A stretch of 64,000 nt of DNA from Candidatus Methanocrinis natronophilus (GTDB taxonomy: Archaea > Halobacteriota > Methanosarcinia > Methanotrichales > Methanotrichaceae), in contig JARFPK010000008.1 in assembly GCA_029167045.1 (NCBI GenBank), positions 1-64,000 of the forward strand, read 5' to 3'. How positions within the stretch are numbered: position 1 is the first letter of the stretch; each line of letters opens with the position of its first letter. The position numbers and the translations under genes are program-made. Of the stretch, positions 1 through 64,000 are shown piece by piece. The notes below the pieces were generated by a model, which searched no databases, had not been told where the DNA came from, and was given only the letters and a program-made list of their open reading frames with translations.

Positions 1-53
1 TGTGTACATCCCATCATTCCATTAAATAGTTATCGGTTAGCAGAAACAAAGGG

Positions 54-112
54 AAGGACTCCGCTTTCATCCCCACCCTGAAGGATGGGGACTTCCCGCT
101 TCGTCCTTTCCG
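54..112 (-). mobile_element. Possible IS200/IS605-family (TnpB-type) right-end remnant
   Basis: On the minus strand an 8-bp stem with a TTCA loop (positions 71-90, one G-T pair) sits inside a GCGGGAAGTCCCC...GGGGATGAAAGC context. This resembles the hairpin at the 3' end of many archaeal IS605-type elements, where the guide-like right-end RNA is made. No tnpB or tnpA is visible; the element would lie to the left of the window or be gone. The coding remnant that follows at 119 starts abruptly, which fits an insertion or deletion boundary here. Family assignment is from memory of such ends. Confidence 0.35.
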
Positions 113-118
113 ATCCTA

Positions 119-271
119 CAAGTTAAAGAGACGATCGCGGCCCTCAGGTCCTTCGAGATAGAGATCCTCGCCCCCTCCCACTGCACCGGCTTTGCCGCCG
201 CATCGGCCTTGGCCGCGGAGTTTGCGGACCTGTTCGTCGAAAACCGCGTGGGGACGCAGATCGTCCTATAA
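119..271 (+). pseudogene. 3' remnant of an MBL-fold metallohydrolase (COG1237-like)
   Basis: An open frame without a start codon runs to a TAA at 269-271. Its translation contains ILAPSHCTGFAAASALA and ends FVENRVGTQIVL. The SHCTG motif followed by a helix and a F-V-x-N-x-V-G-T tail is the C-terminal signature of the metallo-beta-lactamase-fold family that includes the 7,8-dihydropterin-6-methyl-4-(ribofuranosyl)aminobenzene-5'-phosphate synthase-like hydrolases. Everything N-terminal, including the HxHxDH metal motif, is absent, so only about 50 codons survive. The break coincides with the IS605-like hairpin just upstream. Confidence 0.65.
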
Positions 272-401
272 AGCCGGATGATAGAACGGGGTCGGCGGTC
301 TATCGGGGACGGTCCGCTCCCGGAAAAGGCCGGGAGGGTCTGCAACCAAGATCGAGATGAATTCAATTCGGGGATAGCCGGGGGCCGACGAGAGATCGAT
401 C

Positions 402-1928
402 TCATGGGGGAGGTCCGAACCGCGGGCAGACCCCCCTCGCCACCACCAGGGAGACGCCGGGCCTGGCCATCTCCAGAGATAGGAGCTCAATGATCTCTTC
501 CCGGCCTGAGGGAAGGTCCACGGTCTGCAGGTCGGGGACGATCGCCCTCAGCACCGGCGAGAGGTCGGGGACCCTCTGACCCCCCGTCATCGCCGCGACG
601 CCGTTGTTGAGGAGGACGACCAGAACCTCCCTCTCGTTATTGACGGCGTCTATCAGCCCCAAAAGGCCGGAGTGGGCGATGGCATAGTCGCCGATGATGG
701 CGACCCCTTTCTTCCCGAAGCCGCAGGCTACGGCCACGGAGGATCCGAGGCCGTAGACGACGTCCACCGCCCCCGGGGGGTCCCGGACCGCCCGGATGCT
801 GCACCCGGCGTCTCCCGCCACCGGTACCGGGAGGTCAGCGACCGCCTCGTAGAGGGGCAGGTAGGGGCAGTCGTCGCAGACGGTCTTCGAGGCGAGCCTC
901 TCATCGAACCTCTGGGGAGGGGCGGCGGGGCCGGGCTCCTCCCCCGAGATGATCAGATCTGCAGCCCTCTCCATATCCCCTTCCTCCATCCTCCCCCAGG
1001 GGAGGTGGCCTGTCAGCTTCCCGAATATATCGGCGCAGAGCATGAGCCTCGCCTCGATGAAGGGGGTCGGCTCCTCCGCCACCAGGATCTTATCGTGCTC
1101 AGATACGAACTCCCGGATCGCCTCTGCGGGGAGGGGGTGGGAGAAGCCGACGACCAGGAGGGGGTGGTCGGTCTTCGATGCAAAGGAGGCGGGCCTCCCT
1201 GAGGCTATGATCCCCAGGTCCCCTCCGCCTTCTTTCAGGAGGTTGAGGAAGGACCTCTCCGAGGCGGACCTCATCCTGGGGATGGCCGCCCCCCTGTACC
1301 TCTGATGGCGACCCTTCGCCGTCAGATCCCAGACCGACCGGTCGAAGCTCCCGAACCTCCCCGCCTCTCTCTTATCAGGATTGACCGAATTATAAGTTGA
1401 GATGATCTCCGATCCCGCATCCTTTCCCGCGAACTCGAAGGTGGTCCTCACCATCGCCGGCGCCCTGATCTCTTCGGATAGGGCGTAGGCCTCCTGGAGG
1501 GCGGGGAAAAGAAGGCCGGGGCCGGAGGGTTCCAGGACCGGGATCTCGCAGAGGGGGCCGTAGTTTCTGATATCCATCTCCGCCTGAGACCCTTTGGGCC
1601 CCACGTCCTCTCCCGCCAGGACGACGAGCCCCGCCCCTATGGAATGGGAGGGGGCTATGGATAGCGGGTCGGATAGGAGGTTTACGCCTAGGTGCTTCAC
1701 CAGGACGATCGACCTCCTCCCAGCGGCGGAGGCGCCCAGGGCCACCTCCATCGCCACCTTCTCGTTCATCGCCATCTGGGCACCTTCCCCCAGGGCCGGG
1801 ACGGCGTCGGTGACGGGGTAGCCGGGGACGTATAACCGGAGGGCGACCTCCAGGTCCAAGAGCGCCTCTCTCAGGGCGGCGACGCCTCCGGTGGGGGCTC
1901 TCCTCTCATATCCCGTCATATCGACCAT
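402..1928 (-). CDS. IorA-like thiamine-pyrophosphate-dependent 2-oxoacid oxidoreductase
   Basis: The 508-residue protein has the architecture of the alpha subunit of indolepyruvate ferredoxin oxidoreductase. The N-terminal pyrimidine-binding domain carries GEGAQMAMNEKVAMEVALGA and a KHLGVNLLSDPL segment. A middle transketolase-C-like domain follows, and the C-terminal TPP-binding domain has GDYAIAHSGLLGLIDAVNN, where Gly-Asp and the downstream Asn-Asn bind Mg-diphosphate. Typical IorA is about 600 residues or more and ends in a ferredoxin domain with two 4Fe-4S clusters; this one stops without it. No iorB lies in the window. The start ATG has no strong ribosome site. The product may be an IorA paralogue with another electron partner; substrate is not assigned. 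Confidence 0.72.
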   Translation of the reverse strand: MVDMTGYERRAPTGGVAALREALLDLEVALRLYVPGYPVTDAVPALGEGAQMAMNEKVAMEVALGASAAGRRSIVLVKHLGVNLLSDPLSIAPSHSIGAGLVVLAGEDVGPKGSQAEMDIRNYGPLCEIPVLEPSGPGLLFPALQEAYALSEEIRAPAMVRTTFEFAGKDAGSEIISTYNSVNPDKREAGRFGSFDRSVWDLTAKGRHQRYRGAAIPRMRSASERSFLNLLKEGGGDLGIIASGRPASFASKTDHPLLVVGFSHPLPAEAIREFVSEHDKILVAEEPTPFIEARLMLCADIFGKLTGHLPWGRMEEGDMERAADLIISGEEPGPAAPPQRFDERLASKTVCDDCPYLPLYEAVADLPVPVAGDAGCSIRAVRDPPGAVDVVYGLGSSVAVACGFGKKGVAIIGDYAIAHSGLLGLIDAVNNEREVLVVLLNNGVAAMTGGQRVPDLSPVLRAIVPDLQTVDLPSGREEIIELLSLEMARPGVSLVVARGVCPRFGPPP

Positions 1929-1990
1929 CCAAATCGCCTCAGCATATATCCCTCATCGCCTCCTGCCTTTGGGGCGATCCCGCCCCAGGG

Positions 1991-2884
1991 TCAGATCCCG
2001 GGGATCACCGACTCGGAGGACCTTCCGAAGAAGGGGATGGCGGCCAGAGCCCCGATCAGCCCCCGACCGGCGAGGACCGCCTCCACCCTCGTCTCTTTCG
2101 CCGTCTCGACCGCCAGCTCGTAGGGTATCCGCTCGGTCCTGCAGAGTTGGGAATACCTCTTTAGGGGCGAGGGATCGAAACCCCGGTAGACCGCCATCCC
2201 CGTCTCGTCGGAGACGGTGTACCGCTCCAGGAGGTCGCGGAAGTCCGAGAGCATCGGATCTGCCTTCCCGGGGAGGGCGGCGAACTCCACCGCCGTCGAG
2301 ACGCAGTTCTGGGTCTTGGTGGGGACGGGGAAGAGCTGGACGAGGGCGTGGGAGACGTACCTAGCCTCGGGCCTGTCGACCTTCGCGGCGATGTTGTGGA
2401 CGAGGGACCAGGTCGCCCCCTCGGTCTTGGAGTCGGTGTCGTCGACCCCGACGACGATCCTCTCCCTCCGGGGAAGGACGATCGTCCCCCTCCCCACCTT
2501 CCCGCCCCCTGACTCAGATACCCAGCTTCGCAGGACGTCCCCTGCCCTCGATCTGGAGACCGTCGCGCCGACGCCGCCGCCCCCGAGGCCGGCGTAGGTT
2601 ATCTCCACCTCGTCGTCTCCTACCAGGACGGACTCGATCCCCGCCGACCTTTTGGAGGAGGCGAGGCCCAGGTCGGCCTTCCCCGCCCGAACCCGATATC
2701 GGAACCACTCCCCAGCAGACCTCGCCTCCACCACCAGGGGTCCTTTGGAGTAGTGGTGGAGGGACCAGGCCCCGCCGCCGTAGCAGGAGGATCGTTCCAG
2801 GAGATCCGCCATGTCCCCTTCGGGGGACGCCACGGCGTGGATCTGCCTGTAGACTACTGCATAGGGATCTTCAAGGGTCAGCAA
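1991..2884 (-). CDS. Methanogenesis marker protein 11
   Basis: The 297-residue protein matches the methanogenesis marker 11 family, which is restricted to methanogens and related archaea and has no settled function. The central VVGVDDTDSKTEGATWSL segment is a TiaS-like DDT motif, and the NCVSTAVEF and YTVSDETGMAVYRGF segments are also typical. The start is a TTG preceded seven bases upstream by GAGGTG. A ten-base sequence CTGACCCTTG is duplicated in tandem over the start. The gene lies in the same orientation as truD upstream and the IorA-like gene downstream but with gaps of about 100 and 60 bases, so it may be transcribed on its own. Confidence 0.88.
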   Translation of the reverse strand: MLTLEDPYAVVYRQIHAVASPEGDMADLLERSSCYGGGAWSLHHYSKGPLVVEARSAGEWFRYRVRAGKADLGLASSKRSAGIESVLVGDDEVEITYAGLGGGGVGATVSRSRAGDVLRSWVSESGGGKVGRGTIVLPRRERIVVGVDDTDSKTEGATWSLVHNIAAKVDRPEARYVSHALVQLFPVPTKTQNCVSTAVEFAALPGKADPMLSDFRDLLERYTVSDETGMAVYRGFDPSPLKRYSQLCRTERIPYELAVETAKETRVEAVLAGRGLIGALAAIPFFGRSSESVIPGI

Positions 2885-2982
2885 GGGTCAGCACCTCGAG
2901 ATTATGGATCTTGCTCATCGCTCCTCTGGTTATGGCCTATATCCTATAAGATATCGGATGATGGGATCGAGGAGAGGCCGCC

Positions 2983-4281
2983 TTACCCCAGGCCTCCTCC
3001 CTCCGCAGGCTTCATGTACTCCCGCAGGACGACGGTGGCGTAAGAGCCCGCAGGAAGGTCGAAGTTGAGGAGGACACAAGCCCCACCCTCGATCTGCGCA
3101 ATCGGCTCGACCCGGAGGAGGGCGGGCCTGCGGCTACCGGGGGAACCGAGGTCGGGGTTCGCCTCGACCCGGAAGTCTGAGAGGTCCACCCCTTCCTCCT
3201 CCAGGACCGACCTCTCGATCTCCCCCGGGAGGCCATCGGCCAGGGCAGAGCTGTGGCCCAAGAGGGGGAGGGTGACGAAGGCCCTTCCCCTCTCGGCGAG
3301 CCTGCTGACGGCGTCGAGGTTCGATTTGTCGACGGCCTGGATCTTATCGACGTCGGGGAGTCCTCCCTTCGAGAAGCAGACGACGTCCCCCTCCACCGCC
3401 CTGTCGAGGGGCAGGCCGGACCTCATCCTCCGGGAGAGGATCCTGTTGAAGAGGAGGGACTGGTAGGCGTGGACGAAGAGCCTCTTGAGGTTCGTCGCCA
3501 GGACGTCGAAGGAGCGGGCGAAGTCCCTCTCCTCCTGGAGGCGGGCCATCATCGCCCTTTCGTACCTTAGGCGGAGGGGGTACTCCTTCAGGGCGGCTGC
3601 GAAGTCCCGGTCGGCTAGGAGCCGTCCTCGGGCCTCTCTCGTATCCTGCGGCTCTCCGGGGAAGGGGTGGGCGAGGTAGGTCATCGCCGCCCTCTCCGGC
3701 TCGCCCCTCACCAGGGCCTCGCCGACGAGGTGGGTGACGGGCCTCACCTCTCCGAACCTCTGGACCCCGAAGTAGTTGGGAAGGCCCCCTAGATCCTCGA
3801 TCTCTTCGGTCACCGTGGCGACGCGACGGGCCGCCTCTCTGTCGTCGAGGTCGACCTCCCTTATCCTAACGGCGAACCGGTTTCCTCGAAGGTCCCCCAG
3901 GGATACCCCCCGGTTGGACCTTCCCAGGACCCTTATCTTGACGCCGGGGAGGGCGACCCGTCGTAGCGCCTCCTCCTCGAGGGCCATGATGCTCATCCTC
4001 TGCCGGGTGACGGCTTTCTTGTCCTTGGTCCCGGCCCAGCCGAACCTCTTCTGGCTTATCTGGAGCTGCCGGGATAGGTCTCTGACCAGGTGGTGGGTCT
4101 CCCAGTTGACCTTCTCCACCTCGACGACGAGGTAGCGCCCTCCTTCGTAGCTCTGACCTTCATAGATCTCCTCGACGACGAAGTCGCTGCTTTCGGTCCG
4201 GAGCCGCCCTCCGCATCCGGGGGAGTCGGTGGCGTAAAGCTCCATCCCCAGGAGCCGGTCGGACTGCAGAGCTTCCATCAT
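2983..4281 (-). CDS. truD: tRNA pseudouridine(13) synthase TruD
   Basis: The product is an archaeal TruD-family pseudouridine synthase (432 residues), which in other archaea modifies U13 of tRNA. The N-terminal catalytic half contains RTESSDFVVEEI and GWAGTKDKKAVTRQ, where the Asp in TKDK is the catalytic residue, and NYFGVQRFG follows. The family's insertion domain is present in the middle, and the C-terminus contains FHAYQS-like and LLGHSSAL segments. The ATG ATG start at 4281 follows GGAGG at nine bases. It begins 19 bases after pth2, which suggests a pth2-truD operon. Confidence 0.93.
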   Translation of the reverse strand: MMEALQSDRLLGMELYATDSPGCGGRLRTESSDFVVEEIYEGQSYEGGRYLVVEVEKVNWETHHLVRDLSRQLQISQKRFGWAGTKDKKAVTRQRMSIMALEEEALRRVALPGVKIRVLGRSNRGVSLGDLRGNRFAVRIREVDLDDREAARRVATVTEEIEDLGGLPNYFGVQRFGEVRPVTHLVGEALVRGEPERAAMTYLAHPFPGEPQDTREARGRLLADRDFAAALKEYPLRLRYERAMMARLQEERDFARSFDVLATNLKRLFVHAYQSLLFNRILSRRMRSGLPLDRAVEGDVVCFSKGGLPDVDKIQAVDKSNLDAVSRLAERGRAFVTLPLLGHSSALADGLPGEIERSVLEEEGVDLSDFRVEANPDLGSPGSRRPALLRVEPIAQIEGGACVLLNFDLPAGSYATVVLREYMKPAEGGGLG

Positions 4282-4300
4282 CTCATATCGCCTCCGCCCC

Positions 4301-4645
4301 TCAGACGAGCTTCAAGCTTCCGGTGATCCTGTCGAGGAGGGCGGCCGGGGCGGGGCCCAGGCCCAGAGCGGTGACCGTCCCCGGGGGGATCTCGGTGAGC
4401 CCGGCATCGATGACTATAGCCGAGGCGACCCCAGCCCTCTCCGCCTCGTCCCTCAACCTGAAGATCTCCTGGAGGGTGGGGGCCTTGAGGACGATCTTCC
4501 TCTGACCCCCCTCCTTCCAGTCTCTGACAGCCCTTTTTTCCGCCCTCTCCATCGCCAGGACCGCAGCGTGGGCGACCTGGACCGCCATCTTCCCAGAAGA
4601 GAGCTTCAGATCTTCGCGGATCACTATGCATTGCTTGAACTCCAT
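4301..4645 (-). CDS. pth2: Peptidyl-tRNA hydrolase, Pth2 type
   Basis: This 114-residue protein is the archaeal/eukaryotic-type peptidyl-tRNA hydrolase, which recycles tRNA by cleaving peptidyl-tRNA released from stalled ribosomes. It begins FKQCIVIREDLKLSSGKMAV, the conserved N-terminal strand with the Lys of the active-site region, and continues with QVAHAAV and VIDAGLTEIPPGT, then LGLGPAP, all standard Pth2 motifs. A longer reading frame exists upstream, but the family begins within a few residues of the ATG at 4645, so that start is chosen. It heads a probable two-gene unit with truD. Confidence 0.94.
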   Translation of the reverse strand: MEFKQCIVIREDLKLSSGKMAVQVAHAAVLAMERAEKRAVRDWKEGGQRKIVLKAPTLQEIFRLRDEAERAGVASAIVIDAGLTEIPPGTVTALGLGPAPAALLDRITGSLKLV

Positions 4646-4827
4646 GATGGCGGGGGTTAGAGGGCCCATAGGATAAAAGGATAGACTCCCCCCTTTCCCA
4701 AAGGGCGGACCATCGGCCTCGGATCCGCCCAAGCCCAGAACGGGGCAAGAAGGGGAGGAGCCACCCGGCTTCGGCTCTCAGGAGAGGCCAGGTAGAGGAA
4801 AAGGGGATGGAGGGGATCTTCGCCCCT

Positions 4828-6141
4828 TCAGGCCTCTCCCGTCATCACCTTTACACAGAGGGGGCTTTTGACGATGTTTCCGAGCTTCGCCCCGATGAGG
4901 TACTCCAGGTTCTTGTCGGCGGCGATGTCCAGGATCCTCTGGGTGACTACACCGTCGAAGATAACCCCGGCGACGTCCCCGTTCGAATCCTTCAGCTCTT
5001 TTGCGAGGTCCCTCACCGCCACCTCCCGGACGACGTTCTGGTTCCGGTCGAAGAGGCGGGCGGAGAGGGTCCCGTTGAGGGCTTCCAGGTGGGGCTGGAA
5101 CCAGAGGCCGGCCTCCTCCACCGTCATCTCTTCTTCTTCGACGATCTCGGGCTCCGCCTCGAAATCCATCTCAGGGACCGGCTCATGGACCTGGATGGAG
5201 GTCTGGACTTCCGCAGACCTCTCCGTCCCCCGGCTGATCCGGACCGGTCTCTCCCTGATGAGGCTCTTCCTCCTGGTGGTGGACTCGCGCTTCTGCTTCT
5301 TTGATAGGGGCTTGATCTTGTAGTAGTCCAGGACCTGTTCTACGGGGATCTTCTGGCGGAGGGCCCGGACGATCTCCTTCTGGGACATATCCTCGACGCA
5401 CTTGCCCTCCGGGGCTCTGGCGACGTAGTCGATGTCGGCGACCTGGAGGAGCTCCTTGACTATCAGCTCTCCGCCCCGGTCTCCATCGGTGAAGGCCGTC
5501 ACCACCTTCTTGCTACATAGTTCAGCGATGGTGGCGGGTACGTTGGTGCCGCCGACGGCTACGGCGTTCTTGATGCCGTAGCGGAGGAGGTTGAGGACGT
5601 CGGCCCTCCCCTCCACCACCAGGATGGCGTCGGAGTCGAGGACGTTGGGGCCTGCAGGAAGCCGGTCAGGACCGATGTGGGTGATCTCCTCCACCCGGAC
5701 GGACTGTTTGATCTGCTCGGTGATACCCTGGGTGTCCAGGATGTTCTCGTCGAACATCTCCATGATGATCTGTTTCGCCCGGTCGACGACGTACCTCCTC
5801 TTGGATGCCCTGACGTCCTCGATGTTGGAGACCTTTATCCTGGCTATGCAGGGTCCTACCCGGTCGATCGTTTCGAGGGCGGAGGCGAGGATCGCCGTCT
5901 CGACCTTGTCGAAGGACGAGGGTATGGAGACCGTCCCGCTGGATTTGCCGCTGCTGGAGGTGATCTGGACGTCGATACGGCCTATCCGGCCGGCCTTCTG
6001 GAGGTCTCTCAGGTCGAGGTCGCTTCCCAGGAGACCTTCGGTCTGGCCGAATATGGCGCCGACGACATCGGGCCTCTCCACGATCCCGTCTGCGGCTATC
6101 TCAGCGTGAATTACGTATTTAGTGGTATCAACATTTTGCAT
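4828..6141 (-). CDS. dnaG: DNA primase DnaG (archaeal, exosome-associated)
   Basis: Archaeal DnaG of about 437 residues. The TOPRIM domain is clear: [15 protein letters not shown] near residue 175 supplies the catalytic Glu, and [12 protein letters not shown] near residue 215 supplies the DxD. In archaea this protein is mainly a poly(A)-binding component of the RNA exosome and also shows primase activity. The C-terminal third is rich in Glu and Arg and less conserved. Several starts are possible (GTG 6150, ATG 6144, ATG 6141); GAGGTG six bases upstream favours 6141, which gives the family-like N-terminus [15 protein letters not shown]. It is followed after about 180 bases by pth2. Confidence 0.94.
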
Positions 6142-6549
6142 CATAGACACCTCAATTTTTAAAATAGATAAATAAATACACGCACAGCTCCAACCTCCGG
6201 CTAACGCTGCACCTTCCCTGAATCCAGCCAGGAGCCGAAGAACCCCAGCACATCATTTTTTTAGAGGATGATGGTGAATGTGTATCTATCTAGCTATCTT
6301 GCTTGATGGGCATCAACTACGTGATTTTGAGCATCATCTCGGCGATCTGACTTCTCCAATCGGGTTCGCATCCTTCTTCAAGTCGGATCGTTGGTAGTCC
6401 AGATCCCGCCATAGAGGTCATCTCTTCAGGATCTATTCTCGTATTTTAATATATCATCCAGAGCATGAAGATCTCACCGATGATCCTCCGGCCCGCAAAA
6501 TTAGCCTTTGCGAGCGACCGCCGTTGCCTAGAAATAGAACAAATCTAGT
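6142..6549. other. Intergenic region upstream of dnaG, no gene seen
   Basis: About 400 bases between the dnaG start and the nmd3 stop. Base composition is more AT-rich than the flanking genes, and no reading frame with family features or tRNA fold was found. The first 40 bases upstream of dnaG are AT-rich (AAAATTGAGGTG, AAATAGATAAATAAAT) and probably hold its promoter. A run of seven T at about 6256-6262 and an ATTTTAATATATC segment near 6453 are the only other marked features. Confidence 0.5.
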
Positions 6550-7644
6550 TTAATAACTTTGTGGTGGAGGTTGAAGCGGCTCCACCCCCCCGATCCTCTC
6601 CTGGGGGGGTAGGAGGACGAGCTCACCCCTGAATCTCAAAAACTCGACCTCGTCCCCAACCCCGGCGGTCAGAAGGCCGGGCCTGGATGCGGAGACGGTC
6701 CTATAGCTCACCGGATCCAAAACCTCCAGGACGTCCCGGTCCGCCGCCACCACCACGCACCTCTCAGCGGAGGATCGGTTCCCCACCACCGGGGCATCTT
6801 CAGACTCTTCTATAGAGAGATAGACCCTATTTCCGTCGAGGAGGGATCTGCAAGCGGTCCTCTTGCCCTCAAACCTCCTCACCTCCAGGAAGGTCCCCCT
6901 CGCCCATACCAGGTCCCCGGCCTTGAGCCTCGGGAGCCTCACCAGGATGTTCGTCCGGTGGACGTTCTTTCCGTCCTTCACCCCCACCAGCTTGTAAGAT
7001 TCACCGGAGGTCCCCCCAAAGCGATCGTGGATCGCCCTGGCGATATATCTCCCCTGCTGGGTCGATCCTACCACCAGATCGATGCCGCCTTTGACGACCT
7101 TCGTCTCCTGGATGAAGGAGAGGCGGTCCCCCCTTTCGAAGGCGGCCTCCGTCGCCCGCTCGGCGATATTCCGGCACTCCTCCACCTCCTCTGGCGCTGG
7201 CGCCCCCGCCGACCCCCTCACCTGGACCGTCGCTTCGTAGTAATTTCCCGCCATCCTGCTGCACCTCTCGCAGGTCGCCTGCCGGACGGTGGCCTCGACG
7301 GTCTTCGCCTCCTCCGCAGGAATCTCGCCGAACTTCCCGGAGAGGGTGACGGTGGCCCGGTACTGGGTGGCGTTCTTCTTCTTGACCGATATGGAGATCT
7401 CGGGGTCGAGGAGATCCTGGTGGATGCGCGCCTCCCCGGCGACGGCATCGGAGATGAGATCCTCGATGGGCTCATCGTCCTTCTGCCACCGTCCCCGGAC
7501 GGGGTGGGAGCCGCAGACGGGGCAGACGGTCAACTCCACGGCCTCGGGGGTCTGGAGGAGGACGGCCATCCCGCGACGGCAGCGGTCGCATACCCCCAGG
7601 GGCGAGGGCTCGCCGCATCGAGGGCAGATGCTTTCGTGGATCAC
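6550..7644 (-). CDS. nmd3: NMD3 family 60S ribosomal export/assembly protein homologue
   Basis: The 364-residue protein has the Cys-rich N-terminus of NMD3: CPRCGEPSPLGVCDRC, CPVCGSHP and CERCSRM give paired CxxC zinc-binding motifs, followed by an FxExxKxVKGG-like FIQETKVVKGGIDLVVGS segment. In eukaryotes NMD3 is the adaptor for large-subunit export; archaeal homologues probably act in late ribosome assembly. A longer upstream reading frame is an out-of-frame shadow of the preceding gene; the GTG at 7644 overlaps the TGA of the DUF424 gene, a translational-coupling arrangement. Third gene of the unit mcm-DUF424-nmd3. The C-terminus is low in conserved motifs. Confidence 0.87.
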   Translation of the reverse strand: MIHESICPRCGEPSPLGVCDRCRRGMAVLLQTPEAVELTVCPVCGSHPVRGRWQKDDEPIEDLISDAVAGEARIHQDLLDPEISISVKKKNATQYRATVTLSGKFGEIPAEEAKTVEATVRQATCERCSRMAGNYYEATVQVRGSAGAPAPEEVEECRNIAERATEAAFERGDRLSFIQETKVVKGGIDLVVGSTQQGRYIARAIHDRFGGTSGESYKLVGVKDGKNVHRTNILVRLPRLKAGDLVWARGTFLEVRRFEGKRTACRSLLDGNRVYLSIEESEDAPVVGNRSSAERCVVVAADRDVLEVLDPVSYRTVSASRPGLLTAGVGDEVEFLRFRGELVLLPPQERIGGVEPLQPPPQSY

Positions 7645-7961
7645 ATCCGCACCATTTGGGCGGTGGGGACTCCGTCGATCCGGATGACGTTCTTGTCGTC
7701 GATGCAGCTCGTCTCCATGGCGCAGGCGACCGCCCTCTCCCCCACCAGGTTGGCTATGGTGGCGCCGGCGAGGGCCTCCGCCACCTCCCGGGCCGTCGCC
7801 TCCTCCTCGCCGAAGAAGGCGGACTCCACCGTCAAGCATAGCTTCCCCTCTTCGAAGGTCTTTCCCAACAGGTCCCGGTCGCAGACCGCCACCATCACCT
7901 CTCCGCGGACTCTGTGGACCTTGAGGCACATGATCTCTGGTCTCTTATCGTCGTCTTCCAT
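7641..7961 (-). CDS. DUF424 family protein
   Basis: A 106-residue protein of the archaeal DUF424 family. It shows MCLKVHRVRGEVMVAVCDRD, then the LLGKTFEEGKLCLTV strand, ATIANLVGERAVACA and the terminal VPTAQMV, all features of this small conserved family. Homologues are often encoded beside nmd3 or other ribosome-assembly genes, and that is the case here: the gene lies 9 bases after mcm and its stop overlaps the nmd3 GTG start. The biochemical function is unknown; a link to RNA or ribosome metabolism is only suggested by this neighbourhood. Confidence 0.85.
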   Translation of the reverse strand: MEDDDKRPEIMCLKVHRVRGEVMVAVCDRDLLGKTFEEGKLCLTVESAFFGEEEATAREVAEALAGATIANLVGERAVACAMETSCIDDKNVIRIDGVPTAQMVRM

Positions 7962-7970
7962 GGTATCACA

Positions 7971-10040
7971 TCAGGTAAGATTAAGAAAGCCGTTTCTCGG
8001 CTCGAAGATGGACCCGTCTCTTTTAAGCCTTTTTATGATCTCTTCTGCCTTATTCCTGTCCATCCCCAGCTCTGCCTCGGCCCGTTCAAGGACCGTTTCC
8101 AGGGGCGCAGGACCCTGGTGTAGCGAGGCCACATCTCTTACGAGGTCTATCACCATCCTCGTCTTGTCCCTGGTGCTCTTGCTCATCCCCACCGCCAGGA
8201 CGTCGGCGTCGAGGAGGCCGGTCTCGGGGTCGACCCCCACCTGGCGGAGGCAGGCCTCGACGATCCTGATCACCCGCTCGGCGTCCCCCAGGGTGATATC
8301 GTCGCTGAGCCGCAGCCGGGCGCTCGACTCCGAGAGCCGGAAGAGCGCCTCCAGCTGCCTCGCCGTCACCGGGACGGGCTTGTTTGTATCCTGCCCCTGC
8401 TTTCGCAGGTTGACATAGTAGCTCTCCAGCCTCTCCCTCGCTCCATCGGAGAGGACGGGGAAGACGTTCTTGCGGGCATAGGCGATGTACTTTCGCAGGA
8501 CGTCAGGCTCGATGGCGGGGCGGATGACGTCCATCACCGCCTCCAGCTCTTCCTTCGAGTACCCCCCCCGGGACGATATCTCACCGGCGTAGGTGGTCTG
8601 GCCGATGTGGCGGGCTATCTGGGTGTCCCGGGCGTCGGAGGGCTCGTCGGTGAGGACGAAGATCAGGTCGAACCGGGACATGAGGGCGGGGGAGAGGTTG
8701 ATCTGCTGGGCTATCCCCTCGTACTTGTCGAAGCGGCCGAACTTGGGGTTGGCGGCGGCCAGAAGCGCGCACCTCGACTTCAACGTCGCCATCACCCCGG
8801 CCTTGGCTACGCTGATCGTCTGCTGCTCCATCGCCTCGTGGAGGGCGGACCTGTCCTCGGACCTCATCTTGTCCATCTCGTCGATGCAGGCGATCCCCTT
8901 GTCGGCGAGGACGAGGGCACCGGCCTCGATCGACCAGCGGCCGTCGCCCAGTTCATCCTTGACGGCCGTCGCCGTCAGCCCCGCCGAGGTGGAGCTCTTC
9001 CCGGAGGTGTATATCCCCCGGGGGGAGAGCTTCGATATGTACCGGAGGAGCTGGCTCTTGGCGATGCCCGGGTCGCCGACGAGGAGGATGTGGATGTCGC
9101 CCCTGATCCTCGTCCCGTCGGGGAGGCCCTTCGATACCCCGGAGAAGAGCTGCAGAGCCAGGGCCTCCTTCACCTCCTCGTAGCCGTAGATGGAGGGGGC
9201 GATGGACTTTCTTATATTCTCATATATCTGGGGGTCGGCCGATAGTTCCCTTATCAGCCGTTCGTCCTCGGCCTTGATGTCGATCTCTTCGAACTCCTGC
9301 TCCATCATCTCGATGGAGTTTCCTTCGAGGAAGAGGTCGAAGTAGGTGGATTTGCCGGTCTGGGTCGTCCTCTGGTAGGACCGGAGGGCCCCGTTGACGA
9401 CGACCCGGTCGCCGGGGTAGATCATCCCCGTCAGGTCGTCCTCGAGCTGGACGTCCAGGGTCTGGGGCTGCTCGCCGCCCCGCAGCTCCTCGGGGGACTC
9501 CTGGACCCGGACGTTCTGGGCGTCGACGAACCGGGACCGATCGAGGAGGAGCTTGAAGGGCCCCCGCCGGTCGCAGGCGTCGTTGGGGCAGTCGTAGGGC
9601 TCCTGGAATTTGGAGGTCGTCTGCTCCTTGTAGAAGATGTGGCCGCACCTCTGGCACTCGAAGGCGGCACTGATGACCTTCGGGCGCACCTCCGTCACCG
9701 TCCGGACGAGCCCCTCCAGGGCGATGAACCGGCCGATCTGGTCGGACCGTAGCTCGCTCGTCTTGTAGCGGCGCGGCAACCCGACGATCCGGTAGTGGGC
9801 CTTCTCCAGGAGGGCGTCGATGGGCAGGTCTATCTCCAGGAGGGCGGTCTCCGCCGCCTCCAGGAGCGGCCCCGGCTTCTCCAACAGCTCGTCGGCGAAC
9901 TCCGGGTCGTACCGATCGATGTCGGGGAACTTGATGACGAGGCTTCTGCGCAAGGGGTAGGAGTCGGCGAGCTCCAGAAGCTCGTCCCAGTACCTGGACC
10001 GGATGAACTCCTCCCACTTCGCTACGGGATCTTCGACCAT
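7971..10040 (-). CDS. mcm: Replicative helicase MCM
   Basis: A full-length archaeal minichromosome maintenance helicase (689 residues). The N-terminal domain carries a zinc-binding motif (CQRCGHIFYK ... CPNDACDRRG, about residues 130-165). The AAA+ domain has a Walker A variant GDPGIAKSQLL near residue 320, Walker B CIDEMDKM near 383 and the arginine finger SRFDL near 445; a winged-helix C-terminus follows. It forms the hexameric 3'-5' helicase at archaeal forks. The ATG at 10040 heads the unit mcm-DUF424-nmd3. Its first codons and upstream region are duplicated immediately upstream (see the repeat at 9969-10168). Confidence 0.97.
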   Translation of the reverse strand: MVEDPVAKWEEFIRSRYWDELLELADSYPLRRSLVIKFPDIDRYDPEFADELLEKPGPLLEAAETALLEIDLPIDALLEKAHYRIVGLPRRYKTSELRSDQIGRFIALEGLVRTVTEVRPKVISAAFECQRCGHIFYKEQTTSKFQEPYDCPNDACDRRGPFKLLLDRSRFVDAQNVRVQESPEELRGGEQPQTLDVQLEDDLTGMIYPGDRVVVNGALRSYQRTTQTGKSTYFDLFLEGNSIEMMEQEFEEIDIKAEDERLIRELSADPQIYENIRKSIAPSIYGYEEVKEALALQLFSGVSKGLPDGTRIRGDIHILLVGDPGIAKSQLLRYISKLSPRGIYTSGKSSTSAGLTATAVKDELGDGRWSIEAGALVLADKGIACIDEMDKMRSEDRSALHEAMEQQTISVAKAGVMATLKSRCALLAAANPKFGRFDKYEGIAQQINLSPALMSRFDLIFVLTDEPSDARDTQIARHIGQTTYAGEISSRGGYSKEELEAVMDVIRPAIEPDVLRKYIAYARKNVFPVLSDGARERLESYYVNLRKQGQDTNKPVPVTARQLEALFRLSESSARLRLSDDITLGDAERVIRIVEACLRQVGVDPETGLLDADVLAVGMSKSTRDKTRMVIDLVRDVASLHQGPAPLETVLERAEAELGMDRNKAEEIIKRLKRDGSIFEPRNGFLNLT

Positions 10041-10168
10041 GGGTAAGGGGAGGGTAAGGAGGGGGTGAGTTTAAAGGGAGCTCCAGAAGCTCGTCCCAGT
10101 ACCTGGACCGGATGAACTCCTCCCACTTCGCTACGGGATCTTCGACCATGGGTAAGGGGAGGGTAAGG
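9969..10168. repeat. 91-bp tandem direct duplication of the mcm start region
   Basis: Bases 9969-10059 recur at 10078-10168 without a visible mismatch, separated by 18 bases (period 109). Each copy contains the complement of the mcm start codon, about 23 N-terminal codons and roughly 20 bases of its upstream leader. The distal copy reads MVEDPVAKWEEFIRSRYWDE and then runs out of frame relative to mcm, so it is a decoy start rather than part of the gene. The lack of divergence suggests a recent event. Confidence 0.9.
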
Positions 10169-10426
10169 GAGGGGGGGTATCTAAAGGTTGTTCTATCTCC
10201 TGGAGGGTAGTGGGTTGGAAGCTCGGTTTCTGCGTTGTCCCGATCTCAATGGTTGGATATTGGAGACGGTAAAGGTGCGTCTTCTCCCACCCATATCGAA
10301 AATAAGTCATATGTAATTGCTGGAATATCGTTTTGCCCTGTACAAAGGTAGCGCATTTGTCAGTTAAGCCTATATACAAACAGATCTAATTTTATTTCTA
10401 ATCTGAGTTCCATCGAGAGTCTGACC
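10041..10426. other. Divergent intergenic region between mcm and the membrane/TPR locus
   Basis: The left half is filled by the second copy of the mcm start duplication. The 18-base spacer contains CTTTAAAC on the minus strand, a possible TATA element for mcm. The right half is AT-richer and carries the plus-strand TATA box at 10371. An 82-codon minus-strand frame (10131-10379) overlaps the duplication and has no family features, so it is not annotated as a gene. Confidence 0.5.
10371..10378 (+). promoter_or_regulatory. TATA box for the membrane/TPR gene
   Basis: TATATACA preceded by purines and GCC lies about 50 bases before the ATG at 10427. The spacing allows a short leader of roughly 25 bases. 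No ribosome site is seen before that ATG. Confidence 0.45.
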
Positions 10427-11440
10427 ATGAGGAATAACCGCCTGATATTATCCACTATCTTTCTCATATCCATCTATCTGACATTAGGGGCAGTTATCTA
10501 TACTCTGTTTTTATATCTGAGCGATCATTCTCTTTTAGTAAACTTAAGGAACCTTTTTAATTTGAATTATCCAATAGGACAATTTGTATTAATAATAGCT
10601 TTTTTTCTATTCCCCTTAGTTTTGGCGGTATTAATATTTATTAAGCCTGTATTACCATTCGGATTAAGGTTCAGGGAGCTGCAGGTCAGAATCCACAGGT
10701 GTACGGGCAAGACATTTCGCTGGCTTGGCACCAGCTGGAGGGTACACGGTGTCGTTTTGGCTGATGTTGTGATCTTATACGCCGTTGTGATGGGGAGCTT
10801 TCGCCTCCTGATAAATGAAATATTTGGAAATGTTTTTTCGAATAGCACAATATATAACCTAACCTTGAATGGTCCCATCTCCCCCGGCGCGGATTTCAGC
10901 TTGATGATATTCGATGCCAATAAAAATGGATCTCTGCACTATGTAAACTTAAACGGGACTGTAATACAAGGATTTCTGCAGGAGACGGCATCTCTCAGCG
11001 GTGGGGGTTCCATTGAGAATCTATCGGCCGCCATCCTCGCAACTTTATTGCTGGACTGGAAAAATATATTGATATTATGGATCGTCATCGAGATCGCAAT
11101 GATCGTCTCGGATGCCTCCCAACGGCTGGTGGTGGAGGATGTTTCAGATTATACTCAAGATCCTCCCCAGGATCAGACCGCGTCCAAACCGAAGGCGGAC
11201 TGGGGTTCCAAGAGAGCTAACGAAGGCTTATCAGACCTTTTTATCGTACATCTCAACCGTATAAATGAGCTGTACAAGATCGTCGATGAGGAGCGGGCTA
11301 TCCCCTCAGATTACGGAGCAGGGAAGCCGATCGATGCCAATATAAAGGCCGAAGATCTGAGCTATTTCCTGAATAACGAGGCGGTTGGTGAATCGCAGGA
11401 GATCAGCTTCTTTGGCATGAAGATACCCCCGGTGCCATAA
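10427..11440 (+). CDS. Membrane-anchored N-terminal part of a split TPR protein
   Basis: A 337-residue protein with four predicted membrane segments (about residues 6-30, 50-75, 105-127 and 205-225) and an extracytoplasmic Asn/Ser-rich loop (residues 135-200). A soluble tail of about 100 residues follows. It ends SFFGMKIPPVP at a TAA (11438-11440). If one more C is added to the five-C run at 11426-11430, the reading continues IPPGAITRFLGRLIRG directly into the next gene. The two are therefore probably one gene of about 1,430 codons with a single-base deletion. Function is not known; the fusion of a membrane anchor to TPRs suggests a scaffold or sensing role. Confidence 0.65.
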   Translation: MRNNRLILSTIFLISIYLTLGAVIYTLFLYLSDHSLLVNLRNLFNLNYPIGQFVLIIAFFLFPLVLAVLIFIKPVLPFGLRFRELQVRIHRCTGKTFRWLGTSWRVHGVVLADVVILYAVVMGSFRLLINEIFGNVFSNSTIYNLTLNGPISPGADFSLMIFDANKNGSLHYVNLNGTVIQGFLQETASLSGGGSIENLSAAILATLLLDWKNILILWIVIEIAMIVSDASQRLVVEDVSDYTQDPPQDQTASKPKADWGSKRANEGLSDLFIVHLNRINELYKIVDEERAIPSDYGAGKPIDANIKAEDLSYFLNNEAVGESQEISFFGMKIPPVP

Positions 11441-11448
11441 CCAGGTTT

Positions 11449-14400
11449 TTGGGACGTCTGATCAGAGGGCCCCGGCTCATCATAAACCTTCACAGAATCG
11501 ATGAAGTCGACGGCCAAGGCCGAGTCGTCCTGACGGCCACCATGACCAGAAACAACAGATCTTACAGCTGGAGAGTCGATTCCCGCGAGCCCATAGATGA
11601 GGGCTCCAAGGGGGCGATTCGGAGTATGGACGATATGGTCAAGGAGCTGGCTACCAGGATACATTCATTGAGTCCGACATCAGAGGATACTCTGGTCCGA
11701 TGGAAGTCCTGGCACCACTTTAATGAGGGGCTGAAGGCTTATCGAGATGCACTCGTCTCCACAAAGAAGCGTCTCTATAACCTGAAGATGGCGGAGAAGA
11801 GCTTCATTCGAGCCCTGGAAGAGAAGAACGATTTCGCCCTCGCCTACTACAACCTAGGGGTGGTTTATACCGAGTTGGGCCAAGAAAAAGCTGCAGAAAT
11901 CGCCTTTTTGAAGGCGATCAAGGGGGATCCAAAGATGGTAGCCGCCTATTATGCCCTGGGTTTCAGCCAATTTATCGAAGCCGAAGCCGATCTGGAGGAT
12001 ATAAAATCGATCTTCGTTGAACCCCCAGAACGTTATGATTCATGCAAAGAGGTATTCGGGGACCAGGTGCGTATCGGCGAATTAATCCTGGCATATCTTT
12101 GTGACGATAAAAGGAAAATATTGATTGAAAAATATGAAGATGTAATCCTCTTGTGTGATTGGGTCATAAGTACCACCGAAAAAGGATTTAATCCTCTAAA
12201 TAGAGACTACTACAGACTGGCTGAGGCGTATAATCTTAAGGCCAACGCTCAGAGTCGAATCGATATGCTTCATGGCAAGTCCGGAGTTCGAAGGCCAAAA
12301 TACCTGGAAAGTGCAGAAAATGCTGTCAATTATTCTTGGAAGTCCCTGTTTATGGCCGAGTTCTGGAATGAACGGATCAATGTAAGCTCCAGGAACGTTA
12401 GAGAATGTTCTATAGATCTTGCGTATTTATGCTTGTATCGTCTCGCAATAGAAGAAGAGGCCTGGTTGAGGAAGAACGCCAGGTTTAAGAAGAACGCCAG
12501 TGATGCCCTGACACGGTCCATATTTGTGGATCTATCCAACGCCAACACATATTTTATATTAGGAAAAATATATTATTGTGCTGCTGAATACGTTAAGTCT
12601 GTCAAAGCCTACAGGGACGCCCTGGCGATCGAACCGGAGAACTCCGAATTTTGGGCACATCTCGCCCTCGCCTATGCGCGCAATAATAAGACCGAAGAAG
12701 CCCGCGATGCCTGCAGAAGGGTAAAGGTTTACGAGAGCGGCGCGTCTTATCAAGCCATCGATATCGCAGCCCTGGCATATCATCAATTGCTGAAAAACCT
12801 CGAGATTCAGAGTCCTGTGCTGAAGGAAAGGTTGCCTGGACGACAAACGTCTGACGGGGATGAGAGCCTCAAGGAGAAGAAGCGCGAACTAAAAGAGTCT
12901 TACAGCCTCATGAGACGCGCTTCCCAGATGGCCAAAACGGATCTTTATCTGCGGGAGGGCGGTTTGGGTGGCGGCAGAAGAACTCCGGATAAGATCAAAT
13001 ATCTCATATCAAAATTGGAGAGATTCGGAACCGTGTCGGACTCGGGTGAAACGGAACATAACTGGAGATACGCTCAATATGCCATCGCATTGGCGCGCCT
13101 GGGCAACAGACTAAAGGAAGAGAATCCCCATGCAGAGGATATGAGTAGAGCGCTGGACTGCGGAATCAAATGTCTGGAGCGTATACCTGGTCCAGATAAA
13201 TCGAAATGGTCCTGGGAGGGAGAACAGAATATGTTTACCTTAGGGTTCTTATATTATTATAAATATTTAACAATGGTTCAGGGGACGCGCTGCCAGCGAG
13301 ATACTTATTATAGTAAGGCTTTAGATTATTTCAAAAAGGTCGAAGATGAAGAATTCTCAAAGAAGAATCATAAACATTATATTAAAGGGCGGTCACATAT
13401 TTTAATAAAACTTGGAGATATATATCTTGAAACTAGAAACTTTGAGCGGGGTGAAAGCTGCTATAGCAAAGCCATTCAGATTCTGGAGTTCGATCATCCC
13501 AAACTGGTGATGCGCGAGAGACTTCACTCGAAGTTGGCCAGAGCCTTGAGGGGACAAGAGAAGAAGAAGCTCAATGCCCTTAAAGAGGCTCGAAAATGCC
13601 AGATCTCCGATCCCATTAACCGGGAAGTCGGTGAGGTCGCTGGTGACATATATTTTGACCTTCAAAAGCACAAGATGGCTCTGGATGAGTTCTATAACGC
13701 CTTGGTCTGGGATCCCAACAACCCAGAAATACTGAAAAAGATTGGTCTATGCTACCTGGATAGAGCACGCCTCTGTCGTAATTCTTCCGATAGGGATAGA
13801 TCCTTGAGGAAGGCGAAGGATAATTTCGAACAGGCATGGGAGCTATACGATAAGGATAAATTGAGAGGGAGGGCAGAGGCCCGTTATCTCATGGCTAGGG
13901 CCTACATGGAGCTATGTGATTATGAGGAAGCTCTCCCTCATTTAAGTGTTATTTACAAAGCTATGGAATCCAAGGAGAAGTCGATATCTACAAAGGTCTT
14001 GATCGTCGGCATCCATCTTGGTATGACATATCTAAAAAGAAAAAATTTTGCTCAGTGTGAGAGAATTTTTAATAATATAATTCGTGTAGGACTTAATTAT
14101 GTAAAGGAAAGAAATAACAGATTAAAAGAATTTAATATAATTCGAAAGTATTCAACCGACGGGATGTCCATAGCTAGAATAGTGGCCTGGGCTCATATGG
14201 GACTTGCCCTTTCATTCGCGGAAAGAAACACCGACCATACTCTAGATATGGCGTTTGAAGAGATACGAAAGTCAGAATATTATATTAATCTTCTTATACC
14301 TGGAGATGAATGGATTAAATGTCTAGCGATGAGCGAATATTGTAAAGGTTGGATCCGGTACAAGCAGCATCTCATCTGCGATAAAAGATTGGCTGAGAAG

Positions 14401-14730
14401 ACGGGGCTTAAATCCCAAGACCTGATCGATATCTCCATCGAGCATCTGGAACGTTCCGTCTCGATTAGGGCTGATGCAAGGGCATACCTGCATCTGGCCT
14501 TGGCATGCAGAGCAAAGTCGTCGAAGCCTGCTGTAGATGGTGAAAGGGAGGTCTTGATCCGAAGGGCCAAAGATTACTGGAAACTCGCGGGGGAGCTGGA
14601 TATTAAGGGCGAATATAATAAGGAATTGACGGAGTTGAAAGAGGGACTTGTCATCGTTGAGAGCGGTCGATCGGATCAGGTTGAATATGAAGCTTCTGAT
14701 CAACCGACAGGTCGACCTGGATGCGCTTAG
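11449..14730 (+). CDS. Large TPR-repeat protein (C-terminal part of the split gene)
   Basis: The 1,093-residue protein opens with a small beta-rich domain (GRLIRGPRLIINLHRIDEVD ... VLTATMTRNNRSYSW, residues 1-70). Long arrays of tetratricopeptide-like helical pairs follow. Clear units include LAYYNLGVVYTELGQEKAAE near residue 140, FILGKIYYCAAEYVKSVKAY near 370 and WAHLALAYARNNKTEEARDA near 405, with more degenerate ones to the end. No catalytic motif is seen. The nominal start is a TTG without a ribosome site, only nine bases after the preceding stop, so independent translation is doubtful. Codon use and AT content are higher than in neighbouring core genes. Confidence 0.75.
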   Translation: MGRLIRGPRLIINLHRIDEVDGQGRVVLTATMTRNNRSYSWRVDSREPIDEGSKGAIRSMDDMVKELATRIHSLSPTSEDTLVRWKSWHHFNEGLKAYRDALVSTKKRLYNLKMAEKSFIRALEEKNDFALAYYNLGVVYTELGQEKAAEIAFLKAIKGDPKMVAAYYALGFSQFIEAEADLEDIKSIFVEPPERYDSCKEVFGDQVRIGELILAYLCDDKRKILIEKYEDVILLCDWVISTTEKGFNPLNRDYYRLAEAYNLKANAQSRIDMLHGKSGVRRPKYLESAENAVNYSWKSLFMAEFWNERINVSSRNVRECSIDLAYLCLYRLAIEEEAWLRKNARFKKNASDALTRSIFVDLSNANTYFILGKIYYCAAEYVKSVKAYRDALAIEPENSEFWAHLALAYARNNKTEEARDACRRVKVYESGASYQAIDIAALAYHQLLKNLEIQSPVLKERLPGRQTSDGDESLKEKKRELKESYSLMRRASQMAKTDLYLREGGLGGGRRTPDKIKYLISKLERFGTVSDSGETEHNWRYAQYAIALARLGNRLKEENPHAEDMSRALDCGIKCLERIPGPDKSKWSWEGEQNMFTLGFLYYYKYLTMVQGTRCQRDTYYSKALDYFKKVEDEEFSKKNHKHYIKGRSHILIKLGDIYLETRNFERGESCYSKAIQILEFDHPKLVMRERLHSKLARALRGQEKKKLNALKEARKCQISDPINREVGEVAGDIYFDLQKHKMALDEFYNALVWDPNNPEILKKIGLCYLDRARLCRNSSDRDRSLRKAKDNFEQAWELYDKDKLRGRAEARYLMARAYMELCDYEEALPHLSVIYKAMESKEKSISTKVLIVGIHLGMTYLKRKNFAQCERIFNNIIRVGLNYVKERNNRLKEFNIIRKYSTDGMSIARIVAWAHMGLALSFAERNTDHTLDMAFEEIRKSEYYINLLIPGDEWIKCLAMSEYCKGWIRYKQHLICDKRLAEKTGLKSQDLIDISIEHLERSVSIRADARAYLHLALACRAKSSKPAVDGEREVLIRRAKDYWKLAGELDIKGEYNKELTELKEGLVIVESGRSDQVEYEASDQPTGRPGCA

Positions 14731-14801
14731 GTCACCCTACCGGGCTGGATTCCTCTCAAAGGGCAACCTCCCATCCGCCTCAAATGGGGTCATAAGGTGC
14801 T

Positions 14802-14820
14802 GCCCGTCTCTCCGACGGGC
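14802..14820 (+). terminator. Hairpin after the TPR gene
   Basis: GCCCGTC and GACGGGC form a seven-pair stem with a five-base loop (TCTCC), about 70 bases after the TPR stop. It is followed by CTATCATTTATCC rather than a clean T-run, so termination is plausible but weakly supported. It also lies at the edge of the nfeD remnant on the other strand. Confidence 0.4.
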
Positions 14821-14827
14821 CTATCAT

Positions 14828-15190
14828 TTATCCTTTCCCCCTCACCTTCAGCACCATCCTCTCCTTCCCCACCACCTCGACCGTCTCCCCGGCCTCGATC
14901 GGCTCCTCGGAGACGGCGACCCAGCGCTCGCCGTTGTACATGACGTGCCCTCTGGGGTCGATCCTGTCCATGGCCTCGGCGACCTCCTCCTCCATCTTGG
15001 CGGAGTAGGTGGGCCGTCGCCTCGCCTCCGCCACCTTGTAGATGGCGAAGACGGAGAAGAGGCCGAAGACGATCGCCAGGGTGAAGAGGGTGATGAGGGC
15101 ATCAGTCTCGTAGTCGGCGGGGGTGAACCACTCCGGCGAGCCTATCGTGACCAGGAGGACCGATCAGATGATCATGGAGGCGAACTCCAG
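14828..15190 (-). pseudogene. Truncated nfeD copy (3' end only) with an in-frame stop
   Basis: The minus strand encodes the last membrane segments and OB-fold of an NfeD protein, closely matching the end of the complete gene at 15899-17269 (for example AEARRRPTYSAKMEEEVAEA and RIDPRGHVMYNGE). The upstream frame continues SPEWFTPADYETDALITL but is interrupted by a TGA at 15164-15166 where the intact gene has Gly (MII-stop-SVLL against MIIGSVLL). No protease domain remains. A 68-codon open frame inside it (14828-15034) is the residue of the OB-fold. It is a decayed duplication of the neighbouring gene. Confidence 0.88.
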
Positions 15191-15275
15191 ATTGAGTCTT
15201 TCAAGACTTCTCCCAAAAATCCTTCCGCGCAGCTTTCATTTCCTCTTAATGAAACAGAACCCTTCTTATTGCTTC

Positions 15276-15704
15276 TTATTGGACGACCATCACCGGAACC
15301 TCGGAATTTCGTACCACCTTCTCGGCGACGGATCCCAGGAGGAACCTGGTGAGTCCGGTGCAGCCCATGCTCCCCACCACCACCAGGTCCATACCCTTCG
15401 AGATCTCCAGGATCACTTCGGCGGGGTACCCCTCTACGATCTTCTTCTCGACGGGGACGCCGGCGGCCTTCGCCAACTCTTCAACGAAGGTCATAGCCTT
15501 CTCAGCCTCCTTCATCATCGACCGCCTCATCCCCTCCACCACATCATCGACGATGTTGTGGCTGACGTCGGAGAGGACGCCCGGATCGACTACATAAAGG
15601 GCGGTCACCCTCCCTCCGGAGAGCTTCGGAAGATCTATCCCCGTCTTTGCCGCCTGGAGGCTATGCTCCGACCCGTCGGTCGCGATCAAGATCTCTTCGA
15701 ACAT
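15276..15704 (-). CDS. Universal stress protein, UspA family
   Basis: A 142-residue single-domain Usp. It begins FEEILIATDGSEHSLQAA, the ATP-loop Asp of the first strand, and ends with the nucleotide-binding signature GSMGCTGLTRFLLGSV and VVRNSEVPVMVV. The G-2x-G-9x-G-S spacing shows the ATP-binding type. Two upstream starts are in frame, but AAGGTG lies six bases before the ATG at 15704, giving the usual MFEEIL N-terminus. The gene sits between the truncated and intact nfeD copies, all on the minus strand. Confidence 0.93.
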   Translation of the reverse strand: MFEEILIATDGSEHSLQAAKTGIDLPKLSGGRVTALYVVDPGVLSDVSHNIVDDVVEGMRRSMMKEAEKAMTFVEELAKAAGVPVEKKIVEGYPAEVILEISKGMDLVVVGSMGCTGLTRFLLGSVAEKVVRNSEVPVMVVQ

Positions 15705-15898
15705 TTCCATCACCTTGAACCTTTACGTTATCTTCTTTGATAAGCTCTTCTCCGGAACTGTCCCGCCTGGAGATGAGCAAGGTGATCCGAAAAAGGCCGA
15801 AGAAATGAGATCACAAAAAGACCAAAAAGAGACAAAAAAATTATGACCAGAAAAAGATGACGAAAGGCCCAGGGGCCGGCCCTCTTTTCCTTCTCGCC

Positions 15899-17269
15899 CT
15901 ACCCCTTCCGCCTCACCTTCAGGACCATCCTCTCCTTACCCACCACCTCGACGAGCTCCCCGGCCTCGATCGGCTCCTCGGAGACGGCGACCCAGTACTC
16001 GCCGTTGTACATGACGTGCCCTCTGGGGTCGATCCTGTCCAGGGCCTCGGCGACCTCCTCCTCCATCTTGGCGGAGTAGGTGGGCCGCCTCCTCGCCTCC
16101 GCCACCTTGTAGATGGCGAAGACGAAGAAGAGCCCGAAGACGATGGACGGGATGAGAAGGGTGATGAGGGCGTCTATCTTGTAGTCGGCGGGGGTGTACC
16201 ACTCCGGCGAGCCTATCGGGACGAGGAGGACCGATCCTATGATCATGCAGGCGAGCCCCGCCGCCCCCAACAGGCCGAAGCCGGCGCTCTGTATCTCCAC
16301 CAGGATGAGGACGACCCCCAGGACTATCAGGAATACCGCCCCGATGTTGACGGAGAAGCCCAGGCCTATGAGGCCGAGGGCGAGGGCTATTACCCCCGCA
16401 ATCTCCGCCCCCATCCCGGGGTTGGAGAGGCCGAAGATGAGGGCGTAGAGGCCTACGATGAGGAGGAGGCCTGCCAGGAGGGGGTCGGATATTATCGAGA
16501 GGATCTGGAGGCGAAGCCCCGGCTGGAACCGGACGATCTCGGCGCCGCTCGTGGCCAGAGTCCTGTTCTTCGCCACGAACCCGTCCACGTCCACCAGGAG
16601 GGCTTCAAGGTTCGGGCTTATGAACTCGATCACCCCGTACTCCAGGGCGTCCTCGGCGTTGAGGTTGAGGTTCTTTGTAACGAACTCCCCGGCCGCCGTG
16701 ACGTTCCTACCGTTGATCCGGGCCTTCTCCTCGGCCAGGGCCACCACGGCGTTGATCACCTTGGAGTCGTTGACCGCCTCCGCCCCCATCGGCCCGATCT
16801 GGACCGGCTGGGCTGAGCCGATGATCGTCCCCGGGACCATCGCCGCGACGTCGGAGGCGAGGAGGATGATCGTCCCCGCAGACCAGGCGGTCGCCCCGGC
16901 GGGGTAGACGTACCCGATCACGGGAAGGCTCGTCCTCTCCATCAGCCCCGCGATCTCCTTAGTCTCGGAGAGCCCCCCGCCGGGGGTGTCGAGGGTGATG
17001 ACGATCGCTTCGCAGCCGAGCGCCTCCGCCTGGAGGATCGCCTCGGCGATGATCTTGTCGCTCGCCGGGGTTATGGCGCCGTCGAGGGCGACGACCATGA
17101 CGGATCCCGCCCCCAGGGCGGGGGCCGATAGGAAGAGGATGAAGAGAACGGCAGCTATAAAGAGGATCGGAGCCGGAGGGCGGACCCCCCCGGCACCGGA
17201 TCCGGGGCGGTAGGCCCGGCCCATCGCTCCGGATCCTCCCCTCGAAGGCTTCAGATCCGGTCTATTCAT
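15899..17269 (-). CDS. NfeD family membrane-bound serine protease
   Basis: A 456-residue protein of the NfeD1b/PH1510 type. After an N-terminal membrane/signal segment (about residues 32-52) it has a ClpP-class protease domain with IVITLDTPGGGLSETKEIA and the nucleophile region PAGATAWSAGTIIL; KVINAVVALAEEKARINGRN supplies the candidate catalytic Lys. Five or six membrane helices (about residues 255-385) and a C-terminal OB-fold follow. Characterised relatives cleave the hydrophobic C-terminus of the partner stomatin. The start ATG overlaps the stop of the stomatin gene by four bases, the standard stomatin-nfeD operon. A decayed duplicate of its 3' end lies at 14828-15190. Confidence 0.93.
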   Translation of the reverse strand: MNRPDLKPSRGGSGAMGRAYRPGSGAGGVRPPAPILFIAAVLFILFLSAPALGAGSVMVVALDGAITPASDKIIAEAILQAEALGCEAIVITLDTPGGGLSETKEIAGLMERTSLPVIGYVYPAGATAWSAGTIILLASDVAAMVPGTIIGSAQPVQIGPMGAEAVNDSKVINAVVALAEEKARINGRNVTAAGEFVTKNLNLNAEDALEYGVIEFISPNLEALLVDVDGFVAKNRTLATSGAEIVRFQPGLRLQILSIISDPLLAGLLLIVGLYALIFGLSNPGMGAEIAGVIALALGLIGLGFSVNIGAVFLIVLGVVLILVEIQSAGFGLLGAAGLACMIIGSVLLVPIGSPEWYTPADYKIDALITLLIPSIVFGLFFVFAIYKVAEARRRPTYSAKMEEEVAEALDRIDPRGHVMYNGEYWVAVSEEPIEAGELVEVVGKERMVLKVRRKG

Positions 17270-18042
17270 CTCTCACCGAAGGCCTTGCTGAGGGCTGCCA
17301 CCTTTCCGGTAGTCTCCCCGACCTCGCCCCCGGAGGTGACGACGATCATGTTCTTCTCCCTGGATATCTCGGCGAGGGTCTGCAGCTCCCTGAGCTTGAT
17401 GGCGACAGGGGCGTCCTGGTAGAGCTTTGCAGCCTCCACCATCCTCGCCGACGCCTGGAACTCGCCCTCCGCCAGGATGATCCTGGATCTCTTCTCCCTC
17501 TCGGCTTCGGCCTGCTTTGCGATGGCCCTGAGCATCGACTCGGGGAGGCTGACATCCCGCAGGGTCACAGCCGTGATCTTTATACCCCAGGCGTCGGTCT
17601 GCCTGTCGAGGATCTCCTGGAGCTTGACGTTCAGCTCCTCCCTCTTCGAGAGGAGGTCGTCGAGCTCGATCTCGCCGAGGACGTCCCTCAGGGTCGTCTG
17701 GGCTAGAAGGCTCGTCGCCACCCTGAAGTTCTCGACCTGGATGATGGCTCTATCCGGCTCCACGACCCGATAATAAAGGATGGCGTCGACGGCGACGGTG
17801 ACGTTGTCCTTGGTGATGACCGCCTGTTTCTGGACGTCTATCGTCACGACCCGCAGGTCGATGGTCATCGCCTTATCTATCACCGGGATGATAATCGTTA
17901 TTCCGGGACCCTTGATCCCGCTGTAGCGGCCCAACCTGAAGATGACGAGCCTTTCGTACTCCCGGGGGATCCTGATGCCCTGGTAAAGTATGAAGAGAAC
18001 TATGAGCAGAGGCAATAAGCCGACGGATAATATGTCTACCAA
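17266..18042 (-). CDS. Stomatin/prohibitin-like SPFH (band 7) membrane protein
   Basis: About 258 residues. An N-terminal membrane helix (LLPLLIVLFILYQGI) precedes the SPFH domain with YERLVIFRLGRYSGIKGPG, RVVTIDVQKQAVITKDNVTV and LDRQTDAWGIKITAVTLRDV, then a coiled-coil segment rich in Glu, Lys and Arg. It probably forms membrane oligomers and is the substrate/partner of the NfeD protease encoded next to it (four-base overlap). A GTG at 18060 is in frame, but the TATA box at 18075-18083 would place transcription start near 18050; the TTG at 18042 behind AGGGTG is therefore preferred. Confidence 0.92.
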   Translation of the reverse strand: MVDILSVGLLPLLIVLFILYQGIRIPREYERLVIFRLGRYSGIKGPGITIIIPVIDKAMTIDLRVVTIDVQKQAVITKDNVTVAVDAILYYRVVEPDRAIIQVENFRVATSLLAQTTLRDVLGEIELDDLLSKREELNVKLQEILDRQTDAWGIKITAVTLRDVSLPESMLRAIAKQAEAEREKRSRIILAEGEFQASARMVEAAKLYQDAPVAIKLRELQTLAEISREKNMIVVTSGGEVGETTGKVAALSKAFGER

Positions 18043-18074
18043 TTGAACACCCTGTAGCACTTTCTCTCTATACG

Positions 18075-18083
18075 TTTATATAA
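18075..18083 (-). promoter_or_regulatory. TATA box of the stomatin-nfeD operon
   Basis: TTATATAAA on the minus strand, in an AT-rich island between GC-rich genes, about 33 bases upstream of the TTG start. It is the strongest TATA match in this intergenic gap (18061-18192). Confidence 0.6.
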
Positions 18084-18192
18084 CCGACGGGAGGAAGGGG
18101 CGGATCTCCTATCGTCAAAAGCGAAAAAATCAGAAGCCGCTCGAAATTTCAAAAGGGAGCTTCATCCGCCCCCAAGGGGGGCAGAGGTCGGC

Positions 18193-18342
18193 CTACTTCT
18201 TAAACTCGGTATATCCACACTTTCCGCAGGAGAGGCGGTCCGCGTGCTCTCCCAGGAAGACGCCGTTGCCGCAGCGGGGACAGGTCTGCCTATTCCTCTT
18301 GACCGCATCGCCGCTCAGATCATAGAGCTGGTTTATAGCCAT
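18193..18342 (-). CDS. rps27ae: 30S ribosomal protein S27ae
   Basis: A 49-codon gene. The translation begins [20 protein letters not shown] and carries the zinc ribbon [19 protein letters not shown] followed by [10 protein letters not shown], giving four Cys in a CxxC...CxxC arrangement exactly as in archaeal S27ae (eS31). Its ATG directly follows the TAG of rps24e, so the two are co-translated. It is the last gene of the aIF2-gamma/Rpo7/S24e cluster. Confidence 0.96.
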
Positions 18343-18642
18343 CTAGCTCGACTCCTCGGCGGCTGATCCCGGCACGTTCCTGGTTACGACGTAAGACCTC
18401 TCGACCTCTTTGGCCCTCTCCTCCGTCTCGTAGATCTTGGCATAGCCGCGAGTCTCCCTCTTTCCGAACTCGGACTTGAGGCTGTTCACCATCACCAGCC
18501 CCACCTTCGAGCCCATGGTGGCGGCGATCTTCTCAACGACGCTCTTTCTGGAGGGCGTTGGCCCATCGTGCAGTATTGCAAACCTTATCTCTCTGCGGTT
18601 CAGCATCGGGTTCTCTCTCTCTTCAATGACCTTGATCTCCAT
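18343..18642 (-). CDS. rps24e: 30S ribosomal protein S24e
   Basis: A 99-residue eS24 protein. It begins MEIKVIEERENPMLNRREI and contains ILHDGPTPSRKSVVEKIAAT, VMVNSLKSEFGKRETRGYAK and a short acidic tail, the full family pattern. It overlaps the end of the dephospho-CoA kinase gene by 20 bases and abuts rps27ae. This order is widely conserved in euryarchaea. Confidence 0.97.
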   Translation of the reverse strand: MEIKVIEERENPMLNRREIRFAILHDGPTPSRKSVVEKIAATMGSKVGLVMVNSLKSEFGKRETRGYAKIYETEERAKEVERSYVVTRNVPGSAAEESS

Positions 18643-19180
18643 CTAAATCCTCCACAATCATCCTATCCATTATGCTGCGGGCATATTCCTTCCTCTCAGA
18701 GTTCACCACCACGGCGACGCTCCCCTCGTCCGGCTGTCCGTAGACAACCACCGATCCGATCGGCGCATAAAGTATCGCCGGGAGAGTCGCCAGGTCCTCT
18801 TCCCCGTCGACGACGATCTTGATCCTCCTGTCGCTGGCTATATGGTCTTTTATGACCTCTATCAGCTCCTGGGTGAGGGTCGCCGCTGGGTTCTCCACCT
18901 CTACCGTCTCGTACTCCTCCACCTCGCCGATACCCTGCTGGACGTGGTCGGGGACCGGCATCCTCTTGGTCTTGTGGTCGACGATGCAGATCTCCGGCTT
19001 TCTTCCGGGGGATGTGAGAAGGCAGAAAGTGGTGACGTCTCCGACGGCTATCACCATCGGCGCCGGTTTGAGGAGATCTTGCATGGGACCGACGCACTCC
19101 TGCCCCCGACCACGAAAGAGCCTCCCCAGGGGGGGCTTCAGCTCGGAACGGATCTCTTCGGGAAGACGCAAGATCAACAA
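18623..19180 (-). CDS. GTP-dependent dephospho-CoA kinase
   Basis: A 185-residue protein of the former DUF359 family, characterised in Thermococcus as the archaeal enzyme that phosphorylates dephospho-CoA with GTP, the last step of coenzyme A synthesis. Conserved segments are VIAVGDVTTFCLL, ICIVDHKTKRMPV, IVVDGEEDLATLPAILYAPI and VVYGQPDEGSVAVVV. The Asp residues in GDVTT and DGEEDL are those implicated in catalysis and metal binding in the family. It lies two bases after spt4 and overlaps rps24e, so this metabolic gene is locked in an informational operon, as in many archaea. Confidence 0.93.
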   Translation of the reverse strand: MLILRLPEEIRSELKPPLGRLFRGRGQECVGPMQDLLKPAPMVIAVGDVTTFCLLTSPGRKPEICIVDHKTKRMPVPDHVQQGIGEVEEYETVEVENPAATLTQELIEVIKDHIASDRRIKIVVDGEEDLATLPAILYAPIGSVVVYGQPDEGSVAVVVNSERKEYARSIMDRMIVEDLDGDQGH

Positions 19181-19182
19181 AT

Positions 19183-19368
19183 CTATCGCACCTTCAGGGC
19201 GTACCTTCCGGGAAGGGTTATCCCCAGCTTCCTTGCTACCTCAGACTCTTTTGGGTCGATTATGACGACATAACCGGTCCAGTCCTTGCTCAGGGACGAT
19301 GAACCACAGATGGGACATACGAGCCCCTCCACAATCCTGTGACATTCCCTGCAAGCCTGCTCGGTCAT
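19183..19368 (-). CDS. spt4: Transcription elongation factor Spt4 (RNA polymerase subunit E'')
   Basis: A 61-residue zinc protein: CRECHRIVEG, CPICGSSSLSKDWTGYV and VIIDPKESEVARKLGI are the complete Spt4 pattern. Spt4 pairs with Spt5 to clamp RNA polymerase and raise processivity. The ATG overlaps the rpo7 stop by four bases. Confidence 0.96.
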   Translation of the reverse strand: MTEQACRECHRIVEGLVCPICGSSSLSKDWTGYVVIIDPKESEVARKLGITLPGRYALKVR

Positions 19369-19937
19369 CTCGACTCAACCTCTGCCTCTTCCTTTCGCCG
19401 GGCGGCCTCCAGCCACTCGAGCTTTCCAAGCCCCGTCTGCCTCATGGTGAGGCCGATCTTGCTCTCTCGGGGCTCCTTCTCGTTGAGGCTGACGGCGATG
19501 ATCCGGGCGCGGACCCTGTCGCCTTCGTCGAGAGATTTGTTCGAGTCTTTGCTCGCGAGCCGGGCATTCTTCTCATCGTACGATATATACTCGTTGGTGA
19601 TCTGGCTGACGTGAAGGAGCCCGTCGAAGGGCCCGATCCCTATGAAGGCTCCGAACTTCACTATCTCCACCACCTCGCCCTCGACGATCTCCTGCATCTC
19701 GGGCTTGAAGACGATCGCATCGAAGGTCGCATCGTAATAGATCGCCCCGTCTCCCGCCAGGATCCTCCCTTCGCCTATGTCGTCGACCCCCAGCACCGCG
19801 ACGACGGTTCCCAGGGCCTTGTCTACCCTCGCCTCGTGCTTGTTGCGAAGGGCCATCTCCACCGCTTCTTCGAGGGGATCCCCCATCTGGCCGGGAGGTA
19901 TCCTCACAATCCCCTCCAGCTTCATCTTCTTATACAT
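19365..19937 (-). CDS. rpo7: DNA-directed RNA polymerase subunit Rpo7 (E')
   Basis: A 190-residue Rpo7, which forms the stalk of archaeal RNA polymerase with Rpo4. It begins MYKKMKLEGIVRIPPGQMG and has the RNP-like N-terminal half (KHEARVDKALGTVVAVLGV), then an S1 domain with GEVVEIVKFGAFIGIGPFDG and GLLHVSQITNEYI. The start overlaps the PIN gene stop in TGATG. It belongs to the unit aIF2-gamma, PIN, rpo7, spt4, kinase, S24e, S27ae. Confidence 0.97.
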   Translation of the reverse strand: MYKKMKLEGIVRIPPGQMGDPLEEAVEMALRNKHEARVDKALGTVVAVLGVDDIGEGRILAGDGAIYYDATFDAIVFKPEMQEIVEGEVVEIVKFGAFIGIGPFDGLLHVSQITNEYISYDEKNARLASKDSNKSLDEGDRVRARIIAVSLNEKEPRESKIGLTMRQTGLGKLEWLEAARRKEEAEVESR

Positions 19938-20320
19938 CAGAACTCCTTTCTATTTGCGATCTCCAGCCGTCGCCTCTGGCGCAGGTGTATAACGGTAACA
20001 CCTCTAGTAGATAACTTTTTCTTCAGTTCTCTGTCGTTGGTGAAGACCGCCGCCCCCGTCTTTTCGGCGATGGCGATAAGGGCCTCATCCGCCCTGCCGG
20101 AGGCCTCGAAAATCTCGCATCTTTCGGCGAGCAGTAGGCCGATCCGGGCGGCGGTCCGGTCCCGGCGGGAGCCGGCCAGCTCCGCCAGGGCCTCGATCTC
20201 GATAAGGACCGGACGGGCCACGAGAAATTCCCGGAATCCGAGCCGTTCCAGCTCTTCGAAGACGTCCACCCCGAACTGGCCCGGGACCATCAGGGCGTTG
20301 GCGTCTAGGAGGACCTTCAC
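19937..20320 (-). CDS. PIN-domain protein, Fcf1/COG1412-like
   Basis: About 127 residues, starting VKVLLDANALMVPGQFGVD, where Asp is the first PIN acidic residue. ARPVLIEIEALAEL supplies the conserved Glu, and AVFTNDRELKKKL the C-terminal Asp. The eukaryotic homologue Fcf1/Utp24 cleaves pre-rRNA; archaeal members in this operon position probably act in rRNA processing. The GTG at 20320 is preferred to a longer frame reaching 20356 because the homologous region begins there and AAGGGGTG lies ten bases upstream. Confidence 0.85.
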   Translation of the reverse strand: MKVLLDANALMVPGQFGVDVFEELERLGFREFLVARPVLIEIEALAELAGSRRDRTAARIGLLLAERCEIFEASGRADEALIAIAEKTGAAVFTNDRELKKKLSTRGVTVIHLRQRRRLEIANRKEF

Positions 20321-20372
20321 GAGGTTGAAACACCCCTTCCAGGGATACGGCTCCACCTGTCTAAGATCGCGC

Positions 20373-21623
20373 TTATTTATTTATCGTCCCGACTCCGATG
20401 AGACGCCACCTGGCGCCGATCCGCCTGCTGACAGCGACCCGGTCTGCGATGGCGGCAGAGACCGGCCTCTTCAGCTGGACCTCCACCATCCCGCCTTCTC
20501 GCGCGCTGGAGACGACCCCCACGGTGGTGGCGGTACCGATGTTCAGCATCAGAGGCTCACTGGTGTGGATCGGCTCCACGTCCGCCTCGTCCATCGCCCC
20601 TACAACCCTCTCCAGGAGCCTTATGTTCATGGTGAAGGAACTCAAGACCGGGGGGAGGGTCCCGGGCGCCCCCGCCACCTGGCCCACCAGGATGTCGCTC
20701 TTGGTGATCGCCGGATCGAGCTGGGTTCCCACCGCCACCAGCCCACCGGGGGTCACCTCTTCCTGGGAGCCGCCCCCGGCCATCAGAGCCGTCACCTTCG
20801 TCTGTATGGGGACCCACTGCTTCCTACCCTCTGACTCCACCGACCTTCCGGGCCTGATCTCTATGGGATCGCCGGCCTTCAGGATGCCGTGGGTTAGGCT
20901 TCCACCGATGACTCCGCCGATGATCTTGTCAGGGAGGGTTCCGGGGCGGTTGACGTCGAAGGATCTCGCTACCTGGAGGAGGGGCGGCTTATCCAGGTCC
21001 CTCTCTGGGGTGGGGATCGTCTCCTCGATCGCCTGGATGACCATATCGATGTTGACGTTCTGCTGGGCGGATATGGGGACGATGGGGGCGTTCTCGGCGA
21101 CGGTTCCTTTGACGAACTTCTTGATCTCGTTGTAGTGCTCGATCAGCCTGTCCCTGGATACGAGGTCGATCTTGTTCTGGACGATGACTATCTTCTCGAT
21201 CCCCGTTATGTTGAGGGCCATCAGGTGCTCTTTGGTCTGGGGCTGGGGGCAGGGCTCGCTGGCGGCTATTATCAGGACGGCGCCGTCCATGATCGCCGCT
21301 CCCGAGAGCATCGTCGCCATCAGGGTCTCATGGCCCGGAGAGTCGACGAAGGATACCGTCCGGAGGATCTCGCTTGGCGATCCGCATCCAGGGCATGTAT
21401 CGGCTACGGTGTAGGCCTCAGGTTCGGGACAGTTGGGGCACTTTCGGAATGTTGCGTCGGCGTAGCCGAGCCTTATGGAGATCCCCCTCTTCAGCTCCTC
21501 GCTATGCTGGTCGGTCCAGACCCCTGATAGGGATCTCACCAGGGTCGTCTTGCCGTGGTCGACATGGCCCACCATGCCTATGTTGACGGCCGGTTTATTA
21601 TGCAGCTTGGATTCAATCGGCAA
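20373..21623 (-). CDS. eif2g: Translation initiation factor aIF2 subunit gamma
   Basis: A 416-residue GTPase that brings initiator Met-tRNA to the small subunit. G1 is [14 protein letters not shown], switch 1 [12 protein letters not shown], a zinc knuckle (CPNCPEP ... CPGCGSP) follows, then [17 protein letters not shown] and the G4 motif VQNKIDLV. Domains II and III complete the EF-Tu-like fold. Start is a TTG with GGAG seven bases upstream, downstream of the TATA box at 21672. It leads the seven-gene cluster ending at rps27ae. Confidence 0.97.
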
Positions 21624-21671
21624 ATCGGGTCTCCTCGAATGATCTTGATGAAGAGTGACAGGAGGGGCTAC

Positions 21672-21680
21672 TATATAAAT
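21672..21680 (-). promoter_or_regulatory. TATA box of the aIF2-gamma cluster
   Basis: ATTTATATA on the minus strand, about 50 bases before the TTG start of aIF2-gamma. It is the only strong TATA match in the 200-base gap and probably drives the whole seven-gene cluster. Confidence 0.6.
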
Positions 21681-21823
21681 GCTCAGGGTTGGACGTCGAC
21701 GACCCCCTCCGTCCCCGATTTGGCGGCGAGGGAGATATCCACCTTTAACGCCGAAATTGGACGATCATAGCCGAGCCACGGAGTTAGGGGATAGGAGAGA
21801 TGGAGGGGTATCCGGAAGGTCCT

Positions 21824-22582
21824 TCAGACGTAACCCCGATAGGCCTCCCTCACCCCCTCTTCGACCTCCCTGACGAATAGGCGGTATGACTCTCTGGAGA
21901 AGAGGGACCACCCCTCAAACTCGGCGTAGAGCTCGGCTCCGAAGGCCTCTTCACCGTCGTCTCGGCTCTCTGAGCCGAAGACCTCTAGCTTCGAGAAGTT
22001 ATCTTCCAGGTAGGCGAGGAGGGCGGTCTCAGCGTAGGGTTTCGGGATAGCAGGCTGGGATCCCGAGATCTGGAGCATCAGCATCTCCTCATCGATCAGA
22101 TCCGCGAGGGAGATCCTCGTCTTATCGACGGAGGTCTTCTGAGCGGCCTGGCTGATCTGGAGCTTCTCCCCTGGCGAGAGCTTTCTCATCTCACCGAACG
22201 CCTCCTGATAGAGCCTCCCCATCTCGAACTCGTGCTCAAGGGTGTAGGCGAGGGTCCCATCCGGCGTCCGCCTCAGATATTCGCAGTTTAAGGATATTAT
22301 GGAGAACCAGAGACCCCGGAAGAAATAGCGACGGTTCATCGCCACGGCGTAGTCGAGGGCCCCAGGGTTATGAGATCCCATGGAGGGGAAGAAGGTGACG
22401 GCGTCGGTCTCCACCAGGATGTACCCATCGCCTTCTACCCCCGCGATCTCCCAGATCCGCTCCGGATTTGATAGAGGGCGGAATACCTCCAGGGGGTCTT
22501 CCATCTCCCGGCACCTCCGAAGGATCCGGTCCCTCTCTTCGGGGTCGGATCTCGCCAGATTCTCGGCCAGATCCCCAGCCAC
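21824..22582 (-). CDS. Conserved hypothetical protein, Glu-rich
   Basis: Not recognised. The 252-residue soluble protein is acidic and mostly helical by composition, with an aromatic core segment MNRRYFFRGLWFSIISLN, then RRTPDGTLAYTLEHEFEMGR. No membrane segment, signal peptide or catalytic motif stands out. The open frame extends about 15 codons above the GTG at 22582 (reading SRDGFEREYRGWLVS) but contains no ordinary start codon before a stop, so that GTG is used. It follows the PC4-like gene closely in the same direction and may be co-transcribed with it. Confidence 0.6.
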   Translation of the reverse strand: MAGDLAENLARSDPEERDRILRRCREMEDPLEVFRPLSNPERIWEIAGVEGDGYILVETDAVTFFPSMGSHNPGALDYAVAMNRRYFFRGLWFSIISLNCEYLRRTPDGTLAYTLEHEFEMGRLYQEAFGEMRKLSPGEKLQISQAAQKTSVDKTRISLADLIDEEMLMLQISGSQPAIPKPYAETALLAYLEDNFSKLEVFGSESRDDGEEAFGAELYAEFEGWSLFSRESYRLFVREVEEGVREAYRGYV

Positions 22583-22625
22583 CGAGACGAGCCAGCCCCT
22601 GTACTCCCGCTCGAAGCCGTCCCGG

Positions 22626-22850
22626 CTAATCTCCTTTCACTCCTTCAGGAATTTCTATCTTATCCAGGATATACCGAAAGGATCGCCACTGCTCTATCGG
22701 TATCCTGATGCCGTTCTTCGACCAGCCGGTGTACCTCTCGCTGGTGACATACTCCCGGATGTCGATCCCCGCCGAGCCGCGAAACTCGGTCCTGCGGACT
22801 ACGAGCTCCGTCGTCTCACTCTTTTTAATCCTGCCGAACTCCTCCTCCAA
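22626..22850 (-). CDS. PC4/Sub1-like single-strand DNA-binding transcriptional coactivator
   Basis: A 74-residue protein matching the PC4-like domain: RIKKSETTELVVRRTEFRG, then DIREYVTSERYTGWSKNGIR, IPIEQWRSFRYILDKIE. The beta strands end in the W-x-x-x-x-x-G-I-x-[IL] pattern and a final helix. PC4 proteins bind single-stranded DNA as dimers and affect transcription and repair. Start is TTG with GGAG seven bases upstream. It is divergent from the ADH synthase gene. Confidence 0.82.
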   Translation of the reverse strand: MEEEFGRIKKSETTELVVRRTEFRGSAGIDIREYVTSERYTGWSKNGIRIPIEQWRSFRYILDKIEIPEGVKGD

Positions 22851-22892
22851 AGTATCAGCTCCGGTGGGCCTGGGATGGGTAAGGGCTTCATA

Positions 22893-22925
22893 TCTATAAA
22901 TATCATGGCGTCAGGCTTATATATG
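22893..22925. promoter_or_regulatory. Divergent TATA boxes between the PC4-like gene and ADH synthase
   Basis: TTTATAGA on the minus strand at about 22893-22901 serves the PC4-like gene. CTTATATATG on the plus strand at 22916-22925 serves ADH synthase, whose TTG start at 22970 also has AAGGAG eight bases upstream. Confidence 0.55.
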
Positions 22926-22969
22926 ACACGTGCTATCGTGCGCCACGTTAACATGAAGGAGAATCGGAT

Positions 22970-23767
22970 TTGAGTGAGATCGGAAAAAGGGTACGGATGG
23001 AGAGGATCATCGACAGGAACAGCAAAAATACCGTCATCATCCCCATGGACCACGGGATATCCGTCGGCCCCGTCAAGGGGCTCGTAAACCTCTCGGAGAT
23101 GGTGGACAAGGTGGCGGAAGGGGGGGCCAACGCCGTCCTCCAGCAGAAGGGGATGGTGAAACACGGCCACCGGGGGTACGGGAGCGACATCGGCCTCATC
23201 GTCCATATGTCGGCCAGCACCGCCCTCGGCCCCGACCCCAACAACAAGGTCCAGGTCTGCATCGTGGAGGAGGCGCTGAAGCTGGGGGCTGACGCCGTCT
23301 CCGTCCACATCAACATAGGGTCAGGGACGGAGGCGGACCAGCTGCGAAAGCTCGGCTCCGTCGCCGAGAGGTGTGACTTCTGGGGGATGCCCCTCATCGC
23401 GATGATGTACCCGAGGGGCGACAAGATCAACGACCCCAACGGCGTCGACGTCGTCGCCCTGGCCGCCCGGGCGGGGGCGGAGCTCGGCGCCGACATCGTC
23501 AAGACGAACTACACCGGCGACCCCGACACCTTCAGAGAGGTCGTCGCGGGCTGCCCCGTACCTGTCGTTATAGCCGGCGGCCCCAAGACCGAGACGGACG
23601 AGGAGTTCCTCGAGATGATCCGGGGCGCCATAGACGCCGGAGGAAGGGGAGTCGCCATAGGACGAAACGTCTTCCAGCATGAGAACCCGACTAAGATGAC
23701 CAGAGCCGTCGCATCGATAGTCCACCACGACAAATCCGTGGGGGAGGCGATGGAGATCCTGAGGTGA
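22970..23767 (+). CDS. 2-amino-3,7-dideoxy-D-threo-hept-6-ulosonate synthase (ADH synthase)
   Basis: A 265-residue class I aldolase-fold enzyme of the DhnA/MJ0400 family. It makes the first precursor of the alternative archaeal shikimate route from 6-deoxy-5-ketofructose-1-phosphate and aspartate semialdehyde. Signature segments are [46 protein letters not shown] (Schiff-base Lys) and [15 protein letters not shown], then [20 protein letters not shown] start with AAGGAG eight bases upstream. The convergent NosD-like frame overlaps its 3' half on the other strand. Confidence 0.93.
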
Positions 23768-25450
23768 TCTGCCGAGAGCTGCCGGGAGCTGCCGGGGGGG
23801 CGGCCCAGCCCTCAAAGAGAGCTTCTCCACCGCCACCGCCTGTCTTCCTCCAGGCGGCGGGAGGGCGCGGAATCCCGACGGCGCGCCCCGTCGCCCGGCG
23901 GAGGGCTTCACCTCGACGGGACCGCTCTTGCCCATCCTCGCAAGGTCGCCCTCCTCGAAGAGCCGGAATTCGTAGATCCCCGCCAATGGAGGCATGGCGA
24001 AGGATCGAGTTCCGTTGCCCTCCCCATCGAGATGCTTCTTGGAGATGGGGGCGTCGTCTCCCGCCCCGGCGGCGAAGAGGCCTATCCAGTCTCCTTCAAG
24101 GCCGGGTACTCCGCGGAAGGTGACGTCGACTTCGTCGCAGGTCCCAGCGGAGGCCGCCAGGACGGCGATCTCCGGGATCGCCACCCGGAAGGATAGGGAG
24201 AGGATCCTGTCACCGGAGCCGTCGAGGATCAGAAAGGCGTAACCTCCCTCTCTCTCGGGGGCGGTGAAGGCGACGGTGCCCTTCTCGCCCTCCAGGATCT
24301 GGCTGGAGATGGCCGTCTTTTCCGGACGCTCCGCTGGGCCGGTCCCGTTATCCTCCTCCGACAACCCCGAGGCCGGGATGACGAGGACCGCCTGGCCGGA
24401 GAAGCTCTCGGGAGCCCTGAAGCCGAGGGGGATCTCCTGGCCGGGGGAGAAGGTAGATCGATAGAGGATCAGCTCGAAGTCGCCAGAGGCGGCCCTGTAC
24501 CGGAGGATGGCGTCCTCGGTGGCTATGGGGTATCTGTCGACGCTGTGGCCCCCCTGTATATCGAAGGGCGAGTCGCAGACCCCATCCCGGTCCCTGTCCC
24601 TGCACCCCTCCTCGATGGAGTCGAAGTCGTCGTGGTGGTTACCCCTCTTCCCGTCGTCCCAGAGGTTCTCGCCGTCGTCTAAGGCGTTTACGCCGTTGTT
24701 TAGGAGATCGTTTCCAAAGATTCTGTTCTCCTTAAACCCTCCAGAGAAGCCGATCTTGCTCACCTCCAGGGTCGAGCCCTCCGTCTTGGGCTTGTACTTG
24801 ATAGATACTCCCCCGCAGTCAGATGCCTTTATGCTCTCGGAGGCGTTGCTCTTTACGATGCTGATCCCCAGGCCGTTCTCGACGATCCGGTTGGAGACGA
24901 TCTCGTTCTCCCAGCCCGTCTCGATGAGGATCCCGACCCCGTTCCCCTCGACGGTGTTATTCTTCACCACCCCTCCCCGGACGTTCTGGAGGAGGATCCC
25001 GATCCGGTTCTCCCCGACCAGGTTATCATCGACGGTGCAGTCGTCGGCGAGGATCCGGACTCCTCCGTCCTTCTGATCGGGGCCGGAGCCCCTTATCTGA
25101 AACCCTGCGATCCTCACCCCCTCCGCCCGGAGGGTGACGGCCGAGCCTGCCCCTCCGGCGTCGACCAGAGGCCGCCCTATCCCCAGTAGGGTGATCCCCT
25201 TATCCACGACCAGCCTCTCCTGGTAGACCCCCGCCTCCACCACCACCGTATCCCCCGCCGCCGCGCCGTCTATGGCAGCCTGGATCGATCCGCCGGGACC
25301 AACGACGGCCAGGGGGGTGGGGGAGGCCGGGGCCGAGATTATCAGGGAGAGACATATCAGAACGGGAATTATCAATCGACACGATCCGACGGAAAGACGG
25401 AGACGGTCGTCTTCATCCCGTCGGCGGATGTAGATCGGAGACCTCACCAT
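23321..25450 (-). CDS. Secreted NosD-like right-handed beta-helix surface protein, 3' end anomalous
   Basis: A hydrophobic signal segment (about residues 27-46) precedes a parallel beta-helix domain (about 55-270) with repeated short turns such as [20 protein letters not shown] and [20 protein letters not shown], the NosD/carbohydrate-binding type. A linker with [13 protein letters not shown] (Ca-loop-like) and two beta-sandwich domains follow, the second with [13 protein letters not shown] and [12 protein letters not shown]. Protein-like sequence ends at about PVEVKPS (near 23895). The last 150 codons are low-complexity and then antisense of ADH synthase, so the native end has probably been lost by frameshift or truncation. 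Probably exported to the cell surface. Confidence 0.7.
23836..23857. terminator. Hairpin between convergent NosD-like and ADH synthase genes
   Basis: CCGCCTG and CAGGCGG form a seven-pair stem around an eight-base loop, 70 bases beyond the ADH synthase stop. Just before it, GAGCTGCCG recurs at short intervals (23775-23800). There is no T-run on either side, so a terminator role is uncertain. Confidence 0.35.
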
Positions 25451-25471
25451 GAGCCTACGGAGGATGGTGCC

Positions 25472-25484
25472 GGTTATAATAGGT
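25472..25484 (-). promoter_or_regulatory. TATA-like element for the NosD-like gene
   Basis: CCTATTATAACCG on the minus strand, about 25 bases before the ATG at 25450, implying a very short or absent leader. Confidence 0.45.
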
Positions 25485-25554
25485 TTTGACGCGACCGTCG
25501 CAGATCTCTCCCATGGGGTCAGATTGATGACCTCGAAAGACGGATGTTATCAGG

Positions 25555-26934
25555 ATGACAGATAGAGAGAGGGTTCTGATCCTGGGGGCAGCAGGCCGCG
25601 ACTTTCACAACTTCAACCTATCTTTCCGGGAGGATGAGAGATGTGAGGTGGTGGGGTTCACCGCCGCCCAGATACCGGGGATATACTGCAGGACCTACCC
25701 TCCTGAGCTCGCCGGACCCCTCTACCCAGCAGGCCTTCCCATCTGGCCGGAGGAGGAGCTGGAGGAGGTGATAAAGGGAGAGATGGTCGAACGGTGCATC
25801 CTCGCCTACAGCGATCTCTCATCTCAGGAGGTGATGGACCTGGCGAGCCGGGTCCTGGCCTCGGGAGCCGACTTCTGCCTCTTGAGCCCAGATCACACCA
25901 TGCTCAATAGTCGCCTTCCCGTCATAGCCGTATGCGCCGTCAGGACCGGGGCGGGGAAGAGCCCTGCTGCTCGATACATCACCCGGCTGGTGAGGGCGTC
26001 GGGGCTGCGACCCGTCGTCGTCCGCCATCCCATGCCCTACGGCGACCTCCTCCTGGAGAGGGCCCAGAGGTTCTCGTCCCTGGAGGACCTTGACAGGGCG
26101 GGGGTGACGATGGAAGAGAGGGAGGAGTACGAGGCTCACCTGAAGGAGGGGACGGTCGTCCTGGCGGGGGTCGACTACGAAGAGGTCCTCACGATGGCGG
26201 AGGAGGAGGGAGACCTCATCATCTGGGACGGAGGGAACAACGACCTGCCCTTCCTCCGCCCTGACCTATGGATAACCGTCGCCGACGGCCTCAGGCCCGG
26301 CCACGAGCTGACATATTATCCCGGACAGGTGAACCTCCGCAGGGCCCAGATCGTGGTCATCAGCAAGGCAGCGACGGCCGCCACAAGGGACGTAGCCGCC
26401 ATAAAGGAGAACGTCCGCAGGACCAACCCGGGGGCGAAGACCGTCCTCACCTCTTCGCAGGTCCGGGTCGACCGTCCGGATATGGTAGCGGGAGAGAGGG
26501 TTTTGGTGGTGGAGGACGGCCCCAGCCTCAGCCACGGGGGGATGAGCCACGGAGCGGGGCTGGAGGCTGCCTGGAGGTACGGGGCGGCGGAGGTGTTGGA
26601 CCCGCGGCCTTACGCATCAGGGTCCTTTACGGAGGTCTTCGCTGAGTACCCCCATATAGGGCCTGTCCTCCCGGCGATGGGGTACTATCCGGATCAGATG
26701 GCGGACCTCGAGGAGACGGTCAACCGTGTACCGGCGGATCTAGTCCTCGTCTCCACCCCCGTCGATCTTGCGGCCCAGATCACCATAAATAAGCCCGTCG
26801 TCCGGGTCACCTACGAGATGACGGAGATGGAGGAACCGGGGCTCCGGGGGCTGGTAGAGCGGTTCCTCTCCTCTTTAGCCGGGGGAAGGAGCCCATCTCA
26901 TCCGTCGGGTCGGCGAACCCTCCAGGAGGGGTGA
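25555..26934 (+). CDS. COG2403 P-loop protein, cyclic 2,3-diphosphoglycerate synthetase-like
   Basis: A 459-residue protein. The N-terminal Rossmann-like domain begins RVLILGAAGRDFHNFNLSFR and has YPPELAGPLYPAGLPIWPEE. A P-loop domain has VCAVRTGAGKSPAARYI, followed by VVVRHPMPYGDLLLERA, LIIWDGGNNDLPFLRPDLW and ADGLRPGHELTYYPG. This is the COG2403 predicted GTPase family, often named cyclic 2,3-diphosphoglycerate synthetase after the methanogen enzyme that closes 2,3-DPG into a thermoprotectant. That activity has not been shown for most members. It runs into the carbamate kinase gene, a pairing seen in other archaea, so a link to carbamoyl phosphate is also possible. Confidence 0.78.
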   Translation: MTDRERVLILGAAGRDFHNFNLSFREDERCEVVGFTAAQIPGIYCRTYPPELAGPLYPAGLPIWPEEELEEVIKGEMVERCILAYSDLSSQEVMDLASRVLASGADFCLLSPDHTMLNSRLPVIAVCAVRTGAGKSPAARYITRLVRASGLRPVVVRHPMPYGDLLLERAQRFSSLEDLDRAGVTMEEREEYEAHLKEGTVVLAGVDYEEVLTMAEEEGDLIIWDGGNNDLPFLRPDLWITVADGLRPGHELTYYPGQVNLRRAQIVVISKAATAATRDVAAIKENVRRTNPGAKTVLTSSQVRVDRPDMVAGERVLVVEDGPSLSHGGMSHGAGLEAAWRYGAAEVLDPRPYASGSFTEVFAEYPHIGPVLPAMGYYPDQMADLEETVNRVPADLVLVSTPVDLAAQITINKPVVRVTYEMTEMEEPGLRGLVERFLSSLAGGRSPSHPSGRRTLQEG

Positions 26935-26935
26935 T

Positions 26936-27859
26936 CTGACGGTCCAGGTGGTGGCCTTCGGCGGGAACGCCCTCCTTCCCGATCCCCTCGACCCCTCGTC
27001 TCAGGCGTCCCGGGCCCGGGCCCTCGCCGGGGCCTTGAGACTCGTCAACCCTGCCGGTGAGGGTATGGTTTTGGTCCACGGGAACGGCCCTCAGGTGGGG
27101 ATGATCCTCCTCCGTATCGAGGCGACGAGGGATAGGATACCTCCCGAGCCGCTGGACGTCCTCGTCGCCGAGACCCAGGGGTCCATAGGATACCTCCTCG
27201 CCAGGGCTATCCGCTCTTCTCAGCCCCCCGGCACTCAGGAGGTGGCGGCGGTGATGACCCAGGTGGTGGTAGATTCGTTGGATCCGGCCTTCTCTCATCC
27301 GACCAAGCCGGTGGGTCCTTATTACACCAATGAGGAGGCGAACCGGCTGGAGGAGGTCTGCGGTTGGGATATGGCCGCCGGGCCCCGGGGGTGGAGGCGG
27401 ACCGTCCCCTCCCCCCGGCCCCGGGAGGTGGTGGAGATCAGGACCATCAGGGAGGCCACCGCCTCCGGGACGATCGTCATCGCCGGGGGAGGCGGGGGCG
27501 TGCCGGTGATCCGGGGTAGGGACGGCGAGCTCATCGGGGCGGAGGCGGTGGTGGATAAAGACCTCACCGCCTCTCTCATCGCCGTCTGCCTGGAGGCGAG
27601 GAGGCTAGTGATCCTCACGGAGGTCGATGCGGTCTACCGGGATTTCGGGGGGGAGAACCCCGAGCCGGTACATATCCTACGTCACGATGAGGCGGCTAGG
27701 CTCCTCGAATCCGGAGAGCTTCCACCGGGGAGCATGGGGCCTAAGGTGGAAGGAGCCCTCTTCTTCTCTATATCTACGGGAAGGGAGGCTCTCATCACCG
27801 ATCTCGACCATCTGGATGAGGCGCTCAACCACCGGGCAGGAACCTGGGTTCTTCCATGA
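26936..27859 (+). CDS. arcC: Carbamate kinase
   Basis: An amino-acid-kinase-fold protein of about 307 residues, converting carbamate plus ATP to carbamoyl phosphate or the reverse. Motifs: VVAFGGNALL at the N-terminus, VLVHGNGPQVG, KPVGPYYTNEEANRLE, IVIAGGGGGVPVI, AVVDKDLTASLIA and PPGSMGPKVEGAL. The first ordinary start codon (GTG 26948) leaves only three residues before the glycine loop and would shorten the first strand. A CTG at 26936 sits six bases after AGGAGG and restores it, so CTG initiation is proposed. The gene begins one base after the COG2403 stop. Catabolic or carbamate-scavenging role is unresolved. Confidence 0.9.
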   Translation: MTVQVVAFGGNALLPDPLDPSSQASRARALAGALRLVNPAGEGMVLVHGNGPQVGMILLRIEATRDRIPPEPLDVLVAETQGSIGYLLARAIRSSQPPGTQEVAAVMTQVVVDSLDPAFSHPTKPVGPYYTNEEANRLEEVCGWDMAAGPRGWRRTVPSPRPREVVEIRTIREATASGTIVIAGGGGGVPVIRGRDGELIGAEAVVDKDLTASLIAVCLEARRLVILTEVDAVYRDFGGENPEPVHILRHDEAARLLESGELPPGSMGPKVEGALFFSISTGREALITDLDHLDEALNHRAGTWVLP

Positions 27860-27908
27860 ACCCTGCGGGAGGGGTTCTGGCCCGGTTGAGGGAGGAAGGG
27901 GTTGAGAA

Positions 27909-27918
27909 TTTTTATATG
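27909..27918 (+). promoter_or_regulatory. TATA box for the NSS transporter
   Basis: TTTTTATATG lies in an AT-rich patch about 80 bases before the GTG start at 27990, just after the carbamate kinase stop. Confidence 0.5.
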
Positions 27919-27989
27919 GAAAAGGTTCATAACGTCCAAGCTTCCAATGATCTGAACCTGATAAACCGTCGATCTTGAGGAGGGATCTT

Positions 27990-29264
27990 GTGGAGAGGTG
28001 GTCATCGAGGACGGCTTTCATTCTGGCGTCCGTCGGCTCAGCGGTGGGTATAGGAAATATCTGGCGGTTCTCTTCGGTGGTGGGGCAGAACGGCGGCGGA
28101 GCTTATCTAATACCATATCTGATGGCCGTATTCGCCTTTGCCCTCCCTCTGATGATTCTGGAGCTGGCCGTCGGCAGGCGCCTGAGGGGTGACGTGGTCA
28201 CCGCCTTCGGAAGGGCGAGAAGGGAGTGGAGGCCCCTGGGCTGGGTCGTCTGTGCCGTAGTCTTTTTGATCCTCTCTTATTACCTGGTGGTGACCGGATG
28301 GACCCTGGCGTATGTGGAGTCTTCGGCGGCGGGCAGGTCGGTCGAATTCTCGGATTTCACCTCTACCTACGATCCGATAATATATTTCGTAATCTCTGCC
28401 CTCTTGATGGGGGCGATAGTATCTCTTGGGATCAAAAATGGGATCGAAAGGTTCACAAAGCTCCTGGTCCCCTTCTCTTTCCTCCTCCTCCTGGGGCTGG
28501 CGGCCTTCTCCTCGACTCTGCCCGGATACTGGGAGGGGATGAGGTTTCTCTTCACCCCCGACTTCTCCGTCCTCACCGACCCTCTCCTATGGGGTGCCGC
28601 CTTCGGCCAGGCCTTCTTCTCCCTCTCCGTCGGTTACGGGATCCTTCTTACGTACGGGGACTACCTCGATGAAGGGGTGAGGCTCCTTCCCTCCTCCTTC
28701 ATCATAACCGTCGCCGATCTGACGGTGGCGATCCTCGCGGGGATGGTGATATTCCCGGTGGTCTTCACCTACGGCCTTGAGCCTGCAGCCGGCGCAGAGC
28801 TTGCCTTCTCGACCCTCCCCCTCGCCTTTGAGGTGATGCCATATGGCCAGGCCTTTGCCGTAGCCTTCTTCGCCCTCCTATTCTTCGCCGCCATGACCTC
28901 GGCGGTATCGATGCTGGAGGTGAGCGTGGCTTCTGCCTCTCGGGCCTTCAAAGTCTCAAGGAGGGCTGTGAGCCTGGTCCTGACGGCGGGGGTTATCGCC
29001 GTGGGCCTCCCGTCGGCTCTGAGCTACACCGCCGCTGAACTTCAGTTCAACGGGATGAGGATACTGGATATAATGGACGAGGTCGTCGGGGGCTTTGGTC
29101 TCGTCCTGACGGCGACTCTCATCGCCGTGACCTTCACCTGGCTGCTGGACGACCGCCTTCTGCATAAGGAGATCGGGATGGGGAGCAGATTCGTCCTCCC
29201 GATAGTCAAGTATGCGGTCCCGGCGATCATGGCCCTCACCCTCGGCGTGAAACTGATCCTTTGA
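27990..29264 (+). CDS. Sodium-dependent transporter, NSS/SNF family
   Basis: A 424-residue membrane protein with about 11-12 helices. The first helix has the unwound sodium and substrate site of the LeuT family: SVGSAVGIGNIWRFSSVVGQ and NGGGAYLIPYL. Helix 6-8 segments include FGQAFFSLSVGYGILLTYGD, where Ser residues usually complete the sodium sites. Members import amino acids with sodium; the substrate cannot be read here. A TTG at 27975 is in frame, but AGGAGG lies six bases before the GTG at 27990, giving the family-like start VERWSSRTAFILASVG. Confidence 0.92.
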   Translation: MERWSSRTAFILASVGSAVGIGNIWRFSSVVGQNGGGAYLIPYLMAVFAFALPLMILELAVGRRLRGDVVTAFGRARREWRPLGWVVCAVVFLILSYYLVVTGWTLAYVESSAAGRSVEFSDFTSTYDPIIYFVISALLMGAIVSLGIKNGIERFTKLLVPFSFLLLLGLAAFSSTLPGYWEGMRFLFTPDFSVLTDPLLWGAAFGQAFFSLSVGYGILLTYGDYLDEGVRLLPSSFIITVADLTVAILAGMVIFPVVFTYGLEPAAGAELAFSTLPLAFEVMPYGQAFAVAFFALLFFAAMTSAVSMLEVSVASASRAFKVSRRAVSLVLTAGVIAVGLPSALSYTAAELQFNGMRILDIMDEVVGGFGLVLTATLIAVTFTWLLDDRLLHKEIGMGSRFVLPIVKYAVPAIMALTLGVKLIL

Positions 29265-29591
29265 CGTTCTGATCTCCCGGCTGTAGGCCATCGATATCCC
29301 GGCCGGGTCTTGCGGAGATATGGATAAGGGAGGGGAAGGAAAGGGTGGGGAAAGAAAGGGTGGGGAAGGGAATGGATCCGGGTGCCTTTTGATACGGGTT
29401 AGTGAGAAACGACGGTTCGATGGAGTGACCGCCGCGATCTCCCTCGTCCACGACCGGGAGATGGTGACGGGGGACCTGCGCTTCCGGGAGGTGGCGGGGA
29501 TAAAGGAGGCGGGGTGGTGAGGGGGAGGGGCTTTTGAGGGGTCCTTTCAGAGGGGGGTGCAGACGGGAGTGCAGACGGGGGTGCGGGGGGA
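29265..29591. other. G-rich intergenic stretch around a vapC relic
   Basis: Apart from the PIN-domain relic at 29413-29520 there is no gene. Bases 29328-29380 carry seven or more G-runs of three or four separated by AAA or T (AAGGAAAGGGTGGGG repeated), and 29519-29590 carry another cluster including a repeated GTGCAGACGGG. Both could form G-quadruplexes on the plus strand. No promoter is seen. Confidence 0.6.
29413..29520 (+). pseudogene. C-terminal remnant of a VapC-type PIN toxin
   Basis: About 35 codons read RFDGVTAAISLVHDREMVTG and then DLRFREVAGIKEAGW before a TGA. The AAI-A-x-x-H-x-x-x-[LMI]-V-T-x-D-x-x-F pattern followed by a short strand ending in Trp is the C-terminus of archaeal VapC toxins (here the usual TRD is TGD). 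There is no PIN N-terminus upstream, only a G-rich low-complexity frame. A different N-terminal piece lies at 30846. Confidence 0.6.
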
Positions 29592-30557
29592 TTACCCGCT
29601 CACGTGATCGAGGATCTGCTTCTGTACCGCCGTCCTGATAGTCGATTGCTCGACGATCATGAGGAGGTGGCCTCCGCGATCGAAGCTGACCAGGGTGGCC
29701 CCCGGAATGGCGGCGGCAGCGAACTGGGCATTGTGGTAGAGCTGCAGGGTGTCGTCGGTGGCATGGACGATCAGGGTGGGGGCTGTGATCGTGGCGATCC
29801 TCTCGTTGGGCATCGCCGCCTTGTTGTCGAAAGCGGCGCCGGCGGCCCGGGGGGAAGACGGGTTCATATAATCGATGATCTCTTCAGCCATCTCCCGTTG
29901 GTGGGGGGAGAGTCCGGCGATGACCGTGTCGTCGGCGCCCATCAGCTCCATGAACTGCTTCTTGAAGAGGTTGGTAGCTGTCCAGTAGAGCGGGTCATAC
30001 CGATAGATGGTCACCAGCATCTCCCCTTGCCGATTTGCCTGGGCCTGGGCGTGGACGTGGGCCTGGTCGGTCGCGTCTATTGAGGCGACCCCGGCGGAGA
30101 TGAGGGCCAGGGAGGAGACCCGCTCAGGGTGCAATACGGCGAAGAGGAGCGCTGAAGGGCCGCCATGGGAGATGGCGACGACCGCAGCTCTTTCGATGCC
30201 CAGCCGGTCGAGGAGATAGGCGTAGGCATGGGCCTGGTCGTCAAATGTGGCCCCCTCGGAGAAGGTCGAGCGCAGATAGCCGAAACGCGAAGGCGCGATC
30301 CAGTGGAACTGATCGCCGAGGACCGCCTCCACCACCAGCTCGCCCTGATCGTAGCCGCCGCCGCTCCCGTGGATCACCAGAACGGGAGGCCCTGATCCGC
30401 CCTCGGTGTATTCGATATCCCCATAGGGCGAGGGTATGACCGTGCTCCCCTGGATCCGGTCATAGGCTCGGTTCATATCCGAGAGGTATGCTGCGGAAAC
30501 AAAAACCAGCGCTACGATCAACCCTACCGCAATCCAGCGCAGAATCTTTCCAAACAT
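29592..30557 (-). CDS. Alpha/beta hydrolase with N-terminal membrane anchor
   Basis: A 321-residue alpha/beta-hydrolase. The N-terminus has one hydrophobic helix (IAVGLIVALVFVSAAYL), either an uncleaved anchor or signal. The fold is clear: VLVIHGSGGGYDQGELV forms the oxyanion loop, VVAISHGGPSALLFAV the nucleophile elbow (Ser), LIVHATDDTLQLYHNA the acid and FDRGGHLLMIV the catalytic His. The substrate is unknown; relatives include esterases and dehalogenase-like enzymes. It sits between two vapC relics in an accessory region and could be an acquired gene. The ATG follows GGAGGAGA. Confidence 0.85.
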   Translation of the reverse strand: MFGKILRWIAVGLIVALVFVSAAYLSDMNRAYDRIQGSTVIPSPYGDIEYTEGGSGPPVLVIHGSGGGYDQGELVVEAVLGDQFHWIAPSRFGYLRSTFSEGATFDDQAHAYAYLLDRLGIERAAVVAISHGGPSALLFAVLHPERVSSLALISAGVASIDATDQAHVHAQAQANRQGEMLVTIYRYDPLYWTATNLFKKQFMELMGADDTVIAGLSPHQREMAEEIIDYMNPSSPRAAGAAFDNKAAMPNERIATITAPTLIVHATDDTLQLYHNAQFAAAAIPGATLVSFDRGGHLLMIVEQSTIRTAVQKQILDHVSG

Positions 30558-30842
30558 CTTCTCCTCCTTTTTGGGAAATCCGACCGGAATGAATATCCTG
30601 ATTGTCGCGGATCAATGTGGCGCTCGCAGGCGTTGGGTTTCGGTCCTTTTTCGATACTCTTTCGATCTTTGTTCTTCTGGAACTCGCGCCTGGAGAAAAT
30701 TGTTTCGGTCGTGAGGAGGGATACCAGATTATGTTTCAGTCCCTGTTTTGGTAAACTTGCGACCGGCCGTAGAATATTCCGGGGGCGGCCCCGACTTTGC
30801 CGGGGCGGTTCAACGGGGCCACGGTTTTGCGACGAGGAATAC
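30558..30842. other. Intergenic region without recognisable genes
   Basis: About 285 bases upstream of the hydrolase. It contains a six-pair GC-rich hairpin (30788-30806) and no frame with family features. The remaining piece up to 31056 holds only the vapC N-terminal relic and about 70 bases of spacer. Confidence 0.4.
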
Positions 30843-30845
30843 ATG

Positions 30846-30984
30846 ATGGCGGTCCTCGACACCTCCTTCATCGTCGACCTCCTCTGGGGGGCGAAAGGAT
30901 GCCGCCCTCCTCGCCACGAAGCCGATCACCGCTCTGGAGCTGCATCGGAGTGCGTACTTCTCGGCGGATCCTGAGAGAAACTGA
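30846..30984 (+). pseudogene. N-terminal VapC (PIN toxin) relic with frameshift and deletion
   Basis: The ATG, with GAGG nearby upstream, starts MAVLDTSFIVDLLWG, the classical VapC N-terminus with the first catalytic Asp. In another frame the sequence continues RKDAALLATKPITALELHRS and AYFSADPERN before a TGA at 30982-30984, matching the next VapC segment (P-I-T-x-x-E-L with the second acidic residue). Roughly 15-20 codons between the two parts are missing. The C-terminal half and any vapB antitoxin are absent. Confidence 0.7.
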
Positions 30985-31056
30985 CTAACATGACCAAATC
31001 TCGTTTAGCTTCCAGGATATCCCAAGGTCTGCATGAGGTTATCCTCAAAAATGATG

Positions 31057-32409
31057 TCATCTATCGGTTTTCTTCTGGAACTCCCAATTATGGCTGCCGC
31101 CCCCCTTCGCAGGCGGACACCGCCCACCAGGATACTCATTCCAGGGAGTCTTTGACGTTTTCTTACAATTGATGCACTTCCAATGGGAGTACCAGGCAGG
31201 TTTGTCATCCTTCAGAGGCATATCTTCTTGGGCTGGGACCTGTACCGAGCTGTCATCAGGTGGAATTATCTTCTGGATAGGATAATAAAATTCGTCGAAC
31301 TCCTTTTCAAATGCTTTTCTCTTCTCAATCAATCGTTCTTCAATCATCTGAATATGCTCTTCTGCCTCCTTTTCATTCATGCGGTGGATCTCTGTAAATC
31401 TTTGAGCTTCCTGTCTCAATCTTTCTTCTTCATCATCAAAAGACAGTCGCCAGGCGATCCATCTCGCTGCCTTCTGGAGTCTTACTCCACATTCTCCAGA
31501 TGCATAATGCTCCAGGATGTCTTTGTATCGTATTTTAATCCCCAAAAGATCGTATAGCTGATCATGATCGGGCAGCCATGTCTGGAATTTCTCTTTATCT
31601 ATATTATCTATAAGAGACGGCGCCTCCCCAGCCTCCCACCTTCTCATATTGAGGAATGAATTTAATAAATTCTCTAATGTTTCATGGAGGTGTCTGGAAT
31701 CTACGCCATCATTCATCAAGATCTCTTCGTACTTGATCATCAATGGTATCTCATCGAAGATCCGATCTAAAAATGCGGTATTTCTTTCCCTGTAAGCTGT
31801 ATATGCAAAGTCAACGGTCTCGTGAAGTCCAAGCTCAAACTCCGCTTGATGCATTAATTCATGTATCCCCTTCACAAAATGAAGCCAATCTTTCGAATCT
31901 CTTGAGGATATTATGGCGAACGGAAGACAGATAATGTTCTTCCAATCACCTGGCCACCGCCAGGTTCTTATCGGCATTAACCAAGCGTCCGAACTCCTGA
32001 GAAGATAATTTATCTTGCCGACAAGGGCATGGGAATCAACGGGGGATAAACTCAGTTCGAATATCTGTGTGGTAGTATCAAAGAGGTAGAGTTTGCTGGG
32101 ATCTAGCGCCAATCCAACCTTCTCTTTATCACCGATAGACACCACAGACCTCAGGCCCCTCTCTGCTTGGAAGTAGTCATCGATATGTCTATGTATAATC
32201 TGCTCTAGTGCGAGGAACCGAAGTCGCTGCTCGGAGGGGGAAGTGAAAGAATACCCGATATCAATGGTGTAGCCGGCCACTTCGTTTTCAGGGATATCTA
32301 AGTCCTCCAAGGATATGATATCTGGCAGGGTCGGGAGCGGTATCTGCTCGTTATCATCGGGGGTGATCATATCTTCGGGACGATTATGTGCCTTATTATT
32401 GTCCGCCAT
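31057..32409 (-). CDS. Unrecognised 450-residue protein with HExxH and Cys-containing C-terminus
   Basis: I do not recognise a family. The N-terminal 60 residues are acidic and Pro-rich. The middle is helical and contains FVKGIHELMHQAEFELGLHE (about residues 180-200), a sequence fitting HExxH metalloprotease helices with a second HE eleven residues on, though this could be chance. A charged helical stretch (residues 320-390, many Glu/Arg/Lys) could be a coiled coil. The last 45 residues hold WKCINCKKTSKTPWNEYPGG plus one further Cys and a His, possibly a zinc-binding end. GGAGGAG lies six bases before the ATG. It adjoins the leader-distal end of the CRISPR array and is AT-richer than core genes. 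Confidence 0.65.
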   Translation of the reverse strand: MADNNKAHNRPEDMITPDDNEQIPLPTLPDIISLEDLDIPENEVAGYTIDIGYSFTSPSEQRLRFLALEQIIHRHIDDYFQAERGLRSVVSIGDKEKVGLALDPSKLYLFDTTTQIFELSLSPVDSHALVGKINYLLRSSDAWLMPIRTWRWPGDWKNIICLPFAIISSRDSKDWLHFVKGIHELMHQAEFELGLHETVDFAYTAYRERNTAFLDRIFDEIPLMIKYEEILMNDGVDSRHLHETLENLLNSFLNMRRWEAGEAPSLIDNIDKEKFQTWLPDHDQLYDLLGIKIRYKDILEHYASGECGVRLQKAARWIAWRLSFDDEEERLRQEAQRFTEIHRMNEKEAEEHIQMIEERLIEKRKAFEKEFDEFYYPIQKIIPPDDSSVQVPAQEDMPLKDDKPAWYSHWKCINCKKTSKTPWNEYPGGRCPPAKGGGSHNWEFQKKTDR

Positions 32410-32424
32410 TTCGTGCTCCTCCCA

Positions 32425-32688
32425 TCATACAATATTCAGCTCCTCCGCAGCTCCTCCGGCGCTTGAACCTCCCTGGAACGGCTCAGATCTGCTAAGAGGG
32501 GGATGATGACGATCTCTTCTTTCATCAATATCGGTCCGGTCCCTTCTCCCCATATGAGAGAGCGCCCGATCTTCGAGGCGCATCAGAACCCTGGTGATCT
32601 CCGCCTCGTCCTCGGCCTCCCCAAGGTCAAAGGGGAGGCTCTCGGAAGGGCGCTTCGCCTCTTTCGAGACGGACCGGGAGTAGATCAA
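32425..32688 (-). CDS. Small hypothetical protein upstream of the 450-residue gene
   Basis: An 87-codon frame beginning with TTG, ending 15 bases before the next gene's ATG; the ribosome site of that gene directly follows this stop. The first half is acidic (PFDLGEAEDEAEITRVLMRL), the second half basic and low in structure. No family is recognised. AT-rich sequence with ATAAATATC and CATATATC lies about 20-35 bases upstream, so a leaderless transcript is possible. Without homology the frame could also be spurious. Confidence 0.4.
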   Translation of the reverse strand: MIYSRSVSKEAKRPSESLPFDLGEAEDEAEITRVLMRLEDRALSHMGRRDRTDIDERRDRHHPPLSRSEPFQGGSSAGGAAEELNIV

Positions 32689-32784
32689 GAGAGCTAAGGG
32701 GCTTTCGATATATGATATTTATCGCGGCATCAGCCACATAATACCCACGGCGATCTCTGCTCCATCGAGCTATCCGGGAAGAAT

Positions 32785-32820
32785 GTTCGATCCCTGGCGG
32801 GTTTTTTCCTGGCTTGCAAC
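32785..32820 (-). repeat. Degenerate terminal CRISPR repeat
   Basis: This copy is 36 bases and begins GTTCGATCC instead of GTTTCAATCC, then is identical to the others. The change falls at the 3' end of the inferred transcribed repeat. Such decay marks the oldest end of an array. Confidence 0.85.
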
Positions 32821-35800
32821 TCGATAGAGGCGCGATATAGATCGATCAATTCACCCGTTTCAATCCCTGGCGGGTTTTTTCCTGGCTTGCAACGACGAAT
32901 CCAGGGTTCTCTACTCCGTCCCCATGATCTGTTTCAATCCCTGGCGGGTTTTTTCCTGGCTTGCAACATAATGTCCTGGCGGTGAGGTCGGTTGACGTTC
33001 CCTTGTTTCAATCCCTGGCGGGTTTTTTCCTGGCTTGCAACATAACAGACTCGAAAATCTGCAAATCATGCGAAGAGGGGTTTCAATCCCTGGCGGGTTT
33101 TTTCCTGGCTTGCAACTATGGCCTCTCGGAGAGCGACCGCCCCTTCGTATCCCAGTTTCAATCCCTGGCGGGTTTTTTCCTGGCTTGCAACCCAGGAGGG
33201 GGTGAGATGACCTCCTCGGCGATAGAAGAAGTTTCAATCCCTGGCGGGTTTTTTCCTGGCTTGCAACGGCAGGTACTCGGAATGTTTACGTCGGAGGTCA
33301 TCTATGGTTTCAATCCCTGGCGGGTTTTTTCCTGGCTTGCAACTCGGCCAGCCCGTCGCCCTTCCATCCGTCCCCTCCTCTGTTTCAATCCCTGGCGGGT
33401 TTTTTCCTGGCTTGCAACTCGAGGCGGTTCACGAGATGACCGGCCTTCCGTTCCGTTTCAATCCCTGGCGGGTTTTTTCCTGGCTTGCAACTTTTGCCCC
33501 GACGCCCCGGACGGGCTCGCCTTCGAGTTTCAATCCCTGGCGGGTTTTTTCCTGGCTTGCAACGGTGATGAGATGCCTCAAAAAGCATGGAAGAGTAAGT
33601 TTCAATCCCTGGCGGGTTTTTTCCTGGCTTGCAACGGCCACGGCATCCGAAAAATTGACAAAGCGGCTTGGTTTCAATCCCTGGCGGGTTTTTTCCTGGC
33701 TTGCAACATGATGGCGACAATCTGCTGGAGGGCCTGGCGAGCTGTTTCAATCCCTGGCGGGTTTTTTCCTGGCTTGCAACGGCTCGCCGATGGTTACGGG
33801 TGCGGCTGCGGGCTTGATGTTTCAATCCCTGGCGGGTTTTTTCCTGGCTTGCAACGGAGGGAGCGGGCCTGAGCCATCAGGCCGAGATAGGGTTTCAATC
33901 CCTGGCGGGTTTTTTCCTGGCTTGCAACTAAGCGGCTTGGGATCAGAATGAAAGACGTTGATCCGTTTCAATCCCTGGCGGGTTTTTTCCTGGCTTGCAA
34001 CCTGTAATCATCGTCGGATTCGCCGCCACGCCTCCTTGTTTCAATCCCTGGCGGGTTTTTTCCTGGCTTGCAACTCGGCGGGATCTACGCGGCCGTGACG
34101 GTCGCTTATTCTACGTTTCAATCCCTGGCGGGTTTTTTCCTGGCTTGCAACCAATTCTCGGCGGTCGAACTGTCGCCGAGGACCCCGCTCGTTTCAATCC
34201 CTGGCGGGTTTTTTCCTGGCTTGCAACGTATCATTTTAATGGGGAAACGTGGAACGAGGTACAGCGTTTCAATCCCTGGCGGGTTTTTTCCTGGCTTGCA
34301 ACGAGGCTATCAGGATGCCATGGTCGCCGGCGTCCATCGGTTTCAATCCCTGGCGGGTTTTTTCCTGGCTTGCAACGTCGAGTTCATCTCGATAACGTCA
34401 TCCAACTATGCTGTTTCAATCCCTGGCGGGTTTTTTCCTGGCTTGCAACGATATATCCCAGCCTTCGTCACGTCGGAGATCTGTTTCAATCCCTGGCGGG
34501 TTTTTTCCTGGCTTGCAACAAATCGGCGAAGACAACGCCAGACTATTGAACTCATGTTTCAATCCCTGGCGGGTTTTTTCCTGGCTTGCAACCGAAAGCC
34601 CTGAAGCTCGCCGTCGGGAAGGTGATCGTTTCAATCCCTGGCGGGTTTTTTCCTGGCTTGCAACGACGGCTGCCTGAGACATTAAGCAATTGTGTACTTG
34701 GTTTCAATCCCTGGCGGGTTTTTTCCTGGCTTGCAACTGAGGGTGGCTCCAGCGATCGGCGCAGTCCAGGATTGGTTTCAATCCCTGGCGGGTTTTTTCC
34801 TGGCTTGCAACTCGGGCGATCTTAGATGGACTGAAGGCAGTAGGAAGTTAGTTTCAATCCCTGGCGGGTTTTTTCCTGGCTTGCAACCAAACATTTCTTT
34901 GTGGGAACACCTACGGTGGACATAGTTTCAATCCCTGGCGGGTTTTTTCCTGGCTTGCAACTAACCTCGAGGGGCATCTTGCGTTCCGGGGGCTGTTCGT
35001 TTCAATCCCTGGCGGGTTTTTTCCTGGCTTGCAACGCCCGAGACGGCCAGGGTGCGTTCGAGGTTCTCCATGGTTTCAATCCCTGGCGGGTTTTTTCCTG
35101 GCTTGCAACTCGCCATACCCGCGTCGGTGGCCGGGACGATCGATATAGTTTCAATCCCTGGCGGGTTTTTTCCTGGCTTGCAACTCGACAGTCCGGCCAA
35201 ACTTGCAATGTCGCCACTGTTTCAATCCCTGGCGGGTTTTTTCCTGGCTTGCAACAATAAATTAGATAATGGTTTAACAATAAGATCAGATCTGTTTCAA
35301 TCCCTGGCGGGTTTTTTCCTGGCTTGCAACACGTTGAAGCCCCCCGGAAGGCGGTCTATGACATGGGTTTCAATCCCTGGCGGGTTTTTTCCTGGCTTGC
35401 AACGCCGAGTTCGGTCGGCATCAGCATATCGCCCAAAATGGTTTCAATCCCTGGCGGGTTTTTTCCTGGCTTGCAACGAGGTACGTCGGGGATTGGTCCC
35501 CTCGTATCCTCAAGTTTCAATCCCTGGCGGGTTTTTTCCTGGCTTGCAACTGAACGCCGAGTTTGATCCCGGTCAGTTCAAGAGCGTTTCAATCCCTGGC
35601 GGGTTTTTTCCTGGCTTGCAACCCGTAACTCGATAATACACATGTTGGTGATCGGCGTTTCAATCCCTGGCGGGTTTTTTCCTGGCTTGCAACGATGGAG
35701 AGGAGGAAGCCTACTTCATCGATGTGGTGGTTTCAATCCCTGGCGGGTTTTTTCCTGGCTTGCAACGAACTTATGATGGTCCGGGGTGGGGAACAGGTCC

Positions 35801-36797
35801 CGTTTCAATCCCTGGCGGGTTTTTTCCTGGCTTGCAACTTATGCTGGTAGTTGATGATAAGATTCCGGTTGGATAGTTTCAATCCCTGGCGGGTTTTTTC
35901 CTGGCTTGCAACAGATGCTGACCAACCGTAGCCGCCGTTGTTCTGTAGTTTCAATCCCTGGCGGGTTTTTTCCTGGCTTGCAACAACACTACTTCTACAT
36001 CAACCCCATCTCAATAAGATTGTTTCAATCCCTGGCGGGTTTTTTCCTGGCTTGCAACCATGACGTATATGGGTAGAGGTGAAAATATCATGGATGAGTT
36101 TCAATCCCTGGCGGGTTTTTTCCTGGCTTGCAACGATATCGGCGAGGAGAATTCGCCTCTCTGCCAGTTCGTTTCAATCCCTGGCGGGTTTTTTCCTGGC
36201 TTGCAACGGCACTCGATGTCGGAGGAATGGGTCATCAATATTTGTTTCAATCCCTGGCGGGTTTTTTCCTGGCTTGCAACTCAATTGTGGGGTAGGGCAC
36301 TCTGGATCTACCAGAGAAAGTTTCAATCCCTGGCGGGTTTTTTCCTGGCTTGCAACTGGAAAGCTTGATTAGATGCTAGGCCAATAAATGGTTTCAATCC
36401 CTGGCGGGTTTTTTCCTGGCTTGCAACTTAGTTATTTTTATGTTTTTGTGGTTAGGTATGTTGTTTCAATCCCTGGCGGGTTTTTTCCTGGCTTGCAACG
36501 CATTGACAGAGTCCTGAATTGAGTATCTGTCAAAGTTTCAATCCCTGGCGGGTTTTTTCCTGGCTTGCAACTTGGCGACGTGGCCGGGCCCGGTATGCTG
36601 GCCCTCTTAGGTTTCAATCCCTGGCGGGTTTTTTCCTGGCTTGCAACTTCATGAAGTCCTGCGTCCGGGAATACTCATTCTCTGTTTCAATCCCTGGCGG
36701 GTTTTTTCCTGGCTTGCAACCCGATTTGGCCCAAGTGGTAGCGCAATCGTCCGAATACCAGTTTCAATCCCTGGCGGGTTTTTTCCTGGCTTGCAAC
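32785..36797 (-). CRISPR. CRISPR array, 55 repeats and 54 spacers, type I-D associated
   Basis: Counting along the sequence gives 54 identical 37-base repeats, starting at 32857, 32931, 33005 and so on to 36761, plus one altered repeat at 32785-32820. Spacers are 33-40 bases, mostly 35-39. As printed the repeat starts GTTTCAATCC and ends GGCTTGCAAC. The functional strand is inferred to be minus: that gives the ATTGAAAC 3' end used as a crRNA 5' handle in many archaeal systems, the altered repeat then lies at the leader-distal end, and the TATA box and cas genes lie at the other end. The repeat has no good palindrome; instead CCTGGC occurs twice around a T-run of six. No duplicate spacers were noticed. 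Confidence 0.97.
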
Positions 36798-36908
36798 GGC
36801 ACCCCTCAATTGGTCATTTCTCGATATAAAGCCTTCTAATTGCCGGAAAATCGGGCCTCTAATCATGGACCGTTCCCGTACCCTGAGTTTATAAACGTCC
36901 ATGAACCA
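36798..36908 (-). promoter_or_regulatory. CRISPR leader and promoter
   Basis: The 111 bases between the last repeat and the cas2 stop. On the minus strand TTTATATC at 36823-36830 is preceded by purines and would start transcription near 36800, almost at the first repeat. A second TTTATAAA lies at 36888-36895. The whole spacer is AT-richer than the repeats. The position next to cas2 and opposite the degenerate repeat identifies it as the adaptation end. Confidence 0.65.
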
Positions 36909-37175
36909 TCACAACACGTTCGACTTCTTCTCGGGAGATCTCTCTCCAATATCCTCGATATTTTTGACGCAGTGCTCGCAGAGCCTATAGATCCGGACCT
37001 TATCCCCCGACCCGATCTGGGCCTTAATCTCGTCCTCCATCATCACCCTCTGAACAGCGTCGATCTCCAGCTCGAAGACGCTGTACTGCTTCCATGCTCC
37101 GTACTTTTCCAGGATCTTGTATACTCGCGTCCGGATCCTGTTCTCGCTGATGTCGTAAGCCACCGCCAACCTCAT
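36909..37175 (-). CDS. cas2: CRISPR-associated endonuclease Cas2
   Basis: An 88-residue Cas2. It begins RLAVAYDISENRIRTRVYKI, where the Asp of the first strand is the conserved metal residue, and continues EKYGAWKQYSVFELEID and DKVRIYRLCEHC, the ferredoxin-like fold. Cas2 dimers bridge Cas1 dimers in the spacer-integration complex. It is the last gene of the cas operon, ten bases after cas1 and directly upstream of the leader. Confidence 0.95.
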   Translation of the reverse strand: MRLAVAYDISENRIRTRVYKILEKYGAWKQYSVFELEIDAVQRVMMEDEIKAQIGSGDKVRIYRLCEHCVKNIEDIGERSPEKKSNVL

Positions 37176-37185
37176 AACGCCACCC

Positions 37186-38184
37186 TCATCGTTTGAACTT
37201 AAGGGGATAGTACTCTTTCAGCTCCCCTGTGATCGCCTTTCGCAGGAGGATCGATTGCATCCTCACGGCTTTTCTCCTCGATACGACGTAGCCGAACCTC
37301 GGATGGGTGAACTCTTCCTTCATGAGCTCATCAAATTTTTCTAGATATTTCTTGAAGGCGTAATCCTTGAGGTGGTTATTGATCTGAAAGTCGTCGTGGG
37401 TCAGAATCCCCTTGTTCACAAGCCGGACGGCGAAGGCATCGCAGAATATGGGCCGAAACTCCTCCAGCAGGTCGAGGGCGAGAGACGGCCGACCATGGCG
37501 ATCGGCATGGAGGATCCCGAGGAAGGGGTCGAGGTTGTATTGGCGCAGGGCGCTCAAGACCTCGTTCTTCATCATCGAATAGGTGAGCGAGAGGAGGGCG
37601 TTTATATGGTCCTCCGGCGGCCGGCGGGTCCTTTTCTCGAAGGTCCACCCCTCGGCGAGGCAACCGTCCAAGAGGGAGAAGTAGAGCCGCGCCGCCTCCC
37701 CCTCGATCCCCCGCAGGCCGTCCATCGTATCGGCGCCGGGGGCGAGAGACTCCAGCTCCGCCAATCTCCCGCCGTCAGCCTCGGCGGTTACCCCCTTCCG
37801 GCCCAGAAAGGTCCGCGAGTTTCTGATCTTGGCTCGGACGATTTCGCCTGCGATCCTGAGCCCCTCCTCTTCGGTGAGGGCGTACTGCCTGCGGCGGACC
37901 TCGGCGATGGTGTTTTTCTCGGGAACGAAGCTTCCCCGATACCGGCCATACGAGGTGAAGTAGTTCAAAACGATCCCGTGCTCGTTCGCCCGGGCCACAA
38001 AAGGGGTCGTGAAGTTGACATTGCCGAAGATGTTGACGGTATCCACCTGGCCCATGGGAAAGGAGCCTATCTCTCCCTCTCCGGCGGCGAAGACGACGAT
38101 CCGGCCGCCGTCCACCCCCACCTGGGCGCCCTGCCTCGTCACGTAAACTACGCTGTCGTCGAATAGACCCTCGCTCGCCTTCAT
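37186..38184 (-). CDS. cas1: CRISPR-associated endonuclease/integrase Cas1
   Basis: A 332-residue Cas1. The N-terminal beta domain has VYVTRQGAQVGVDGGRIVV, then FTTPFVARANEHGIVLNYF. The catalytic helical domain contains GIEGEAARLYFSLL (Glu near residue 163), ILHADRHGRPSLALDL (His near 224) and LLEEFRPIFCD (acidic residue near 238), the three metal ligands. It integrates new spacers at the leader end with Cas2. It overlaps cas4 by four bases. Confidence 0.97.
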   Translation of the reverse strand: MKASEGLFDDSVVYVTRQGAQVGVDGGRIVVFAAGEGEIGSFPMGQVDTVNIFGNVNFTTPFVARANEHGIVLNYFTSYGRYRGSFVPEKNTIAEVRRRQYALTEEEGLRIAGEIVRAKIRNSRTFLGRKGVTAEADGGRLAELESLAPGADTMDGLRGIEGEAARLYFSLLDGCLAEGWTFEKRTRRPPEDHINALLSLTYSMMKNEVLSALRQYNLDPFLGILHADRHGRPSLALDLLEEFRPIFCDAFAVRLVNKGILTHDDFQINNHLKDYAFKKYLEKFDELMKEEFTHPRFGYVVSRRKAVRMQSILLRKAITGELKEYYPLKFKR

Positions 38185-38804
38185 GATCTCGCCCTCCTCC
38201 TATCTCTAGCTTTTCTGCTCCCGCTCCGCCGCTCCAGCTCCAGCATCCTCGTCTCGAAGGGCATGCAGTACTGGACGGTGCTGCACTTCTCGCATTTGTT
38301 CGGGTTATCTGCGAAGTCTGGTATCCTCTCCAGGCTCATCCTCCGGATCGCCTCAGCGGTCTCGATGACCTTCTCGCGGTGCCAGTCGGTGATGGTGATG
38401 GCGTACCGCTCGTTCGTCCCGAAGAGGTAGAGGTATCCCATCCTCACCGGCTCGCCGATGTGATCTTCCAGGAGCATGCAGTAGGCTGCGAGCTGGACCT
38501 CGTCGTTGTCGTGATAAGAGCTACCGCGTTTTCTCTCGATAGGGGTTAAAACGAGATCAGAACTAAGGAAACTCTTGCTCTCCAACACGTCTATCTTTCC
38601 GTGAAGGCCGAGCTTTGCAGATCTTAGATAAAGCTCCCGAATCCATCCACCCCTTCTCGACTGACTCTTGTGCTTCAACAGACCATCTTTGAGGTAGTAG
38701 TTCATCTCAATCGTATCAAAATAATTAATGTAGTAAAACCTGCGAGGACAATAGAGAAACTGGTTTATGTCGCCCACGTTCACCAGATCATCGTCGCCGA
38801 GCAT
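38181..38804 (-). CDS. cas4: CRISPR-associated exonuclease Cas4
   Basis: A 207-residue RecB-type nuclease. NVGDINQFLYCPRRFYYINY gives the first Cys of the Fe-S cluster, KIDVLESK and IERKRGSS the acid and Lys of the nuclease core, and NPNKCEKCSTVQYC the C-terminal cluster Cys residues. Cas4 trims and orients prespacers by their PAM. A basic Arg-rich tail follows (RDRRRARS). It overlaps the cas3' gene by 17 bases and cas1 by four. Confidence 0.94.
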   Translation of the reverse strand: MLGDDDLVNVGDINQFLYCPRRFYYINYFDTIEMNYYLKDGLLKHKSQSRRGGWIRELYLRSAKLGLHGKIDVLESKSFLSSDLVLTPIERKRGSSYHDNDEVQLAAYCMLLEDHIGEPVRMGYLYLFGTNERYAITITDWHREKVIETAEAIRRMSLERIPDFADNPNKCEKCSTVQYCMPFETRMLELERRSGSRKARDRRRARS

Positions 38805-40917
38805 GCTCCTCCTTTATTAGACAATCGATGTAGAGGGCGTTATGTCCGAAACAGACGCTTCTCATCCCCGAATAAGGATAGAGGTAGAAGAAATCCCCCA
38901 AATTGAACTTGGCCTTTAGAGAGAAGCTGTTCTGATCCACCAAACGAGCAAAGATCTCATGCTCGGAGAGCGTTTCGTTGAGAGAAGAAAGGCTCGGGAT
39001 GTTTGGCTCAGTCTCCACCGCAAAGCCGCTGATCATCCGCGGTTTTCTCGCGTGATCTACCGAATTGAACATCATCCCCTTGTAATGAGCAGGGGATTCT
39101 CCTTTAAAGAGGACCTTTCGAGGCTCTTCGAGCGTTCCACAATACCAGCAGAAACCAGCTGCAAAGGGCCTTCTCGCTTCATATCTAGGCTTGAGAGTCT
39201 TTTCGTAACCAGGTCCAACACCATCTCTTAGCCTTCTCGCAAACTTCTGGGGCGACATGAACTCGACTTTTCCTCGCCTGAGAAGATACATCAGATCGTA
39301 AAGCTTCAGCTGAGAATCGGTCTTATCGAACATCAAAGCCTGAAGGCTATCTCCACGGTAGCTGGTGAGCCCTTTCTTCAGCCTTGAAGACTCATACTGG
39401 AAGTATTCCCATTTTTGGCCATCGATCTTCTCGTCGAGGAAGTGTTTCTCTAGGATTGCGAGAGTCCTGACCCATTCCTCTCCCTGAATAGATTCAGGCA
39501 TGCCCTTTTCGCGATGATCCCGGCCAGACTCATCCCTCCATACATCACCCCTTATCCTCGATGAAAGATACAGGAACGCCTCTAACGGCGAATAGGTCTT
39601 CGAGTACATTGAAAGATCGATCTCCGAGTCCATCACCCGTCCCAGGTGGCGCACCAGCTCTTCACGAGTCAAACTTCCGCCTTGACCTTTGAGGTGATCA
39701 AAAACTGTCTCAGGCACGAAACATTTAGCATCGCACACCTCCAAAGGGGGCTTGTTTCTCAAACGGCCTATTCTCTGCAGAAGGCTGCTCTTAGAATAAC
39801 CCGTGAAAACCAGCCGATCCACGTTGAAATCGATGCCCACCTCCACCGAAGAGTTGGAGACTAGCACGTCGAAGTCACTCAATTTATCCGGCGTAGCTGG
39901 ATGCAATCCGTCAACTCGCTCGACCTGGAAATTGAAACCACCTAATTTGTCTGAAAGACATTTGAATATCTCGTCTACTTCATAAATTCCGTCGACGATA
40001 AAGACCGTTTTCGCTTTTCTGCCATGACATGGTCTTTTACAAAAATCAATGAAATAATCCAGATCCTCTTTGATCAGCTCGTAGGTCTTGTATATCGATC
40101 CGCTTCTAACCTCAAGATTCAACTTGGGCAGTACGGCTCGCCCCTCAGAACTTGATAGCGGAGTGCTAGTATCGTTTAGTACCTCGACGTTCAAGCCTGC
40201 CTTTCTCGCCCTCTCGACGATCTTTTTGTTTGGAGTGGCACTCAAGAAGAGGAATTTTGATAGACGACTTCTCACGTCATCTTCGATCTCGTTCATCATG
40301 AAGAGCAGCATGTCGCTCTGTTTGACAGAGGCCAGATGGAACTCGTCCACCACGATCATGTCTACGCTTCTTACCGCTTCTCTGAGGTTGTGATCACGGT
40401 ATGCACCCTTCAACGCCAATGTGAGGATGTCAGGGTTCGTGAGCAGGATCAGACCCCGTCTTTTTCCTTTTTGGATAACTCTGTTTAGAAGCTGTCCTTT
40501 TCTGAGTCCGACCTCGTCGGGATACAGTTCCCTCTCTTCCTCAAGAAGATCGCTAGTGACCGCTTGGACGTGGTAATCCCTGGGATTGTATCCGTATTTC
40601 TTTATCGACTCGTTAACCTGCTTTTCCTGATCGATCACCAGCGCATTCGTGGGATATACAGCTAAGACCTTCATCTTTTCGTCCAGCACAGGTTTGAGCC
40701 AAGAGAGGGTCTTTCCGGAGCCGGTAGGGCTATGATTGAACAGGAAAATGGACTTGCAGTCCTCGTCTTTGATCAGTCGCTCAGTAGATACCTGATGTTT
40801 AAAGGGCTTAATATCTCCGCAGTAATCTTGATCCAGACATTCGAGTCTCAGACCATCCAGACTCAGAAAAAAATGATCAGCAACGCTTTTTTCATCAGAT
40901 GATCCTGTAGAACTCAT
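38788..40917 (-). CDS. cas3: Type I-D CRISPR helicase Cas3' (no HD domain)
   Basis: A 709-residue superfamily 2 helicase. Motif I is HSPTGSGKTLSWLKP, motif II VVDEFHLA (DExH), motif III LFLSATPNK, and motifs V-VI SNSSVEVGIDFNVDRLVF and LLQRIGRLRN. There is no N-terminal HD nuclease: the protein starts about 50 residues before motif I. That is the type I-D arrangement, in which the HD nuclease is carried by Cas10d. The C-terminus contains Cys (CWYCGTLEE) that could bind zinc. The ATG overlaps the csc1 stop by four bases. Confidence 0.94.
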   Translation of the reverse strand: MSSTGSSDEKSVADHFFLSLDGLRLECLDQDYCGDIKPFKHQVSTERLIKDEDCKSIFLFNHSPTGSGKTLSWLKPVLDEKMKVLAVYPTNALVIDQEKQVNESIKKYGYNPRDYHVQAVTSDLLEEERELYPDEVGLRKGQLLNRVIQKGKRRGLILLTNPDILTLALKGAYRDHNLREAVRSVDMIVVDEFHLASVKQSDMLLFMMNEIEDDVRSRLSKFLFLSATPNKKIVERARKAGLNVEVLNDTSTPLSSSEGRAVLPKLNLEVRSGSIYKTYELIKEDLDYFIDFCKRPCHGRKAKTVFIVDGIYEVDEIFKCLSDKLGGFNFQVERVDGLHPATPDKLSDFDVLVSNSSVEVGIDFNVDRLVFTGYSKSSLLQRIGRLRNKPPLEVCDAKCFVPETVFDHLKGQGGSLTREELVRHLGRVMDSEIDLSMYSKTYSPLEAFLYLSSRIRGDVWRDESGRDHREKGMPESIQGEEWVRTLAILEKHFLDEKIDGQKWEYFQYESSRLKKGLTSYRGDSLQALMFDKTDSQLKLYDLMYLLRRGKVEFMSPQKFARRLRDGVGPGYEKTLKPRYEARRPFAAGFCWYCGTLEEPRKVLFKGESPAHYKGMMFNSVDHARKPRMISGFAVETEPNIPSLSSLNETLSEHEIFARLVDQNSFSLKAKFNLGDFFYLYPYSGMRSVCFGHNALYIDCLIKEEHARRR

Positions 40918-41711
40918 CTCTTCCCCTTTAAAAGTTCAAGCTTATACGGAAGAATAACGCTTTCGTTCTCATCGGCTTGCGAGATTCGCACAAACTTGCC
41001 TCTGTAACGTCCCTGAATTATCAGCGGGGCAGGTCTCATCCGAACCGAGATCAAATCCCCTAAAGGCACTCCGTCGTAATCGTATATTCCAAAGGGATGA
41101 TTGGTGGTAAACTCCCCTTCTTCGATCTTTCCATCAACGACTCTCGTTTTAACCCTGGCTTTTGATCTCTTCTTTCCGATCCTGACGTACCTTGGAATTC
41201 TAGACGTGATCGAATCGGCATCCGACTCATAAGGGATGATGTATGCGGTTAGGAGGTTCTGTTGATCAAGCACCCTTTCGCGACCGAACTTCGGCAGGTT
41301 CTTCCCTTTAAGCGACTTGGGCAATTCGTTTGCCTTCCAGTTTTTTACCGCATATCGATGAGATCGCGCGTTCCATTGACTTGTGGAATGGCCTCCTATA
41401 TAGGGCAACTGCATCCTCTTTCCAAGATATCGGGTGGAGATGCCTAGAACCTCTTTCACGTATTCTTCTACTGGTTCAGGCTTCGCAGGAGTTATGTAGA
41501 ACTCCTTGCAGATCTCCGCCGTATCGTCCAAATATGATGGTATTTTTCCGAAGTTTACGTAAGTCCCGGAAACAAAGCCGAAAGCGTAGTATAACGCGGT
41601 ATTTAGTATATATTCTCCAGAGTCAACTAAATCTCCGACTTCCCTCGATGCGTAGAGCGTCCTATCCAGAGTATCGATGATGCACTTCACAACAGGGAAG
41701 ATATCGCTCAT
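40914..41711 (-). CDS. csc1: Type I-D Cascade subunit Csc1 (Cas5d)
   Basis: A 265-residue Cas5-group protein. GTYVNFGKIPSYLDDTAEIC and FYITPAKPEPVEEY are the usual Csc1 segments, and NWKANELPKSLKGKNLPKFG with later basic strands fits an RNA-binding RAMP fold. It should cap the 5' handle of the crRNA in the interference complex. Its start overlaps the csc2 stop by four bases, and it leads into cas3'. Confidence 0.9.
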   Translation of the reverse strand: MSDIFPVVKCIIDTLDRTLYASREVGDLVDSGEYILNTALYYAFGFVSGTYVNFGKIPSYLDDTAEICKEFYITPAKPEPVEEYVKEVLGISTRYLGKRMQLPYIGGHSTSQWNARSHRYAVKNWKANELPKSLKGKNLPKFGRERVLDQQNLLTAYIIPYESDADSITSRIPRYVRIGKKRSKARVKTRVVDGKIEEGEFTTNHPFGIYDYDGVPLGDLISVRMRPAPLIIQGRYRGKFVRISQADENESVILPYKLELLKGKR

Positions 41712-42697
41712 TTTTTACCTCGCCCCTTCTTCTCTCCGTTCACCTCTTCGAAGAACTGGGAGGAAAGGACCCTCTGCCGTTCGAGAGACTCCTTTAGGGA
41801 TTCTGATGTCACATATCCAAGGAGTTTATCGGTCTCTTCGTCAGTTAGAGCCTCGACGTTTAGGTCTTCGATGTCATCGTCGAAAGCCTTCTTAACGTGC
41901 TTTTTAACCTTCGCGATGTCGAGGACCGGACTATAAAGAACCTTGTTCAAGCTCTCTGAGGTCATACCGCCGTTTTCCATTGCCAAACGACGTGCCACTT
42001 CTTGAGATAGGATAAGATTTGCAGGTCCCTCTTCGATCCCGTAATAGATTCCCAAAACGTGATTTTCGATTCTGCCAATTCTTGAGGTCGCCGCACCATA
42101 TCTCTTGTTCATCTTGGTGATTCCTAGGACGAAGACCAACTCGTTAAAGGTGGCATCCCTCAGCGTCACAACACAAGGAAATACGGTTCCTGGGACAATG
42201 AAATCAGGCTCCCGAATAGCTGTTGTGGCACCTTTCGCAAACTGGTCGCCAGGGGCATTCTGAAACTTCTCCTCGACAATTGCACTGGAATCCCTTATCG
42301 AATAAGCCGTGTCATACATCACCCTCGACGTGACCGAGATCGCTTCCTCCCCTGCAGCACTTCCATAAAGAATAGATTCGGGCGAATCTTGAGTCATTTC
42401 GTTGACGTTCATCGTATCCTCAATGCCGGTGAGGTTCCTCTGAAGCTCTTTGCCCTTCCTTCGGTCGCTGCCGGTCTGTTTTCGCTTGAACATCATCACC
42501 GGTGAATAGTCCACAAGCCCATCTTCGGCTCCGATTCCAACGGTGGCAATGTCTGCATCTTGCCCATTAGTTGTAAAAATGGCGCTGGACTGAAGTTCCC
42601 TAAGCAACAAGATGTGGACATAATGCGCACTTGGCTCGTTGATCAATTGTTCCACGAGACTAGACGATAACTTCTTTTTGATATCTTCAATGCTCAT
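41708..42697 (-). CDS. csc2: Type I-D Cascade backbone subunit Csc2 (Cas7d)
   Basis: A 329-residue Cas7-group protein. HILLLRELQSSAIFTTNGQD, MMFKRKQTGSDRRKGKELQR, then FPCVVTLRDATFNELVFVLG and KRYGAATSRIGRIENHVLG are the diagnostic Csc2 segments. Several copies form the filament along the crRNA spacer. A helical, basic C-terminal tail ends the protein. The start codon directly follows the small-subunit gene's stop. Confidence 0.95.
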   Translation of the reverse strand: MSIEDIKKKLSSSLVEQLINEPSAHYVHILLLRELQSSAIFTTNGQDADIATVGIGAEDGLVDYSPVMMFKRKQTGSDRRKGKELQRNLTGIEDTMNVNEMTQDSPESILYGSAAGEEAISVTSRVMYDTAYSIRDSSAIVEEKFQNAPGDQFAKGATTAIREPDFIVPGTVFPCVVTLRDATFNELVFVLGITKMNKRYGAATSRIGRIENHVLGIYYGIEEGPANLILSQEVARRLAMENGGMTSESLNKVLYSPVLDIAKVKKHVKKAFDDDIEDLNVEALTDEETDKLLGYVTSESLKESLERQRVLSSQFFEEVNGEKKGRGKK

Positions 42698-43126
42698 TTA
42701 TTTCGCCTCCTCTCTCTGAAGTTTCCTATCCTTCCAGTATTCACGACGAATGCGCAACGTAGCCGAGTAATAACCATCCGCAAGGTTGTTGGAGAGCTTC
42801 TTCAGCCGCCCAGGCTTGCCCTCGCATATGTCGTTTAATATCTGGTCCACGAAATAGTCTGCAAACTCATCGGCTTTTTTATCCACATCCTTCCTTCCAG
42901 GAACGAAAGCCTGATCGTCCCCCATCCGATCTATGGTTTTTTGGATGCGTCCAGAGACTGCCGATTTGTAATCGCTGCTGGAAAGCTTCATACCACGAAA
43001 TCCTATCACAGCTTTCACAGATTCCCGAAACAATCTCTCCACGGCATGGGGCTTGTACCCTTTTGGCTGAGCAATCTCAAAGCCCAGCTCTGCCAGCTGA
43101 TTGATCTTGTCCGATTCGCTGATCAT
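42698..43126 (-). CDS. Candidate stand-alone Cas11d small subunit of the type I-D complex
   Basis: A 142-residue helical protein. It begins MISESDKINQLAELGFEIAQ and includes FRESVKAVIGFRGMKLSSSD, then KADEFADYFVDQILNDIC and ATLRIRREYWKDRKLQREE. Its ATG lies five bases before the cas10d stop boundary with GAGGTG five bases upstream, so it is independently translated. In most type I-D loci the small subunit is made from an internal start inside cas10d; here cas10d ends at 43131 and this gene stands alone between it and csc2. The assignment rests on position, size and helical character, not on a motif. An ORF extension to 43195 is rejected because of the ribosome site. Confidence 0.7.
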   Translation of the reverse strand: MISESDKINQLAELGFEIAQPKGYKPHAVERLFRESVKAVIGFRGMKLSSSDYKSAVSGRIQKTIDRMGDDQAFVPGRKDVDKKADEFADYFVDQILNDICEGKPGRLKKLSNNLADGYYSATLRIRREYWKDRKLQREEAK

Positions 43127-43130
43127 CGCT

Positions 43131-45665
43131 TCACCTCGATCTAATTTCATCCAAAAAGATGGCCTCGTCCAGTAAATTGGAAACATTGCTCTCAACCTCT
43201 TGGACCCTGTAAGCCATCTTCAAAAGATAAGATCCTGGAAGTATCTCATCTCTCATCACCCTCAGATACTTAGGAAAAAGAGAATCTCTCAATTTCGAAC
43301 TGGTGTTGTATCCTAGACGGATCAGAGCACTGGCCGATTTTAATGTCCTCTCCAGATTGGAAAGAGATACGAACTTACCGTAGAAGTCTGCCACATGGGA
43401 GTTTACCGAGTCGAGGGCCACCACCTCATTGAAGTCCCTACCGCGGATGGAGGAAACCGGTGAGTGGCTCACAACCACCCTCATTCCCGTATAGGCAGCA
43501 ATGACCAAGGCAACGTAGACGCCAAAGAAGTGGAACTCGGTGTTGTTCTCAGAGGGCTTGTAGAAAGCGATGCTGGCATTGCCTATGAGATTTCCGTATC
43601 CCTGGGACATATACTGGGCCATGTCCATCCCTCTAGATCCATCGTCTTCCTCTTTGACGGCTAAGTCCTCGATCCAACTTTTGTGGAGATCGAAGTCTCC
43701 CTCTGTTTCGGGGGATCTGCCAACATAAGTCGAATTAAAAATTTTTCCGGCGAGAGCGGCCATTCTGATGCGAGCATCCTTATCGAATTTCAGAAGGATC
43801 GAATGAACAAGCTCCCACGATTCCGGCGTAAAAAAGTAGTCGGGTATTATGTGAAAATATAACAGCTCATTATTCGCAGCTCTACCTTTAGGCATGTTGA
43901 AGCCGTTCTTTCTCAAGACAAGCTCAACACCACAAGGTATGCATGTAAGGATGTTATCTGGCTTCGTCTTTCCTACGAAGACCCTGTTGGTGAAGTTGTA
44001 GGATAAATAGGAGTTAGAATTCTTCATCTGATCCTTATTTAATAATGTTCCACGGTTGCATAGATTACATGTCTTTCCGCTCGCCAAATATTCTTTAAAA
44101 TTATCGCTAAGATGCGATTTTTCAAGGTGTGAAATGGTACCGTTTATCGAGAGAGCTTCATGGAGATACTCAACAAATTCCATGCGATATTTGTCTGTTT
44201 TATTAGAGATGAATGCGCTCCATTCTTCCATCCCTGAAAGGCCGTTCTCTACCAAGTCAACAAGATAATTGACGGTCTCCAATACGCCAACGTTTCTCAG
44301 CTTAACCCCATCCAGCGCCTGATCTATCACAGATTGACCGATGGCATAGGAGTATTCCCACTTGCCTCCGCTCGCAAGATAGTTGGGATCTGTTTTCATT
44401 ATCCCTAAAAGGGCCGTAGTCACGTCTTCCTGCACCTTCCAGATATCACAAGTCTTCAGAAGAGCATCTCCGTTATCGGGAATCATCTCCGAGATAAAGG
44501 ACTGATGAACAGTGGCCACCGCCCTTGCGAAACCAACCAAAATCTTTTGGCCCCTTTCCGATCGGTCGAGTTCAATAGGAACTACGTGATCCGCTCTGTT
44601 GATACCATCCACGATGGAGTCTGTCAATTTCCTGCTGCTATCATCATGGGCGAAAGTTATTGATGCATCAATAAACGCCCTGATCATCGCTTTTGGACCG
44701 CTGAAGAAGTAGTACTCGTCGCTCAGTCCATAGTAGCCAAGTCTAGGAGTGTTAAGCTTTTTAGCTAAATTAACGGGATCGCTCAAAGCTGGTAATCCTT
44801 GAATATTACTCAAAAGGGCGTCGAATATCCTCTCGATCGTCTCATCAGATACAGAAATTCGTCTCGTTCCGCGGCCAAGATACACGCATCCATCTTGGTA
44901 GGCCATGAGCATGACAAGTCCGTTATCTTGCATCACATCAGCTACGGATTTGTTGATTATCCCAGAAAGGATGCCTTTTATGTCGTCCAGCCTGTGATAA
45001 TGAAGGTTCAACTGCCCTTCCTGTGAATCCTGGGGAAATCCATCACGTAGAGCCCGCAGAGACCTGGAGGATACGGCTTCCTCGGGAGATGCGCAGCTGG
45101 ACATGTTATCCATCAGATACAAGAATGGCTCCATATCCATGAAACGTGAAGTTCGCGAGCCAGGCCGGGAGAAATCGCTCTTGTGGAGGGAGACCGCAGC
45201 TGAGTGGTAGTCTTCAACCTTCAAATCTGGAGTGAAATCCTTCAAGCCCACCAAATCAACGTAAGCTTCGACGGTTTCCACAGGAATGTCGAATTCATGC
45301 TCCATAAAGTCGCGACTTTCGTCAAGTTTGTGGAGATCATGGACCACAAAGAGCGCAATGCAATCCCTGAGATCCCGCTCGTTTAGATATTGAACATTTA
45401 GCTCTTCAAGGGCAGCGTTGAACCGAAGCAGAAAGAGAATCCCATTTCGTATGTGGTTGAGCATGCTCTGGTCCGTCTTTCCAAACTCGACGCTCTTTGC
45501 GGGCTTGAAGCCCATACCCTCCTCAACGAGATGAACGTCTACCTTTTTGAGATATTCTTCGAAAAGATCCATTTTTGGCTTCGTGGACATCTGATCGATT
45601 TTAGAATACAGTTCTGTTAACCCGTCAGGGTCCCTAAGCATGTCTTTTAGCGCATCGTCTGGCAT
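43131..45665 (-). CDS. cas10d: Type I-D CRISPR large subunit Cas10d (Csc3) with HD nuclease
   Basis: An 844-residue protein. The N-terminal HD domain shows His71 (NHIRNGILFLLRF), His109-Asp110 in LFVVHDLHKLDES and YHSAAVSLHKS, so the target-DNA nuclease is here rather than in Cas3'. A four-Cys zinc finger (TCNLCNRG near residue 528 and CIPCGVEL near 575) precedes the palm-like region; no GGDD cyclase motif is seen, as expected for I-D. The C-terminus (KYLRVMRDEILPGSYLLKMA) is helical but short. GGAGGTG five bases before the ATG at 45665 fixes the start; an upstream frame to 45704 overlaps cas6. Confidence 0.9.
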   Translation of the reverse strand: MPDDALKDMLRDPDGLTELYSKIDQMSTKPKMDLFEEYLKKVDVHLVEEGMGFKPAKSVEFGKTDQSMLNHIRNGILFLLRFNAALEELNVQYLNERDLRDCIALFVVHDLHKLDESRDFMEHEFDIPVETVEAYVDLVGLKDFTPDLKVEDYHSAAVSLHKSDFSRPGSRTSRFMDMEPFLYLMDNMSSCASPEEAVSSRSLRALRDGFPQDSQEGQLNLHYHRLDDIKGILSGIINKSVADVMQDNGLVMLMAYQDGCVYLGRGTRRISVSDETIERIFDALLSNIQGLPALSDPVNLAKKLNTPRLGYYGLSDEYYFFSGPKAMIRAFIDASITFAHDDSSRKLTDSIVDGINRADHVVPIELDRSERGQKILVGFARAVATVHQSFISEMIPDNGDALLKTCDIWKVQEDVTTALLGIMKTDPNYLASGGKWEYSYAIGQSVIDQALDGVKLRNVGVLETVNYLVDLVENGLSGMEEWSAFISNKTDKYRMEFVEYLHEALSINGTISHLEKSHLSDNFKEYLASGKTCNLCNRGTLLNKDQMKNSNSYLSYNFTNRVFVGKTKPDNILTCIPCGVELVLRKNGFNMPKGRAANNELLYFHIIPDYFFTPESWELVHSILLKFDKDARIRMAALAGKIFNSTYVGRSPETEGDFDLHKSWIEDLAVKEEDDGSRGMDMAQYMSQGYGNLIGNASIAFYKPSENNTEFHFFGVYVALVIAAYTGMRVVVSHSPVSSIRGRDFNEVVALDSVNSHVADFYGKFVSLSNLERTLKSASALIRLGYNTSSKLRDSLFPKYLRVMRDEILPGSYLLKMAYRVQEVESNVSNLLDEAIFLDEIRSR

Positions 45666-46516
45666 TTGCCCACCTCCCCCACCGTCACCTCTACCCACCC
45701 GCACCCCCGGCTCACGGCGCTACCTACGCCGCTGTACTCCGCAAACCGAGAGAGGATCAGAACGGCGTTCTTCACGTCCTCCGGCGCCCCCTTGGCGAAG
45801 GAGTATCCGCACCGCCCTGAAAAGCCCTGCTTGAAGATCGGCCTTGGGTGGCCCTTGACGTTGTCGATGACGGTGTTGACGACGACGCTGTGGGTCCTGT
45901 AGGAGCGCGGGTCGGGCTTCTCGATCACGTGCCTTCCGATATCGTCCCTCTCTATACCCATCCTGAGCCCATCGGGAGAGACGGCGTTCCACTTGGCGAC
46001 GAGGGAGTTGAAGACCGCTTCTCGGTGGGGGAACATCTCGGAAACCTTGCTGTTCTTGTACTGGATGCAGGTCGGCGACTTGAACCAGAACTCCACCTCT
46101 GGATCATCGATCTCCTTAGCGGAATCGATCAGCTCCTGAAAACTGATGGAGGTGCTCTTCACCTCTTCTATCAGCAGGTCGCCCTTGTGGAGGATTATAT
46201 CCTTTTCCTTGAAGATGAGAGGGCTGATGATGGATTTGAAGATCTCCACCTCCCTCGGGTCGGTGATCCCCAAATTCAGCCCGTACCTCTCCCCCGATAG
46301 GACAATTTTGTGATGGGGGCGATCACACCTTCCAAACCTTCCCCAAAGGGGGCTGACGACGACGGAGCTCAAGGGCGAATCGTGGGCGTGTTGGCTGATC
46401 GTCTCATTGCCCTCTCTCATGACTTCAAGGATAGACGAGTAAAGTTGATACCCCTCGCTGGACGGGATTTCGAAATCTTCTCTTGGCCTTGCGATAAAGG
46501 ATATCTTCTGAGGCAT
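45647..46516 (-). CDS. cas6: CRISPR RNA endonuclease Cas6
   Basis: A 289-residue RAMP protein. It ends with the Cas6 glycine-rich loop SGVGSAVSRGCGWVEV, and GRHVIEKPDPRSYRTHSVVV with FSGRCGYSF gives the second ferredoxin-like half. A His residue in ISQHAHDSPLSS is a candidate catalytic residue. It processes the array transcript into crRNAs. It is the first gene of the cas operon and overlaps cas10d by 19 bases. The TATA box lies at 46542-46550, so the transcript may be nearly leaderless. Confidence 0.92.
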   Translation of the reverse strand: MPQKISFIARPREDFEIPSSEGYQLYSSILEVMREGNETISQHAHDSPLSSVVVSPLWGRFGRCDRPHHKIVLSGERYGLNLGITDPREVEIFKSIISPLIFKEKDIILHKGDLLIEEVKSTSISFQELIDSAKEIDDPEVEFWFKSPTCIQYKNSKVSEMFPHREAVFNSLVAKWNAVSPDGLRMGIERDDIGRHVIEKPDPRSYRTHSVVVNTVIDNVKGHPRPIFKQGFSGRCGYSFAKGAPEDVKNAVLILSRFAEYSGVGSAVSRGCGWVEVTVGEVGKCQTMR

Positions 46517-46655
46517 CTCTGACTGTCCATATTACCCCCTCATGTATAAACCTTTCTATTGGTGCATTAATTTCATTATTTCGCAATTGATATTCGGTAT
46601 TCTCATATTTCAGGGTGGGAAAGGAATTTATGCAATAGACATAATGGGATGGCAA
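46517..46655. promoter_or_regulatory. Divergent promoter region between cas6 and csa3-like regulator
   Basis: An AT-rich spacer of 139 bases. TTTATACATG on the minus strand (46541-46550) lies about 25 bases upstream of the cas6 ATG. On the plus strand AATTTATGC near 46625 could serve the regulator. It is the natural place for CARF-HTH control of the cas operon, but no clear palindrome was found. Confidence 0.55.
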
Positions 46656-47294
46656 ATGAAGACCTACATCTCCCTCTCGGGGTTTGATACCTCTCAGATC
46701 CTCTCCATGATGGTCAAATACGGAATACAAGGGGACGACAGTATTATTCTCGTCAGGCCTGAAAAGGAGACAGACGCCAGAGGCGAGGGGACCGTCCAGG
46801 CGGTCCGAGACCTGTCGATGCAGATCGATAGCTCAATAAAAGTGAAAATTCATAGGGTCGACCACCAGGATTTTGATGGTATGCTACTTTCACTTATTAA
46901 CCTAATAAAGACATCCGAGGGGGAGATAATAGCTAACATCTCCGGCGGCCCGCGGGAGATCTTCCTCGCCTTTGCCATAGCTTGCCTCACTCAAGCCCAG
47001 AATATTTGCAAGGCTACAAGCTATAGCGACATCGACCGGGTGATGAGGGAGATTGACCTCCCCAAGATCGTACAGGGCCTCGACGAAAAGTCGAAGGCAG
47101 TCCTAGTTGATGTTCGCGATAACCAGCCTACCACCATAACCGAGATGGCAGAAAGGCTCGATTCATCCGAGAGCACAATATCAAGGCATGTCGGAAGGCT
47201 TGTCGATCTCAAAGCATTAAATGTAATTCCACTCGGGAAGAGAAAGCATATTCAAACGACGTTAACGGGCAAAATTTTTCTGTTGATCGAATGA
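46656..47294 (+). CDS. CARF-domain winged-helix regulator, Csa3-like
   Basis: About 212 residues from the ATG at 46656. The N-terminal CARF domain has YISLSGFDTSQILSMMVKYG, DSIILVRPEKE and IIANISGGPREIFLAFAIAC, the ligand-loop pattern. The C-terminal winged helix has TTITEMAERLDSSESTISRH and VGRLVDLKALNVIPLGKRK. Csa3 proteins bind cyclic oligoadenylate and control cas or adaptation genes, mostly of type I-A systems. Here the gene diverges from a type I-D operon, which lacks an obvious cyclase (Cas10d has no GGDD), so a ligand, if any, would come from elsewhere. A longer frame from 46542 starts inside the promoter and is not used. Confidence 0.88.
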   Translation: MKTYISLSGFDTSQILSMMVKYGIQGDDSIILVRPEKETDARGEGTVQAVRDLSMQIDSSIKVKIHRVDHQDFDGMLLSLINLIKTSEGEIIANISGGPREIFLAFAIACLTQAQNICKATSYSDIDRVMREIDLPKIVQGLDEKSKAVLVDVRDNQPTTITEMAERLDSSESTISRHVGRLVDLKALNVIPLGKRKHIQTTLTGKIFLLIE

Positions 47295-47393
47295 TAAAGA
47301 GCAGTAAAAAGGAGCTAATCACAAGTTTTCTACTGACCCGGGATATTGGGATGGGGCGCCCCCGCCTCTCGCCCCCCCCCGTCACCCCTCTTC

Positions 47394-48035
47394 TCAGAAC
47401 AATATCCCGCAGTTGTACTCCACCAGCACCTGCGACCCCTCGCCGATGATCAGGTGGGGGGCCTCCCTCTCCATCAATATCGACCTCTTGATAAACCCGC
47501 CCCACTTGGTGAAGACGACCGCCTCCACCTTCACGAGGTCCTTATTCATCGAGACGGTGGGGGCGAGGTCATATCCGGCGAGGTCCGAGAGGAGGCCGTC
47601 GATCGTAGATTCGTCTGGGCCGAATCCGCCTCCCAGGCCCGCCCTGGCATCTTCGAGGTCGGAGACGATCCGATAGTCGTTGTAGGCGTCGTGCCAGTAC
47701 TGGTAGAACTGCTCGCCTTGAATGCGCAGGAGGGCGAGCTGGAAGTACCCCTCCGGGGACCCGTCGGCGGCGATGTGGCGCAGGTAGTAGTCCTCCCTCT
47801 CCGCCCGCTTATTTGGGGAAGCGGCGGCGTACTCGGAGAAGTTGCGGTAGGGCAGTGCGGTGGATTTGCGGGCGTAGAGGAGAGGTGCGCCCCCGATCCC
47901 GGCGTAGCGGTAGACGTAGTCGAGGACGTATCCGCGCTGCGGGGAGATCCGGTCGAGGACGTCGAAGTAGAGGTTCGCGTCGAAGTCGCCTTCGCCCTTC
48001 TCGGCGTCCTCGGCGGCCAGATGGCCGGGAAGCGC
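47394..48035 (-). pseudogene. Hypothetical protein truncated at its 5' end by an IS630-like fragment
   Basis: The last 210 or so codons of an unrecognised protein: LYFDVLDRISPQRGYVLDYV, YLRHIAADGSPEGYFQLALL, then HDAYNDYRIVSDLEDARAGL and LAPTVSMNKDLVKVEAVVFT. It looks like a real soluble protein with high GC, unlike the transposase DNA next to it. The frame continues into the antisense of the transposase and has no proper start, so the N-terminus has been lost. No function is assigned. Confidence 0.65.
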
Positions 48036-48491
48036 ATAGAAAAGGTTACTGAAAGGAAGACTATGCTGGACTGGGCTTGCTTTATGGAAGAGATCCCTGC
48101 TCATTACGAACATGCAGAAAAGATAACATTGGTGATGGATAACCTCAACACGCATAATGCAGTATCATTTCATGAGAAATTCCCCCCAGATAAAGCAAAG
48201 GAGTTACTGGATAGATTTGAGTTTGTATACACACCGAAGCATGGTAGCTGGTTGAATGTTGCTGAAATGGAGTTGAATGTGCTTACTGGTCAATGCCTGG
48301 ACAGAAGAATTGACAGTATTGAAACTGTTAAGAAAGAAGCAGCGGGATGGCAAAAGTTCAGAAATAATAAAAATGCAAAGTTAAACTGGCAATTCACCAC
48401 GGCGGATGCGAGAGTTAGGCTATCTCGCCTTTATCCGACACTAGATACCTGCTTAGCGCAGATATGCCACCTACACTCTAGGGCTCGGTGA
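48036..48491 (+). mobile_element. IS630-family transposase, C-terminal fragment
   Basis: The frame reads VTERKTMLDWACFMEEI, ITLVMDNLNTHNAVSF, the second Asp of the DDE triad, then YTPKHGSWLNVAEMELNVLT with the Glu, and WQFTTADARVRLSRLYPTLD at the end. The N-terminal helix-turn-helix and first Asp are missing. On the left it is fused to antisense of an unrelated gene; on the right it abuts an IS1634-like fragment. AT content is much higher than on the left. No terminal repeats or target duplication were identified. Confidence 0.85.
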
Positions 48492-48969
48492 GCCTGACCG
48501 CCTCCTTGAACAGTTCTTTCTTGCCGATCTCCTTCAATGTAGAACTCATCTTTTGAGTAAGATTGAGATACCATGTCTTGATCTCATGCCCGAACTTGAC
48601 CTCGACCTCATTCACTCGCGATAGCTCCTGCAAAAACAAATGAGCACTTTCCCATGAATCCTCTTTTCTAGAAGCCACTTGTAGCTTCCATTGTAAAACT
48701 GCTAACAATCTATAAGCCAGCATACAAACAAAGATGTAAGCCCTCACCCGTTGTTCCAGACGATGGCGCACCGGTTCGATCTCCTCATTCGACTTCAGGA
48801 CTCGAAAAACCTTCTCGATGAAGTCTTTTTCGAGATACATATTGACAGCTTGAACTTCATCTAATGATTTATCAGTGGATATAAGCAACCATCCCCCACC
48901 GGCTTTCTGTGCTTTTTTTAGTTCGTTCTTCCTGTAGCTCCAAGCTATTCTCTCCCCCTCGGCGCTCAT
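48478..48969 (-). mobile_element. IS1634/IS4-like transposase, C-terminal fragment
   Basis: A 163-codon frame containing GGWLLISTDKSLDEVQAVNM, YLEKDFIEKVFRVLKSNEEI and EPVRHRLEQRVRAYIFVCML, the last catalytic Glu helix and following region of IS1634-type DDE transposases (Y-x-x-K-x-x-x-E-x-x-F-R). The N-terminal half with the first two Asp residues is absent. The 160 bases upstream to 49130 have no clear coding content. It touches the IS630-like fragment at its 3' end. Confidence 0.8.
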
Positions 48970-49172
48970 TTACCGCTTTTATTCAACGACTTTTCTGGCT
49001 TTGCCAGATCTTTTTCCCGTTCTCATCTCATCCAAGCGATCCATACACGCCAGCACCCTAAAGCTCACGCCACTGAACCAGCTATTCTTCGGAAAGTGCT
49101 ATAAAGGAATGCCACAGACCAGGTATCGTATTGTTCTGCTGGAAATCTGAGGATAGAGGAGAAATATATAAA

Positions 49173-50381
49173 ATGAATTGGATGATGGGATCAAACGGCA
49201 ATGAGATGCGAATGGTGAGGGAGATCAGACCACGCAATCTTCTTTCTTTTGGACCCGATACAGAGCCTATTGCCCTCGAAAGCCTGAATGTGCTCATCGG
49301 TCCGAACGGCTCTGGAAAGTCCAATCTCATCGAGGCCATCTCTCTCCTGCGCGCCGCCCCAAGCGACATCCGTGCCGTCATCCGCCAGGGCGGAGGTGCA
49401 GGCGATTGGATATGGAAAGGAAAACCCGATGGAGAGGCTTACATCGAGGTCGTCATCACCAATCCCAGAGGATCTCTGCCGCTCCGTCACCTCCTGGCCT
49501 TTCGGGAGGAAAACCAGACATTCCGCTTGGCTGACGAACGCATCGAGAATAAAGAGCCCCATCGGGATCATAATAAGCCATATTTCTACTACAGCTACCA
49601 GGACGGCAATCCGGTCATCAATGTCAGGACCGGAGAACGAGACGAACAACGTAAGCTTAAGCCGGAGACTGTCGAGAAAGATCAGTCCATTTTGGCCCAG
49701 CGGCGAGACCCTGAGGCGTATCCGGAGGTCTCATACCTGGCGAGTGTATACGATAAGATCAAGATATACCGGGAGTGGTACTTCGGACGGAACGCGATCT
49801 TCCGCGAACCGCAGAAGGCAGACATGCGCAACGATCGATTGGAGGAAGACTTTTCGAACCTGGGATTGTTTCTGAACCGGCTGCGCGGGGTGCCGAAGGC
49901 AAAGAAGGCCGTTCTTGAAGCGTTGCATGACCTCTACGAAGGCCTGGACGACTTCGATGTGAGCATCGAGGGGGGCACGGTCCAGGTCTTCTTTACCGAA
50001 GGAGATTTTACGATTCCCGCAACGAGGCTGTCAGACGGAACTCTGCGATACCTCTGCATGCTGGCTATACTGTGCGACCCGACACCCCCGCCGCTCATCT
50101 GCATCGAGGAACCGGAGCTCGGTCTTCATCCCGATATACTCCCTAAAGTGGCCGACCTGCTTAACGCCGCCTCAGAGCGCACCCAGTTGATCGTAACCAC
50201 CCACTCGGACATCCTCGTAGATGCGATGACCGAGCGGCCGGAGGCGGTCCTCGTCTGCGAGAAGCACCACGGCCAGACCGAGATTCGACGTCTCGACGGC
50301 AAGAAGCTGGAAGAATGGCTGAAAGATTATCGTCTGGGCGAACTCTGGACCCGTGGCGCACTTGGGGGGACGAGATGGTGA
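49173..50381 (+). CDS. AAA ATPase of RecF/OLD-like type (defence-island pair, ATPase part)
   Basis: About 402 residues. NVLIGPNGSGKSNLIEAISL is the Walker A of SMC/RecF/AAA_21-type ATPases, TRLSDGTLRYLCMLAILCD the ABC-like signature, PPPLICIEEPELGLHPDIL the Walker B with D-loop, and QLIVTTHSDILVDAM the H-loop. Such proteins encoded with a DUF4276 partner occur in prokaryotic defence islands. ATG 49173 is chosen, with GAGGAG upstream; other ATG codons lie just downstream and the start is not certain. The stop overlaps the next gene by seven bases, indicating coupled expression. Confidence 0.85.
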   Translation: MNWMMGSNGNEMRMVREIRPRNLLSFGPDTEPIALESLNVLIGPNGSGKSNLIEAISLLRAAPSDIRAVIRQGGGAGDWIWKGKPDGEAYIEVVITNPRGSLPLRHLLAFREENQTFRLADERIENKEPHRDHNKPYFYYSYQDGNPVINVRTGERDEQRKLKPETVEKDQSILAQRRDPEAYPEVSYLASVYDKIKIYREWYFGRNAIFREPQKADMRNDRLEEDFSNLGLFLNRLRGVPKAKKAVLEALHDLYEGLDDFDVSIEGGTVQVFFTEGDFTIPATRLSDGTLRYLCMLAILCDPTPPPLICIEEPELGLHPDILPKVADLLNAASERTQLIVTTHSDILVDAMTERPEAVLVCEKHHGQTEIRRLDGKKLEEWLKDYRLGELWTRGALGGTRW

Positions 50382-50992
50382 GCGTGCGGATATACGTTGA
50401 AGGGGGCGGCAACAGCAAGGATCTTCAATCCCGATGTCGGGAGGGGTTTAGAAAGCTAATCGAAAGGACGGGCTTTGAGGGGCGGATGCCGAGCACCGTT
50501 GCCTGTGGTGGACGCAACAAAGCCTACGAAATGTTCAAGATAGAGTTGAGATCAGCCGATGTGAATAAATTTCCGATGCTCCTCGTAGATAGCGAAGAGC
50601 CGGTTACAATGGCTCCATGGGATCATCTGAAGTCCCGCGACGGATGGGATCGTCCCGCAGGTGCGGAGGATGACCAGGCGCAGATGATGGTAACCTGCAT
50701 GGAGACGTGGATAATGGCGGATCGTGAGGCTCTGCGCAATGTTTTTGGCGCACGTTTGCGAGAGAGCGCTCTCTTTCCAGCGGAAGATTTGGAGCGCAGA
50801 TCACGGGTAGATCTGCAGGGGGCACTGAAAAACGCTACCAAGGACTGCGGCAGAGGGAAGGGGTACGACAAAGGTCGCCGTTCATTCCAGATTTTAGCTG
50901 AATTGAACCCCGAAATTCTCAAGGAGAGCTTGTCTTATTTTCGCCGTTTTATAGAAACCCTTGACAGGCACCTGCAGGAGACCAGAAGATAG
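50375..50992 (+). CDS. DUF4276 (TOPRIM-like) partner of the AAA ATPase
   Basis: A 205-residue protein beginning MVSVRIYVEGGGNSKDLQSR, the strand with conserved Glu, then TVACGGRNKAYEMFKIELRS and FPMLLVDSEEPVTM, the DxE acidic motif. QMMVTCMETWIMADREALRN and TKDCGRGKGYDKGRRSFQIL complete the DUF4276 pattern, a TOPRIM-like fold. With the upstream ATPase it forms a two-gene unit like the AbiL/OLD-type anti-phage systems. Nuclease activity is inferred from the fold. GGGGGA lies four bases before the ATG. Confidence 0.85.
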   Translation: MVSVRIYVEGGGNSKDLQSRCREGFRKLIERTGFEGRMPSTVACGGRNKAYEMFKIELRSADVNKFPMLLVDSEEPVTMAPWDHLKSRDGWDRPAGAEDDQAQMMVTCMETWIMADREALRNVFGARLRESALFPAEDLERRSRVDLQGALKNATKDCGRGKGYDKGRRSFQILAELNPEILKESLSYFRRFIETLDRHLQETRR

Positions 50993-51056
50993 AATCATTC
51001 TGACCGTGTGGTGAAACTTGAAGCTCAACAGGACGGAGTTATAGCAGCGGAATATA

Positions 51057-51701
51057 ATGAAACGTATCATCAAAGACAGGCAGAGGCTCCGCAAGGCTTT
51101 GATCATCTTCTCCTTCGTGCTGCTGCCGGTCACATTTGTATATATATCCTGCCCGATAATAACCCGGGGAGCATCGGAGGGGATCGTCACCGGCGGCCTG
51201 ATGGTCTTCGTCCTCATCTTCTTTGGCTCGCTATTCTTGGGACGGCTCTGGTGCGTCTGGCTCTGCCCCGCAGGCGGCTTACAGGAGATCTACTTTCAAA
51301 TTAATGATAAAAGAACCAACGACCGCCGGCTGAACCGGCTCAAATACGTCATATTCCTTCTGCTCTTTGTCCCCCTCATCCTCGCGGTCCACTCCTCTGG
51401 AGGGTTTACAGAGATCGACCCCTTTTATTACACCGATCATGGCATCTCCATCGCGAAGGAGGGAGCATACACCATAAGTAATTTGCCTCCTCTCACATTT
51501 TGCTGTCTGATCCGAAGCCCGCAGACCGGAAAGGCGCAGGCAAGGAGAGGCGGTGGGATCTGCCTGCGGCTCATCTGCAGATATCCCCTCCTTCCCGACA
51601 GACCCTCCATTTTTCGAGATGGGAAACGTATATCAGGAGGGTTTCCCATAGCTCGGCCAGGTGTTCTCATTTGGCTCCATCCGAACCTCCCATACTCGTA
51701 A
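51057..51701 (+). pseudogene. NapH/MauN-like 4Fe-4S membrane protein, truncated
   Basis: The first 140 codons resemble NapH-type quinol/ferredoxin membrane proteins: KALIIFSFVLLPVTFVYISC, LIFFGSLFLGRLWCVWLCPA and GGLQEIYFQINDKRTNDRRL, with helices and the first Cys motif (WCVWLCP). After GISIAKEGAYTI near 51480 the homology stops; the frame runs on through GC-rich, unrelated sequence to 51701 and overlaps metG. The expected following helices and C-terminal CxxCxxCxxxCP ferredoxin motifs are gone. A deletion brought metG up to this point. Confidence 0.7.
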
Positions 51702-53692
51702 CCTGCGGACTGCCCTACGCCAACGGCCCCTGCCACATCGGCCACCTGAGGACTTACGTCCCCGCTGACATCTACGTCCGGGGGCAAAAGAAGATGGGTT
51801 ATCATCCCCTATTTATCTGCGGCTCCGACTCCCACGGGACCCCCATCGTCGTCAACGCCGAGGAGAGGGGTACGACCCCCGAAGAGCTCGTCTCCCTATA
51901 CCACGACCACTTCGACGACGTCTTTAGTCGGATGGGCGTGGAGTTCGACTACTTCGGAAATACCGACGATCCCTCCAACCACCGCCGGACCCGATCGATC
52001 GTCGAGGCCCTGATGGATGAGGGGCACGTCTACGAAAAGGATATCCAGCTCGCGTACTGCCCATCCTGCGACCGGTCCCTCCCCGATAGATACGTAGAGG
52101 GGACCTGCCCCTACTGCAGCTCCCCAGCCCGGGGAGACGAGTGCGACCAGGGGTGCGGCCGCCACCTGGAGCCCGGGGAGATCTCCGACCCCGTCTGCAA
52201 GGTCTGCGGCAGCAAGGCGGGTTACAGGACTCAGAAGCACTACTTCTTCCGGCTATCCGCCTTCAGCGACTTTCTCATCGACTACCTCCAGAACCTGGGG
52301 GGTACGGCGAACGCGAGAAACTATGCCCTGGAGTGGGTCAAGCAGGAGCTGAAGGACTGGTGCATCACCAGAAACCTCGACTGGGGGGTGAAGTTCCCCG
52401 GGAATGAAGATCTTGTCGTCTACGTATGGGTCGACGCCCCCATCGGCTACATATCCTTCACCGAAGAGTGGGCCCTTCGGGCAGAAGGCGATTGGGAGAG
52501 GTACTGGAGGAAGCCTTCGAGGATCGTCCACTTCATCGGAGGCGACATCGTCTACCACCACTGCATCTTCTGGCCGGCGATGCTGAAGGGGGCGGGCTAC
52601 ACCCTCCCCACCGCCGTCGTGGCGAGCGGGATGCTGAAGATCGACAACAAGACCTTCTCCAAGAGCCGGGGGTACGTCCTCTGGGTGATCGACGACTACC
52701 TGGAGCGGGGGCTCCATCCCGACCTCCTCCGCTACTACCTCGCCTCCTATACCTCCCATACCAAAGAGCTGAACTTCTCCTGGAAGATCTTCGCAGAGAA
52801 GGTAAACGGAGAGCTGGTGGGAGCCCTCGGAAACTTCGTCAACCGGGCCGTCACCTTCACCGCCAAGAACTTCGAGGGGACCGTCCCCGTGGGCAACCTC
52901 GACCCGGAGGTGACGGCGAAGATCGAAGCCGCCGTCGTCGAGGTGAAGGCGGCCCTGGCAGAGTGCGAGTTCAAGAAGCTCGCCGACGGGGCGATGGCCC
53001 TCGCAGACTACGGTAACGTCTACTTCCAGGCGAACGAGCCCTGGAAGCTCGCCAAGGTCGACCGGGTGAGGTGCGCCGCCGTCCTTAAGAACTGCCTCCA
53101 GATAGGAAAGGCGCTCTCGATCCTCTTCCAGCCGGTGATGCCCGATAAGATGGAGTCGGCGTGGAGGCAGCTGGGTCTATCGGGGGCCGCGGCAGAAGCC
53201 CTCTTCGACGACGCCCTCGTCCCGGTAGAGGAGGGGAGGAGGCTTGGGGTCCCCGAGCACATCTTCGATAAGATGGATGACTCGATGGTATCAGACCTTG
53301 AAGAGATATTCAAAAATAGGGTCGCAGGACTCGAAGGGAAGAAGGTAGAGGGAGGGGAAGAGAAGATGACCCCCATAAAGTTTGAAGATTTCAAGCGCCT
53401 AGACATCAGAATCGCTTCGGTCAAAGAGGCTGAGACGATCAAGGGCTCAGAGAAGCTACTGCGCCTGATCGTCGATATCGGATCTGAAGAGAGGCAGATA
53501 GTGGCCGGGATAGCGAAGAGCTACCGCCCCGAGGATCTGGTGGGTAGAAACATAGTCGTCCTCACAAACCTCGAGCCTGCCAGGCTCTTTGGAGTCGAGT
53601 CCCGGGGGATGCTCCTCGCAGGAGAACTGGACGGCTCCGCCGTCCTCCTCGCCCCGGAGAGGGAGACGCCCCCTGGGACGAAGATCCGTTGA
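51671..53692 (+). CDS. metG: Methionyl-tRNA synthetase
   Basis: A 673-residue class I synthetase. The HIGH motif is in [19 protein letters not shown] near residue 22, two zinc knuckles follow ([20 protein letters not shown] and CDQGCGRH ... CKVC), and [10 protein letters not shown] near residue 330 is the KMSKS equivalent. The C-terminal 100 residues form a Trbp111/EMAP-like tRNA-binding domain ([29 protein letters not shown]). The open frame extends to 51500, but homology begins at LVTCGLPY and a TTG at 51671 has AGGTG seven bases upstream, so it is taken as start. It partly overlaps the truncated NapH-like frame. Confidence 0.96.
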
Positions 53693-53809
53693 ATCCGCCG
53701 GACGGGACGGGAGGAGATCGATCCTCTCGACCGATCCCGTCCCCGGAAGACTGATATCATCGAAGGACCATCTCGCCTGGAGGCGGCGGCTGGTGAGAGG
53801 GTCCGGACG

Positions 53810-53818
53810 TCTATAAGA
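53810..53818 (+). promoter_or_regulatory. TATA box of the atwA operon
   Basis: TCTATAAGA about 55 bases upstream of the atwA TTG start. A second candidate, GCTTTATGA, lies at 53841. The gap follows the metG stop by about 120 bases. Confidence 0.45.
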
Positions 53819-53871
53819 ATACACATAGAAATATAGATACGCTTTATGAAAAGATATGGGAGGTTTTGATA

Positions 53872-55602
53872 TTGCTCCAGGTTGAGAACTTATCCAAAGT
53901 ATACCAGATCAAAGACCGCCGGGTGGAGGCCCTAAAAGACGTGAGCTTCACCGCCGAGGATGGAGAGATCCTGGGCGTCGTAGGAAAGAGCGGCAGCGGC
54001 AAGAGCACCCTCATGAAGATCCTCCGGGGGGTCGAGACCTTCGACTCCGGCGAGATCGAGATCGACGGCCTCTCTATAACGCCGGAATCGGATCAGGGGG
54101 TTCTGACCAGGCAGAGGCAGATCACCGCCATCCACCTCCAGAGGGACTTTGGCCTCTGGACCGAGTCCGCCCTTAACAACGTGGCCAAGCGGGTCTACTC
54201 CCGGAAGACCGGCTACGAGACGATCCCTACAGAGTACGAACAGGAATACGAGGAGGTGATGTCGGAGGCGATGGAGTACCTCCAGGTGGTGGGGCTTGAT
54301 AAGAAGGCGAAGCAGCTCGCTACGATCCTCAGCGGCGGCGAGAAGCAGAGGCTCCTGATAGCAAGACAGCTCGCGAAGAAGCCAAAGCTCCTCCTCCTGG
54401 ACGAGCCGGCGACGATGGCATGCCCCGGTACGAAGCAGGAGGTCCTCGACGCCATAAAGAACGTCAACAGCAAGCTCGGGATCACCACCATCGTCGTATC
54501 CCACCTCCCGGAGGTCCACCGGTATCTGGCCAAGAGGTTGATCTGGCTCGACGGGGGAGAGATCCGGGAGGAGGGGGAGACGGAGGTGGTCCTGGATCGG
54601 TTCCTCTCCCTCCTCGGCGAGGCTGGCCCCCTCGTCCCGAGGCGGGACGCTCCCCCCGCCATCAGGGTCGTGGGGCTGCGAAAGAGGAACTACCTCGTCG
54701 GGACCGGAGAGGTCCTTAAGATCGAGGATCTGAACCTGGAGATAAGAGAGGGGGAGATCACCTCTCTGATAGGGGCCAGCGGCTCGGGGAAGACCACCCT
54801 CCTGAAGATCTTCCAGGGGATAGCCAAACCTGACGAGGGGGCGGTCTTCTACCGGCTCGGTGAAGGCTGGGTCGATATGGTGGAGTACTCCCGGGAGAGA
54901 ATGGAGGTCCGGAGGAACCTGGGGATAATGTACCAGGAGTTCGCCCTCATGCCCCGGGAGACGATCCTGGAGCAGATCGGCTACAAGATGGGGGTGAAGG
55001 GTCAGGACGTCATCGATCACGCCCGGGAGGTGGCAGAGGAGCTCGGGATCAGCGACAAGGTCCTAGACGTCATCTACACCCTCACCGATATGATGGAGGA
55101 GGATGCAAAAGCGGTCCTGGATAAGCTCGGCCTCACCACTGGGATCTTCAGCGAGCTTTTCCCGCGGTTTCCGGCGACGGAGGCGAAGAGGTACGCCGAG
55201 CCGATATTCCAGGTCATGGACCTGGACATATCGGTCCTGGACAAGTACCCCCATCAGCTCAGCGGTGGGGAGAAGGTGAGGGCGTCCCTCGCCCTGATCC
55301 TGGCGTCAAACCCAGGGATCCTCATCCTCGACGAACCCTTCGGCGACATCGACCCCATAACCCTTCGGGAGGTCTCCAACGCCATCAAGAGGATCAACGC
55401 CGAGCTGGAGACCACCATCCTCCTCGTAAGCCATCACGTCGACTTCGTCCGGGAGATATCCCACAGAGCGGTTCTCATCGACGCGGGGGCGGTATTGGCG
55501 GACGGCGACCCAGGAGAGGTCTGCGACCTCTTCATATCCAGGTGCGATGCTGCCTACCTAAAAGAGACCCCAAAGACGGCAGCCGCTCCGGGGAAGGCGT
55601 GA
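53872..55602 (+). CDS. atwA: Methyl-coenzyme M reductase activation protein A2 (AtwA)
   Basis: A 576-residue protein with two ABC ATPase domains. The first has GVVGKSGSGKSTLMKILRGV near residue 40 and LSGGEKQRLLIARQL near 152; the second IGASGSGKTTLLKIFQG near 300 and QLSGGEKVRASLAL near 462, with Walker B ILILDEPFGDIDP. There is no membrane part. This is component A2, which with the reductive components activates the Ni(I) cofactor F430 of methyl-CoM reductase at the cost of ATP; it is diagnostic of methanogens. A TTG at 53866 is in frame, but GGGAGG lies eight bases before the TTG at 53872. It heads an operon with rpa, radA and pgp. Confidence 0.93.
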   Translation: MLQVENLSKVYQIKDRRVEALKDVSFTAEDGEILGVVGKSGSGKSTLMKILRGVETFDSGEIEIDGLSITPESDQGVLTRQRQITAIHLQRDFGLWTESALNNVAKRVYSRKTGYETIPTEYEQEYEEVMSEAMEYLQVVGLDKKAKQLATILSGGEKQRLLIARQLAKKPKLLLLDEPATMACPGTKQEVLDAIKNVNSKLGITTIVVSHLPEVHRYLAKRLIWLDGGEIREEGETEVVLDRFLSLLGEAGPLVPRRDAPPAIRVVGLRKRNYLVGTGEVLKIEDLNLEIREGEITSLIGASGSGKTTLLKIFQGIAKPDEGAVFYRLGEGWVDMVEYSRERMEVRRNLGIMYQEFALMPRETILEQIGYKMGVKGQDVIDHAREVAEELGISDKVLDVIYTLTDMMEEDAKAVLDKLGLTTGIFSELFPRFPATEAKRYAEPIFQVMDLDISVLDKYPHQLSGGEKVRASLALILASNPGILILDEPFGDIDPITLREVSNAIKRINAELETTILLVSHHVDFVREISHRAVLIDAGAVLADGDPGEVCDLFISRCDAAYLKETPKTAAAPGKA

Positions 55603-55614
55603 AGGAGGGTTCCC

Positions 55615-56721
55615 ATGGACCAGGAGATCGGCGAGATCTACGACCAGATATCCGGCCAGATATCCCCCGAGGAGTTTGAAGTCCGGGTCGAGGAGAAGGT
55701 CTCGTTGATGGGGGAGCTCTGTGATCGGAGGACAGCGGCGATGCTCGTCGCCCGGGAGTTCGGCGAGATGGAGCTTAAGATCGACCGGATCAGGCCTGAG
55801 ACGGGCAAGGTCACCTTCCTGGGCAAGGTATTATCTTTATCGATGGTCCATGAGTTTCCACGAAGCGATGGGTCCTTCGGCAGGGTTGCCAACCTGTCGA
55901 TCGGCGACGAGACGGGGACGGTCCGTATCGTCCTCTGGGACGACCTGGTGGAGCCGGTGGCTAAAGGAGAGATAACCGTCGGCGAGACCTTCAGGGTGAG
56001 GGGGTTCACCCGGGAGGGATACTTCGGTACGGAGGTGACTGTGGACCGGGGCGGCCTGGAGGAGGTGGAGGCTGATATCGAGACGAGGGTCCAGCCTCAC
56101 AAGATCTCTGAGATAAGAGCCGACATGGGGGAGATCACCATCATCGCCCAGGTCATCGATCCAGGGGAGATAAGGCAGTTCGTGCGGCGGGACGGGACCG
56201 CGGGCCTCGTCCGTTCCGTCACCCTCGGCGACGACACCGGGAAGATCAGGCTCACCCTCTGGAATGAGATGGCAGAGATGGAGATCGAGGCGGGAGACAC
56301 CCTGGAGGTAGGAAACGCCCTCTCCCGAGAGAGGTACGGCCAGGTGGAGATCCAGGCTGGAGGTTACTCGACGGTGAGAAAGAGCGAGGTAGCCGTCGAC
56401 TATCAGGAGAAGATCACCCCCGTATCCGAGGTCGAGGCGGGATCGACCTACAGCATATCCGGATTCGTCACCGGCCTGGGGGATGTCCGGGAGTTCCAGC
56501 GGGACGACGGGACCATAGGCAGAGTCGCCAACATCTACGTCTCCGACGATACGGGGCGGGTTAGGGTAGCCCTCTGGAACGATCACGTCAATCTGATCGA
56601 GAAGATCGACCTCGGCTCCCGGATCGATATCTCTGACTGCCTCGCAAGATCCGGGTGGAACGGCGAGCTGGAGCTCTCCTGCGGTTGGAGGAGCAGGGTT
56701 ACTTTCGCCCCGCCCGAGTAA
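55615..56721 (+). CDS. Replication protein A, three-OB-fold single-strand DNA-binding protein
   Basis: A 368-residue RPA. Three OB folds repeat the same pattern: [20 protein letters not shown] (about residue 85), [20 protein letters not shown] (about 190) and [20 protein letters not shown] (about 300), each followed by V-R-[IV]-x-LW-[DN]. There is no zinc finger. It coats single-stranded DNA in replication and repair. It begins 12 bases after atwA behind GGAGGG and precedes radA, so methyl-CoM reductase activation and recombination genes share a transcript, probably by chance of operon growth. Confidence 0.94.
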
Positions 56722-56770
56722 AGGGGTTAAGGTTGAGAAGGGTCTTTTGATCCATTGGGATTGGTTGAGT

Positions 56771-57718
56771 ATGGCTGAGATATTACTGGAAGATCTCTCC
56801 GGGGTGGGTCCTGCCACGGCGGAGAAGCTCAGGGAGGCGGGGTTTGCCAGCGTCGAGGCTCTGGCGGTGGCGTCGCAGTCGACAGCGGCGAAGATCATCG
56901 CCTCCGCCCGGCAGGCAGCGGACATCGGCGGCTTTGAGACCGGCGACCAGGTGATGGAGCGAAGAAAGCTCGTCGGGAAGGTGACGACTGGGAGCGAGAC
57001 CTTCGACGCCCTGATGGGAGGGGGTTTTGAGACCCAGTCGATCGTGGAGCTGTACGGCGAGTTTGGGTCCGGGAAGACCCAGGTGGCCCACCAGGTGGCG
57101 GTGAACGTCCAACTCCCGGGAGAACTGGGGGGGCTCGAGGGGTCGGTCATAATCATCGATACCGAGAACACCTTCAGGCCCGAGAGGGTCCTCCAGATGG
57201 TGGAGGGGCTCTCCCCCTCTCCCGACCCGGAGAGACCTTGGGACCCCGAGGAGTTTCTGAAGAACATGCACGTAGCAAGAGCCTACAACTCCAACCACCA
57301 GATCCTCCTCGCCGAGTCCGCCATCGACCTAGCCGAGAAGCTCAGAAAGTCGGGAAGGCCGGTGAGGCTCCTCGTCGTCGACTCCCTCACCGCTCACTTC
57401 CGAGCGGAGTACGTCGGTCGGGGGACCCTGGCCGACCGGCAGCAGAAGCTCAACAAGCACCTCCACGCCCTGATGCGCTTCGCCGACCTGAACAACGCCC
57501 TGGTCCTGGTGACGAACCAGGTGATGGCCAAGCCTGACGCCTTCTTCGGCGACCCTACAAAGCCGGTGGGCGGCCACATCGTCGGCCACACCGCTACCTT
57601 CAGGATATACCTGCGAAAGTCCAAGGGCGATAAAAGGATCGCAAGGCTCATCGACTCCCCCAACCTCCCCGACGGCGAGGCGGTCTTCTCGGTGACGACG
57701 CCGGGGGTGATGGATTGA
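56771..57718 (+). CDS. radA: DNA recombinase RadA
   Basis: A 315-residue RecA/Rad51-family recombinase. A helix-hairpin-helix N-terminal domain ([20 protein letters not shown]) leads to the ATPase core: Walker [15 protein letters not shown] near residue 95, Walker [20 protein letters not shown] near 200, and [33 protein letters not shown] is the usual C-terminal segment. It drives strand exchange in homologous repair. The ATG at 56771 is chosen over a longer frame from 56747 because it gives the family's standard N-terminus. The stop overlaps the pgp TTG start. Confidence 0.97.
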
Positions 57719-58395
57719 TCCGGGCCGTAGCCATCGACATCGACGGGACGATCACCGACGATAAGAGGCTTCTATCCCCGGTGGCGGTGGAGGCGGTCAG
57801 CAGGCTCAACGCCCTCACCGAGGTGATCCTGGTGACGGGGAACGTCCACTGCTTCAGCAGGGCGGTGGCGGTCCTCCTGGGGACGTCCAAGACCTTCATC
57901 GCCGAGAACGGCGGCGTCGTATCCTGGGGCGAAGGGGATATGGAGCTCTTATCCGACCCTGCCATCTGCCAGGAGGCGTACCGCAGCCTAAAGGAGGTCT
58001 ACCCCGTAAAGAAGAAGGACTCCAGGTACAGGATCACCGATCTCGTCGTCGAGGCGGGCTTCGACCTCGAGGAGGCGGCGTCCCTCCTGGAGAGATGGAA
58101 GATCCCCGCCGACCTCGTAGACAGCGGGTTTGCCGTCCACATCAAAGATCGGATGGTAAACAAGGGGACGGCCCTGACGAAGGTGATGGAGAGGCTCGGC
58201 CTCTCCAGGGAGGAGGTGGCGGCCGTCGGCGACAGCAAGAGCGACCTTCCCATGTTCAGGGTCGCGGGGTTTCGAGCCTCCGTCGGAAACGCCGTTTCGG
58301 AGCTTAAGGAGGAGTCCGACTACGTATCAGACCAGGATTTCGGTCCAGGGTTCTCCGATATAGTCGATTTCATGGCGAGAGAAGATATGATCTGA
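57715..58395 (+). CDS. Phosphoglycolate phosphatase, archaeal HAD type
   Basis: A 226-residue HAD phosphatase. [19 protein letters not shown] has the nucleophile Asp and the acid/base Asp, [15 protein letters not shown] the motif II region, [19 protein letters not shown] the motif III Lys, and [18 protein letters not shown] motif IV. The C2-cap sequence fits the archaeal phosphoglycolate phosphatase family, which clears 2-phosphoglycolate, for example from DNA end repair. TTG start overlapping the radA stop (TTGA). Confidence 0.9.
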
Positions 58396-58427
58396 CCCCG
58401 AGCACCTCTCCCGGGCGGTTCTTGATC

Positions 58428-58865
58428 TCATCCATCCCCTCTCTCTCCCGACCCCTCATCCTCCGATCCGTCCGCTTCCGCCATCCTCTTCAGGATCCGG
58501 GCCCAGTTCGCCTCGCATACGATCCACCACCCCAGGGTCTCCTTCGCAAACTCCCTGGCTGCGGGGCAGAAGGCGTCGACGGCCAGGTGGTAGGGCATCT
58601 CCTGGAGGGGCGGGTGGAGGGGGTATCGGGTGCAGGTCTTCGGCCTGACGGAGTAGATGGTGCACCCCCTATCTTCGGAGTCGTAGAAGGGGCAGGGCTG
58701 CCGGAGGGCCCAGGCCTTAGCGTCTCTCTCGTAGCTACAGAGGGTCTTCAGCCTCTTGATAGACCATCCTAGGTGGCCCGATATCCGCTCCATATCTTCC
58801 CCGTCGAGGTAGAGCCCCCCCCCGGGGGAGTAGCAGCACCTGCCGCACCCGGCGCACCGAAACCT
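58428..58865 (-). CDS. YkgJ-type Fe-S/zinc cysteine-cluster protein, start unresolved
   Basis: The frame from 58865 reads RFRCAGCGRCCYSPGGGLYL, then DGEDMERISGHLGW, and further CPFYDSEDRGCTIYSVRPKT with CTRYPLHPP, the CxxCxxCC...C...C pattern of the YkgJ (CxxCxxCC) family; ligand identity is unsettled. The first ordinary start codon is an ATG at 58793, which would remove the essential Cys cluster. The open frame continues to at least 59244 without ATG, GTG or TTG, so either a rare start codon is used or a nearby indel hides the start. A run of nine G (minus strand) at 58815-58823 is a possible error site. It converges on pgp. Confidence 0.65.
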   Translation of the reverse strand, partial: RFRCAGCGRCCYSPGGGLYLDGEDMERISGHLGWSIKRLKTLCSYERDAKAWALRQPCPFYDSEDRGCTIYSVRPKTCTRYPLHPPLQEMPYHLAVDAFCPAAREFAKETLGWWIVCEANWARILKRMAEADGSEDEGSGERGDG

Positions 58866-59244
58866 CTCCCAGAATAGGTCCGCCCCCCAGGACGTCCCTC
58901 CCGGGTCCCGGCGATCCTTGGCGGGGAGGGGTATGGCTATATCGAAGGGCTCCGTCTCGCCCCGGTCTATGGTCCGGTGCTGCTCCTCCCGCTTAGACTC
59001 AGACCAGTGGGCTCTTCTCTTCAGGAGATCTCTATGAAGGCCTGCCCTTTTTATCTCGACACAATCTCTCGCAGACCGGAGGTGGCAGAGCCTCTTAGCA
59101 TCGGTGAGGGGATCCGGGGGCGAGGGTTTGCGCCCCTTCCTTTGATGGGACTTTTTCGGAATTGAGACCGCCGCCTTTGGACAGATGGGGTTTCTATTGA
59201 GCCTCGCCGTCAGTAAGATGCAACCAGGGGCGATATAGAGATCC

Positions 59245-60120
59245 TCACCTCTTCCAGGAGATCTTATCGCTTTTGATCTTGATGACCCCCTCCTTATTCA
59301 AGATCCGGGCGATCTCCTCCGCCGCCCCCGACCCGTCCACCATCATGACGAAGTCGTCCATATCCTCTTCGAAGACGAGGAGGTCTGCGAACTCTTCCAT
59401 CTCGATCTTCGCCCCGCTCTCCGGCGGATCGATGAGCCTCTCCATAGTCATCCCGATGGAGGAGATCTTGTAGTACTCTATGGGGTACTCATCTATGAAC
59501 TCGTCCTCGAGGTTCTTAGCGAGGGGCGCCGTCATCTCATCTAGGCGGAGATCGACCCATTTCTCCAGCCTGACCGTCAGGAGAGACCTGGCCAGCTCGT
59601 CGTCGGGGTCGACCTCTTCTGCGTCGACGGGAATCCTTAGGACCGGATCGTCCCCCATCTCTGCCTTCGCACCTCCATGGAGGTCGATCTCGTTGAGCTG
59701 GAGGGCGTCCCCCATGAACTGGATCGCCTCGAGCATCTCCAGGAGGTCCCTGGCCCTCTCCACCGCCCCGGTGGGAGAGGGGTACCCCTCCAAGGGCACA
59801 GCGGCACCGTCCCCCAGAAAACCGGCCATCCTCTCCATCTTCTCCTTCCAGGATGGGTCCAGAAGAGAGAGATAAAGATCTGTGAAACCCTCCGCCTCAA
59901 CCCCCTCGGCGAGGGCGGCCTTGAGAGCCACTATGTAGCGGTCGTAGACCTCGAACTCCTCGATCCGTTCCCTCAGCTCGCTCTCTTTCCCCTCGAGATA
60001 GATGGCGCTCTCCACGGAGGCGGATATCACCGGCTTCAGATCGACCTTCACGCCGGCCCCCTTGAGGTGGGCTGCTATGTCGGCGGCCTCAAACTCGTCG
60101 TATTCACCTAGCTTGAACAT
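59245..60120 (-). CDS. Conserved hypothetical protein, acidic
   Basis: Not recognised. The 291-residue protein begins MFKLGEYDEFEAADIAAHLK and continues GAGVKVDLKPVISASVES, an N-terminal alpha-beta domain that resembles small ACT- or DUF2007-like folds in pattern only. The rest is acidic and helical, with FADLLVFEEDMDDFVMMVDG near the end and a final lysine-rich strand. No membrane segment or catalytic motif is seen. ATG preceded by CCTCCTCCTG, without an evident ribosome site; GTTAAATAAAA about 25 bases upstream could be a TATA element and the transcript leaderless. Confidence 0.7.
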   Translation of the reverse strand: MFKLGEYDEFEAADIAAHLKGAGVKVDLKPVISASVESAIYLEGKESELRERIEEFEVYDRYIVALKAALAEGVEAEGFTDLYLSLLDPSWKEKMERMAGFLGDGAAVPLEGYPSPTGAVERARDLLEMLEAIQFMGDALQLNEIDLHGGAKAEMGDDPVLRIPVDAEEVDPDDELARSLLTVRLEKWVDLRLDEMTAPLAKNLEDEFIDEYPIEYYKISSIGMTMERLIDPPESGAKIEMEEFADLLVFEEDMDDFVMMVDGSGAAEEIARILNKEGVIKIKSDKISWKR

Positions 60121-60244
60121 CAGGAGGAGGTAGGCAGGGGTTTTATTTAACGGATTTGGGAGAAAGACAGGCAGATTCCTTCATTCTGGAGGGGCTTCGG
60201 GGAGGAACGGCCTTCGAAAAAACCGGGGAAAAAAGATGAAAGGG

Positions 60245-60303
60245 GCGGATCGTAGCGATCCGTCCTGGACGGCCCGGTGGGAGGGCGGCGCCCTCCCACC
60301 GGG
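60245..60303 (-). terminator. Double hairpin terminator after the OFA transporter
   Basis: Two adjacent stem-loops lie just past the transporter stop on the minus strand. The first (60273-60303) has a perfect 14-pair stem, CCCGGTGGGAGGGC with its complement around a three-base loop. The second (60245-60261) is a seven-pair stem, CGGATCG around TAG. Reading on the minus strand, a run of six T follows (about 60228-60233). This is a strong intrinsic-type terminator or 3'-end structure. Confidence 0.7.
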
Positions 60304-60345
60304 GATCAAGCCATCGAGCTGTATCCATGCCTTTCGATCTTTGGC

Positions 60346-61611
60346 TCACTCTCCCGCATGTACCGGGGGCTTCATCAGGGTGAAGGAGACGATCATCCCC
60401 AACACGGCCAAGGCCGCCACGATCAGGAAGAAGGGCTGGTAGGCGCCGAGGAGGTCCCTGGCCTGGGCGGAGACGACTCCACCGATGATGGCGCCGGCAC
60501 CGTAGGCGGTGAAGACGAGGCCGTAGTTCTTGGCGTTGTCCTTCATCCCGAAGTAGCTCGCCGTAGCCGTCGGGGCGATGGCAAGCCAGCCGCCTAGACA
60601 GCCCCAAAGTATGGCGAAACTGATGATGTACGCATAGCCTGAAGAGTAGAAAGAGTACATCAATAGACTAGCGAACAGGATGAGGACGTAAGTAAGCATC
60701 GCGGTATTCCGCGGAGTTAACTTGTCAGTTAGAGATCCGAATATCGGCCTCCCAGCTCCATTAAAGATAGCAAACGGCAATATCAGCATGAAAACCAGAG
60801 CTGGATCCCATCCAGCCTTTTCGAATACCTCCCCGCCTACGGGACCGGATATCCCTATGGCTGTCAGGCCAGCGAGAGCCCCGATGGTGTAGCAGAGCCA
60901 GAGGCCGATGAAGGTCTTCGTCTTGGTCATCTCATGCCGCATGAAGTCGACCTTCTTGGCGGCACCGGCAGCGGGAGCTGGCGGTGTCCAGCCCGCAGGC
61001 TTCCATCCTGCCGGCGGGAACTTGAGGAGCATGGACAGGATCACCGTTATGATGATGAACGCGATGCCAAAGGCCCTCATGATGTCCATTATTCCCCAGC
61101 CAGCATCCAGCATAAACTTGCTAGAATACGAGATTATCGCCGAAGAGAAGCCGAAGCCCAGGACTGTCAATCCTATTGCAAGGCCACGCCTGTCAGGGAA
61201 CCACTGGGCTGAGGTGGCGATGGGCGCACCATAGGCTATTCCCACCCCCAGACCGCCGATTATCCCGTAGAGGGGTATCAGCATAAAGGGGGACGAGGCG
61301 AAGGAGGCCGCGAGCCAGCCGATGCCGCATAGGGCACCGCCTATCATGCAGACCTTTGCCGGACCCATCTTCTGGATGTACGGGCCCGCGAGGGGCATCG
61401 TCAGGGCGAACATCGCCAGGAAGACGATGAAAGGCCAGGTCATCTCCATCGCCGTAGGCTCCAGACCGAGGGTTTTAAAGTGTTCTACTAATGGAACTCT
61501 CAATACACCGTAAGCATAAATGGCACCCAGACAGAGCTGGATTGTCAATCCTGTTACTACTATTCCCCACCGCCCTCCCGGCGGCTCCTTGGATCCAACA
61601 TGTTCTGCCAT
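60346..61611 (-). CDS. OFA-family major facilitator transporter
   Basis: A 421-residue protein with 12 predicted helices. It begins RWGIVVTGLTIQLCLGAIYA followed by YGVLRVPL, the OFA (oxalate/formate antiporter) helix-1 motif. GIIGGLGVGIAYGAPIATSA and WFPDRRGLAIGLTVLGFGFS are the typical helix 4-5 segments, and the second half has FGSLTDKLTPRNTAMLTYVL. Substrates in this family are small carboxylates; in a methanogen a monocarboxylate is likely, but the sequence cannot decide. ATG 61611 is chosen, with GAGGGTG eight bases upstream. It is divergent from the carbonic anhydrase gene, separated by about 390 bases. Confidence 0.9.
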   Translation of the reverse strand: MAEHVGSKEPPGGRWGIVVTGLTIQLCLGAIYAYGVLRVPLVEHFKTLGLEPTAMEMTWPFIVFLAMFALTMPLAGPYIQKMGPAKVCMIGGALCGIGWLAASFASSPFMLIPLYGIIGGLGVGIAYGAPIATSAQWFPDRRGLAIGLTVLGFGFSSAIISYSSKFMLDAGWGIMDIMRAFGIAFIIITVILSMLLKFPPAGWKPAGWTPPAPAAGAAKKVDFMRHEMTKTKTFIGLWLCYTIGALAGLTAIGISGPVGGEVFEKAGWDPALVFMLILPFAIFNGAGRPIFGSLTDKLTPRNTAMLTYVLILFASLLMYSFYSSGYAYIISFAILWGCLGGWLAIAPTATASYFGMKDNAKNYGLVFTAYGAGAIIGGVVSAQARDLLGAYQPFFLIVAALAVLGMIVSFTLMKPPVHAGE

Positions 61612-61756
61612 AAATCCGACACCCTCATTCAATAACCTTCAATTCTCATTCGATATGAACTATCGAAAGATCTTTCCCAAAATGGCGTCTCCCTCCAAGA
61701 GAACGTCATAGCAGAGATTGTTTAGGTTTGATAATAAGCGTATCTTATCTATTTAA

Positions 61757-61974
61757 AATTAGCGCTAATTATCTTTATAATAAGCTAAGGATATCAGGAC
61801 CGCCCTCTTAGCCCGGCTTTATCACCCCGGCGATACCTTGGGTGGAGGCGAAGGAGATCTCGACCCCTCAGGGAACGATGAGATTATAAATAGTTTATAT
61901 TAATTTCTCCCATCCAAGAAGCCTATTATATCTAGCGCCATTATGAAAATAACATGGTCATTGATCATAATGGC
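61757..61974. promoter_or_regulatory. Two dyad symmetries between OFA transporter and carbonic anhydrase
   Basis: AATTAGCGCTAATT (61757-61770) is a perfect 14-base palindrome. GCCATTATGA (61937-61946) and TCATAATGGC (61965-61974) are perfect ten-base inverted arms 18 bases apart, just before the carbonic anhydrase start at 61998. TATA-like elements lie at about 61894-61903 (TTTATATTAA) and 61925-61932 (TATTATAT). The first dyad suits an operator; the second could be an operator or a leader hairpin. The rest of the 61612-61997 gap holds no gene. Confidence 0.55.
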
Positions 61975-61997
61975 TTTTATCTTAGAAGGTAGGTTAG

Positions 61998-62573
61998 ATG
62001 GCGGTGAGTTTGATGAACAAAGCAAACCCAAGATGCAGCTGGAATGATGCCGAATCGACGCCGACCATAGCGACCACCGCTTACGTCGATGGAGCCGCCA
62101 CCGTCATCGGAGACGTCCGGATAGGAGAGAGGGTCTACGTCGGACCCGGCGCCTCCATCAGGGCCGACGAGGCGACGCCGATCATCATCGGAGACGATTC
62201 CAACGTCCAGGACGGGGCCGTATTCCACGGCCTTGAAGGGACGAGCATAAAGCTCGGCCGGAGGGTCTCCATCGCCCACGGCGCCGTCGTCCACGGCCCC
62301 CTGGAGATGGGAGACGAGTGCTTCGTCGGCTTCAACGCCGTTGTCCACGCCTCGAACCTGGGCAAGAAGTGCTTCGTCGGCCACCTCTCCCTGGTGGTGG
62401 GGGTGAAGCTCGCCGACGGAAGCTTCGTCCCCCCCGGCACGGTCATCGATTCTCAGGAGAAGGCGGAGAAGCTCGGCCCCGTCCCCGATAACCTCAAGGG
62501 CTTCAACGACGGGGTGGTGAAGGTGAACACCGAGTTCGCGAAGGTCTACAACCTGATGGAGAGGTCCTGCTAA
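61998..62573 (+). CDS. Gamma-class carbonic anhydrase (CamH-like)
   Basis: A 191-residue left-handed beta-helix enzyme interconverting CO2 and bicarbonate. Zinc ligands and active-site residues of the Methanosarcina Cam family are present: SIRADEATPIIIGDDSNVQD holds the Arg, Asp and Gln, AVFHGLEG the first His, and SIAHGAVVHGPLEMGD the second and third. The long acidic loop and the signal peptide of Cam itself are missing, which places it with the shorter CamH group. In aceticlastic methanogens such enzymes are thought to help remove CO2 made from acetate. ATG 61998 is used; ATG 62013 with GGTGAG upstream is an alternative. Confidence 0.9.
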   Translation: MAVSLMNKANPRCSWNDAESTPTIATTAYVDGAATVIGDVRIGERVYVGPGASIRADEATPIIIGDDSNVQDGAVFHGLEGTSIKLGRRVSIAHGAVVHGPLEMGDECFVGFNAVVHASNLGKKCFVGHLSLVVGVKLADGSFVPPGTVIDSQEKAEKLGPVPDNLKGFNDGVVKVNTEFAKVYNLMERSC

Positions 62574-62605
62574 GGGTCTCGCCGGCAAGAAAGGGCGGTG
62601 ATGGA

Positions 62606-62662
62606 GACGGAGGAACGGCGATATACGCTCCATCGCTCTCCGCCTCCGTCCAACTATTTTTT
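62606..62662 (+). terminator. Terminator between convergent carbonic anhydrase and the following gene
   Basis: GACGGAGG (62606-62613) and CCTCCGTC (62643-62650) pair perfectly across a loop that can itself fold, and a run of six T follows at 62657-62662. It lies 33 bases past the carbonic anhydrase stop. Confidence 0.5.
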
Positions 62663-62664
62663 GC

Positions 62665-63525
62665 TCAATCCGGACCCATAACCGGTCTTGTCATATTACG
62701 AAGGACCTCGCGTATCTCCTCCCTCAACTCATCCAGCGTATCCCCTCCCCCTTCGTACTCGATGAAGTTGGCCCGGATCAACTTTGGAGGAAATTTTGGG
62801 CACCTGCCACGCCGGCAGAGGACTATAGACTCCTTTCCAATGGCGTGGGCGATCCCGAGCATGTACATCACCATGGGGTCCGGCCCCGAAAGGTCTGCCA
62901 CCACCATCCTGGACCTGCATATATCCCTCCAGATCGCCTTGAGCTTATTCTCATCCTCGCCGAATTCGATGGCCCTGGCGGGGACGAGCCCCCCCCGCTC
63001 GAGGGCAGGCTTCACCGCCCCGTCGTAGATGTCGTCGCCTTCGTCGGTGAGGGGAACCAGAACCGAAGCCATCCGGTCGTCGACGATGTAGGCGGCGTGG
63101 CCGAAGAGGGGCCTGATCTGCATCAGGCTCATGAGGTTCATCGCCCTCTCCACCTCCGCCTCGACGTGAGCGAGGGCGATCACCTGGAGGATATCTCCCC
63201 GGGGCCGGTCCCCCTCTTCCAGGATCACGGCGGGGAATACTATCATATAGGGGTCTTCGTAACCGAACTCCCATCGGGCGCTGCTGAGGGCCTTCTGCTC
63301 TGATATCTGCTTATCGGGATGGTAGGTGTACATGGTGGAGAGGGAGCCGGCGTGGTGCTGGGCCAGGATGTAGAGGTTCGCCTTGTCCAGGACCGCAACG
63401 ACGCTGCTGGGGTTTTGGCTGCGGACGACCCCCCTCGGGATATTACGTTCCTCCACCATCCCCTCGACGATATCCATGAACTGGTCCAAAAGGCCGTCCA
63501 CCTTATCAATCAGGTCGGAGGGCAT
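62665..63525 (-). CDS. Protein with a nucleoside deoxyribosyltransferase/TIR-like C-terminal domain
   Basis: A 286-residue protein. The N-terminal 160 residues (LIDKVDGLLDQFMDIVEGMV, YEDPYMIVFPAVILEEGD) are unrecognised. The C-terminal part has CRSRMVVADLSGPDPMVMYM and LGIAHAIGKESIVLCRRGRC, the pattern of Rossmann-like domains related to nucleoside 2-deoxyribosyltransferases and prokaryotic TIR/SLOG sensors (DxSG-x-[DN]-x-x-V-x-Y-x-x-G-x-AHA). Catalysis or nucleotide binding is inferred only. The ATG at 63525 follows GGCGGGG closely; a longer frame to 63561 exists. A TATA-like CCTTATATTC lies about 75 bases upstream. Confidence 0.65.
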   Translation of the reverse strand: MPSDLIDKVDGLLDQFMDIVEGMVEERNIPRGVVRSQNPSSVVAVLDKANLYILAQHHAGSLSTMYTYHPDKQISEQKALSSARWEFGYEDPYMIVFPAVILEEGDRPRGDILQVIALAHVEAEVERAMNLMSLMQIRPLFGHAAYIVDDRMASVLVPLTDEGDDIYDGAVKPALERGGLVPARAIEFGEDENKLKAIWRDICRSRMVVADLSGPDPMVMYMLGIAHAIGKESIVLCRRGRCPKFPPKLIRANFIEYEGGGDTLDELREEIREVLRNMTRPVMGPD

Positions 63526-63747
63526 ATCCCCGCCTCTAATTCTATCTCCAGAATGGATCATGACCGAAACACCAGAGATGATCAGGCCCTCAGAATATAA
63601 GGTTCTTTGGTGGGGATCGAAGGGATCGACGGCGAAGCACCCTGAAGAAGACTGGGGGCGGCGGCGAGCCGAGAACGAAAAGGAGATCTCGACGGCCGGG
63701 CTCTATGCCGACCGCATCATATCTTGATCGATCCTTCATCGATCACC

Positions 63748-64000
63748 CTACTTGACCGGCCCCAGAGGGAGGACGGTCTTCCCGTAGACCTCGTTTATCA
63801 CCTGGGCGCAGGCGGCGTAGATGGGGGTGAAGCCGCAGAAGATCCCCCCGTAGCCGGCTATCATGGCGATGGTGGCGTTCCCGTTGTATTCCCTGAGGGG
63901 CAGGAGGAAGAATAAGGATCGTCAGGGTAAAGAAGACGACCTGGAGAGCCATGTTCAACCTGAGGGTCCCTATGAACATATACAGGGTGAAGAGCCCCCA
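63748..64000 (-). pseudogene. Acetate uptake transporter (SatP/YaaH/AceP family), 3' part with frameshift, cut by window edge
   Basis: Reading the minus strand from the edge gives [20 protein letters not shown] and FFTLTIL, the fifth-helix region of the family. In a second frame the homology continues [20 protein letters not shown], then [20 protein letters not shown] and [12 protein letters not shown] to a TAG at 63748-63750. The two frames join near 63912-63922 (ATCCTTATTCTTCCTCC), where one extra base would explain the shift. The N-terminal two thirds lie outside the window. Either the gene is broken or the sequence has a single-base error. Confidence 0.75.

Follow-up and report, generated by a model that had tools for sequence, protein, structure and literature searches.

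Judged by profile matches and predicted fold, the type I-D CRISPR-Cas locus of Candidatus Methanocrinis natronophilus encodes the small subunit of its effector complex, Cas11d, in a gene of its own, placed directly after a cas10d gene that lacks the C-terminal Cas11 domain. The window analysed is a stretch of 64,000 nucleotides (NCBI GenBank assembly GCA_029167045.1, contig JARFPK010000008.1, positions 1 to 64,000). In the explanation favoured here, to which a probability of about 0.88 is given, Cas10d ends in the linker between thumb and Cas11 domain, the next gene provides the Cas11 domain as a free protein, translation of the two genes would be coupled by restart, and free Cas11d would fill the complex.

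The genes lie on the minus strand as one operon in the order cas6, cas10d, cas11d, csc2, csc1, cas3', cas4, cas1 and cas2, followed by the CRISPR array (Table 1). The locus is assigned to type I-D because models specific for this subtype in NCBIfam match cas10d, csc1, csc2, cas3' and cas1. The large subunit Cas10d carries a fused HD domain (TIGR03174, 5.8e-118; HD residues present), csc1, csc2 and a stand-alone cas3' helicase all score above the cut-offs of TIGR03159, TIGR03157 and TIGR03158, and the adaptation genes cas4, cas1 and cas2 are found together with the array. Two usual traits of the subtype are absent: no Cas11 domain is fused to the C-terminus of Cas10d, and Cas11d does not arise from an in-frame start inside cas10d, its start following the cas10d stop in another frame.

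Table 1 Features of the type I-D locus and their positions in the window
Feature	Position	Strand	Remarks
cas6	45647..46516	-	289 aa; Pfam CRISPR_Cas6 4.1e-14; PADLOC Cas6/Cas6d 5.4e-120 and 9.3e-103
cas10d/csc3 without C-terminal Cas11 domain	43131..45665	-	844 aa; stop TGA at 43133-43131
GAGGTG ribosome-site-like motif of cas11d	43132..43137	-	overlaps the cas10d stop TGA; read from sequence
cas11d, separate small-subunit gene	42698..43126	-	142 aa; ATG at 43126
csc2 (cas7d)	41708..42697	-	TIGR03157 2.3e-81
csc1 (cas5d)	40914..41711	-	TIGR03159 3.1e-42
cas3' helicase of type I-D	38788..40917	-	TIGR03158 3.8e-71
cas4	38181..38804	-	TIGR00372 1.4e-27; PADLOC Cas4d 1.1e-83
cas1 of type I-D	37186..38184	-	TIGR04093 7.7e-121, above cut-off
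cas2	36909..37175	-	PADLOC Cas2d 2.5e-33
CRISPR array	32776..36840		about 55 repeats of GTTTCAATCCCTGGCGGGTTTTTTCCTGGCTTGCAAC; high end approximate

The two proteins cover complementary parts of one and the same Cas10d profile. In the PADLOC Cas10_Id profile of 964 positions, the 844-residue Cas10d covers positions 27-813 (2.5e-190) and the 142-residue protein positions 827-961 (6.1e-36); in NCBIfam TIGR03174, which has 946 positions, the corresponding ranges are 1-781 and 826-946 (2.3e-32 for the small protein). Matches of this strength are far from what chance would give. Cas10d ends in a linker after the conserved end of the thumb, with SNVSNLLDEAIFLDEIRSR as its last residues, and it is there that fused relatives continue into the Cas11 domain. 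The HD residues H71, H109, D110 and H161 and the zinc-finger cysteines are present. The absence of the C-terminal domain was judged by profile coverage; the AF2 model of Cas10d had a mean pLDDT of 45 and was left unused, and a single-sequence PDB search with this protein gave weak pieces only. The sequence-only reading had placed the genes at the same coordinates, with csc2 directly next (its start is at 42697), had seen a GAGGTG ribosome site for the 142-codon gene, found here 5 nt ahead of the ATG, and had proposed a natural split of the large- and small-subunit parts between two genes. The coordinates and the motif were right, and the split is confirmed by profile coverage and, for the small protein, by structure prediction; that the complex would be assembled from independently encoded parts is soundly inferred. 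In the split relatives L004, L007 and L008, the HD motif has H-E in place of H-D at the equivalent of D110, which may change the nuclease activity of Cas10d in these loci.

The separate cas11d is a recurrent archaeal variant and not the oddity of one lineage. In samples of species representatives, which are not a census, Cas10d was matched in 11 of 394 genomes across the phylum, four of them split (G000, G079, G052 and G126) and seven fused. Within the window's order, ten genomes matched (eight split, one fused, G281, and one fragment), and among the haloarchaea 24 of 394 did so, with 11 split, 12 fused (two of these divergent) and one fragment. G126 is the only split genome of its class, where ten are fused. 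The cyanobacterial plasmid copies are fused in 4/4 cases; the divergent archaeal loci L031 and L032 both have the split. A search of viral contigs gave no relatives, and searches of plasmids turned up no more than four records of the window's lineage, all haloarchaeal.

In a tree of Cas10d from which the Cas11 part was removed, the two states are clustered, with at least five changes between split and fused among 50 sequences; a reduced tree of 42 sequences, without long branches and outgroups, has four. The window falls inside a clade of ten sequences, all of them split. A constraint that kept the split sequences in one group lowered the log-likelihood by 353 and was rejected by the AU test (p-AU 5e-52), and a single origin for the split state is rejected with it. 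The main clades of the Cas10d tree recur in the tree of Cas11, hence the small gene has not been replaced from outside. It had been suggested from the sequence that the split may be a lineage-specific or ancestral state. This did not hold as worded, the split being found also in haloarchaea and in L031 and L032, with a single clade rejected and four to five interchanges; a survey of gene order in archaeal I-D loci found split and fused forms across the archaea sampled. An ancestral separate gene, resembling the state in type III, from which fused forms were derived repeatedly, is considered unlikely. It is in line with the split state of the deep-branching archaeal loci L031 and L032, with the position of the fused L063 and L071 among split haloarchaeal sequences, and with type III systems, in which Cas11 is encoded separately. 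Against it, the cyanobacterial outgroups and the deep haloarchaeal L113 and L114 are fused, the placement of L031 and L032, both on long branches, is uncertain, and the change counts on the tree give no direction, fission and fusion being indistinguishable by them.

The junction between the two genes is compact and varies between loci. In the window, the TGA of cas10d is overlapped by the GAGGTG of cas11d, and seven of the ten loci of its clade have the TGA inside a GG-TGA motif in which stop and ribosome site overlap. The other three are L054 and L055, with an ATGA overlap of start and stop, and L030, whose stop precedes the start by 8 nt. The ATGA overlap (4 nt) is also found in 11 of the 12 haloarchaeal split loci, the exception being L076. 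The start codon lies at the domain boundary in each split locus. All fused archaeal relatives that were examined carry an ATG in frame at the homologous position, and in one clade of these this ATG is often preceded by a strong ribosome site (e.g. GGAGGTGAT, with the reading GGTGAT); the linkers of fused relatives are homologous to the split junction region. These internal ATGs are consistent with the internal translation known from other I-D systems (PMC10212523, PMC9123187).

A fused Cas10d-Cas11 might still be produced beside free Cas11d by programmed frameshifting or stop readthrough. The cas11d frame of the window contains no stop in the 31 codons that precede its ATG, so both ORFs could in principle be joined by one frame shift within the overlap, and five relatives (L049-L053) have cas11d in the frame of the cas10d TGA. 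Among the relatives in the window's clade, most have a very short overlap of open frames. Relative to cas10d, cas11d is in frame 0, +1 or +2, even inside this clade, and the haloarchaeal junctions are mostly of the ATGA kind; one conserved signal is impossible across junctions that differ in this way. Since the frame varies between loci, conserved frameshifting or readthrough is quite improbable, and restart after termination, or else independent initiation, would be more likely on the sequence of the junctions.

In the favoured explanation of a free Cas11d made by coupled restart, ribosomes finishing cas10d at the TGA that overlaps the cas11d ribosome site would start, or restart, on cas11d. 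The free protein would fill the small-subunit positions, including the one held by the Cas10d-attached Cas11 domain in fused systems, and recognition of the target, like its cutting by Cas10d and Cas3', would otherwise be as in other I-D systems. The step from fused to split would likely be small, as an internal ATG in frame already stands at this place in fused relatives. Where this ATG stands behind GGTGAT, a short indel can bring the TGA of this motif in frame, and a shift of the ribosome-site motif by one or two bases would thus be a simple route. Fused complexes contain two free Cas11d copies (PMC9123187), and split complexes would probably contain one more than these. A wider reading, put forward tentatively and rated somewhat below even odds, is that the covalent link between Cas11 and Cas10d is dispensable and has been repeatedly gained and lost in archaeal I-D systems. 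The minor filament of split complexes would then consist entirely of free Cas11d, probably three copies compared with one attached and two free, in a ratio set not by internal initiation but by ribosomes that terminate and restart at a stop overlapping a ribosome site.

The nearest relatives of the window locus are Methanothrix and Methanoperedens MAGs, and the split is conserved in both. It is kept in all eight first-round relatives and is also found in the single-contig genome G079 and in the closed plasmid NZ_CP095009 of the isolate Halococcus dombrowskii; a sequencing error is therefore not its source. For pairs with unsaturated dS, the dN/dS of cas11d is about 0.04-0.09, pairs that include the window itself being saturated, and these estimates indicate that the gene evolves under purifying selection. 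In the window, both frames are open across their overlap, and the small protein alone resembles a cut-off Cas10d C-terminus, as would be expected of one gene broken by sequencing error or recent mutation; this is rejected, given the conservation of the split across species, the selection on cas11d and the start codon at the domain boundary locus by locus. One of the relatives, L003, comes from a record titled Mesotoga sp. MAG, and the content of its contig is nearly that of the Methanothrix locus L004; the contig is probably misbinned.

The AF2 model of the 142-residue protein has five helices (pLDDT 85.9, pTM 0.82). Its best fold match in the PDB is the free Cas11d of Synechocystis, 7SBA_J (Foldseek TM 0.74/0.72, probability 1.00, with a modest E-value of 8.1e-3), and the top six matches are all of type I-D, 7SBA_J being followed by Cas10d of Synechocystis and Sulfolobus islandicus; no unrelated fold in the PDB came close in TM-score. 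The structure prediction thus bears out the earlier proposal of a Cas11-like fold, and a different kind of fold was not found. A profile of archaeal and cyanobacterial Cas11 sequences, whose rows include close relatives of 7SBA_J, matched this chain at 1.1e-8, and a profile made from the archaeal stand-alone sequences alone ranked it first, weakly, at E 0.039. Models of separate cas11 genes from type I-A/I-E and type III gave no match to the protein in Pfam, PADLOC and NCBIfam scans. By profile and predicted fold, the protein is Cas11d; an unrelated helical accessory protein, to which the lack of any match in a single-sequence PDB search might point, is rejected by the homology to the Cas10d C-terminus (profile matches of 2e-32 to 6e-36) and by the specific fold match.

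The closest structural reference is the I-D Cascade of Synechocystis (7SBA/7SBB), which has the same subunits and the same Cas11d fold, and whose free Cas11d starts at the homologous place. There, however, the Cas11 domain is still attached at the C-terminus of Cas10d, and Cas11d is translated from an in-frame start within cas10d (PMC9123187, PMC10212523), whereas the window has a separate gene. The Cas10d of S. islandicus (6THH/6YES) is archaeal like that of the window, and one of the best fold matches is to its C-terminal Cas11 domain. It is a fused protein of 847 residues with the Cas11 domain at 720-847, and its small subunit of about 14 kDa was thought to come from an internal start (PMC7689449); the likeness in length to the 844 residues of the window's Cas10d is a coincidence. 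The I-D locus of H. dombrowskii on NZ_CP095009 has the gene order of the window, with a cas10d of 833 aa followed by a small-subunit gene of 145 aa. The two Cas11d proteins are about 40% identical, and the junction there is an ATGA overlap, unlike the ribosome-site overlap of the window. A small subunit with its own gene is also found in type I-A/I-E and type III, which are other subtypes (PMC11899642, PMC7694759).

The PADLOC model PDLC01194 (stand-alone Cas11d, CAS-I-D effector_SS) likewise describes a separately encoded I-D small subunit. It identified the gene adjoining cas10d in L032 (7e-25), which our own Cas11 profile had missed. The model represents a divergent branch, present in 3 of the 394 genomes of the phylum; it gave no match to the window protein up to E = 1 and none in the genome of the window at E <= 0.001. 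A separate I-D small subunit is therefore already recognised in this curated set for a divergent branch, and the claim to novelty is lowered by the match in L032. In the literature searched, a separate cas11d in the Methanothrix and haloarchaeal lineages appears to be undescribed, and split loci may be mentioned in the original work on internal translation and interference in I-D systems. The small-subunit gene was stated to be missing from I-D operons (PMC3150331), type I-D was said to be without a cas11 gene (PMC7689449), and internal expression of Cas11d was described as widely conserved in all Cas10d groups, including archaeal ones (PMC10212523). Given how common the split form is among the sampled archaea, the rule of internal translation and no cas11 gene is not general for I-D.

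The split form is hidden by annotation, in which the small protein is named Cas10d/Csc3. On NZ_CP095009 (L064, 5956-8891), RefSeq gives the name cas10d/Csc3 to both neighbouring genes, the one of 145 aa being Cas11d. Such naming is explained by the cut-off of TIGR03174, which at 60 bits is low enough to admit small subunits; the 142-residue protein scores 112 bits. Natural pairs of related fused and split systems allow the role of the covalent link in stoichiometry, PAM-triggered movement and nuclease activation to be asked. Cas11d must be supplied separately for some I-D systems used in eukaryotic cells (PMC10212523), and natural versions encoded by separate genes are available for this subunit.

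Several other features lie near the operon. A Csa3-like regulator with CARF and helix-turn-helix domains (46542-47294, plus strand; Pfam Csa3_N 1.2e-13) is divergent from cas6. Transposase-like remains are found near the end of the CRISPR region at 48478-48969 (minus strand) and about 48150-48490 (plus strand), and a Pfam scan of the 163-residue transposase-like piece gave no confident match. A few kb away from the CRISPR operon, an AAA ATPase gene (49131-50381, plus strand) and a DUF4276 gene (50315-50992, plus strand) match the PADLOC candidate defence proteins HEC-01A (2.7e-181) and HEC-01B (2e-72) and form a candidate pair.
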